Shown: piece after piece, positions 1 through 36,930 of the stretch
Layout of the letters: each line of letters begins with the position of its first letter
Position numbering within the stretch: position 1 is the first letter of the stretch
From: an uncultured Arenicella sp.
Lineage (GTDB): Bacteria; Pseudomonadota; Gammaproteobacteria; Arenicellales; Arenicellaceae
Length of the DNA: 36,930 bases
Assembly (NCBI GenBank): GCA_937974565.1
Contig: CALJWL010000008.1
Location: 1-36,930 of the forward strand
Direction: 5' to 3'
Notes under the pieces: generated by a model
Seen by the model: only the letters and a program-made list of their open reading frames with translations
What the model was told of the DNA's origin: nothing
Database searches by the model: none
Program-made: the position numbers and the translations under genes

Positions 1-139
1 AAACAAAATGATATTCAATCTTATATTTCGTATGTGAACCATGCCTATATTTCATAGACACTATCATAAAAGCAACTGCTAGCTTAAAGCTACCCGTCTG
101 AAAGACGGGGGTTTAAACCTTAAATAAACGGACGAATTA
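1..139 (+). mobile_element. Probable IS200/IS605-type element right end (partial)
   Basis: A perfect 7-bp hairpin (CCCGTCT at 93-99, loop GAA, AGACGGG at 103-109) lies in a context (…agcttaaagctac before it, ggggtttaaacc after it) that I recognise as typical of IS200/IS605-family ends, where subterminal hairpins replace inverted repeats. A plus-strand reading frame enters the window at base 1 and stops at TAG 58-60 (last residues …SYVNHAYIS), 32 bases before the hairpin. It could be the C-terminus of the element's transposase or accessory protein, but the tail is too short to identify. The element abuts a truncated dehydrogenase, with the junction somewhere around 120-145. Seen: hairpin, ORF tail and truncation. 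Inferred: the element family and exact boundary. Confidence 0.5.
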
Positions 140-297
140 AACATACGACACCCTCCCACGGCCGGGCCTAAATTAACATTGTGAATGGCAATCAATGCGG
201 TCAAACCACTGGCTTGATCCTGAATCAATGAAATACGTTGGTGACCATCGAAAGCAGGCGCATGCCTGACGGCGTTAGTGTAATCAATTAGCTGCAT
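140..297 (-). pseudogene. Leu/Phe/Val dehydrogenase, N-terminal fragment
   Basis: Starting at ATG 297, about 52 codons read as the N-terminus of the Glu/Leu/Phe/Val dehydrogenase superfamily. The hallmark stretch is IAIHNVNLGPAVGGCRM, the conserved HNxxLGPAxGG(C/T)RM block before the catalytic lysine. Homology stops just after the CRM motif. The frame then runs into the IS-like hairpin region and ends near 79, so the catalytic and Rossmann domains are missing. These enzymes deaminate branched-chain or aromatic amino acids to 2-oxo acids using NAD+. A GAGAG stretch sits a few bases upstream of the ATG. The gene is co-directional with and 108 bp downstream of the 2-oxo acid:ferredoxin oxidoreductase, so the two probably formed one catabolic operon. 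Whether it acted on Leu or Phe cannot be decided from this fragment. Confidence 0.8.
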
Positions 298-405
298 TTG
301 AATCTCTCATCATCTCATTATTGGTTCTTTTGACAAGACCAGTTGGTATGGCTATCCGGCATTTCGAGAAGGTTAGTACGAATAAAATCATTGCGGTTAA
401 AGATC

Positions 406-3400
406 CTAATCCACATTCGAAACTTCGACTTTGATCGAATGAATGTTTGATTTTCCGGTTCTGAACGTTTGCATCATATTGCTCAAACGTTGTTGGTAGT
501 CCTGATGGTTGGCTAACTTTACATGGCCATAACCTCGCACCTTTTGTACCGATTCAACAATGTCAATCGCCAGTTGATGATTATCTTTGTTAAGCCCTTG
601 CAGTAGTTCATCAAGAGTCAATTTAAAGTCGTTGACAAGTTGTCGCTCCATTTTTCGCTCTCGGCTATAACCAAAGATATCCGCTTTAGTGCCACGTAAA
701 AACTTCAGCTTCGCCAATATTTTTAGAATGCCAAATGTGTAACCACCAAAGCGGCGTTTATGCGGTGGCTGGCCTTCGTGCTTCTTACCTAATAGAGCGG
801 ACCATGTGGGTGGTGCAAAATAGAAACTGAGTTTAGGTTGGCCACTAAATTGTTGAGATAGGTTTTCTAAAAATTGACCATCTGTGTATAAACGAGCCAC
901 TTCATATTCGTCTTTAACGGCCATTAAACGGTGCAACGACCGTGCTACGGCTTTGGTTAGCTCATCGCTGCCAATGCTGTGCGCTTCACATTGACGAACA
1001 CGTTCAACCACATCGAAAAATGACTTGGCATACGCGGTATTTTGGTAGTTCTTTAGATCGTTTTCTCGGTAGGCAATAATGCCTTCTAAATCTTGAAGTT
1101 GCGCTTGTTGTGGCTGACCAATACCAGCCAGGCTTTGAACTTTGCTTTGATCTAAAAACGCGCGCCGCCCCCAGTAAAATGCTTGCTGATTGAACTCAAC
1201 GCGAACCCCGTTTAGTTCTAAGGCTTTGCTGATTGCTTTGGCACTCACTGGCAACAGTCCTTGCTGATAAGCATAACCGACTAGAAAGAGGTTTGTGGCT
1301 ATTGGGTCGCCTAATAGTTTTTCAGATAATTCACCTGCCGGCAGAAAACGAGCATGACCGTCACTCAATTCATGTTCGATACTGCGCTTCATAGCGGTTG
1401 AATTGTAAACCGTGTCCGGATTATTAACGAACTCCGCGGTGGGTGAAATTGTATCGTTCACCACCGCGTAAGTGCGATTTAAATGCATTTTGGCCAACGC
1501 ATCGTCGCTGGCAGACACCAATAAATCAGCGCCGATAAGTAGATCGGCATCACCTGCTGGTATGCGCACGGCATGGATGTCTCTTTGCCTTTCAGCAATC
1601 CTAAGATGACTGATCACGGGCCCAAACTTCTGCGCCAATCCTGTTTGATTCATGGTGGCAACGCCTTTGCCCTCCAAGTGAGCGGCCATTGAAAGCACCG
1701 CTGTTACGGTCAACACCCCAGTGCCCCCGACACCGGTTACCACCACATTCCAAGGTTGATTTAAGTCGGGTTTATTCGGCGTAGGCAATGGCTCACTGCT
1801 CACCTTTATGGGGTCAGGTATACGTAACTCACCACCCTCAACAGTAACAAAACTAGGGCAAAAACCATTCAAGCAAGATTGATCAATATTACAAGCCGCT
1901 TGATCAATCTTCCGCTTACGGCCAAGTTCAGTTTCATTGGGAACAATGGATAGGCAGTTAGACTTTAGACCGCAGTCACCGCACCCTTCACACACGGCTT
2001 CGTTAATAAAAACTCGGGATTTCTTTTCAACGTAAGTTCCACGCTTTTTTTTACGCCGCTTTTCTGTAGCGCAAGGCTGCTGATATATAAGAACGGTACA
2101 GCCTTGGGTCTCACGTAGAGATTGTTGAACCCAGTCCAGTTTTTTGCGGTGGTTAACAGAGACCACATTGTCTTCTAAACCTGTGTGGTTATCTGGCTCG
2201 TCGGACACAATCTCTATGCGTTTAATTCCTTCACCTTTGAGTTGCAACACTAGTTCAGGCATCGTTAAACTGCCATCCACTTGCTGACCACCAGTCATGG
2301 CCACGGCTTCATTATAGAGAATTTTGTAGGTGATGTTTACTTTCGCTGAAACGGCTTGGCGAATGGCCAAAACCCCAGAATGAAAATACGTGCCATCACC
2401 CAGGTTTTGAAACATGTGTGGCATGTCAGTAAAATGAGCCATTCCAACCCAATTGGCACCCTCTCCCCCCATTTGAGTGAAATTGTGGGCCGGTCGAGTT
2501 TGGCTCCAAGTGGCCATATAATGACAACCAATGCCACCGCCAGCATACGAACCCTCAGGGACTTGGGTGGACGTGTTATGCGGGCAACCGGAACAAAAAG
2601 TGGCCTGACGCACTGAAACATCACGAGGTTTGGCTAACGTGCGCTCTTTCTTTTCGATAAACTTAACGCGTTGCTCTATTAAGTCGTTGGTGAAATGTGG
2701 CTTCAGGCGCTCAGCTATCACCTTGGCGATCATCGCTGGTGTTAATTCAGAAAGATTAGTAAGGAGGTCTTGACCTTCTTCGTCGTATTCTCCAACCACT
2801 CTGGGGCGCTTTTCTACTGGCCAATTATAAAGCTGGCCCGTGAGTTGATCTTCCATAACCGAACGTTTCTCTTCAACCACCAAAATTTCATCCAAGCCTT
2901 GTGCAAACTCATGAGTTTTTACGGGTTCTAGAGGCCAAGGCATGCCGACCTTGTACACGCGAAGGCCGACTCGGCTGGCCATTTCTTCAGTAATTCCCAA
3001 ATCGTCAAATGCTTGCAGCACATCAAGATAACTTTTACCTGATGTGATAATCCCCAATTTTGGCGTTTGAGTGTCAATGACAATTTTATTGAGCTCGTTT
3101 TCACGAGCAAAGGCCAAAGCCGCGTAAATTTTGTATTTATTCAGCCGCTTCTCTTGATCCAGTGGCGCATCAGGCCAGCGAATATTGACCCCACCGTCAG
3201 GCATTTCAAAATCGGTGGGTATGGTTATATTAATGCGGTTTGGGTCAATCTCTGCCGAGATGGCCGAGTCCATATTCTCAGTGATGGCTTTCAGGCCGAC
3301 CCAACAACCACAATAGCGCGACAATTCCCAACCAAAAATACCCAGATCGAGTACTTCCTGGACGTTGGCCGGAGCCAACACCGGCATAGAAAGACTGGTG

Positions 3401-3942
3401 AAAATGTGTTCCGACTGGTAAGGATATGTTGATGATTTACAACCATGATCGTCCCCTACTACGGCAAGCACACCACCATGCACTGAAGTGCCCGCGGCAT
3501 TGGCATGACGAAAAGCATCAATACTGCGGTCCAAACCAGGACCTTTGCCATACCACATACCAAAAACGCCATCAAACTGGCTTCCAGGTAATAAACCGAC
3601 TTCTTGAGAACCTTGCACGGCTGTGGCACCAAGGTCTTCATTGATGCCCGCGACAAATTTGATGTTGTGTTGGTCGAGATATTTTTCAGCCTGCCACATC
3701 GCTTGATCAAGACCACCTAAAGGCGAGCCACGATAACCAGATACGAAACCAGCCGTATTTAAACCACGTTCTTGATCACGCTGATGTTGCAAGATGGGCA
3801 GTCGAACTAAAGCCTCTATGCCCGTTAAATAAGCTCGTGTTTGACTTAAAGAATATTTATCGTCCAATGATACCGCTCTGAGATCAACCTCATCGCTGTG
3901 CTGTTGATCAAATTTCCGTGCTTTATTAGTTACGGTTGCCAT
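406..3942 (-). CDS. Indolepyruvate ferredoxin oxidoreductase, fused alpha-beta type
   Basis: A 1178-residue single-chain thiamine-diphosphate enzyme that oxidatively decarboxylates aryl (or branched) 2-oxo acids to acyl-CoA and reduces ferredoxin. Order of domains: N-terminal IorA-like pyrimidine-binding domain (GYRGSPLGGLDQAMW near residue 70), TPP-binding region with GCPHNTSTQVPEG near 452 followed by GGIGCH and GGEGANWVGMA, a cysteine-rich ferredoxin-like insert with CEGCGDC near 650 and further Cys to FCPSF, then the IorB-like gamma domain starting at VVVTGVGGTGVL near 735. The length is normal for the fused proteobacterial family. It is divergent from an Lrp-type regulator, and the truncated amino-acid dehydrogenase lies downstream, which supports a role after deamination of aromatic or branched amino acids. 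No strong Shine-Dalgarno precedes the ATG. Substrate preference is inferred from the family. Confidence 0.93.
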   Translation of the reverse strand: MATVTNKARKFDQQHSDEVDLRAVSLDDKYSLSQTRAYLTGIEALVRLPILQHQRDQERGLNTAGFVSGYRGSPLGGLDQAMWQAEKYLDQHNIKFVAGINEDLGATAVQGSQEVGLLPGSQFDGVFGMWYGKGPGLDRSIDAFRHANAAGTSVHGGVLAVVGDDHGCKSSTYPYQSEHIFTSLSMPVLAPANVQEVLDLGIFGWELSRYCGCWVGLKAITENMDSAISAEIDPNRINITIPTDFEMPDGGVNIRWPDAPLDQEKRLNKYKIYAALAFARENELNKIVIDTQTPKLGIITSGKSYLDVLQAFDDLGITEEMASRVGLRVYKVGMPWPLEPVKTHEFAQGLDEILVVEEKRSVMEDQLTGQLYNWPVEKRPRVVGEYDEEGQDLLTNLSELTPAMIAKVIAERLKPHFTNDLIEQRVKFIEKKERTLAKPRDVSVRQATFCSGCPHNTSTQVPEGSYAGGGIGCHYMATWSQTRPAHNFTQMGGEGANWVGMAHFTDMPHMFQNLGDGTYFHSGVLAIRQAVSAKVNITYKILYNEAVAMTGGQQVDGSLTMPELVLQLKGEGIKRIEIVSDEPDNHTGLEDNVVSVNHRKKLDWVQQSLRETQGCTVLIYQQPCATEKRRKKKRGTYVEKKSRVFINEAVCEGCGDCGLKSNCLSIVPNETELGRKRKIDQAACNIDQSCLNGFCPSFVTVEGGELRIPDPIKVSSEPLPTPNKPDLNQPWNVVVTGVGGTGVLTVTAVLSMAAHLEGKGVATMNQTGLAQKFGPVISHLRIAERQRDIHAVRIPAGDADLLIGADLLVSASDDALAKMHLNRTYAVVNDTISPTAEFVNNPDTVYNSTAMKRSIEHELSDGHARFLPAGELSEKLLGDPIATNLFLVGYAYQQGLLPVSAKAISKALELNGVRVEFNQQAFYWGRRAFLDQSKVQSLAGIGQPQQAQLQDLEGIIAYRENDLKNYQNTAYAKSFFDVVERVRQCEAHSIGSDELTKAVARSLHRLMAVKDEYEVARLYTDGQFLENLSQQFSGQPKLSFYFAPPTWSALLGKKHEGQPPHKRRFGGYTFGILKILAKLKFLRGTKADIFGYSRERKMERQLVNDFKLTLDELLQGLNKDNHQLAIDIVESVQKVRGYGHVKLANHQDYQQRLSNMMQTFRTGKSNIHSIKVEVSNVD

Positions 3943-3976
3943 AAGTACACTTTGTTATTGTGGTCTCATGTCTTTG

Positions 3977-3990
3977 GTCAGTGAACTGAC
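3977..3990. promoter_or_regulatory. Perfect palindrome upstream of the oxidoreductase
   Basis: GTCAGT-GA-ACTGAC is a perfect 6+6 inverted repeat with a 2-base centre, 35-48 bp upstream of the oxidoreductase ATG in the divergent intergenic region. Its position suggests an operator for that gene. It differs from the AT-rich palindrome beside the lrp-like start, so a different regulator may bind it. Function is inferred from symmetry and position only. Confidence 0.4.
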
Positions 3991-4088
3991 GCAAACATCA
4001 GCCGATTAAGTTATTGTCACTGTAAAAAAGTATAATTCAGCATATCTGGTGAATTTATGCTTTGAATCTAGAAAAACACGCTATTTAG

Positions 4089-4101
4089 GTCTAAATTAGA
4101 C
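4089..4101. promoter_or_regulatory. Candidate Lrp-type operator
   Basis: GTCTAA-A-TTAGAC is a perfect 13-bp palindrome, 26 bp upstream of the Lrp-family gene and followed by an A/T-rich run (AAATTAAAATAAATTAG) that partly repeats it. Lrp/AsnC proteins bind short AT-rich imperfect palindromes and commonly autoregulate, so this is a plausible site for the adjacent regulator. A perfect -10 hexamer (TATAAT, 4031-4036, plus strand) lies upstream, which would place the palindrome within the leader. No well-spaced -35 was found. Confidence 0.45.
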
Positions 4102-4127
4102 TTAAATTAAAATAAATTAGAATAAAT

Positions 4128-4604
4128 ATGATTGATTTAAGCGAACAAGACATAAAAATACTCGAGATTCTGCAAGACGACGCTTCACGCAGCACCAACG
4201 ACATCGCTGAAAAACTGAACATGAGTCAGTCGCCTTGTTGGCGGAGAATTAATCGTCTGCAAAACGCAGGCCTGATAAAGAAAACCGTCTCTCTGATTAA
4301 CCGTGAAGCAATTGGAATGGATCTGGTTGCATTTACCACTATTAACCTAAGTCAAGCTGGCCAAGAAAATATGGATAACTTTGAAAAAGCCGTTGCTAGC
4401 TTAGATGAAGTCATGGAGTGTTACACCATGACGGGGGCCTGGGATTACATGCTTAAAATCGTGGTGAAAGACATACGTCATTATGAAAAGTTTGTTAGGA
4501 ATCAACTGCTTGTCGAGGTTCCTAATATTGGCGAAATTCATTCACATATGGCGGTAACTGAAATTAAAAATGTCACTGAGCTACCATTGAGGAGTCAGTT
4601 ATAG
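4128..4604 (+). CDS. Lrp/AsnC-family transcriptional regulator
   Basis: 158 residues, the usual Lrp/AsnC size. The N-terminal winged helix-turn-helix begins MIDLSEQDIKILEILQDDA and carries the family pattern through SQSPCWRRINRLQNAGLIKK at about residues 35-55. The C-terminal RAM effector-binding domain (about 70-150) contains the TMTGAWDYMLKIVVKD segment. It is divergently transcribed from the indolepyruvate oxidoreductase, an arrangement typical of Lrp-like activators of amino-acid catabolic genes, so the effector is probably an aromatic or branched-chain amino acid. The start ATG follows an AT-rich stretch with no clear Shine-Dalgarno. The gene converges with panP, with only 22 bp between the stops. 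Confidence 0.9.
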   Translation: MIDLSEQDIKILEILQDDASRSTNDIAEKLNMSQSPCWRRINRLQNAGLIKKTVSLINREAIGMDLVAFTTINLSQAGQENMDNFEKAVASLDEVMECYTMTGAWDYMLKIVVKDIRHYEKFVRNQLLVEVPNIGEIHSHMAVTEIKNVTELPLRSQL

Positions 4605-4626
4605 TCTCTAAGCTCGCTGTTAAGGC

Positions 4627-6291
4627 TTATAATTGAGCCCGTATCTCGGTCAAAATAGCTTGCGTTCCTTCTCGCTCGGCTAACTTTATCTGTTCAACTA
4701 AAATAGATCTTAATGTTTCTAAAGTGGTCATAGGGTTTGCCAACACCACACGAAAAACCGACACCGGCATGCCGCCGTATTTAAACTGTGAAAACCGAGT
4801 TCTTGACACGAAAGTTTTGCCTGCCGCGCGTTGTTGCTTTTGCATTCGTTTGGTAATGCGATCTAATTTTTCATTAATATTAAACTGTTGTTTGTAGTCA
4901 CCACTGCGTAACATTTTCTGTATATCTGCTGGCACGTAACGGTAGTTGAGTATATTCAACTCGGGGTCAGTAATAAGCTCAAATTCAGAGTGTTGATCAA
5001 TCATGCTGGCAAACGCACGAGCTTTATCGATGTTTTGATCAATTAAAATTTCATAGCCACTGCGGCCAATAATATGAAACGCCGCGTGTACCAGCATGGC
5101 CATGCCTGGGCGGCTCCCTTCGATTGAATATTGGCCTAAGTCTTTTGAGCCTGCTCGCAAAATATATTCAGCGTGATGTTCAACGGCTCCGAGCATGGAG
5201 GGATTTTTAAATATCACCATCCCCGCTCCTTGAGGCACATAAAGTTGTTTATGAGCATCGATGGTGACCGAGTCGGCGTATTCTATGCCTTTAAGCACTG
5301 ATTTATGCGTGTTCGACAACAAAGTAGGCCCTCCCCAAGCCGCATCAACATGAAAGTGCGCGCCCACTTGCGTTGCAATGTCGGACATTTCTTCTAAAGG
5401 GTCAACATGGCCCGTTTCAGTGCCACCAGCTATTCCAACAATGGCCATTATCCCTATATTACTCTCTTGAAGCTCAGCGCACGTTTGCCTGAGTTTAACA
5501 AGGTCAATTTTGGACTTGGCGTCGGTATCAATGGCGATCAAATTTTTACGTCCGATGCCAAGCACGTCTACGGCCTTGCCCAACGAGTAATGACCACGTT
5601 CTGACACCAATATCGCAATATCTTTATAACCGTAATGCGCTAAAGCCGATGGCAAGCCTTCGGTGGCAAGGCCTTTAAAGGTGTCATTCGCACCTAACAT
5701 CTGATTACGCGCCACCCATAATGCGGTGATATTTGCGGTTGTACCTCCCGAACAAAAAGTGCCTAGCGCGCGTCTTGCGTTGTGCAAATTCTCTTGGTAG
5801 AACGCATCATCACATTCATAAACTAGGTTGTGTAACATTCCCAGCACTTGGCGTTCCAAAGGAGTGAACGCTTTTGACGTCTCAATTTTAACCAAATTTT
5901 GGTTGAGTGCCACCATGATGCGCGATAACGGCAACATAAAATACGGCAACGGTGTTGCCATATGCCCAATGAAACCTGGGGCGGCGGTATGCACTGAATG
6001 CGCCACCAATTTTTTCATTACAAAGTCAGTGTAATCTGAGACAAACTGGGGTATTTCGGGAACCCGTGAATCAGAAAAATCTTGCTCAATCGCCAACAAT
6101 GATTTTTCACGAGCAACGATTCGGTCTGTTAAAAACCCCATTAAATTGGCGGATATTTCATTGTCAATCCCGCCCAGAGTGCTGTTCGGTGCCTCTGGCA
6201 CAGTAAAAATACGATAGAGATTCTCTAAACTCGCCGTTGCAAGCAGATGAGAATCCAGGTCGTCGTTATTTACGGCGGTGTTAATCTTCAA
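4627..6291 (-). CDS. panP: PLP-dependent aspartate 1-decarboxylase PanP
   Basis: A 554-residue group II PLP decarboxylase related to glutamate/diaminobutyrate decarboxylases. The stretches LPYFMLPLSRIMVALNQN and KIETSKAFTPLERQVLGMLH match the PanP subfamily known from Vibrio and Shewanella, which makes beta-alanine from aspartate for pantothenate and CoA when the pyruvoyl enzyme PanD is absent. HVDAAWGG supplies the PLP-ring Asp, and DAHKQ contains the Schiff-base Lys at residue 348. No other pantothenate genes are adjacent. The upstream 258 bp hold a 7-bp inverted repeat (CTATACA 6438-6444, TGTATAG 6457-6463) that could be regulatory. Aspartate as substrate is assigned by subfamily resemblance; glutamate decarboxylase is the alternative. 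Confidence 0.85.
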   Translation of the reverse strand: MKINTAVNNDDLDSHLLATASLENLYRIFTVPEAPNSTLGGIDNEISANLMGFLTDRIVAREKSLLAIEQDFSDSRVPEIPQFVSDYTDFVMKKLVAHSVHTAAPGFIGHMATPLPYFMLPLSRIMVALNQNLVKIETSKAFTPLERQVLGMLHNLVYECDDAFYQENLHNARRALGTFCSGGTTANITALWVARNQMLGANDTFKGLATEGLPSALAHYGYKDIAILVSERGHYSLGKAVDVLGIGRKNLIAIDTDAKSKIDLVKLRQTCAELQESNIGIMAIVGIAGGTETGHVDPLEEMSDIATQVGAHFHVDAAWGGPTLLSNTHKSVLKGIEYADSVTIDAHKQLYVPQGAGMVIFKNPSMLGAVEHHAEYILRAGSKDLGQYSIEGSRPGMAMLVHAAFHIIGRSGYEILIDQNIDKARAFASMIDQHSEFELITDPELNILNYRYVPADIQKMLRSGDYKQQFNINEKLDRITKRMQKQQRAAGKTFVSRTRFSQFKYGGMPVSVFRVVLANPMTTLETLRSILVEQIKLAEREGTQAILTEIRAQL

Positions 6292-6549
6292 ATTTAAACC
6301 TACCTAAGATTATGCGGTGTGGTAACTCGCCAGCAATTGCAAAATTAAACGTTACCGAATTCGAATTAGGAAATTATAAGTGACAGTTTGCCAGCTAACA
6401 AATCATCTAGAGAATACCCTCTATTAGCAAAACACGGCTATACAGACTTAGGTCAATGTATAGAACCCTTTTTTAAAGCGATCCAACGGTAAAATACATA
6501 GGTGTGGCGACTTTTCAACCAAGCCGTTTGTATCGCTATGTTTGTATGG

Positions 6550-7254
6550 TTATGTTTCTATCTGTCCTAAATTGGCATCAAGTATCGTCCCATTAATGAC
6601 TGGGTTTTGCGCACAAAACCATAATGTTTCGGCTATTTCAGTCGGCTGCGCTAAACGCCGATGAGCGATGCCAGCGGTTATTTGATTATATACCTTGGGG
6701 TTTTCGCCTAAATGCTCTGACAACATTTCTGTTTCAGTGAATCCAGGGCACACCGCGGCGGTGTGTATCATCGAGCCCGCTAGGTCTTGGCAAGTCGCAC
6801 GCATTTGCCCGATGACGGCGTGTTTTGAAACAACGTAAGCGTGTGTGTTGGCCACCGCCTTGCGCCCAAGGGTTGAACTGATGTACAAAATGGATGAACC
6901 CTCTTTCATTAACGGCAATAACAATGTGTTTAATTCGGCTGGGGCAACAACATTGAGTTGTAGGACTGTTCTAAAGGTGTGGCCTTCAATCTGCGCTACG
7001 GTTTCTTTGGTCATCATTGCCGCATTGTGTATCAGCACGATTTGGTCTGGCTTACCAATAGCAGTCGCGATGTCATCGGCGTATTTATCTCGCCACGTGG
7101 TATTGGTTAAATCCACCGAAATATTTTTTACGCCACCCAACGGGCAATTCGATCTGGATAGGTTAATCACGTCAAATCCGTGATTATGGAACACCTTGGC
7201 GGTGGCTAACCCAATGCCTTTGCTTGCGCCGGTGATGACTAATACTTTTTTCAC
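6550..7254 (-). CDS. Short-chain dehydrogenase/reductase (SDR)
   Basis: 234 residues with a complete classical SDR core: nucleotide-binding TGASKGIG (8-15), HNAA (76-79, the NNAG equivalent), LNV with Asn101, Ser126/127 in YISST, and the catalytic pair Tyr140 and Lys144 in YVVSK. The cofactor is probably NADP(H) or NAD(H), and the substrate cannot be predicted. The start is GTG, supported by a TTGAGG Shine-Dalgarno six bases upstream. It precedes panP on the same strand, but with a 258-bp gap, so co-transcription is uncertain. Confidence 0.85.
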   Translation of the reverse strand: MKKVLVITGASKGIGLATAKVFHNHGFDVINLSRSNCPLGGVKNISVDLTNTTWRDKYADDIATAIGKPDQIVLIHNAAMMTKETVAQIEGHTFRTVLQLNVVAPAELNTLLLPLMKEGSSILYISSTLGRKAVANTHAYVVSKHAVIGQMRATCQDLAGSMIHTAAVCPGFTETEMLSEHLGENPKVYNQITAGIAHRRLAQPTEIAETLWFCAQNPVINGTILDANLGQIET

Positions 7255-7334
7255 AACAACCTCAAATTCAAAAGAACCATATTCTCAAACGACTTCTAAA
7301 TACAAACACACCCAAAATGGTGCCATTCAATGGA

Positions 7335-8090
7335 CTATGTAAGCCCCAGGTAAGGCTTTAGTCGAGCAATTAAAAGATAAATAATCGGCGTATCTATCAG
7401 TGCTGAGAAAAGTTTAAACAAATAATTGCTGTACATTAGCCCAAGTATCACTCCTATCGCCATGTCACCAGCAAAAAACGCAGCACCAAAAGTGACGCTA
7501 ACCACCGTAGCTGAGTCGACCAATTGACTGATAATGGTGCTGCCATTATTACGTAGCCAAAGGTACTTCCCTGCAGTCTTATTCTTAATCCAGTGAAATA
7601 AGTACACGTCAACGTATTGGGCTAGAACATAAGCCAACATTGATGCGAGAACGGCCCCGGACGTATTGGCGTAGATCAAGTAAAACAACTCTACCGAGCC
7701 CGATACACTGCCACCACTTGGTAGACCAACATCACTTGCAAGTTGCAGCGTTTGCCACGGAGGTTGAGCCGCGCTGTCCACTGCGGGTAAGGCATTTCCT
7801 AACCACATGATTGCCAAGATGAACAGATTTAGAACCAAGCCCACCGTTACCATGAAATTAGCACGGGCACGGCCATACAACTCACTGATTAAATCAGTAC
7901 ACAAGAAGGTCAGCGGATAGGCCAACACACCGACCGCCAACTGCATGGGACCCAGTTGTACGAACCGAGTAATGCCAATGACATTGAGCAACGTCATGGC
8001 ACACAGAAAAAAACCCGCCAGCACAAGAAACACACGCTCACGGCGTTCTTGAAGATCGCTGTCCGTGATTGCAAAATTAGTTGATGTCAT
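7335..8090 (-). CDS. yhhQ: Queuosine precursor transporter, YhhQ/VUT family
   Basis: A 251-residue integral membrane protein with about six hydrophobic segments. It carries the YhhQ family (DUF165) pattern early in the protein: NVIG, then GVLAYPLTFLCTDLISELYG at about residues 53-72. Characterised relatives import queuosine precursors (preQ0/preQ1) across the inner membrane for tRNA modification. It lies 67 bp downstream of the pterin synthase homologue on the same strand. That fits a queuosine link, but the neighbour's active site does not look like QueD. No preQ1 riboswitch-like leader is apparent in the 76 bp upstream of the ATG. Confidence 0.88.
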   Translation of the reverse strand: MTSTNFAITDSDLQERRERVFLVLAGFFLCAMTLLNVIGITRFVQLGPMQLAVGVLAYPLTFLCTDLISELYGRARANFMVTVGLVLNLFILAIMWLGNALPAVDSAAQPPWQTLQLASDVGLPSGGSVSGSVELFYLIYANTSGAVLASMLAYVLAQYVDVYLFHWIKNKTAGKYLWLRNNGSTIISQLVDSATVVSVTFGAAFFAGDMAIGVILGLMYSNYLFKLFSALIDTPIIYLLIARLKPYLGLT

Positions 8091-8166
8091 AGTGTACTTA
8101 GGAAACCGCTGATTGAATATTAAGTATCACGATCATTAGAACACACTAAGTAGAAATAGCCTGACC

Positions 8167-8658
8167 TTAATCTCGAGACCAACAAGCAATGCCCCATTGA
8201 TTAGGCCCAGACGATACTCGCATCTCAAAACTTGTGATATTTAATTCATCAAGGCGAGCTTTATCAGCCACCATTAAACTTAAAAAATAGTACGATAACG
8301 ATTCTATCGTCACGTTCTTTACTGGTAATAAAATAGTGTCTGATTTCAACAATGGTTGAGTAATATTGTTGTGCTTAATGTAATAATAATCTTCATCAGC
8401 GTCGATAATAAGATAAGGTGATTGCTCTGCGATTAATGTATATTCATCAAATTGCTGGCACAGGTCTTTAAGAATTTTCTTATATATCGCGTAATCAAAC
8501 AACAATCCGTTGTCGTCTATTTCACCCGTAATTTCAACCGCGATTCGCCAATTATGCCCATGCAGACGCTCACGGTTTGTCGCAGAAAAAATTGTAAAAT
8601 GAGCGGCTGAGAAGTGCAGGTATGACTTTTCTATCTCTATAGAAGCGTATTGAGGCAT
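8167..8658 (-). CDS. 6-pyruvoyl-tetrahydropterin synthase homologue (PTPS-III-like)
   Basis: A COG0720 T-fold protein. A TTG lies nine bases upstream in frame, but I chose the ATG at 8658 (163 residues). Zinc ligands are His20 (FSAAHF), His33 and His35 (LHGHN). The motif is RERLHGH: the catalytic Cys that QueD has four residues before HGH is Arg here, and Glu30 sits three before it. ExxHGH without Cys is the signature described for PTPS-III, which converts dihydroneopterin to 6-hydroxymethyl-dihydropterin in folate synthesis in place of FolB. The usual DH pair also reads FDE. Beside yhhQ a QueD annotation would be tempting, but the active site argues against it. No biochemical certainty. Confidence 0.75.
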   Translation of the reverse strand: MPQYASIEIEKSYLHFSAAHFTIFSATNRERLHGHNWRIAVEITGEIDDNGLLFDYAIYKKILKDLCQQFDEYTLIAEQSPYLIIDADEDYYYIKHNNITQPLLKSDTILLPVKNVTIESLSYYFLSLMVADKARLDELNITSFEMRVSSGPNQWGIACWSRD

Positions 8659-8697
8659 TAGTGGCAAAATAACAATCTTAGTTTAATCTTAAAGGTA

Positions 8698-8727
8698 ATT
8701 ATAAAGAACCCGATGCCAGAATGTTGG
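8698..8727 (-). promoter_or_regulatory. Candidate promoter of the pterin synthase homologue
   Basis: On the minus strand a perfect -10 hexamer TATAAT (8703 down to 8698) lies about 40 bases before the ATG at 8658. The best -35 is weak (CCAACA, 8727-8722, 18-bp spacer). Proposed from sequence match only. Confidence 0.3.
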
Positions 8728-8892
8728 GAAAACCACCATGACTTTAAATACAAATAGATAAGTATTTCTCTATGGCCTAATAAGGTTGAACAACGGTTAA
8801 AACGACGTTAAGTAACAATATCGGCACTCAAGACTTGAAAAAACACCTTAGCGTTAACATTCACTAATTAATCTAGCGTATCAATGCGCTCC

Positions 8893-8919
8893 TTGTTTCC
8901 CAATCATCCTGCCTATAAT
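8893..8919 (+). promoter_or_regulatory. Promoter-like element abutting the ABC exporter start
   Basis: A perfect TATAAT (8914-8919) follows TTGTTT (8893-8898) with a short 15-bp spacer. The -10 ends five bases before the ATG at 8925, so transcription from it would begin at or near the start codon and give a leaderless mRNA. No Shine-Dalgarno is visible before that ATG. Confidence 0.4.
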
Positions 8920-8924
8920 TGTTA

Positions 8925-10691
8925 ATGAAATCCAAAAACCGCGCCGTACTGAGAGAGCTTTTGAGCTTTTTAGGGGCTTATAAAAAGACATTAATTGCAG
9001 CCTCCATCGCACTGGTGTTTACCGCCACCGTTACTCTTGGCATTGGTCAAGGGGTTCGCTTGTTGATCGATGAAGGTTTTGTTGCGGGTTCGGCGGAAAA
9101 ATTAAATCAGGCCGCGTTATTTATCATCGTGCTGGCTTTGCTTATGGCCATTGGTACATTTCTACGCTTTTATTTTGTCTCATGGCTGGGCGAACGAGTG
9201 TCGGCCGATATAAGACTAAGTGTGTTTAATCACTTACTTACTCTTCACCCGCATTATTTCGAAGAAAACCGAAGTGGCGAGATTATGTCTCGACTGACAA
9301 CCGATACCACCTTGCTGCAAACCGTCATCGGCTCTTCTGCGTCAATGGCCTTAAGGTCTTCGTTGACCGCAGTTGGCGGCTTAATTCTGCTGTTTATTAC
9401 TAATCTAAAACTGAGTTTATTGGTGCTTGTCAGCGTGCCATTGGTGTTATTGCCGATCATTTTATTCGGCCGTCGGGTTCGCGCCCTGTCGCGTAAAAGC
9501 CAGGATAGCATCGCTGATGTCGGAAGCCACGCGGGCGAAATCATTCAACAAATTAAAACAGTGCAAAGTTACACTCAAGAACAGCGCGAGCAACGCGCTT
9601 TTTCCAATCACGTTGAAGAAGCGTTCGACATAGCAAAGAGTCGCATATCACAGCGCGCAATACTCATTGCGGTGGTAATCATCATCACTTTTGGCTCTAT
9701 TGCCACCATGCTCTGGGTTGGCGGAAACGATGTCTTGAATGGGGCTATGTCTGCGGGTGATTTGGCGGCGTTTGTGTTTTACGCCATTATAGTTGCTGGC
9801 TCAGTTGGAACAATTTCAGAAGTCATTGGCGACGTGCAACGTGCCGCTGGTGCCGCAGAGAGGCTGTTTGAATTATTAAGCGAAAAAAGTGAAATCATTG
9901 TGCCTGACACCCCTAAGCCTCTTGTTGATACTCAGCCAAGTATGCACTTTAATAATGTTAGCTTTTATTACCCATCACGCCCGGATCAAGCGGCGTTGAA
10001 CGGTTTCAGTTTGAAAATAAGCCAAGGAAAAAGCTTGGCGTTAGTTGGTCCGTCTGGGGCAGGAAAATCCACGGTATTTGAGCTAATTCAGCGTTTTTAT
10101 GACCCTAACGTTGGTGACATTAGCTATGGCAACACTAATATTCGCGAAGCCTCACCCAGTGATCTTCGCTCTCAAATAGCCGTTGTAGCACAGCAGCCCA
10201 TGCTCTTTAGTGCGGACGTACTGCACAACATCCGTTACGGAAACCCAAATGCTTCACAAGATCAAGTAATAGCCGCGGCCAAAGCAGCTAACGCCCATGA
10301 TTTTATTTCTGATCTGCCGAACGGGTATGACAGCTTCCTAGGTGAGCATGGGGTTCGGTTGTCTGGTGGTCAAAAACAACGGATAGCTATTGCCCGAGCG
10401 ATACTCAAAGACCCCAAAATACTGTTGTTAGACGAAGCAACCTCGGCCTTAGATGCCGAGAGCGAACACCGCGTTCAGCAGGCTTTGGAAAATCTTATGA
10501 AAAATCGCACTACCGTCGTTATTGCTCATCGCTTAGCCACCATTCGACAGGCTGATCAGATTGCCGTGATGGAGGGTGGTCGATTAATTGCACAAGGCAC
10601 ACACAATGAGTTGCTGACGAGTTGTAAGCTTTATAAACGCTTATCTGAATTACAGTTTCAAGAGCAAGCTCAGGCTAACATCAACAGTTGA
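8925..10691 (+). CDS. ABC exporter, MsbA-related (fused permease-ATPase)
   Basis: 588 residues from the ATG at 8925; an in-frame TTG six bases upstream is a weaker start. The N-terminal ~310 residues form the six-helix type I exporter domain (start LLSFLGAYKKTLIAASIAL, coupling region near HYFEENRSGEIMSRL). The C-terminal ATPase has Walker A GPSGAGKST, signature LSGGQ, Walker B LLLDEATSALD and switch IAHRL. It resembles the MsbA-related half-transporters that act as homodimers; the substrate (lipid, drug or peptide) is not predictable. It converges with the end of the polysaccharide cluster at 10793, which is on the other strand, so it is probably not part of that cluster. Confidence 0.9.
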   Translation: MKSKNRAVLRELLSFLGAYKKTLIAASIALVFTATVTLGIGQGVRLLIDEGFVAGSAEKLNQAALFIIVLALLMAIGTFLRFYFVSWLGERVSADIRLSVFNHLLTLHPHYFEENRSGEIMSRLTTDTTLLQTVIGSSASMALRSSLTAVGGLILLFITNLKLSLLVLVSVPLVLLPIILFGRRVRALSRKSQDSIADVGSHAGEIIQQIKTVQSYTQEQREQRAFSNHVEEAFDIAKSRISQRAILIAVVIIITFGSIATMLWVGGNDVLNGAMSAGDLAAFVFYAIIVAGSVGTISEVIGDVQRAAGAAERLFELLSEKSEIIVPDTPKPLVDTQPSMHFNNVSFYYPSRPDQAALNGFSLKISQGKSLALVGPSGAGKSTVFELIQRFYDPNVGDISYGNTNIREASPSDLRSQIAVVAQQPMLFSADVLHNIRYGNPNASQDQVIAAAKAANAHDFISDLPNGYDSFLGEHGVRLSGGQKQRIAIARAILKDPKILLLDEATSALDAESEHRVQQALENLMKNRTTVVIAHRLATIRQADQIAVMEGGRLIAQGTHNELLTSCKLYKRLSELQFQEQAQANINS

Positions 10692-10792
10692 TTGACTCAT
10701 TAACGTCACACCATTGACTTTAAAAAGCACCAATTCAACTATTACGATTGATTAGATGGTTAGAACGGTGTTGCCGTATTGTCTAACAGGCG

Positions 10793-12655
10793 TTATGCGC
10801 TACGCTTAACGCTTTCTTGCATAGGGTTTACGTACTCAGGCACCAATTGTCCCAAGCAATCGCCCAGCCCTTCATCAAACGAATCCAGTTTGCTAACAAT
10901 GCTGTCGAAAACGGCATGGACTTTTTCTGGCTCTACGTATCGAGTCGCAGCCAGTTGAATTTTTTCATACTCCGTCTCACTTAAATTTTCCTCATCGTGA
11001 AACAACTCTTCGTGTAACTTTTCACCTCGGCGTAAGCCAGTGTAAACCACTTTAATGTCTTCTCCAGGTTCCTTACCAGAGAGCCGAATTAGCTTATCGG
11101 CCAAATCAGAAATCAGCACCGGCTGCCCCATATCCAAAACATAAATCCGACCATCTTCACCCATGGCACTGGCTTCAAGAATTAACTGAGTGGCCTCGGT
11201 AATGGTCATAAAATAGCGCGTCATTTCCTTATGAGTGACGGTAACGGGGCCGCCCTTTTTAATTTGCTGTTGGAATTTAGGAACGACGCTTCCCGCTGAA
11301 CCCAATACGTTGCCAAAACGAACCGTAATAAATTTAGTTCGACTTTGACTAGCCAATTGTTGACAGTATATTTCCGCTACGCGTTTGCAGGCCCCCATTA
11401 AACTACTGGGGTTAACCGCTTTGTCAGTCGAAATAAGAACAAACTTCTCGGCACCAAATTCGTGCGCCAAATCAGCCATACAGCGAGTGCCAATGGCGTT
11501 ATTTTTGACGGCCTCTCGCACCTGCCCTTCTAACAACGGCACGTGCTTATAAGCAGCTGCATGAAATACCGCAGCGGGTTTAAAACGTTCAAACAAATGA
11601 CGCGTAGCCGCGTTATCACAGATATCGCCAAGCACAGCGGTTACAGTGATATCGGGAAACCGCTCAAGCATTTCTTCTTGAATACGGTATAAGTTGTATT
11701 CACTTTGATCAAACAACACCAGGTGTGACGAACACACAGACGCCAACTGACGGCAAAGCTCAGATCCAATGGAGCCGCCAGCCCCCGTGACTAACACCGT
11801 TTTGTCACACAAGCTGTGTTGTATACGCTGCCAATCCAATTTAACCGGATCGCGCCCTAACAGGTCATCAATACGCACTTCACGCAGATCCGAGACTTGA
11901 ACTCGCCCGCTTACAAGTTCGTGGGCCCCAGGTAAGGTTCTAAACTCAACACCAGCGGCTTCACAAAGACTGACTAAACGCTGCATCTGCTCTTCATTCG
12001 CTGAGGGCACAGCAATAAGCACCAAATCGACATCCCAGCGATTAATTAAATCTTGCAACACATCTGGGGAGGCGACGACTGGAATACGATGTATATGTCG
12101 ACCAATTTTCTGTGGGTCATCGTCCAAAAACGCCACAATTTTGTAGCTATTAGGATGATTACGATTCAGATCTCTCAGCAACTGTTCGCCCGCAGCACCC
12201 GCCCCAAAAATGACGACTTTGCGGCCTGAACGCGCGCTAAAATGACGGTCTTTGAATAGTCGATACAGTAATCGAGAACCCGCCATCAGTGTTATCAGTA
12301 CCAATGGGTAAAGAATAAACATGGTTCGCGGCATGGCGTAAAATTGATTACCCACGAGGTACAAAACCACCGCCATTGACACCGTGCCCATCGCAACAGA
12401 CACCAGAATCAACGATAAATCTGGCAGTGATACAAAACGCCACTCACCACGATGCACCCCAACGATAAGGTTAACGGCCGCTTGCACGGTTATCACTACA
12501 GGCAACGAGAACAACGCAGTCATTAAAAACAACTCGGGCACCGTTTGCATGTCAAAACGCAGCCACAGCGCCATCATCCAGGCAATGGGAATAATCACTA
12601 AATCATGAATAATAATTCGCCATCTAAAAACGGAATTTACGAGTATTTTAAACAT
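10793..12655 (-). CDS. WbpM/CapD-like nucleotide-sugar 4,6-dehydratase
   Basis: 620 residues. About four N-terminal membrane helices (residues 10-130) are followed by a first Rossmann segment (VIFGAGAAGEQLL near 150) and a second, catalytic SDR domain (VTGAGGSIGSELCRQL near 290). The active site is the WbpM-type variant: Ser-Ser-Leu-Met-Gly-Ala-Cys-Lys with Met420 and Lys424 replaces Tyr-xxx-Lys. This is characteristic of inner-membrane UDP-GlcNAc C6-dehydratases, which produce UDP-4-keto-6-deoxy-GlcNAc for QuiNAc, FucNAc or bacillosamine-type sugars. It is the last gene of the polysaccharide run. The order SDR-WbpL-WbpM matches the 3' end of Pseudomonas aeruginosa O-antigen clusters. Confidence 0.9.
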   Translation of the reverse strand: MFKILVNSVFRWRIIIHDLVIIPIAWMMALWLRFDMQTVPELFLMTALFSLPVVITVQAAVNLIVGVHRGEWRFVSLPDLSLILVSVAMGTVSMAVVLYLVGNQFYAMPRTMFILYPLVLITLMAGSRLLYRLFKDRHFSARSGRKVVIFGAGAAGEQLLRDLNRNHPNSYKIVAFLDDDPQKIGRHIHRIPVVASPDVLQDLINRWDVDLVLIAVPSANEEQMQRLVSLCEAAGVEFRTLPGAHELVSGRVQVSDLREVRIDDLLGRDPVKLDWQRIQHSLCDKTVLVTGAGGSIGSELCRQLASVCSSHLVLFDQSEYNLYRIQEEMLERFPDITVTAVLGDICDNAATRHLFERFKPAAVFHAAAYKHVPLLEGQVREAVKNNAIGTRCMADLAHEFGAEKFVLISTDKAVNPSSLMGACKRVAEIYCQQLASQSRTKFITVRFGNVLGSAGSVVPKFQQQIKKGGPVTVTHKEMTRYFMTITEATQLILEASAMGEDGRIYVLDMGQPVLISDLADKLIRLSGKEPGEDIKVVYTGLRRGEKLHEELFHDEENLSETEYEKIQLAATRYVEPEKVHAVFDSIVSKLDSFDEGLGDCLGQLVPEYVNPMQESVKRSA

Positions 12656-12742
12656 CTGAAGAGTCGGTTATCTACTCACTGTTTTTGGTTCACACAACGT
12701 ACTTGAATTAGATTTTTCATCAACTTTTTCCATTAACATCTA

Positions 12743-13813
12743 TTAAGAACGCTTATTTTTCTCTCGCTCTAAGGAACGCACCCAAAACGCGGCCAATAAT
12801 AATACAACCAAAGTAAACCCAACCATGAGGCCAATAATATCACGGTACAACACGCTTAGAGTGGCAAACAAGGAACATAACACCATCATCACAATGTAAA
12901 TCAGCACAACACGAGCGTGCTTTACTCCAGATAACCCGGCACGTTGATAAAAATGACTTCGATGCGGCAACCAAAAACGCTCTCCTTTGCGGATGCGATT
13001 TAACACGGTGTACGTAGCGTCGCCGATAAAAACAGCGAAAACCATGCCTAAACTCAATACCGGCAAATTATATCGATTGGCCGCAATCACCATTAACATT
13101 GCGTAGAGGGCGCCAACGGTAACGCTGCCCACATCACCCATGAATATTCTGGCTGGTTGCCAATTCCAAAGTAAAAAACCGTAATTAGCGGCAACCAACA
13201 CCGTGCATAAAAGGGCTAATTCAGTGTCACCAAGATATAAAAACCATGTTCCAAGCGTTAGCCCCGCAATAATGGCTTGTGAGGCAGCTAAACCATCCAT
13301 GCCATCCATGAAATTATTTAGGTTGGCCATCCAAACAATCCCAACCAAGGTAAACAGCGGCCCCACCCACCCCAGGCCAACCCCATGCACTTGGTCCACC
13401 CAACCAAAAAGAACAACCGTAACGCCGCTGACCACGAACTGAATTAGTAAACGTAACTTAGGGCTTAAATCCAGCTTATCATCACTCCAACCCAGGGTCG
13501 CCCATGCGATCAAACAACCAGCCAGCCCTAAGAAAAGCAATGATCGAGAACTGACCGCTGAGAGCAGTAATAAAGCAATAGTTAACAAAACCACCACCAC
13601 CAAGCCTCCGCCTCTAGGTACGGTGCCTGAATGCATACTGCGTTCATTTGGGCGATCAACCGTGTCCGTGCGCACCAAATAACCAATCAGCCATTTAACA
13701 CTGCCCCAACTTAATAGGACTACCGCACACAAGACAGCGGCCAATAGGGCCACATCACTGACCGACACCTCCCCTATTCGATTGGCTCCATCTGCGCCGT
13801 TTAACTCATTCAT
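12743..13813 (-). CDS. WbpL/WecA-family initiating sugar-phosphate transferase
   Basis: A 356-residue polytopic membrane protein of the MraY/WecA superfamily, which transfers a sugar-1-phosphate from a UDP-sugar to undecaprenyl phosphate at the inner membrane. Diagnostic motifs are NNFMDGMDG (the DDxxD/N-rich catalytic loop), FMGDVGS, and PHRSHFYQRAG near the C-terminus, where WbpL-type enzymes carry a His-containing loop. Its ATG overlaps the stop of the upstream SDR gene by four bases (ATGA), showing translational coupling. Flanked by the WbpM-like dehydratase and the WbpV-position SDR, it most likely starts the chain with a QuiNAc/FucNAc-type sugar; GlcNAc-1-P is the alternative. Confidence 0.88.
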   Translation of the reverse strand: MNELNGADGANRIGEVSVSDVALLAAVLCAVVLLSWGSVKWLIGYLVRTDTVDRPNERSMHSGTVPRGGGLVVVVLLTIALLLLSAVSSRSLLFLGLAGCLIAWATLGWSDDKLDLSPKLRLLIQFVVSGVTVVLFGWVDQVHGVGLGWVGPLFTLVGIVWMANLNNFMDGMDGLAASQAIIAGLTLGTWFLYLGDTELALLCTVLVAANYGFLLWNWQPARIFMGDVGSVTVGALYAMLMVIAANRYNLPVLSLGMVFAVFIGDATYTVLNRIRKGERFWLPHRSHFYQRAGLSGVKHARVVLIYIVMMVLCSLFATLSVLYRDIIGLMVGFTLVVLLLAAFWVRSLEREKNKRS

Positions 13814-14688
13814 GGTAAGTCACGCTCGGGCCGTAACAAAAAAGACTGTGGTCGATATCCAAAGTCCTCATTTGCAGCTTGGATTGAATAGGTTAAATCT
13901 TGATTCATGCGATTTGCCATTTCTGGCGTGTAATTAAACTTAGTGACTTTTTTAGCCAGCCAAAGCGCGGGACGAAACAACGTAAGCGGCAATGAAATTA
14001 TTCGGGGTTTCTTGCCTAAACCGTTGTAAATACGTTCAACCATCAGTCGGTAACTAAGCGGCTCTCCACCAGCTAGGTTGTAGGTTTGGTTTAAGGTCTT
14101 TTCTTTTTGCAAAACGGCTAACGCGGCCCAAACCAAATCGTCGGCATTGACGGGTTGACGCAACCCCGTTGCTTGCCCCATCAAAAACATAAGCCCCCAT
14201 TTGCGAATGAAGGCTGCAATATGAGAGATGTTTTGGTCAAGACCATAACCGTAGATCATGCTCGGTCGTAAAATAGTGTAACCGATACCGTGTTTTTCAG
14301 ATAAACGACTGATCTGACTCTCGGCTTCACTGAGCAGTCGGACTAATTCTTGTTCATGTGGGTTTGGCGAAGTCTGCTTTGCTATCACACTGGTGCTGCT
14401 GAACACCACCAATCGCTTCAAACCCAACTCAGCCAGTGCAGGTAGATGTTTGGGTAATAACCAGATTGGCGCGCAATGAATCATTGCCTCGAGGGTCCCC
14501 AAATTGAGTGCCGTGCTTTCGAGAAGTTCGCCAGATAAGTCCCACTTAAGTTGCTTTGAAGCCTGAGCGTTTTTACGATCAATTAAAACCGGGGCACGCG
14601 ACACACAAAGGTGTTTATCACCGCGCTGCTGAAGCTTCCTCACCAAAGGCTGACCAACCACACCATTTGCACCTGTAATCAAAATCAT
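13810..14688 (-). CDS. NAD-dependent epimerase/dehydratase-family SDR in WbpV position
   Basis: 292 residues. The N-terminal Rossmann motif TGANGVVGQPLV and the RPSMIYGYG segment place it in the extended SDR family. Position between a glycosyltransferase and the WbpL/WbpM pair suggests a 4-keto reductase making QuiNAc, as for WbpV in P. aeruginosa and WreQ in Rhizobium. The region where Tyr-x-x-x-Lys is expected (between FSSTSV and ILRPSM) reads ELVRLLSEAESQ, with neither Tyr nor Lys at the expected spacing, so the canonical dyad appears to be missing. It overlaps its neighbours by four bases at both ends (ATGA). Fold is confident; catalytic activity is not. Confidence 0.72.
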   Translation of the reverse strand: MILITGANGVVGQPLVRKLQQRGDKHLCVSRAPVLIDRKNAQASKQLKWDLSGELLESTALNLGTLEAMIHCAPIWLLPKHLPALAELGLKRLVVFSSTSVIAKQTSPNPHEQELVRLLSEAESQISRLSEKHGIGYTILRPSMIYGYGLDQNISHIAAFIRKWGLMFLMGQATGLRQPVNADDLVWAALAVLQKEKTLNQTYNLAGGEPLSYRLMVERIYNGLGKKPRIISLPLTLFRPALWLAKKVTKFNYTPEMANRMNQDLTYSIQAANEDFGYRPQSFLLRPERDLP

Positions 14689-15578
14689 CCTTTAAACCAC
14701 GATTTCATTATTGCTAACGCCGATCGAGTGATAAAGCTTAGATAAATACCCACTTTGACAAACATTCTTAGGGGGAGACTGTATTGCTTACGATAAAACT
14801 TATCAAAGAAACGATTCATGCCTTTGTGCAGTGTCCATAACACCTTAACGGGGCGACTCTTCGAGCTGACCCCCTTGGCATGCAACACCTCGGCCGAAGG
14901 CACGAAACCCACTTGCCAACCCGCAAGCTCAAACCTTTTACACCAATCCAAATCTTCACAATGCATAAAGTAGCCTTCATCCAGCAAACCAACCTCTTCT
15001 ATAGCACGTTTCCTAACCACCATAAACGCGCCAGAAATCGCTTCCACTTCATGCACCGGTTCGTCAACCGATAGTACGTTGCCATAATCAAAGTCCGCAA
15101 AATGCGGTGAATTCGGAAAGAGGCGGTTAAGCTTTAGCATGCGCACAAGCGCGGACCACGGTGTCGGGAAATATCGGCGACAGGTAGGTTGAAGGCTTAA
15201 GTCTTCATTCAAAATACGGCAACTGGCGATTCCGTATCGCGGGTTAGCATCAAAGGCATTGATTATTTCCGTTAACGTGCCCTCTCGAATTTCACAATCT
15301 GGGTTCATCAGCACAGCGAAATCCGAGTCAATGTTTTTTAATACTTGATTATTGGCGGCCGCAAACCCCACATTATTGTCGTTGCTAATCCAATCGATTC
15401 GTTCTGACCTGAATAGGGATTTAGCCAGTTCAAGGCTCTCGTCTGTGGACGCATTATCCACCACAGAGATTATGGCATCACTAAATTCAAGCGCAGAAGT
15501 CAGCGCTCTACTCAACCATTCTCCTGAGTTAAAGTTAACAATCACTATGTGGATGTTGATTGGCACTAACTTATCCAC
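14685..15578 (-). CDS. Family 2 glycosyltransferase (rhamnosyltransferase-like)
   Basis: A GT-A fold transferase: IVIVNFNSGEWL at the N-terminus, VVDNASTDES, and MNPDCEI as the DxD-like metal site near residue 90, then AISGAFMVVRK and DEGYFMHCEDLDWCKR, typical of WbbL-like rhamnosyl/hexosyl transferases of O-antigen clusters. The frame is open to a TTG at 15605, which would overlap the upstream gene by 35 bases. I prefer the GTG at 15578, which overlaps that gene's stop by 8 bases (GTGGATAA); another GTG lies at 15566. The donor sugar cannot be deduced. Confidence 0.85.
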   Translation of the reverse strand: MDKLVPINIHIVIVNFNSGEWLSRALTSALEFSDAIISVVDNASTDESLELAKSLFRSERIDWISNDNNVGFAAANNQVLKNIDSDFAVLMNPDCEIREGTLTEIINAFDANPRYGIASCRILNEDLSLQPTCRRYFPTPWSALVRMLKLNRLFPNSPHFADFDYGNVLSVDEPVHEVEAISGAFMVVRKRAIEEVGLLDEGYFMHCEDLDWCKRFELAGWQVGFVPSAEVLHAKGVSSKSRPVKVLWTLHKGMNRFFDKFYRKQYSLPLRMFVKVGIYLSFITRSALAIMKSWFKG

Positions 15579-16590
15579 GCGATGAGTCCACGTTAATCTG
15601 GCCAATTTTGCCAGTCATGCCGTGCCACGAACCCAATAACATCATTTTCATGTTTTGCCATCGTGGAGGTTTAACGAGACCAAACATGATGAAAATCATG
15701 CCCAAACGCTGAATATCATTCCATTTCCAAAGCCACGATGTGTAATTACGCCGGTACAAAACAATACTATTGCGAAATATATAGTAATAACGAAATGGCT
15801 TATGCTGAGGGATATTACGTTGTCTGCCACCCAAACGTAACCGATGCGTGTCTTCCCCCAGAGAGTGTTGCATGCGTGCGGCACTGACACCATAGGCCGT
15901 AAAACCTTGACTTTTTGCACGTAAAAACCACTCGGTATCGACGTGATCGATAAAAAGGCCTTCGTCCATGCCGCCCACCGTATTTAAGGTCTCCAAGCTA
16001 AACAAGCTGCCAGATGAAATAAGGAAGTCGGCTTGAACTAATTCTCGGTTAGCGTATTCACGCTGAAATTTGAGGGCCCCAAATCGCACAAAAAATGACT
16101 CACTTTGATTCTGTGAATTCAAATAACAGGCTCCCACAGCACTCACTTTTTGAGTCTGGGACAACCGTTGGTGGGCACGTAATAATTGCGCCACCATGCC
16201 CGGCTGCGGCACACTGTCTTGATCTAAAATTAAAAGGTAATCACACCCTTGCTCTTTGGCTTTAACCAGCCCCTGATTGTGCGCGGCGCCCAAACCAAGG
16301 TTTTCAGTATTCCCGATAAACGTGATTGAGCGCTGAGATGCATTGACATTAGATGTGCCTACAAAAGCTTTCTCCGTGTCACGGCTAAAATCACTAACGC
16401 ACTTAGCCACTTCAACCTGATTGGATGACGCATTATCCACCACCAACACACGGCAAGCCTGATCATAAAGCGCGCCTATGGTGTCTTTTAGACCCTCGAT
16501 CACCGCGTTGTAGGTGACGATAACAGCGAGAATGTCGCTTTCGGGTTTGGCGTCTTTGTTGACCACAACCGTTTTATTCAGATTCACCAA
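15571..16590 (-). CDS. Family 2 glycosyltransferase (rhamnosyltransferase-like)
   Basis: About 339 residues with AVIVTYNA, VLVVDNASSN, LGAAHNQGL and LLILDQDS (DxD near residue 120), followed by the GMDEGLFIDHVDTEWFLRA acceptor-side motif. This set is typical of RfbN-like rhamnosyltransferases in lipopolysaccharide clusters. The start is either TTG 16590 or the next codon, GTG 16587; no ATG is available. Only three bases separate it from the upstream polyprenyl-phosphate-type transferase, so translation is probably coupled. Linkage and donor are unknown, but a deoxyhexose donor would agree with rmlA/rmlB in the same run. Confidence 0.85.
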   Translation of the reverse strand: MVNLNKTVVVNKDAKPESDILAVIVTYNAVIEGLKDTIGALYDQACRVLVVDNASSNQVEVAKCVSDFSRDTEKAFVGTSNVNASQRSITFIGNTENLGLGAAHNQGLVKAKEQGCDYLLILDQDSVPQPGMVAQLLRAHQRLSQTQKVSAVGACYLNSQNQSESFFVRFGALKFQREYANRELVQADFLISSGSLFSLETLNTVGGMDEGLFIDHVDTEWFLRAKSQGFTAYGVSAARMQHSLGEDTHRLRLGGRQRNIPQHKPFRYYYIFRNSIVLYRRNYTSWLWKWNDIQRLGMIFIMFGLVKPPRWQNMKMMLLGSWHGMTGKIGQINVDSSRG

Positions 16591-16593
16591 CGA

Positions 16594-17580
16594 TCATGAC
16601 ACTTCTTTTTTCGTACCATTATCATCACTATCCGAACCGGCAATCCCCACTGTTTTTCGAACATGATAGATGGGTTTATTTTGACTTTCATAGTAGGTCC
16701 GTGTCTGCATTTCACCGATCAAGCCAAACAAAATGAATTGCAACCCAATAACGATCAGCATAAAAGCGAAAATCAAAATGGGGCGATCACTAAGAGGCAT
16801 ACCAAAAAACAAGCGCCCCACCGTTAAGTAAGCCAACATGAGACCGCCAACACCGCCTAATGCTAAACCCGGCATGCCAAAAAAGTGTAATGGTCTAGCA
16901 TGAAAGCGCAAAAGAAACTTCACTGTAATAAGATCTAAAATCACGCGAAATGTACGCGAAATTCCGTATTTTGATTCCCCCGCAGTGCGCGCTCTATGAT
17001 TAACTTTTACCTCAGCAATTTTTGCCCCCACGCCACTCGCCACCGCAGGAATAAATCGGTGCATTTCACCGTAAAGTGTCACGCGCTTGGCTAACTCTTT
17101 GCGCATGGCTTTTAGCGTGCAACCATAGTCGTGCAGGTTTACATCGGTAATCTTAGATATCAAACGATTCGCCATCATCGACGGCAATTTACGAGACAGG
17201 TACGTATCTTGACGGTCAAAACGCCAGCCGCAAACCATGTCAAAGCCTTCTTCTATTTTTTCCACCAGCTTGGGGATATCAGCCGGGTCATTCTGGCGAT
17301 CAGCGTCCAGCGTTACCACGATGTCACCTTCGGCGTAATCCAAGCCCGCAACCATGGCTGCGGTTTGTCCAAAGTTACGTCGAAAGCTAACCACCTTAAT
17401 TTGTGGCATTTCGGCTCTGTAATCTTCTAATACTTGCACGCCACCATCCGTACTACCGTCATCAATAAACAAGACTTCGTAGCTTTTGTTCATGCCGTCT
17501 AAAGCAGACTTTAACTCCTCGCATAGGGGCTTTATATTAGGTTCTTCGTTTAGAAATGGAATGACAATTGAAACGTCCAT
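16594..17580 (-). CDS. Undecaprenyl-phosphate glycosyltransferase, GtrB/ArnC/DPM1-like
   Basis: 328 residues from ATG 17580 (an in-frame GTG lies six bases upstream). The GT-A domain has SIVIPFLNEEPNI, FIDDGSTDG, RRNFGQTAAMVAGL and LDADRQNDPADIP, the DxD pattern of polyprenyl-phosphate hexosyl transferases. Two C-terminal transmembrane helices follow (LALGGVGGLMLAYLTV and ILIFAFMLIVIGLQFILFG regions). Members load a sugar onto undecaprenyl phosphate at the inner membrane for later transfer in the periplasm, for example glucosylation or aminoarabinose addition. No dedicated flippase or periplasmic GT-C acceptor enzyme is visible nearby, so what consumes its product is open. Confidence 0.85.
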   Translation of the reverse strand: MDVSIVIPFLNEEPNIKPLCEELKSALDGMNKSYEVLFIDDGSTDGGVQVLEDYRAEMPQIKVVSFRRNFGQTAAMVAGLDYAEGDIVVTLDADRQNDPADIPKLVEKIEEGFDMVCGWRFDRQDTYLSRKLPSMMANRLISKITDVNLHDYGCTLKAMRKELAKRVTLYGEMHRFIPAVASGVGAKIAEVKVNHRARTAGESKYGISRTFRVILDLITVKFLLRFHARPLHFFGMPGLALGGVGGLMLAYLTVGRLFFGMPLSDRPILIFAFMLIVIGLQFILFGLIGEMQTRTYYESQNKPIYHVRKTVGIAGSDSDDNGTKKEVS

Positions 17581-17670
17581 CGACACAGCCTTATAGCGGT
17601 TATTTGTTAATTGGGCGGATTATACAAAATTAGTAGCAGAATTGCTTAAGGAAGCTCCGATTGTTGGAGT

Positions 17671-19716
17671 TTAGGTTAAAGCCAATAAGCGATCCGAGCT
17701 TTCACGCTCAATTTGAGGGTAAACGCCTTCGTCTGAAATACGTAAATGGCGATTGTAATACTTATCAACAAATCCTTTGGTTTTCCAACGGCTTTGCAAA
17801 ACTCCTAACTCGCGAAAGTAACGCTCCACATGGGCATCAGACAAATCATCTCCTCGACTGACCGATTCATGATGATACAACACCGCTTCTGGTGTCCATA
17901 TCACTTGCTTACCACTGGCCTCAACTCTCAAACAATAGTCAATGTCGTTATACGCGACTTTAAAATCAGATTCATTTAAACCACCCATTTGCTCAAAGAC
18001 ATCTCTTGGCGTAACCAAACAAGCCGCCGTCACGGCCATCATATTTTGCGTGGCTAAACAACGCAACTGATACCCTGGTGCATCGCCCTCTTCCAAACGA
18101 TGAATGTGACCGGCCGCGTTACCCATCCCAATGGTCACGCCTGCGTGTTGCACTCGACCGTCACCGAATAACAACTTAGCTCCCACGATACCAACCTCTG
18201 GCTGCGTGGCCCAAACCATCATTTGCGTCAGCCAATCGCCCTTAATAACTTCAATGTCATTATTAATCAAACCCACGTAAGGTGATGTGCCTTTTGTCGC
18301 TGCAAAGTTATTAATTGCCGAGTAATTGAATTCGCCAGGGTAGTTAACGATTTGCACATTAGCCCGCTGTTCTATTTCGCTGAAATAGTCAAAAGTTTCT
18401 TGTTGTTCGCTACCGTTATCAACCACAATGATGTGGTAATTTTCATATTCTGTTTTTTCCAAGATGCCATCGATACAAGGCTTCAATACCGCCAAGCCAT
18501 CGCGCGTGGGAATGATCAGGTCGACCGCTGGGCCACTTTTTGCACCGCTTTGCGCCACCAGCACATTGTAGTCTGAGCGTCTACGCAACGCGATGCCTGG
18601 CCAATAAGAGGCGTCGGGTTCGACATCAACATTTTTTGTGATGGCATTGGGTAACGGTGTCTTGGGTGCCGCCTCTCGTGTACTGCAAAACAGGGCTTCA
18701 GAAACATGCAATACCGTTGAGGTATCTGCAAACGCTTTTAGTGCAAGCCGATAAACCGTCTCATCAATGAGGAGATCGCTTGCCGTCACGTCACTCACGA
18801 GTGTCTTGGACAATACAACCGCTGGGCCAAGGTAGTTAAAACAAGCCAGATAACATCGACTTGGTTGGGGTTTAAAAACCGGGGCCATGAGTGACACATT
18901 GTCTTCTTCACGTTGCTCTTTAACGTCAGGTGCCCACCGATAATCGTGGTCGGTGTATATCAACTCAGGCGAGATTTTGGCGCGCTTTACTGCGCGTTTT
19001 AACATCATTATTGCTGGTGATCGCAATGTTTCTGTGCGTTTTAGTGCAATCACATAATCCGCTTCTTGAGGAATCAATGCCCCTTTACTTGCATCAACAA
19101 TCCAATCTGGAGCTAATAAAAGTTGCTCTAGTGCCTCGCGTTGAGACTCGTGTTCAATAACCACCGCGAACGAAGTTTTATCGGACACAAGCCTCAGTAA
19201 TTTTTTGCTAAAACCATTGTATCGCTTCCACCAATCAATATTTTCAAGGTAGGCTCGTTCGCTAACGTCTGGCGAGTAAAATCGCAGAACCGCGGTGGAG
19301 CGTTCAAATGGAGTCTGAAATTGCAAAACCAACATTTTCAATAGAGCTTGGAAGCCGAAAAAGTCGCGCAGGTATCGACTGCAAATAAGCAGAGTGCGGA
19401 ATCTGGCTTCCAGACTAGAAACGCGCGCAAGACGCTCAAAGGCTATTGAGTCACTGTGCGCAGAAAGCTGACCGTTGGGCAAATAGAACAACATGCGGTT
19501 ACGACCCGCGTGTACGCCAATCAACACTCGATCTCGCTCACGCCCATCCGGCTCTGTGACCACTAGCCGTGGCATATGATCTAAGGTTCCAGGAACCACA
19601 AACTCGGCCACATACCACCCCGACTTAATAAATATTGGCCGCCTAGCAAAATCGACCGCATTCCAAGATGCTTCGAGTCTATTATTGAGCCTCACTAGGG
19701 CCTTAAGCACACTCAT
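17671..19716 (-). CDS. Large family 2 glycosyltransferase, two-domain
   Basis: 681 residues. The C-terminal part (from about 390) is a complete GT2 domain: VDLIIPTRDG, IIVVDNGSEQ, NYPGEFNYSAINN, LINNDIEVI as the metal-binding segment near 485, and the YNDIDYCLR motif. The N-terminal half contains YTDHDYRWAPD and FKPQPSRCYLACFNYLGPAVV, which resemble the second half of a GT2 domain (usual YSDEDK… FKPDWSPD… NYIG), so it may be a partly degenerate sugar-transferase module. Such double-domain transferases are frequent in rhamnan or mannan-type O-antigen clusters. Whether the N-terminal domain is catalytic or only binds the chain is unclear. Confidence 0.8.
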   Translation of the reverse strand: MSVLKALVRLNNRLEASWNAVDFARRPIFIKSGWYVAEFVVPGTLDHMPRLVVTEPDGRERDRVLIGVHAGRNRMLFYLPNGQLSAHSDSIAFERLARVSSLEARFRTLLICSRYLRDFFGFQALLKMLVLQFQTPFERSTAVLRFYSPDVSERAYLENIDWWKRYNGFSKKLLRLVSDKTSFAVVIEHESQREALEQLLLAPDWIVDASKGALIPQEADYVIALKRTETLRSPAIMMLKRAVKRAKISPELIYTDHDYRWAPDVKEQREEDNVSLMAPVFKPQPSRCYLACFNYLGPAVVLSKTLVSDVTASDLLIDETVYRLALKAFADTSTVLHVSEALFCSTREAAPKTPLPNAITKNVDVEPDASYWPGIALRRRSDYNVLVAQSGAKSGPAVDLIIPTRDGLAVLKPCIDGILEKTEYENYHIIVVDNGSEQQETFDYFSEIEQRANVQIVNYPGEFNYSAINNFAATKGTSPYVGLINNDIEVIKGDWLTQMMVWATQPEVGIVGAKLLFGDGRVQHAGVTIGMGNAAGHIHRLEEGDAPGYQLRCLATQNMMAVTAACLVTPRDVFEQMGGLNESDFKVAYNDIDYCLRVEASGKQVIWTPEAVLYHHESVSRGDDLSDAHVERYFRELGVLQSRWKTKGFVDKYYNRHLRISDEGVYPQIERESSDRLLALT

Positions 19717-19781
19717 TGATTATTACGTTACTCTATCGCTTTACTGAATCAATATTATCGGGTCACGTTGTTCGCATTTAA

Positions 19782-21044
19782 TTAAAGCGTCGTTTTACGA
19801 AACAAGCGTCGTACCCCGTTTAGAAGTTTCCAGCCAATGGAGTTAGTCATCAGCTGGACTTTGCCTTCTAAATTACTCGAATGCGATTCAAGTTGTGTTA
19901 TCTGGGCGTTTAAATGCTCAATCACCTTGGCGTCTTCATCTCGCATGCCACGCGTAGGCCCTTCAATTGGAGAGTAATTCAAGTCCGGGGCATCAAATTT
20001 TACCGCTCCTCGCTTAGCAATATTGCGGCTCATGGTATCTATGCGTTTGGCGCTGTTGCTCATCAACCAAAGAAATGAGTTACTGTGTTGTGATAATGTG
20101 CCGGCTTGCGCCAAGGTTTGCCATAAGTAATTTTCCTGATCCCCCAAACAGAACGGTTGACTGTAATCACGTGACCGTATTGACGAAATCGCATCGCTGG
20201 CCGTGCTGGTTTCACAGTCGTGCTGCAAGATAACCGTGGGAATTTTATAATCAGGAAACGGAAGAAACAGTCTTTGTTGTTCAAAACCAGCTTTATTAAT
20301 TTCATCAAGCCATTCAGACTGGCTGTAAGTACGAATACCCGTCGATTTTGGGTAATTCTCTAGCCCTAGAAATGGCACGGCATAGTGATCTTCACAAGCA
20401 CCAAGTGCGTATTTCATGCCAAGCCGGTTTTCAATCGCAACCAATATCACACCGTCGGATTTAGCCGCGCGTTTACCCATGACTAAGAGTTCGTTTAGTG
20501 CCTCTTGGTCTGTTGGCAAATCAGAAAAGCGACCTGCGTATTCGGTGACCCCCACAAATAAAACAAGGTCGTACTCCGATTCAGGCACGTCTACATCGTT
20601 AAAATTAGCGGTACTAATCTGTACATTTTCTAAATCTCGGCAACGAATTCTCGCCAAATTGGCTCTAGAAGCACTGCCCTCTATCGCATCGACCTGGATT
20701 TCACGTTGCTCACCAAGAAAACGAGTGATAGAACCACAGCCGCAGCCAAGCTCTAGAACTCGTTTAACACCGTTTAATTCCAACGATCTTAGTAGATTGG
20801 CTCGGGTGGCAGACAGGTGATATTCGGTAGGCCAATCGACGATTTTGTCCTGCAACTCTTTAGAATCGCTGGACAAGTCTTGAGCATTTTCAAGAATGTC
20901 TCTTAGTAACTGCTCAGACTCAGCGCCATCGGAATAATCAAAGTGCCGCGTTTCGCTGGCTGCTTGAAATACGCCATGTTCGTTCTCAATAAACCGGTTA
21001 TGTTGGGCCACTGTGTTTGGTGTTTTCAGTTGAGCGTTAGTCAT
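19782..21044 (-). CDS. SAM-dependent methyltransferase with C-terminal coiled coil
   Basis: 420 residues from the ATG at 21044, chosen because it overlaps the wzt stop by only 8 bases; an in-frame ATG at 21074 would overlap by 38. Motif I is VLELGCGCGS (96-105) of a class I Rossmann methyltransferase, with YDLVLFVGV downstream. The last ~55 residues form a heptad-like region (VIEHLNAQITQLESHSSNLE) ending in a basic, amphipathic tail (WKLLNGVRRLFRK). Placed beside a Wzt with a long C-terminal domain, it could methylate the non-reducing end of the polysaccharide, as chain-terminating methyltransferases do in ABC-dependent O-antigens. No WbdD-like kinase domain is seen. Internal sugar methylation is the alternative. 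Confidence 0.75.
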   Translation of the reverse strand: MTNAQLKTPNTVAQHNRFIENEHGVFQAASETRHFDYSDGAESEQLLRDILENAQDLSSDSKELQDKIVDWPTEYHLSATRANLLRSLELNGVKRVLELGCGCGSITRFLGEQREIQVDAIEGSASRANLARIRCRDLENVQISTANFNDVDVPESEYDLVLFVGVTEYAGRFSDLPTDQEALNELLVMGKRAAKSDGVILVAIENRLGMKYALGACEDHYAVPFLGLENYPKSTGIRTYSQSEWLDEINKAGFEQQRLFLPFPDYKIPTVILQHDCETSTASDAISSIRSRDYSQPFCLGDQENYLWQTLAQAGTLSQHSNSFLWLMSNSAKRIDTMSRNIAKRGAVKFDAPDLNYSPIEGPTRGMRDEDAKVIEHLNAQITQLESHSSNLEGKVQLMTNSIGWKLLNGVRRLFRKTTL

Positions 21045-22446
21045 GAGCCGCCTCACTGAGCGACTGCTCATCAATCAATACTAGTTCACCTTGCAGATCA
21101 ACGACGCCAAACGCGTCTTCGGTTTCGCCAACGTGCAGATGAATCATGTCGTAACGACGGTCAATTGCAATGTTATCTTTGTCATCGTGATCTTGAGCCA
21201 CTCCGAGTGAAATAAAGTAGTCGCCAGCTAATAAATTGGCGGTTAACGCAAACTCTATCGACACCAAATCACCCGCTTTTTGTGACGTTGGAACGACGCC
21301 TTCTTGCATACGAGAATTAGTACCGTATATCTGATTGCCATCATTCATCTTAACCGTAAGCCCATAAATCAAATCTTCGATATCGTGTTCAAACAAGACG
21401 GACAAGCGAACCGAGAGCGCATCGCCACGCTGTATTAAACCGTTAGTCGATGTGCCATTTTGCAAAATTTGGTACTGGCATATTTTAGCTCGCGCATCCC
21501 CCCATCGATGTTCATTCTGATTATACGTTGGTTGGCTTACGCAATTATCCTGCGTGGGATCAAAGTCAGTGGCATAAACACTGGCATCAATGTTGATGGC
21601 TGGTGCATGTTTCACGTCTGACTCAAACATCATCTCCAAATACGCTTGGACAACCTGTTTAGGCGACCCAGTCATCACCAAGTCGCCTTCATCCAACATG
21701 ATGGCGCGATCACAATGTTTCAAAACGCTGTCCGTTGAATGAGTCACAAATAAGATCGATACGCCCTGTTCTTTTAACTGCTCAAGGCGCCGAAAACATT
21801 TGCGCTGAAAACGAACATCACCAACGGCCAAAGCCTCATCAACAATCAATATGTCTGGGTTCATATTAATTGCCACTGCGAACGCGAGCCGCACAAACAT
21901 ACCACTGGAATACGTTTTAACTGGGCGATGTAAAAAATCACCAAGCCCACAGAAATCCACGATATCAGGTAACTTTTGGTGAAATTCTTCGCGAGTTAGG
22001 CCCATGATTGATGCATTCAAACGAGCGTTTTCCATACCCGTGAACTCTGGGTTAAAACCAGCCCCGAGTTCAAGCAGTGCTGATATACGACCGTGTGTTT
22101 CAAACTCACCAGAGCTGGGTCTTAAAATGCCAGCAATGATCTGCAATAAGGTCGACTTCCCTGAACCATTTTTGCCAACGATTCCAACCGTTTCGCCTTT
22201 ACGAACCTCAAGGTCTACCCCTTTTAAAGCCCAAAACTCTTGATAGAATTTTTTGTTCGGTCGCAGGCTTTGCCATAGTCGTTGGATTGGCTTTGAGTAG
22301 CTTTGGTAGCACTTTTTGACATTGGCCACCTTAATCACTAACTCAGAATCATCGACCACGCTGGTGCCCGCCAAATCAGTGCCCTGCATTGGCCCAGCTT
22401 TCGTGTTCATCGGTGTCGGAGGTTCCGGCCGTGCATCATATGACAT
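21037..22446 (-). CDS. wzt: Polysaccharide ABC exporter ATPase with carbohydrate-binding C-terminus (Wzt)
   Basis: 469 residues from ATG 22446, which overlaps the wzm stop by 11 bases; the frame is open to 22509 but that extension lies inside wzm. The ATPase domain has Walker A GKNGSGKST (91-99), signature YSSGM, Walker B ILIVDEALAVGD and switch THS, with the AVGD variant typical of polysaccharide/teichoic acid exporters. Residues ~300-469 form the Wzt C-terminal beta-sandwich (YGLTVKMNDGNQIYGTNS), which in E. coli O9a binds the methyl/phosphate-capped chain end. The long form predicts that export requires a specific terminal modification, matching the methyltransferase encoded next. Confidence 0.92.
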   Translation of the reverse strand: MSYDARPEPPTPMNTKAGPMQGTDLAGTSVVDDSELVIKVANVKKCYQSYSKPIQRLWQSLRPNKKFYQEFWALKGVDLEVRKGETVGIVGKNGSGKSTLLQIIAGILRPSSGEFETHGRISALLELGAGFNPEFTGMENARLNASIMGLTREEFHQKLPDIVDFCGLGDFLHRPVKTYSSGMFVRLAFAVAINMNPDILIVDEALAVGDVRFQRKCFRRLEQLKEQGVSILFVTHSTDSVLKHCDRAIMLDEGDLVMTGSPKQVVQAYLEMMFESDVKHAPAINIDASVYATDFDPTQDNCVSQPTYNQNEHRWGDARAKICQYQILQNGTSTNGLIQRGDALSVRLSVLFEHDIEDLIYGLTVKMNDGNQIYGTNSRMQEGVVPTSQKAGDLVSIEFALTANLLAGDYFISLGVAQDHDDKDNIAIDRRYDMIHLHVGETEDAFGVVDLQGELVLIDEQSLSEAAHD

Positions 22447-23227
22447 CAGCGAAACCTTCCCGTGTATTCTTGAAAAACCACTGCCCAATAAACAACATGG
22501 CGAAAGCACACATCGTATATATGCCTAGGTCATGCCAATTTGGCAATTGTCCGAACAGCGCCACAGACCGTAATTGCTCAACCACGACAGTCAAGGGGTT
22601 TAGCCAATAGACAAAAGGCTGTAATAACTCCGGTATTAAATGAAACGGGTACACAATCGGCCCCATAAACAACAACACCGTCATGCACACGCCCATCACC
22701 TGCCCCAGATCTCGAACGTAAACGCCAAGCACAGAAACAAACCAAGACATCCCCAACAAGAAGATGACTAAGGGTGCCAATACGATAGGCGTTAAGATCA
22801 GCGTCCAATGCAAAGAATGACCGGTGATTAAATAAATCACCAATAAAATGCAGACACCCAAAAATAGGTGGAATAACGCATTAAACAGGCTCACCAAACT
22901 TAATATTTCAAGCGGAAAAACAACCTTTTTAACGTACTGCGCATTGCCCGTGATCAAGTTCACCGACCCAACCATCACCTCAGAAACAAAACTATGGCAC
23001 AGTAAGCCTGCAAACAAAATAAGACCAAAATCGATATTGTCTTGCCCTGCAACGCCCCATTTGGCCTTCATCACAAACCCAAATACAAAGGTGTACACCA
23101 GCAACATTAGCACTGGGTAGAAAAACGCCCAAAGAAACCCAAGTTGTGAGCCTCTGTAACGCTGTTGAACGTCTCGTTTAAGCATTTGCAAAAACAAATA
23201 ACGATGACTTAATAAGTCTTTAAACAT
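22436..23227 (-). CDS. wzm: Polysaccharide ABC exporter permease (Wzm)
   Basis: A 263-residue ABC-2 type membrane protein with a cytoplasmic N-terminus (LLSHRYLFLQMLKRDVQQRYRGSQLG, the usual amphipathic entry to this family) and about six transmembrane helices. Together with the Wzt product encoded immediately downstream it would flip undecaprenyl-PP-linked polysaccharide to the periplasm. Its presence, and the absence of any Wzx/Wzy-like genes in the cluster, assigns the pathway to the ABC-transporter-dependent class. The ATG is 31 bp from the rmlA stop. Confidence 0.92.
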   Translation of the reverse strand: MFKDLLSHRYLFLQMLKRDVQQRYRGSQLGFLWAFFYPVLMLLVYTFVFGFVMKAKWGVAGQDNIDFGLILFAGLLCHSFVSEVMVGSVNLITGNAQYVKKVVFPLEILSLVSLFNALFHLFLGVCILLVIYLITGHSLHWTLILTPIVLAPLVIFLLGMSWFVSVLGVYVRDLGQVMGVCMTVLLFMGPIVYPFHLIPELLQPFVYWLNPLTVVVEQLRSVALFGQLPNWHDLGIYTMCAFAMLFIGQWFFKNTREGFADVI

Positions 23228-23257
23228 GGTTAGAATCAGTTAAACACTGGCAATAGC

Positions 23258-24148
23258 CTAATCAATTTCAGGAAATTGATGTTTGTTTTCAAGAATCATA
23301 CTAAGATACTTCCCATAACCGCTTTTAGCATATTGAGCCGCGGCTTTCTCTAACTCTTCGTCGCCAATAAAGCCTTGTCTGTAGGCTATTTCTTCAAGGC
23401 AAGCAACTTTAAGGCCTTGTCGACTTTCAATGGTTTCAATGAACATAGAGGCTTGCAATAGCGACTCATGAGTGCCCATATCTAGCCACGCTAAGCCGCG
23501 CCCAAATACTTGAACAGACAAATCATCCCAGTCTAGGTATTGCTTATTAACATCGGTGATTTCAAGCTCACCTCGTGGTGAAGGCTTAATGGACTTCGCC
23601 ACATCAACCACTCGATTATCATAAAAATAAAGGCCCGTTACCGCGTAATTAGACTTAGGCTGTTCGGGTTTTTCCTCCAGACTCAATGCCTGCCAATGCT
23701 CGTCAAACTCAACCACACCATAGCGCTCTGGGTCGTGGACAGGGTAAGCAAAGACGGTCGCCCCTTTCTTCTTTTGGCCAGCCAGCTTTAAACTTTTACT
23801 TAGGTCTGAGCCATGAAATACGTTGTCACCCAAGACTAAGGCGCAATCATCGTTACCAATGAACTCGGAACCGATAATAAACGCTTGAGCCAACCCGTCT
23901 GGCGACGGTTGCACAGCGTAAGAAATATTAATACCCCATTGCGAGCCATTTTTCATGAGTTGTTGAAAACGCGGCGTGTCTTGCGGTGTTGAGATAATTA
24001 AAATGTCTTTGATACCAGCCAACATTAGTGATGACAAAGGATAGTAAATCATGGGTTTGTCGTACACTGGCAATAATTGCTTAGATACCGCCTGTGTCAC
24101 CGGGTGCAAGCGCGTACCAGACCCACCGGCTAAAATAATTCCACGCAT
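23258..24148 (-). CDS. rmlA: Glucose-1-phosphate thymidylyltransferase
   Basis: 296 residues, the normal RmlA length. The N-terminus [16 protein letters not shown] holds the nucleotidyltransferase signature GGx[28 protein letters not shown] and [12 protein letters not shown] are also standard. It makes dTDP-glucose from dTTP and glucose-1-phosphate, the first step toward dTDP-rhamnose and related 6-deoxyhexoses. A GAGG Shine-Dalgarno lies upstream of the ATG. It follows rmlB by 79 bp. Confidence 0.96.
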
Positions 24149-24227
24149 AAGGGTTAACCTCTAAGTTAGAGCGCCGCTGATATCTTCAGCAGCATATTAA
24201 AATACAAACGGCTACTTTAATTGCGTT

Positions 24228-25283
24228 CTAATTACCGCCCAAACGGCCACCATCATAATCGCCGGAAACTTTAGCCACCCACTGTGAACTGTCGAGATAC
24301 CATTGAACAGTTTTACGAATACCACTTTCAAAGGTCTCTTCGGGAGTCCAGCTAAGCTCTTTTTCAATCTTAGTGGCATCAATAGCGTAACGTCGATCGT
24401 GGCCAGGACGATCAGCAACAAAACTGATCTGTTCTTCGTAGGCTTTGCCGTCAGCGCGAGGCTTCAACTCATCAAGGATTCCACAAATGGTTTTAACTAC
24501 CTCAATATTGGTTTTTTCGTTATGACCACCGACATTATAAACCTCACCATTCTCACCAGTGGTAACAATTTTCCAAAGAGCCTTAACATGGTCATCAACA
24601 AACAACCAATCGCGAACATTGTCGCCCTTACCGTAAATCGGCAACGTTTCACCCGCCATGGCTTTTTGAATGATCAACGGGATCAACTTTTCAGGAAATT
24701 GAAATGGGCCATAATTATTCGAGCAATTTGAAATTACCACGGGCAAGTCATAAGTCTTATTCCAGGCTCGAACCAAATGGTCAGAACTGGCTTTACTGGC
24801 CGAATAAGGTGAATTGGGTTTATAACGTGTGGTTTCAGTGAACAAACCGGTTTCACCCAAGCTGCCGTATACTTCGTCCGTAGAGATATGGTGAAACTTG
24901 AACGCGTGTTTTTTATCACCGTCAAGGCTCTGATAATACTCTCTCGCAACTTCAAGCAAATTGTAGGTGCCAACAATATTAGTTTGAATAAATTCGCCTG
25001 GCCCATCAATAGAACGATCCACGTGCGACTCAGCGGCTAAATGCATGATGTAGTCTGGCTGATATCGTTGCACTAGCGCTCGCATAGCACTGGCATCAAC
25101 AATGTCATCTTGGTGAAAGTGGTGTCGATCACTGCTGTCCGCTCCGCCCAATGAATGCAGACTGCCAGCGTAAGTCAACTTATCCACATTCACCACTGTG
25201 GTTTCAGTGCTATTGATCAAATACCGGACTAGTGCTGAGCCAATAAACCCTGCGCCGCCGGTTAGAAGTACTGTTTTACTCAT
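24228..25283 (-). CDS. rmlB: dTDP-glucose 4,6-dehydratase
   Basis: 351 residues of the extended SDR family: [15 protein letters not shown] nucleotide-binding motif, [18 protein letters not shown], and the catalytic YSASK (Tyr-x-x-x-Lys). It converts dTDP-glucose to dTDP-4-keto-6-deoxy-glucose. It is the first enzyme gene of the polysaccharide run and is separated from the upstream regulator by 118 bp, which contains a CTCAATTGAG palindrome (25338-25347) that could be an operator. rmlC and rmlD are not in this window, so dTDP-rhamnose formation needs genes elsewhere, or the keto sugar is diverted. Confidence 0.96.
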
Positions 25284-25337
25284 TATCTGTTCGACTCTTT
25301 ATCAAAAATACTTACCAAACTATTAATTAATACCGTT

Positions 25338-25347
25338 CTCAATTGAG
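25338..25347. promoter_or_regulatory. Palindrome between EPS regulator and rmlB
   Basis: CTCAATTGAG is a perfect 10-bp palindrome in the 118-bp gap upstream of rmlB and just after the regulator gene. The position suits an operator of the polysaccharide run, but 10-bp palindromes in AT-rich DNA can arise by chance. Confidence 0.22.
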
Positions 25348-25401
25348 TCTTTCTAAGCTCAAATTTAAAAACACCAACCTCAAGAGAATTGTTTATTATT
25401 T

Positions 25402-26058
25402 TCACTCTTGACTTAAATTACGAAAATTCATTCTGCGCAGCATTGGCGGAACCAAAATAGTACTGGATGGCAAACACTGCTCAACGACTTGCAATAACTC
25501 AGCTGTTTGCTCCATTGAGGTCAACACCGCCACGTCAAACTGATCGATGTGAGGCATTTTGTTCGTAACCTCTATATTGAAAAACTCGCTACGTTTCACA
25601 CCCGGTTGATATACGGCCGTTACCGGCAACTTCGCTTGTAAGGCGCGCATTAAAGCAATCTCGGTTAAGTCTGACAAGCCAACAAGCAATAAACGTGCAT
25701 TTTGTTGTTCCGCTAACTGATTTAACAACAAAGTGTACTCATCGCCCGATTGCCTAAAAAGAGCAAAAGAAGTGCTGAAAAAGTTAGCCGTCAGTCGAGC
25801 CTTTTCGGCAAAGCCATTGGGAGTAAGGTAATATAAATAGCGATTTGCCGGCGCCGTCGACACTTTAACCCACCCCTTTTTTACGCACCGCTTTAAATAC
25901 GAATTTGCCAACCCCAGTGCCACACCCATTTGCTGTGCAAGATGACGCTGACTGACGTCTTCATTATCTTCAATTGCTTGCAATAACTCCAAAGTAAGTT
26001 GGCTTTCTTTGCTTACCTTAGGCGGATCAAGATTGGTGTGTTTGATCTGAGTGTTCAT
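25402..26058 (-). CDS. MarR-type EPS-associated winged-helix regulator
   Basis: 218 residues. The N-terminal winged helix (about 20-100: VSQRHLAQQMGVALGLANSYLKRC, then KGWVKV and YYLTPNGFAEKARLTANFF) closely follows the pattern of the EPS-associated MarR family that heads exopolysaccharide clusters. A C-terminal ~110-residue region (ARLLLVGLSDLTEIALMRAL … VYQPGV) looks like a small Rossmann/CoA-binding-like fold, which suggests sensing of a nucleotide or sugar-nucleotide ligand. Oriented with and directly upstream of rmlB, it probably controls the whole 15-kb run. Ligand and sign of regulation are unknown. Confidence 0.8.
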   Translation of the reverse strand: MNTQIKHTNLDPPKVSKESQLTLELLQAIEDNEDVSQRHLAQQMGVALGLANSYLKRCVKKGWVKVSTAPANRYLYYLTPNGFAEKARLTANFFSTSFALFRQSGDEYTLLLNQLAEQQNARLLLVGLSDLTEIALMRALQAKLPVTAVYQPGVKRSEFFNIEVTNKMPHIDQFDVAVLTSMEQTAELLQVVEQCLPSSTILVPPMLRRMNFRNLSQE

Positions 26059-26241
26059 TGGCTGAACACTATAGTCAGAATGCGAGTGAAATTCAAAGAA
26101 AATTGATAAACTCGAAACAAGGTATTGTCTTGACCACCTAAATTGGCTATTTTTTAAGGTTCTAACATGGGACCTATGTAATGATTTTGCTTTGGGGGCA
26201 AGTTGTGCATAAGAACAAGAACTTTTTAGTGTGTGGTAGTA

Positions 26242-26730
26242 ATGAAAAAAGTCTTTAAAACCAGTCTTGCTAGTATGGCTCTGGCAAGCATCCTTTCTAC
26301 GTATGGTTATTCAGTTAATGCTGCGGGATTTCAACCAGTCTATTCTTTTAAAAATTTAGGCGAATTCACCAACCTTGATGGCCAAGAGTTCACGAAACTT
26401 TTGGTCACTTGCAATGGTGATCCAGTGCCTCGTTATATCCAACGTATTGTGGGCCAAAAAAATTGGTGCATTGATGGACAATCAGAGTCTTGTTCTAAAG
26501 AGAGGATAGAAACGGCAACCGTTGCATGCACCACTAACGCGCCCACCATGATCGCAAACGTCCAAATTTCACCTGAAGAACTTGCTGATCAGCAACGTAA
26601 ATCCGAACTTAAAGAAAAGCTTCTGGCTGAGCAAATAGAGGTTGAAAAAAAACAAATTGACATTCAAAGTCGGCGCGTGGAATTGCAAACATTAGAGCTA
26701 AAATTAGCCGCACAGAAACAAACCAACTGA
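26242..26730 (+). CDS. Hypothetical secreted four-cysteine protein with C-terminal coiled coil
   Basis: Not recognised as a known family. 162 residues from ATG 26242; an in-frame GTG nine bases upstream is less likely because the ATG begins a typical signal peptide (MKKVFK, hydrophobic stretch to about 20, probable cleavage after VNA at 27). The mature part has four Cys (57, 76, 84, 96), enough for two disulfides in the periplasm. The last ~50 residues are highly charged and heptad-like (QRKSELKEKLLAEQIEVEKK), predicting a coiled coil. It is divergent from the EPS regulator and sits 347 bp upstream of the acyltransferase operon, so no partner is implied by spacing. Confidence 0.7.
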   Translation: MKKVFKTSLASMALASILSTYGYSVNAAGFQPVYSFKNLGEFTNLDGQEFTKLLVTCNGDPVPRYIQRIVGQKNWCIDGQSESCSKERIETATVACTTNAPTMIANVQISPEELADQQRKSELKEKLLAEQIEVEKKQIDIQSRRVELQTLELKLAAQKQTN

Positions 26731-27077
26731 GAACCCTCTGAGTTAGCTTGCTGCGCAATAACGCAAAGACTGCTAATGCAAAGACCCGCCTTTAAGTGAA
26801 GCAGCCAAATAGCGTTCACTTACTGTTGCCCTGTTTGACAGCCAACAACGGCCGCACGTCACATAATCACCATAATTGAAACTCAAGCGAAGACTAAAAA
26901 CCGATTGAAATAGAAATTTTCTGAAGAGCTTTCAAGCGCATAACAAATACGACGTGGGTGCATCAGAAGCCGCAGTCAAACCACTCTGTCACCAAACCAT
27001 AATCAAATGATCATGTTTAGGTAACACAAACTTTTTACAGTCAGCGAAATCTAAATTTCATTGGAGTTAGCAAGGTT
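26731..27077. other. Intergenic region upstream of the acyltransferase operon
   Basis: 347 bp without a supported gene. A GGAG at 27063-27066 and AAGG at 27072-27075 precede the GTG start of the next gene. No rho-independent terminator or strong promoter pair was found. CTGTCAC (26986-26992) resembles one half of a PhoB site, but its partner repeat is poor. Confidence 0.5.
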
Positions 27078-28121
27078 GTGATCAACGCTAACTGGAACAT
27101 CGGCTCCGCCACACCCGTTGGTAAACTAACTTATTTGGTTGATAAACTAAGCCAAAAGTCGACTAACGCCTTCTTCAATTCGACTTGTTCTAAGCAAAGC
27201 GTTCTAGCCCTGCCCGAGTCTAAAAGGCGCCTTGCTAACGAGCTAAAACGATCAAAGCGACTTGGAAAAACAGACGATGGACAACAAATTTACCTGTTTG
27301 ATTATCGAATCAACTCGGCCGTCATTAGAGAGCTTGGTCGTTTACGAGAGTTAAGTTTCAGAGCCGTTGGCGAGGGCACTTATAAATTACGCGACCTTGA
27401 TCGATACGATAAGAGCTATCGTCATATTATTCTCTGGAATGAGCAAGACCAAGAGATTGTTGGCGCTTATCGAGTTGGTGAAGTTTTCTCCTTAACAAAA
27501 ACCAACAAAAGAAAACTCAGCGAAAACAAAACTCACAAATGTAATATTAACTATAGCAATCTATACACCAATGAACTGTTTCAATACAAAGCAAAATTCG
27601 ATGCGATTGCGCCCTATGCCATCGAATTAGGCCGCAGCTTTATCCAACCAAGCTATTGGAACAAGCGAGGCTTAGATTATTTATGGCAAGGCGTGGGCAC
27701 TTATTTGCAAACTCACCCGCATGTGCGTTATTTACTTGGTGCGGTCAGCATCTCGAATAACTACCCAGAGTTAGCAAAACAAGAAATCGTTGGGTTTTAT
27801 CAATATTTTTATCAGCCCAAGACAGCAAAAGAATACGCAGAGGCTAAACGGAAATTTGTGGTTAATAGAGCCGTTTTAGAAGGGTATCGAGGACTAAAAC
27901 TCTCTGACGCTAAAATTCGTCTCAAGCAATCTTTATTAAAACAAAACGTCACGCTTCCCGCTCTGTACAAACACTACGCCGAACTCTGTGAACAAAGTGG
28001 TATTAATTTCTTTGATTTCAATGTAGACCCTGACTTCGAACACTGCATTGACGGGCTTATCATGATTGACCTTACACAACTAAAGGAAATTAAGAAGAGT
28101 CGTTACTTAAGAGCTTCTTAG
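27078..28121 (+). CDS. OlsB-like (COG3176) GNAT N-acyltransferase
   Basis: 347 residues from a GTG start with GGAG/AAGG upstream. The core (about 84-255) follows the Acetyltransf_5/"hemolysin" family: IRELGRLRELSFRAVGEGT, HIILWNEQDQEIVGAYRVGEV, then YAIELGRSFIQPSYW and LWQGVGTYL. Relatives include OlsB and the matching domain of OlsF, which transfer a 3-hydroxyacyl chain from acyl-ACP to the amino group of ornithine or another amino acid to make aminolipids. The ~80-residue N-terminal part and the C-terminal tail are not recognised, and there is no PlsC-type partner domain. It is the first of three co-directional genes with a PHP-GT4 fusion and a histidine phosphatase, so the product is likely a lipid intermediate. 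Amine acceptor unknown. Confidence 0.78.
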   Translation: MINANWNIGSATPVGKLTYLVDKLSQKSTNAFFNSTCSKQSVLALPESKRRLANELKRSKRLGKTDDGQQIYLFDYRINSAVIRELGRLRELSFRAVGEGTYKLRDLDRYDKSYRHIILWNEQDQEIVGAYRVGEVFSLTKTNKRKLSENKTHKCNINYSNLYTNELFQYKAKFDAIAPYAIELGRSFIQPSYWNKRGLDYLWQGVGTYLQTHPHVRYLLGAVSISNNYPELAKQEIVGFYQYFYQPKTAKEYAEAKRKFVVNRAVLEGYRGLKLSDAKIRLKQSLLKQNVTLPALYKHYAELCEQSGINFFDFNVDPDFEHCIDGLIMIDLTQLKEIKKSRYLRAS

Positions 28122-28182
28122 GAATAACAACAACCCCATTAATAAGCGTTACTCTAAACGCAAAACCGACGCACACATCACC

Positions 28183-30651
28183 ATGCCAAGAGCAGACTTA
28201 CACGTTCATTCCAAATATTCCGATCACCCAAGTACTTGGGGTCATAAGGTATACAGTTCGCCTGAAAGTTTTACCGATGTAGAAACGGTTTATAAACAGG
28301 CCAAATCCAGAGGCATGGACTTCGTAACACTGACTGATCATGACGATATTAGAGGAGCCATCGAGCTAACGACTAAGTACCCAAATGACACATTTATGTC
28401 GTGCGAGGTCACCACATTTTTCCCTGAAGACAATTGCAAAGTTCACATCTTAGTGTACGGTCTTAATGAAGCTCAGTATGAGCAAATAATGGAAATACGG
28501 TTTAACATTTATCGACTTAGGGACTACATTCAACGTGAGCAACTCGCCTACTCCGTTGCTCATGCAACCTACGATCAAGATGGCAACCTTACGTTCGAAC
28601 ATATTGAAAAGCTGGTGGTGTTATTTGACGTTTTTGAAGTTGTAAATGGTGGCTCAGACAGCCAAAACAATCTGTTGTTGCATCGTTTTTTACAACACCT
28701 TAATGAAACGAAACTCACTCAATTGCAGCGTAAACATAACCTTACCTCGATGAGTGAAGAGCCATGGGTAAAGGGGTTTACTGGCGGATCAGATGATCAT
28801 TGTGGCATTTTAATTGGCAGCGCTTACACACAGAGCCCAGCCGACTCAATTGAGCGCTTTTTAGAAACCATACGCCATAAAGCCAGTGTTGGTAATGGCA
28901 TGCACGGTAGCTTTGAAGTCTATGCCACCGGCGTTATCAAACACATTCATGATTATCGCTTGCACCGTGACCCTAAATACGCAAACACGAAGATGAATGA
29001 CTTCCTTGAGCTATTCTACAGTGGCGATAAAGGCAACATCATGAAGCGCTTCAAGAAAAGCCAGTCATTGCGGTTTCTAAAAAAGAAAAACAGCAAAACG
29101 CACAAAGCGCTGCACAGCTTGCTAAAGCGGATCAACGAAGAATCCAAACACGATATTGCCAGCAAAATTCCCAATGCTTACCTCGAAATAAATCAATTGC
29201 ACGATGAAATGTTTCGCTCCGTGGTCGGCGCTCTAACGAAACACATCCCCAGTGGCGACATTTTTAAAGGTTTCCAAAAATTGGCCACTCTCTTTCCAAT
29301 GACCTTGCTTGCCGCGCCGTTCATCGGTTCCATGCGGCACCAAATTTTAAAGACGCCGATAAAGCGGCCTTTAATTGAGGGCACCAAACTAAATTACACG
29401 GAAAAGGCATTGTGGTTCACGGACACCATTGACGATCTTAACGGGGTTTCAGTCACTCTGCGGCAAATTGCCACCCACAGCCTGAAACATAACTATCAAC
29501 TTAAATTAGTAAGTTGCGTAGATACGGCCAAGCTGAATTCACCGTTACCGGAAAACACACTTAATTTTCACCCAGTTAAAGAAGTTCAAGTGCTGGGCTA
29601 TGAGCAACAAGTAATTGGGTTTCCTTCACTGCTTTCAATGATGCGAAAAATAAGCATTGAACAACCAGATCAGATAATCATTTCAACCCCAGGGCCATTG
29701 GGTATGGGCGCCTTACTTTGCGCACGATTAATGGGCTTGCCTGTTAAAATGATTTATCACACGGATTTTGCTGAGCAAATAGTGAGAATGACGCATGAGC
29801 CCACGCTGGCAATCTGGACTGATAAATTGGTTAACGCTTTTTATCAACAAGCCGACCAAGTGTTTGTGCCAAGTCACGCCTATATCCAAAAACTAACGAA
29901 CGCTGGCCTTGATCAATCCAAGTTTACGATTTTTCCACGAGGCTTGGACTTGGATAAATATCACCCCGATGCCGATAACAAAAACGAAATGATGACTCGG
30001 CGAAAACAGTTGCACGGCGATTTCACTTTGCTATTCGCGGGTCGAATCTCAGAAGACAAAAACCTATCACTGTTAAGCAATATTGCGCACGAGTTAAACA
30101 CCTCTAACCCAAATACATTTAATTTAGTGATTGCTGGTGATGGCCCCGACCTTGAAAATTTGCGACAACGCCTGTCGGGCTTGGGTAATGTCCATTTTAC
30201 TGGTCGCATCTCACCCGACGAACTTATTGACTGGTATCGCTCTGCCGATTTGTTCGTGTTTCCAAGTCATACGGACACATTCGGCATGGTTATACTGGAA
30301 GCACAGGCGTGCGGTGTTCCATGTTTGATCACTAATAGTGGCGGCCCGAAAGAAATTATTAAATCAGGCGTAACTGGAAAAATTATCGATACAGATCAAA
30401 CTTCACGTTGGGTTGAGGGCGTTCTCAACTACCGCGACCTTAAAGTTAATGCGCCGCATGAATTTGCTCAGCTAAGGCAACAATGCAGCGCTCACGTTAG
30501 TCAACAAAACAATTGGCAACCGGTGTTCGACGCCGTATTAGGAAGCAATTGCCGCATGCCGATAGAAGAACACACCCAATCCATACCCATCAACGAATGT
30601 GGCACGCAAAGTAGCCCAACTGAAAGTTCTCAGCCATTACAGGCTGCCTAA
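28183..30651 (+). CDS. PHP phosphoesterase - GT4 glycosyltransferase fusion
   Basis: 822 residues. Residues 1-~215 form a PHP metal-dependent phosphoesterase with a full set of ligands: His7 and His9 (DLHVHS), Asp14, Asp52-His53 (LTDHDD), Glu75, His88, His127 and GGSDDHCG near 201-208. A middle segment (~260-390) is basic and contains a hydrophobic stretch (LATLFPMTLLAAPFIGSM) that could associate with membrane. Residues ~395-770 are a GT-B, GT4 glycosyltransferase: VFVPSHAYIQKL, FPRGLDLDKYHP, FAGRISEDKNL, and the donor-site block DTFGMVILEAQACG followed by TNSGGPKEI. The GT part resembles lipid-directed (MgtA/SqdX-like) enzymes. The fusion suggests a phosphate is removed from the substrate or product of glycosyl transfer. 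No Shine-Dalgarno is evident. Confidence 0.85.
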   Translation: MPRADLHVHSKYSDHPSTWGHKVYSSPESFTDVETVYKQAKSRGMDFVTLTDHDDIRGAIELTTKYPNDTFMSCEVTTFFPEDNCKVHILVYGLNEAQYEQIMEIRFNIYRLRDYIQREQLAYSVAHATYDQDGNLTFEHIEKLVVLFDVFEVVNGGSDSQNNLLLHRFLQHLNETKLTQLQRKHNLTSMSEEPWVKGFTGGSDDHCGILIGSAYTQSPADSIERFLETIRHKASVGNGMHGSFEVYATGVIKHIHDYRLHRDPKYANTKMNDFLELFYSGDKGNIMKRFKKSQSLRFLKKKNSKTHKALHSLLKRINEESKHDIASKIPNAYLEINQLHDEMFRSVVGALTKHIPSGDIFKGFQKLATLFPMTLLAAPFIGSMRHQILKTPIKRPLIEGTKLNYTEKALWFTDTIDDLNGVSVTLRQIATHSLKHNYQLKLVSCVDTAKLNSPLPENTLNFHPVKEVQVLGYEQQVIGFPSLLSMMRKISIEQPDQIIISTPGPLGMGALLCARLMGLPVKMIYHTDFAEQIVRMTHEPTLAIWTDKLVNAFYQQADQVFVPSHAYIQKLTNAGLDQSKFTIFPRGLDLDKYHPDADNKNEMMTRRKQLHGDFTLLFAGRISEDKNLSLLSNIAHELNTSNPNTFNLVIAGDGPDLENLRQRLSGLGNVHFTGRISPDELIDWYRSADLFVFPSHTDTFGMVILEAQACGVPCLITNSGGPKEIIKSGVTGKIIDTDQTSRWVEGVLNYRDLKVNAPHEFAQLRQQCSAHVSQQNNWQPVFDAVLGSNCRMPIEEHTQSIPINECGTQSSPTESSQPLQAA

Positions 30652-30677
30652 CCCATTACCTTCGCCCTAATAACATC

Positions 30678-31301
30678 ATGAAAAAGTCAAAGCATTCTGT
30701 CAGTGCCAACAACCGCTATTATTTGATGCGTCACGGTGAAAGTCTTGCCAATCGGCGCGGCTTAATCGTCAGTCACCCCGAAAATGCGATCGAGAACTAT
30801 GGTTTAACCACCAAAGGCGCCGAGCAAGTTATGGATGCCGCGCTAAAAACACGACTGAGTTCGGACACCGTTATCATCAGTTCGGATTTTAAACGAGCTA
30901 AAGAAACAGCCGATATCGTCAGCAGCGTTATTTCATCTAACGATGCAGTCACCCTAGAGCCCAAACTCAGAGAGCGCAACTTTGGCGACTGGGAGCTTGC
31001 CGATCACGCCAACTACGAAACAGTATGGCAACACGACATCAATAATCCATCACAAAGCCAACAAAACGTTGAATCGGTAGATCAAGTACTCGATAGAGGC
31101 TTAAGCGTACTCACCGTGTTAGATAAGAAATACACCAATAAAAATATTTTGCTGGTAGGCCATGGCGATGTTCTACAGATCTTGCTGGCCCACCATCACA
31201 ACATAAACCCACGCTTTCACCGAAGCCTATCGAGTATTGGCAATGCAGACATTCGAAGTCTGGCTAAACTCGAATTGGCGGCTAGGTCCCCAGCCGCGTA
31301 G
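30678..31301 (+). CDS. Histidine phosphatase (phosphoglycerate mutase-like)
   Basis: 207 residues. The branch-1 histidine phosphatase signature LMRHGES supplies the nucleophile His19 with Arg18; SSDFKRAKETA gives the phosphate-binding Arg, LRERNFGDWE the catalytic-acid region, and VGHGDV the second His (162). No signal peptide is seen, so it is probably cytosolic. It is 26 bp after the PHP-GT4 gene on the same strand and probably co-transcribed, implying a phosphorylated intermediate in the same pathway. Small-molecule, sugar-phosphate or lipid-head-group phosphatase activities all fit. Confidence 0.85.
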   Translation: MKKSKHSVSANNRYYLMRHGESLANRRGLIVSHPENAIENYGLTTKGAEQVMDAALKTRLSSDTVIISSDFKRAKETADIVSSVISSNDAVTLEPKLRERNFGDWELADHANYETVWQHDINNPSQSQQNVESVDQVLDRGLSVLTVLDKKYTNKNILLVGHGDVLQILLAHHHNINPRFHRSLSSIGNADIRSLAKLELAARSPAA

Positions 31302-31315
31302 CCTGTTTAGGTTAA

Positions 31316-31349
31316 AAGCTGGAGCAAACACTCAACGTGCTTCCAGCTT
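31316..31349. terminator. Possible bidirectional terminator hairpin
   Basis: AAGCTGGAGCA (31316-31326) pairs with TGCTTCCAGCTT (31338-31349) with one bulged base and an 11-base loop, between the convergent histidine phosphatase and rhodanese genes. The 3' arm overlaps the last codons of the rhodanese. The T-run is only four bases on the minus side and absent on the plus side, so termination is uncertain. Confidence 0.35.
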
Positions 31350-31727
31350 AAACCCCTCATCCAGCCAACCAGTCACACCACCTATCATTTTTTTCACCGG
31401 CCGCCCTAATGTTGCCAGTTTAACCGCTGCTTTATCTGCACCATTACAGTGTGGGCCTGCGCAATAAACCACAAACAAACTGCCGTCAGGATATGCACTT
31501 AAAGTCTCTTCGTTTATTTTGTGGTGTGGTAAGTTTTCCGAGTCACAAAGATGACCTTTATCAAATAAAACTTCCGCTCTCACATCAAGTAAAACAAAAT
31601 CTTTACGCCCATTAGAAATGGCGTGATTAACGTCCCAACAATCGGTTTCAAATGTCAGTAATGACGTGAAATGATCTAATGCAGCTTGGCTGCAGGCAGC
31701 TTTTGGTCTAGCAACGGCAGATGGCAT
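31332..31727 (-). CDS. Rhodanese-domain sulfurtransferase-like protein
   Basis: 131 residues, single rhodanese domain. VLLDVRAEVLFDKGHL is the CH2A motif, the active-site loop is YCAGPHCNGAD with Cys89 as the expected nucleophile and a second Cys at 94, and MIGGVTGWLDEGF closes the domain. This CAGPHCNGA loop type is common in small cytosolic rhodaneses encoded beside FtrA/GlxA-type regulators, as here, where the regulator is divergent with a 97-bp gap. An AGGAGA Shine-Dalgarno sits well placed before the ATG. The sulfur donor and acceptor are unknown; control by the divergent regulator is inferred from the arrangement. Confidence 0.88.
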   Translation of the reverse strand: MPSAVARPKAACSQAALDHFTSLLTFETDCWDVNHAISNGRKDFVLLDVRAEVLFDKGHLCDSENLPHHKINEETLSAYPDGSLFVVYCAGPHCNGADKAAVKLATLGRPVKKMIGGVTGWLDEGFKLEAR

Positions 31728-31786
31728 GGCTTTTCTCCTGTTTTCAATAGTGAGTTTATTTTGGCCCTATTAACTCAATTCAGCAA

Positions 31787-31815
31787 TTGGCTTTAAAGAC
31801 ACTTTTAGTTAAAAT
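31787..31815 (+). promoter_or_regulatory. Candidate promoter of the FtrA-like regulator
   Basis: TTGGCT (31787-31792) and TAAAAT (31810-31815) with a 17-bp spacer form a reasonable sigma-70 promoter. It would start transcription within about three bases of the ATG at 31825, and no Shine-Dalgarno is visible, so the mRNA may be nearly leaderless. Confidence 0.4.
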
Positions 31816-31824
31816 CAAGCCATT

Positions 31825-32781
31825 ATGAAAAACAAAAACGTTGCCATCCTGACTCACCCCGACATAGCGTTGTTCGAACTTGGCTGTGCTACCGAATTAT
31901 TTGCATTACCACGCCCAGAATTTGATGCGTGGTATCGTGCTGACGTTGTAAGCTTTGAGCAAAGCCCTTTTCACACTGTAGCGGGGGTCTCTATCGAGGC
32001 CAGTTTCATAAAAAACCTAGAGGGCTTTGATACTTTGGTAATACCCTCATGGCCAACTCATCTAAATAACGTAAACGCACTAATTGAAACGGCCATAAAC
32101 GCTTTTTACCGCAGAGGCGGTCAGATATTAACGTTTTGTTCAGGCGCTTTTTTACTAGGTCAATTAGGCCTTTTGGATGGCAAAATGGCAACCACCCATT
32201 GGCGCTATGAGGAACGTTTTAAAAACGCTTTCCCTGAATGCCAATATCAATCAAACGTACTGTATGTATTACATGAGCAGATAGGTTGCTCCGCCGGGAG
32301 CGCCGCGGCCATTGATCTGGGGCTGGCCGTAATTAGGCAAGATTTTGGCGCGCACAAAGCAAACAGTGTGGCAAAACGCTTAGTGCTGTCAGCTCATCGC
32401 AAAGGCGGGCAATCGCAATTCGTTGAAACGCCCGTACAACGTCGCCCGAATCAACTTGGTGAAACATTAGAGTGGGCCATTGGCCAATTAGCAAGTCATG
32501 TTTCCATCAATCAATTAGCCAAACGTGCGCACATGTCGCGTCGCACTTTTGATCGCTTATTCCGAAAACAAATGGGCACCAGCCCCCAAGAGTGGCTTAT
32601 CACTCAACGCATCAGTTTAGCTCAACGTTTGTTAGAAGAGTCATCAAATAAGGAGCCCCCAACAACCATAGATCAAATCGCTGATCAATCGGGGTTTTCA
32701 AGCGCCATTAATTTGCGTCACCACTTTCGCAAACAGCTGGGTATTTCACCTCGCCAATACCGTGACAGCTTCGGTCACTGA
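31825..32781 (+). CDS. ftrA: FtrA/GlxA-type AraC regulator with DJ-1/PfpI-like domain
   Basis: 318 residues. The N-terminal ~190 residues form a DJ-1/PfpI-like class I amidotransferase fold (VAILTHPDIALFELGCATELFALP; nucleophile-elbow region LTFCSGAFLLGQLGLLDG with Cys105; ATTHW). The C-terminal ~100 residues hold the two AraC helix-turn-helix motifs (VSINQLAKRAHMSRRTFDRLF, then TTIDQIADQSGFSS and LGISPRQYR). Divergence from the rhodanese gene is the arrangement often seen for FtrA. It probably controls the rhodanese and itself; the effector is not known. The symbol follows family resemblance and context. Confidence 0.85.
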   Translation: MKNKNVAILTHPDIALFELGCATELFALPRPEFDAWYRADVVSFEQSPFHTVAGVSIEASFIKNLEGFDTLVIPSWPTHLNNVNALIETAINAFYRRGGQILTFCSGAFLLGQLGLLDGKMATTHWRYEERFKNAFPECQYQSNVLYVLHEQIGCSAGSAAAIDLGLAVIRQDFGAHKANSVAKRLVLSAHRKGGQSQFVETPVQRRPNQLGETLEWAIGQLASHVSINQLAKRAHMSRRTFDRLFRKQMGTSPQEWLITQRISLAQRLLEESSNKEPPTTIDQIADQSGFSSAINLRHHFRKQLGISPRQYRDSFGH

Positions 32782-33242
32782 CAATTTTACGCGCTGACAA
32801 TTTACACCGCTTACGCTAAGCTAAATTAAATTAAATTAAGGCATAAAAGATGCATTTTTTATGCGCAAATGACGTATGTGTGTACACTAAACTGAGCGAC
32901 TCGGTTTAATTTAACGTCACTCATATGAGCGTCATTCACAGTAGGCAGATAACAAAACAAACAACGGAGCAGCGTGAGTTAAGTAGAATAAGTCCGTAGT
33001 GCCAATAATAAATTAGAGCATCTTTGCTCTAATTGATGTTAGATTTTATTCGAGTTTCAAACGTTTTAACGACTCTATCAAAGCGAACCTTTACGTTGCT
33101 CACTCTGCGTTATTGCTCATTGAGTTACATAGCCAACTCTGGCTTGCAAACACCTTGATTGACTAACGTAAAACATCGCCAAGGGCACAATCGATGAAAA
33201 CAGAGGTTTTCTTAGTATCCAACAACGCTATTTGGAGAAAGT
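32782..33242. other. Long intergenic region with several inverted repeats
   Basis: 461 bp without a convincing gene. It holds GCATAAAA/TTTTATGC arms (32841-32848 and 32857-32864), a palindrome CTCATATGAG (32920-32929) flanked by direct repeats CGTCACTCA (32915) and CGTCATTCA (32930), a perfect 10-bp hairpin (33011-33034), and small hairpins AGCCA/TGGCT (33131-33144) and GAAAAC/GTTTTC (33196-33211) just upstream of the oxidoreductase. A 19-codon ORF from ATG 32850 lacks a ribosome binding site. This may be a regulated leader of the molybdopterin enzyme. Confidence 0.5.
33011..33034. terminator. Perfect 10-bp hairpin, possible terminator
   Basis: AATTAGAGCA (33011-33020), loop TCTT, TGCTCTAATT (33025-33034). 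The stem is perfect but AT-rich and is followed by GATGTTAGATTTT, without an immediate T-run. It lies 230 bp after the FtrA-like gene and 209 bp before the oxidoreductase, so it could end the former's transcript or act in the leader of the latter. Confidence 0.35.
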
Positions 33243-35393
33243 ATGTCTGACCCAATTAAGACCCATTATCGAGCATGTCATTTGTGTGAAGCCATATGCG
33301 GCCTAGAGATAAAGACCCAAGGGACAAAAATATTGTCGATCAAAGGCGATAAAGAAGACCCTGTAAGCCACGGCTTTATCTGCCCGAAGGCAACGGCAAT
33401 CGCTGACATACACAATGACCCTGATCGACTAAGAATGCCGCACAAACGATTGGGAGAAGACTGGGTTGAAATATCGTGGGACGAAGCCATTGAATTGGCA
33501 GCCCGAAAGTTGGTCGAAACTCAGCAATACCATGGCGACAATTCTGTTGGCTTCTTTGCTGGCAACCCCGGTGTGCATAATTATGGCAATCTGACACACG
33601 GGCCCGCGTTTCGCCGCGCCGTAAAAACTAAAAATCATTATTCGGCGACCTCACTTGACCAACTCCCCCACCAACTTACTTCATGGGCCATGTATGGTCA
33701 TCAGTTTGCACTGCCAATCCCCGATGTGGATCACACCGACCTGATGGTTATTATGGGCGGTAACCCATTGGCATCAAACGGCAGTATCATGACCATGCCA
33801 AACGCTCCTAAGAGGCTTAAAGCAATTAAAGAACGCGGCGGTAAATTAGTGGTGATTGACCCGCGTCGTAGCGAAACGGCTGACATTGCCAGCCAACACA
33901 TCTTTATTAAACCTGGAACGGATGCCTTCGTGTTAATGGCGATGATTAATACACTCTTTCGCGAAGACTGGGTAACGCAGTCTCACCTGACTGATCATGT
34001 TAAAGGCTTAGAAATAATAAAAGAGTCAGTTACGCATTTCTCATTGGAACTTGCGGCGCAAAAATCCGGAGTGCCGAGTGAGCAAATTCGACAACTAACA
34101 CAAGCATTAGCTGAGACAGACAAAGCGGTTATTTATGGTCGCATGGGTGTTTCAGTACAAGAGTTTGGTGCATTGTGTCAATGGGCTATTCAAGTCATTA
34201 ACTTATTAATTGGCGCTACCGACTCTGTTGGCGGTGCGATGCTCACTTCACCGGCCTTCGCCTACGTAACCAAAGGGGCACCCGGCCCAGGTCACTTCTC
34301 GCGTTTTGACTCTCGAGTGAGCAACTTACCCGAATTTAGTGGAGAACTGCCAGCGGTTGCGCTGGCTGAGGAAATATTGACCCCCGGCGAGGGCCAAATA
34401 AAGGCCATGGTCACCATTGCTGGCAACCCAATCATATCAAGTGCTAACGCCAATGAAATGGAAAAAGCATTTGAGAGCTTGGATTTTTATGTGGCGTTTG
34501 ATTTTTATATTAACGCAACCACCAAGCATGCCGATCTCATTTTGCCACCAACCAGCCCCCTAGAACACGATCACTTTGATATCGCCTTTTTAAGATTTGC
34601 CGTTCACAACAGCGTAAGAATGAACCCACCCGTATTTGAACCTAAAGAAGGCGCTCTGCACGACTGGCAAATTTTTAATGCCGTAGGCAAACGAATTGCG
34701 GCATTGAAAAATGCCGATTTTAAAGAACTGCCAGCACCAGATCGCATTGTGGCTTATGGAATTGAAAACGATGTTTATGGCGCAAAACAAAATCCAGACA
34801 TGTCACTTACTATGGATAAAATTAAGGCTGCGCCCCACGGTATCGACTTAGGTCCACTGAAACCAAGCATGATCGGTCGCATTGCCACAGCCGACAGCTT
34901 GATCAATGCCGCGCCGGATTTTTTAATTAATGACTTAAACCGACTGGCCGAACGCGCAACACAAAACGATGAGCATGCACTGCTGCTGATTGGGCGTCGG
35001 CATATACGTAGTAATAATTCATGGATGCACAATTACCACAGACTGGTGAAAGGAAAACCACGTTGGCAATTAATGATGCACCCTGATGACTTGGCCACAC
35101 GCGGCATTAAAGATCAAGATCAAGTAATCATCAAATCTAGAGTCGGTGAGGTAACCACTACTGTCATTGCCACTGACGAATTGATGCCCGGTGTTGTTAG
35201 TCTACCTCATGGCTGGGGGCACAATAAAAAGGGGGTAAAAATGAGCATTGCAACTCAGCAACAAGGAGTTAACTGTAACGAGCTAACGGACGACAAACTA
35301 ATAGATAAAGTGTGCGGAAATGCAGCTTTTAATGGCGTGCCGGTTACTGTCTCTGTAGCAGAATCAATCAAGAGCTTGAAGAAGGCTATATAA
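33243..35393 (+). CDS. Molybdopterin-dependent oxidoreductase (formate dehydrogenase/BisC-like superfamily)
   Basis: 716 residues, cytoplasmic (no Tat signal). An N-terminal [4Fe-4S] site is formed by Cys12, Cys15, Cys19 and Cys47 (ACHLCEAICG … FICPK). MGGNPLASNGS and VVIDPRRSETA are the bis-MGD binding motifs, and the C-terminal ~120 residues (LMMHPDDLATRGIKDQDQVI, then LPHGWGH) form the cap domain. The region that bears the Mo ligand reads YSATSLDQLPHQ near residue 132, with no Cys or Sec. A strong GGAG Shine-Dalgarno precedes the ATG. No electron-transfer or membrane subunit is adjacent, so it belongs to the stand-alone group of unknown substrate. Confidence 0.88.
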   Translation: MSDPIKTHYRACHLCEAICGLEIKTQGTKILSIKGDKEDPVSHGFICPKATAIADIHNDPDRLRMPHKRLGEDWVEISWDEAIELAARKLVETQQYHGDNSVGFFAGNPGVHNYGNLTHGPAFRRAVKTKNHYSATSLDQLPHQLTSWAMYGHQFALPIPDVDHTDLMVIMGGNPLASNGSIMTMPNAPKRLKAIKERGGKLVVIDPRRSETADIASQHIFIKPGTDAFVLMAMINTLFREDWVTQSHLTDHVKGLEIIKESVTHFSLELAAQKSGVPSEQIRQLTQALAETDKAVIYGRMGVSVQEFGALCQWAIQVINLLIGATDSVGGAMLTSPAFAYVTKGAPGPGHFSRFDSRVSNLPEFSGELPAVALAEEILTPGEGQIKAMVTIAGNPIISSANANEMEKAFESLDFYVAFDFYINATTKHADLILPPTSPLEHDHFDIAFLRFAVHNSVRMNPPVFEPKEGALHDWQIFNAVGKRIAALKNADFKELPAPDRIVAYGIENDVYGAKQNPDMSLTMDKIKAAPHGIDLGPLKPSMIGRIATADSLINAAPDFLINDLNRLAERATQNDEHALLLIGRRHIRSNNSWMHNYHRLVKGKPRWQLMMHPDDLATRGIKDQDQVIIKSRVGEVTTTVIATDELMPGVVSLPHGWGHNKKGVKMSIATQQQGVNCNELTDDKLIDKVCGNAAFNGVPVTVSVAESIKSLKKAI

Positions 35394-35791
35394 AAGAAGC
35401 AAGACCCAATAACGAAGGCAAGCAACCGAGTGACTTTTATCCACCCATTCAGCCCAGACAATCGACAACAATTTTTTGAGAATCACATTAGAGACAACTG
35501 TTGATGCTAGCTTATAAGAGAAATATAAGACTTGTAAAAAGACTATCAACTAAACCTATAAGTTCTCTGATACATAGGCAGATAGAGATTAAATATGTAT
35601 CAGAGTTTTATCCTAAGCCATTATCTGAGAATGAATTGACGTTTACGTTTTAGCCGTGTTCATAAACTCTAATTAACATGAAACCGATCAAAAACACCGA
35701 TATGAAAAACACCGTTATCTGAACGAAAACCAGAAGCTCCTTCAAGCCACTCACCATTCAAATCCAGTAAACTTGAGCCAGTTTCAATTAG
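35394..35791. other. Intergenic region between the oxidoreductase and the IS element
   Basis: 398 bp with no credible ORF. The main structure is the 12-bp inverted repeat at 35565-35605, annotated separately. The remainder is AT-rich and unremarkable. It ends at the TTAG target site of the IS5-family element. Confidence 0.5.
35565..35605. repeat. Perfect 12-bp inverted repeat
   Basis: CTCTGATACATA (35565-35576) is exactly complementary to TATGTATCAGAG (35594-35605), with a 17-base loop, and TTTTA follows on the plus strand. It lies 172 bp after the molybdopterin oxidoreductase and may be its terminator, although the stem is only about 40% GC and the loop is long. It could also be a small mobile-repeat remnant. 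Confidence 0.4.
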
Positions 35792-36927
35792 GGAACCTCT
35801 GATTTAATCGTTTTCACCGAGCCGTTTTCTCATTATTCGGTTTTCACTGGCAATATTTCCCCTTAAGTTGTTGATTTAGCTTGCAATCTGGCACTTTTAC
35901 CAAATTGCAGGCGCACTGCGGCCTAGGCCGCTAGCTCGTGCCTCGATATATAGAGGTTCGCAAGCGCAAACAAGGTAAACGCGTGGCAGGCATTTTTATG
36001 CAAGCCTTTGTATCGTACCTTGCGATAACCCCACAGGTTTTTAACTACCCCGAACGCATGCTCAACTTTGGCTCGGGTTCGGTTGCTTTTGCGATTGAAT
36101 GATTTGTCCGCGCAACTCAGCTTACGGCCACGACGTGCCTTTCGGTTAACCCGCCACGTCACTCCATTCGCTTCGGCATGCGCTTGCCTTTGATCATTGG
36201 CATACGCTTTGTCACCGTAAATTTCACTTTCCTCACCGTGCAGCAAGTCGTCCATCACCACCGAGTCGTGCACAGACGCGTCGGTCACCACCACACTGTG
36301 AACGCGACCATTCGTGTCCGTCCCAATGTGCGTTTTCATACCAAAGTACCACTCGTTGCCTTTCTTGGTTTGTTTCATCTCTGGATCGCGCTCGCGCTTT
36401 TCGTTCTTAGTCGAGCTGGGTGCTGAGATGATGCTCGCGTCCACAATGGTGCCTTCGCTTAATATCAAGCCTTGTTCAGATAAATACTGTTCGGTGATTT
36501 GAAACAGCTTCTTAGTTAGATTACGAGCTTCAAGATAATGTCGAAAGCGGCAGATGGTGGTTTCATCCGGAATCGATTCCAAGTCAACTTGCGCAAAACG
36601 GCGCATCGATTCAATATCATAAAGACTGTCTTCCATCGCAGGGTCACTTAGGGCATACCACTGTTGCATAAAGTAAATGCGCAGTAACGTTTCAACTGAC
36701 ACGGGCGGCCGACCTCGTGAACCCTTGGGGTATTTGGACTTGATCGGCTTTAACAAGATACGCCATGGCAATACCGCATCCATCTCTCCTAAAAATCGTT
36801 CCTTGCGAGTGATTTTCTTTTTATTCTCGTAGGCTAAATCGGCAAAGCTTGGTTGTTTCATGACGGTGGATTGATCAAATAACTCGGAGGTGAGTATTAT
36901 ACTTTAACCGCTTTTTGCAGAGGTTCC
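35792..36927 (-). mobile_element. IS5-family insertion sequence, complete
   Basis: 1136 bp. The left end starts GGAACCTCTG (35792-35801) and the right end is the reverse complement (CAGAGGTTCC, 36918-36927), a perfect 10-bp terminal inverted repeat, less similar further in. The left flank is TTAG (35788-35791) and the right flank begins TTA at 36928-36930, where the window stops, consistent with the 4-bp YTAR duplication of the IS5 group. One transposase gene fills the element. Short TCG(G)TTTTCAC-type direct repeats inside the left end may bind transposase. Confidence 0.85.
35923..36861 (-). CDS. IS5-family transposase (DDE)
   Basis: 312 residues and uninterrupted. The N-terminal DNA-binding part includes GRPPVSVETLLRIYFMQQWY and the IPDETTICRFRHYL motif typical of the family. 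The catalytic triad is Asp141 (GTIVDAS), Asp217 (IYGDKAY) and Glu267 (VEHAFGVVKNLWGYRKVRY). All key residues are present and the reading frame fills the element between intact ends, so it is probably active. Its promoter would lie near the right end of the element. Confidence 0.93.
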   Translation of the reverse strand: MKQPSFADLAYENKKKITRKERFLGEMDAVLPWRILLKPIKSKYPKGSRGRPPVSVETLLRIYFMQQWYALSDPAMEDSLYDIESMRRFAQVDLESIPDETTICRFRHYLEARNLTKKLFQITEQYLSEQGLILSEGTIVDASIISAPSSTKNEKRERDPEMKQTKKGNEWYFGMKTHIGTDTNGRVHSVVVTDASVHDSVVMDDLLHGEESEIYGDKAYANDQRQAHAEANGVTWRVNRKARRGRKLSCADKSFNRKSNRTRAKVEHAFGVVKNLWGYRKVRYKGLHKNACHAFTLFALANLYISRHELAA

Positions 36928-36930
36928 TTA

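Follow-up and report, generated by a model that had tools for sequence, protein, structure and literature searches.

We consider it probable that the three co-directional genes described here form a PhoB-type phosphate-starvation operon, through which phospholipids would be replaced by phosphorus-free lipids. The computations yielded three gene products (an acyltransferase, a fusion of a PHP phosphoesterase with a GT4 glycosyltransferase and a histidine phosphatase), conserved PHP and GT4 sites, an upstream Pho-box-like array, and linkage of the fusion to pst/phoU and OlsF genes in other genomes. This genomic context supports the regulation as well as both lipid arms, one for glycolipid and one for ornithine-type lipid. 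The operon is an arrangement of known enzyme types, in which the fusion itself is without description in the literature searched (titles and abstract openings, among which no PHP-glycosyltransferase lipid enzyme was found).

Gene products of the operon

The window (36,930 nucleotides of an uncultured Arenicella sp., corresponding to contig C8 of its own assembly, G000) carries on the + strand an OlsB-type N-acyltransferase (GNAT, PF13444; 27078-28121, 347 aa, GTG start), a PHP-GT4 fusion (28183-30651, 822 aa) and a branch 1 histidine phosphatase (30678-31301, 207 aa), with intergenic gaps of 61 and 26 bp. Open reading frames, profiles and predicted fold thereby confirmed the gene layout, the gaps and the domain identities of the original prediction.

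The first product matches PF13444 (E 3e-21), the GlsB model (E 5.6e-40) and positions 272-569 (of 570) of the NCBIfam OlsF model NF052615 (E 1e-110). Since it scores 370.8 bits against a cut-off of 620, and the N-terminal O-acyltransferase half is absent, we regard it as OlsB-like; its annotation as a full OlsF was rejected, only half of that protein being present. To judge by these profile matches, it is the stand-alone C-terminal N-acyltransferase half of OlsF, and it shares 41% identity over 305 aa with the corresponding half of a KSB1 OlsF (which itself passes the curated cut-off, 694.1 vs 620). The C-terminal half is thus common to gene 1 and to OlsF, a bifunctional ornithine lipid synthase, whereas OlsF bears the O-acyltransferase half in the same chain and gene 1 is without it. 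As the OlsB half of OlsF, gene 1 fits a separate aminolipid arm. An OlsA/GlsA-like O-acyltransferase is encoded on contig C16 of the same assembly (42082-42870; it matches the N-terminal half of OlsF with 136.6 bits, below the family cut-offs). The third product scores well over the PF00300 cut-off (106.9 vs 21.7 bits, E 1.4e-30), and its RHG and GHGD motifs can be read in the sequence.

The fusion protein, delineated by Pfam, alignment and AlphaFold2, consists of a PHP metallophosphoesterase domain (residues 1-262, 28183-28968; ligand set and Foldseek), an all-helical linker (residues 263-405, 28969-29397; AlphaFold2 and hydrophobicity) and a GT4 glycosyltransferase domain (residues 406-790, 29398-30552; Pfam and Foldseek). 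The AlphaFold2 models of the full protein (pLDDT 89.3, pTM 0.86) and of residues 1-405 (pLDDT 89.4, pTM 0.87) were built on alignments of 75 rows (with the window; L070, L073, L090, L094, L098 and L106 of 80 loci omitted) for the first fold and of 73 rows for the second (L097 and L101 omitted too). In the 75 aligned sequences, residues D52, H53, H127, D204 and H206 of the PHP half and R621 and E706 of the GT4 half are invariant, and H7, H9 and E75 (PHP) as well as H526 and K626 (GT4) are conserved in at least 90%; on the strength of family knowledge, we take the listed residues to be ligand or catalytic positions. The metal-ligand set that had been described as intact in this one protein is conserved in the aligned sequences. 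By sequence, the PHP half reaches 22.0 bits, under the Pfam cut-off of 26.4; despite this score, the modelled N-terminal half has the PHP fold together with the metal-ligand motif set. Its best Foldseek match (residues 1-405 as query) is the PHP domain of RNase AM (7ug9, E 5.8e-8), followed by 3e0f/3o0f, 9etk, 2yb1 and 2anu.

No clear match to the linker was present among the Foldseek matches listed for residues 1-405, for which the whole fragment served as query. One of its helices (~366-387) is moderately hydrophobic (Kyte-Doolittle value 1.31, compared with a median of 1.53 among homologues), which is compatible with, and no proof of, membrane contact; two stretches of the GT4 half are more hydrophobic (1.49 and 1.45). 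The GT4 half was recognized by PF00534 (E 1.6e-34), and the Foldseek search with the whole model returned the GT4 enzymes BshA, MshA, PimB' and PimA. Lipid-acceptor GT4s (GlcN-phosphatidylglycerol synthase, alpha-MGlcDAG synthase and PimA/PimB') share the fold of this half and are among its best sequence models (the best NCBIfam model being the lipid-acceptor GT4 NF053787), although gene 2 falls far under the curated cut-offs (113 bits vs 480 for NF053787) and differs from these enzymes in being fused to a PHP domain.

Upstream Pho-box-like array and putative phosphate control

A Pho-box-like array of four 7-mers with an 11-bp period is located at 26986-27025 (+ strand), 53-92 bp upstream of the start of gene 1. 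A 7-mer run at 11-bp spacing was present upstream of the first operon gene in all 10 testable Arenicella loci, the window included (one further locus, L013/L040, with 76-77 bp of upstream sequence, was left out of the array and acyltransferase counts). The arrays were first noticed by eye in the sequences of relatives, and since the array model was devised after viewing these, the leave-one-out rank is the one to rely on, to be read with the relatedness of the loci in mind. With a matrix derived from the nine other Arenicella loci, the window array scored 18.0 and ranked first of 73,782 positions (next non-overlapping site 7.5), while first-order Markov resampling of the window (60 sequences of 36.9 kb) gave a mean maximum of 10.9 and a highest maximum of 17.6. 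The same procedure across loci ranked the array first in 9/10 cases and second in L039, where it overlaps the first-ranked site; the window array scores below those of 8 of its 9 relatives.

A matrix of E. coli Pho-box sites reached 7.0 in the window (within the shuffle range). Of 7 upstream regions examined with it, those of the window and L035 yielded no clear site, and the remaining 5 had sites scoring above the 95th percentile of shuffles. For the three loci that lack the acyltransferase it scored at most 13.6, 13.0 and 15.3, with corresponding shuffle maxima of 14.2, 13.1 and 10.8, and upstream of the non-Arenicella fusion loci it detected no consistent Pho box.

Applied as two units to the pst stretch of G000 (16 kb), the operon matrix placed second on its strand a site (14.2) that precedes pstS by 82 bp, the top score of the stretch (14.7 at L158:2446) lying inside a predicted ORF. 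In the corresponding stretch of another Arenicella genome (G006), the sites upstream of pstS and phoB were each first on their strands (14.5 each); with four units, the matrix did not single out the pst promoters in either stretch. G006 encodes PhoB and PhoR over the curated cut-offs (306.8 and 406.2, respectively), and in the own assembly no PhoB passes its cut-off (best 200.4 vs 296.2). With direct-repeat boxes like those upstream of Arenicella pstS and phoB, the operon is likely to be a member of the PhoB regulon, for which it is a candidate on promoter sequence. Phosphate limitation, which had been suggested as a condition for lipid comparisons, was a sensible choice.

Proposed lipid remodelling

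A phosphoesterase and a GT4 enzyme are likewise paired in the PlcP-Agt pathway, which converts phospholipid into glycosyl-diacylglycerol at low phosphate, for example in Methylosinus trichosporium OB3b, and in which PlcP is the known supplier of diacylglycerol for the glycolipids (as described in passages of PMC9239053). Gene 2 matches this pairing, its GT4 partner at the level of the GT4 class (by Pfam and structure matches), and control by phosphate starvation has a counterpart in the Pho-box-like array, by sequence only. PlcP is a calcineurin-like metallophosphoesterase, whereas gene 2 has, instead of a PlcP-type phosphoesterase, a PHP domain that is fused to the GT4. By analogy, the best reading of gene 2 is that of a putative one-protein counterpart of PlcP plus Agt.

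Under the proposed mechanism, PhoB would turn the operon on when phosphate runs out. The PHP half would then remove the phosphate from phosphatidic acid or, like PlcP, strip a phospholipid of its phospho-headgroup, and the GT4 half of the same chain would transfer a sugar onto the resulting diacylglycerol to give glycosyl-diacylglycerol, the helical linker possibly holding both sites at the membrane. Gene 1 would contribute the N-acyl half of an ornithine-type aminolipid, which the O-acyltransferase encoded on contig C16 would complete. Gene 3, the weakest step, probably acts on a soluble phospho-metabolite set free in the process, releasing inorganic phosphate from it; we infer its role, as we do the PHP substrate, the sugar and the amine. 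It is possible, if somewhat doubtful, that the PHP half represents a new phospholipase C or phosphatidate phosphatase class, which would pass diacylglycerol directly to the fused GT4 along an independently evolved starvation route. Were this the case, a single polypeptide would lead from phospholipid to glycolipid in ten or more phyla (commonly in sulfate reducers), replacing PlcP plus Agt.

Within the same starvation operon, the PHP half may alternatively be regulatory or cleave the nucleotide product (UMP, UDP) or another phosphoester, with diacylglycerol coming from elsewhere. The nearest solved PHP relatives found by Foldseek do include nucleic acid and nucleotide enzymes (RNase AM and an amidohydrolase whose structure contains AMP), and a few genomes encode the GT4 half by itself or detached from the PHP half. 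We nevertheless find this reading rather unlikely, as the fusion persists across many phyla, its PHP ligand set being conserved in the 75 aligned sequences, and no PlcP-like phosphoesterase occurs among the named neighbour proteins (a minority of all neighbours). On the preferred reading, in which the PHP half furnishes the diacylglycerol, the family could supply this step where PlcP is absent, and it could serve as a gene marker for membrane remodelling in water and sediment, where the presence of phosphorus-free glycolipids and ornithine lipids is taken to indicate phosphate stress. The fusion could moreover be used to test the linking of two reactions within a single polypeptide.

Distribution and genomic linkage of the fusion

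Full-length fusions were recovered from 11/18 genomes of the genus, the own one included (61 genomes searched). Within the class, 3/274 genomes carry the fusion at E <= 1e-60, all three from this genus, and given this patchiness the family was probably acquired by Gammaproteobacteria. The relatives scan, from which 80 of 175 relatives were kept (8 from Arenicella and 72 others), placed Arenicella or unclassified Gammaproteobacteria nearest to the window, and the 72 non-Arenicella loci belong to Cloacimonadota, Spirochaetes, Desulfobacterota, KSB1, Deferribacterales, Planctomycetes, Verrucomicrobia, Lentisphaerae, Acidobacteriota, Neomarinimicrobiota, Calditrichaeota and others. Among the Desulfobacterota, 72/395 genomes match the fusion model (E <= 1e-50), most of them as full fusions, and matches were obtained in 121/247 genomes of one family, which we take to be the Desulfovibrionaceae. 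The fusion frame of one genome (G778) spans 889 aa, and no olsF was found on the 93.7 kb of contig examined there. CutC, used as a marker in a search that did not identify D. alaskensis G20 among the genomes, was detected in 8 of 46; of the two CutC proteins compared with solved structures, that of G778 gave the higher score against chain 5fau, the D. alaskensis enzyme (1744.7 bits, and 1658.6 for that of G914).

The neighbourhoods of the 72 non-Arenicella loci comprised 824 kb of flank with 715 ORFs, many loci ending at contig ends. In nine of them (L045, L046, L047, L049, L050, L051, L052, L095 and L104), a PhoU, PstS, PstA or PstC that passes the curated cut-off lies no more than 8 kb away, where, by our estimate, chance would account for well under one locus (assuming one pst block per ~4-Mb genome); pst/phoU-type matches under the cut-off were seen at L078 and L092. 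PhoB-/PhoR-like pairs lie within 6 kb of the fusion at L045, L051, L071 and L076, and the regulator at L074 is not PhoB-like in particular. OlsF-type or PF13444 genes are found near the fusion at 4/72 loci (L058, L073, L107 and L077).

Across the 395 Desulfobacterota genomes, OlsF (E <= 1e-60) was detected in 44, namely in 32/72 genomes with a fusion-model match and in 12/323 others (Fisher p 1.2e-17); with 7 GT4-only, partial or split genomes counted as lacking the fusion, the former figure becomes 29/65 (p 1.6e-15), both p-values being inflated by shared ancestry. The pairs are on one contig in 22 cases, within 10 kb in 18 and within 400 bp in 10 (15 and 9, respectively, for the two distances without the GT4-only or split genomes G688, G697 and G706). 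In the Desulfovibrio-like family, 30/30 genomes have an OlsF match (in pieces in G959), a figure that gives no background rate, since the 30 were hand-chosen from the 121 matched genomes. For 32 of the 72 non-Arenicella loci, the fusion genomes (mostly of other phyla) were examined as well, and 5 of these 32 gave OlsF-family matches with E < 1e-60, in one case covering just the O-acyl half. At 30 Desulfobacterota loci (the best 30 of the 72 genomes, 1.5-kb flanks, with one or two members named per neighbour family) we observed the PS decarboxylase family in 8, OlsF-type genes in 4 and the PhoH family in 3. The lipid operon postulated by the original prediction agrees with this genomic context.

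Both arms are known together from Desulfovibrio alaskensis G20, in which, according to PMC5193443, glycosyl-DAG, glycuronosyl-DAG and ornithine lipids take the place of more than 90% of the phospholipid under phosphate limitation. When phosphate is low, its agt (Dde_3613) mutant is without glycolipids and its olsF (Dde_3661) mutant without ornithine lipids, as reported there. That paper names Dde_3613 an Agt homologue, its main text containing 0 occurrences of 'PHP'. Dde_3613 is probably a member of the PHP-GT4 fusion family, in which we place it putatively. The joint deployment of a glycolipid and an ornithine-lipid arm at low phosphate in this organism resembles the one proposed here.

In Arenicella, the operon with all three genes occurs at 7 loci (the own included), and its recurrence across the genus is more than chance. 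The histidine phosphatase adjoins the fusion in 10/11 loci, the own included, and the acyltransferase in 7/10 loci with upstream sequence; where the latter is absent (L011, L012 and L014), the fusion directly follows the divergent MarR-type regulator. Elsewhere in the genomes of these loci (G012, G007 and G006), a search that covered 8/11 fusion-bearing Arenicella genomes detected no gene strongly matching OlsF in its N-acyl half. A histidine phosphatase was beside the fusion in 0/72 non-Arenicella loci and in 0/30 of the Desulfobacterota loci (best 30 of 72 genomes, 1.5-kb flanks). The co-occurrence of the three genes, by which the original prediction proposed to be judged, therefore holds within the genus and at no locus examined outside it.

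These distributions bear on the idea of one new stepwise pathway whose product would be a small molecule carrying acyl and sugar groups or a glycosylated aminolipid, with acyl and glycosyl transfer on the same molecule. The tight operon at the 7 Arenicella loci agrees with it, and the fusion-OlsF adjacency elsewhere would also fit a sugar placed on an aminolipid. However, the fusion is without the acyltransferase in 3/10 Arenicella loci and without strong OlsF (E <= 1e-60) in 40/72 Desulfobacterota genomes, and in the published Desulfovibrio work the two mutants lose separate lipid classes. As the acyltransferase is missing from those three loci and the phosphatase is unseen outside Arenicella, neither is an obligate partner of the fusion, and the single pathway was rejected on these grounds as quite improbable. 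A pathway new to science is probably not what the operon encodes, since glycolipid and ornithine-type lipid synthesis, both known low-phosphate arms, account for the gene set.

Neighbouring exopolysaccharide genes

The divergent MarR-type regulator (25402-26058, - strand), whose nearest NCBIfam model is MarR_EPS (69.9 bits vs a cut-off of 88), is a conserved neighbour in the Arenicella loci and belongs to the EPS/LPS side. That the operon forms part of the adjoining exopolysaccharide or O-antigen cluster, its GT4 building a surface polysaccharide, is very improbable and was rejected, for although in the window, as in several Arenicella loci, this regulator and EPS/LPS-type genes stand beside the operon, the operon lies on the opposite strand with a Pho-box array of its own, and homologues elsewhere sit with pst/phoU, OlsF and the PS decarboxylase family, contrary to a polysaccharide role. 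At L013, the position of the phosphatase is occupied by a different gene, which appears halogenase-like by eye.

Gene families flanking the PHP-GT4 fusion

Within the set of 80 loci kept around homologues of the PHP-GT4 fusion (the second gene of the operon), we identified a protein family of approximately 570 amino acids that is encoded directly 3' of the fusion in six cases (L049:8905-10605; L051:4259-5953; L073:8028-9860; L078:3781-5502; L089:8063-9769; L107:10072-12102), and which we regard as a candidate partner of the fusion. The family yielded no matches against Pfam (members from L089, L049 and L107) or NCBIfam (L089 member), and none of the four members examined for transmembrane-like segments contained one.

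Furthermore, a GMC oxidoreductase family was found just 3' of the fusion in seven loci (L064, L066, L079, L081, L082, L085 and L088), joined in six of them by an SDR-type dehydrogenase family (each family name rests on one identified member). Upstream of the fusion, eight desulfobacterotal loci (L169, L170, L177, L180, L183, L187, L188 and L191) carry a methyltransferase together with a PS decarboxylase-like protein, a pairing that offers one more hint of lipid headgroup chemistry. Another locus of Desulfobacterota (L168) has a PhoB-like response regulator directly 3' of the fusion (L168:3568-4254; 226.5 bits against a PhoB-like seed), and its fusion reading frame is interrupted by stops. Moreover, in a few relatives the PHP and GT4 halves occupy separate frames, or GT4 is present without PHP (L070:8001-10373; genomes G981 and G809); these cases may represent either natural splits or frameshifts.

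Additional features of the window

An inverted repeat (GTTCA...TGAAC, followed by TATAG; 26053-26074) covers the 5' end of the divergently oriented MarR-type gene upstream of the operon and was found again, together with TATAG, in other Arenicella loci; it could possibly act as an autoregulatory operator of this gene. Between the MarR-type regulator and the operon lies a 165-aa ORF (26233-26730), which matched no Pfam or NCBIfam family above cut-off and whose N-terminal start appears signal-peptide-like by eye; in two of the homologous loci (L034 and L037) the corresponding gap is too short to accommodate it. Close to the contig end, the window encodes a DDE transposase (35923-36861).
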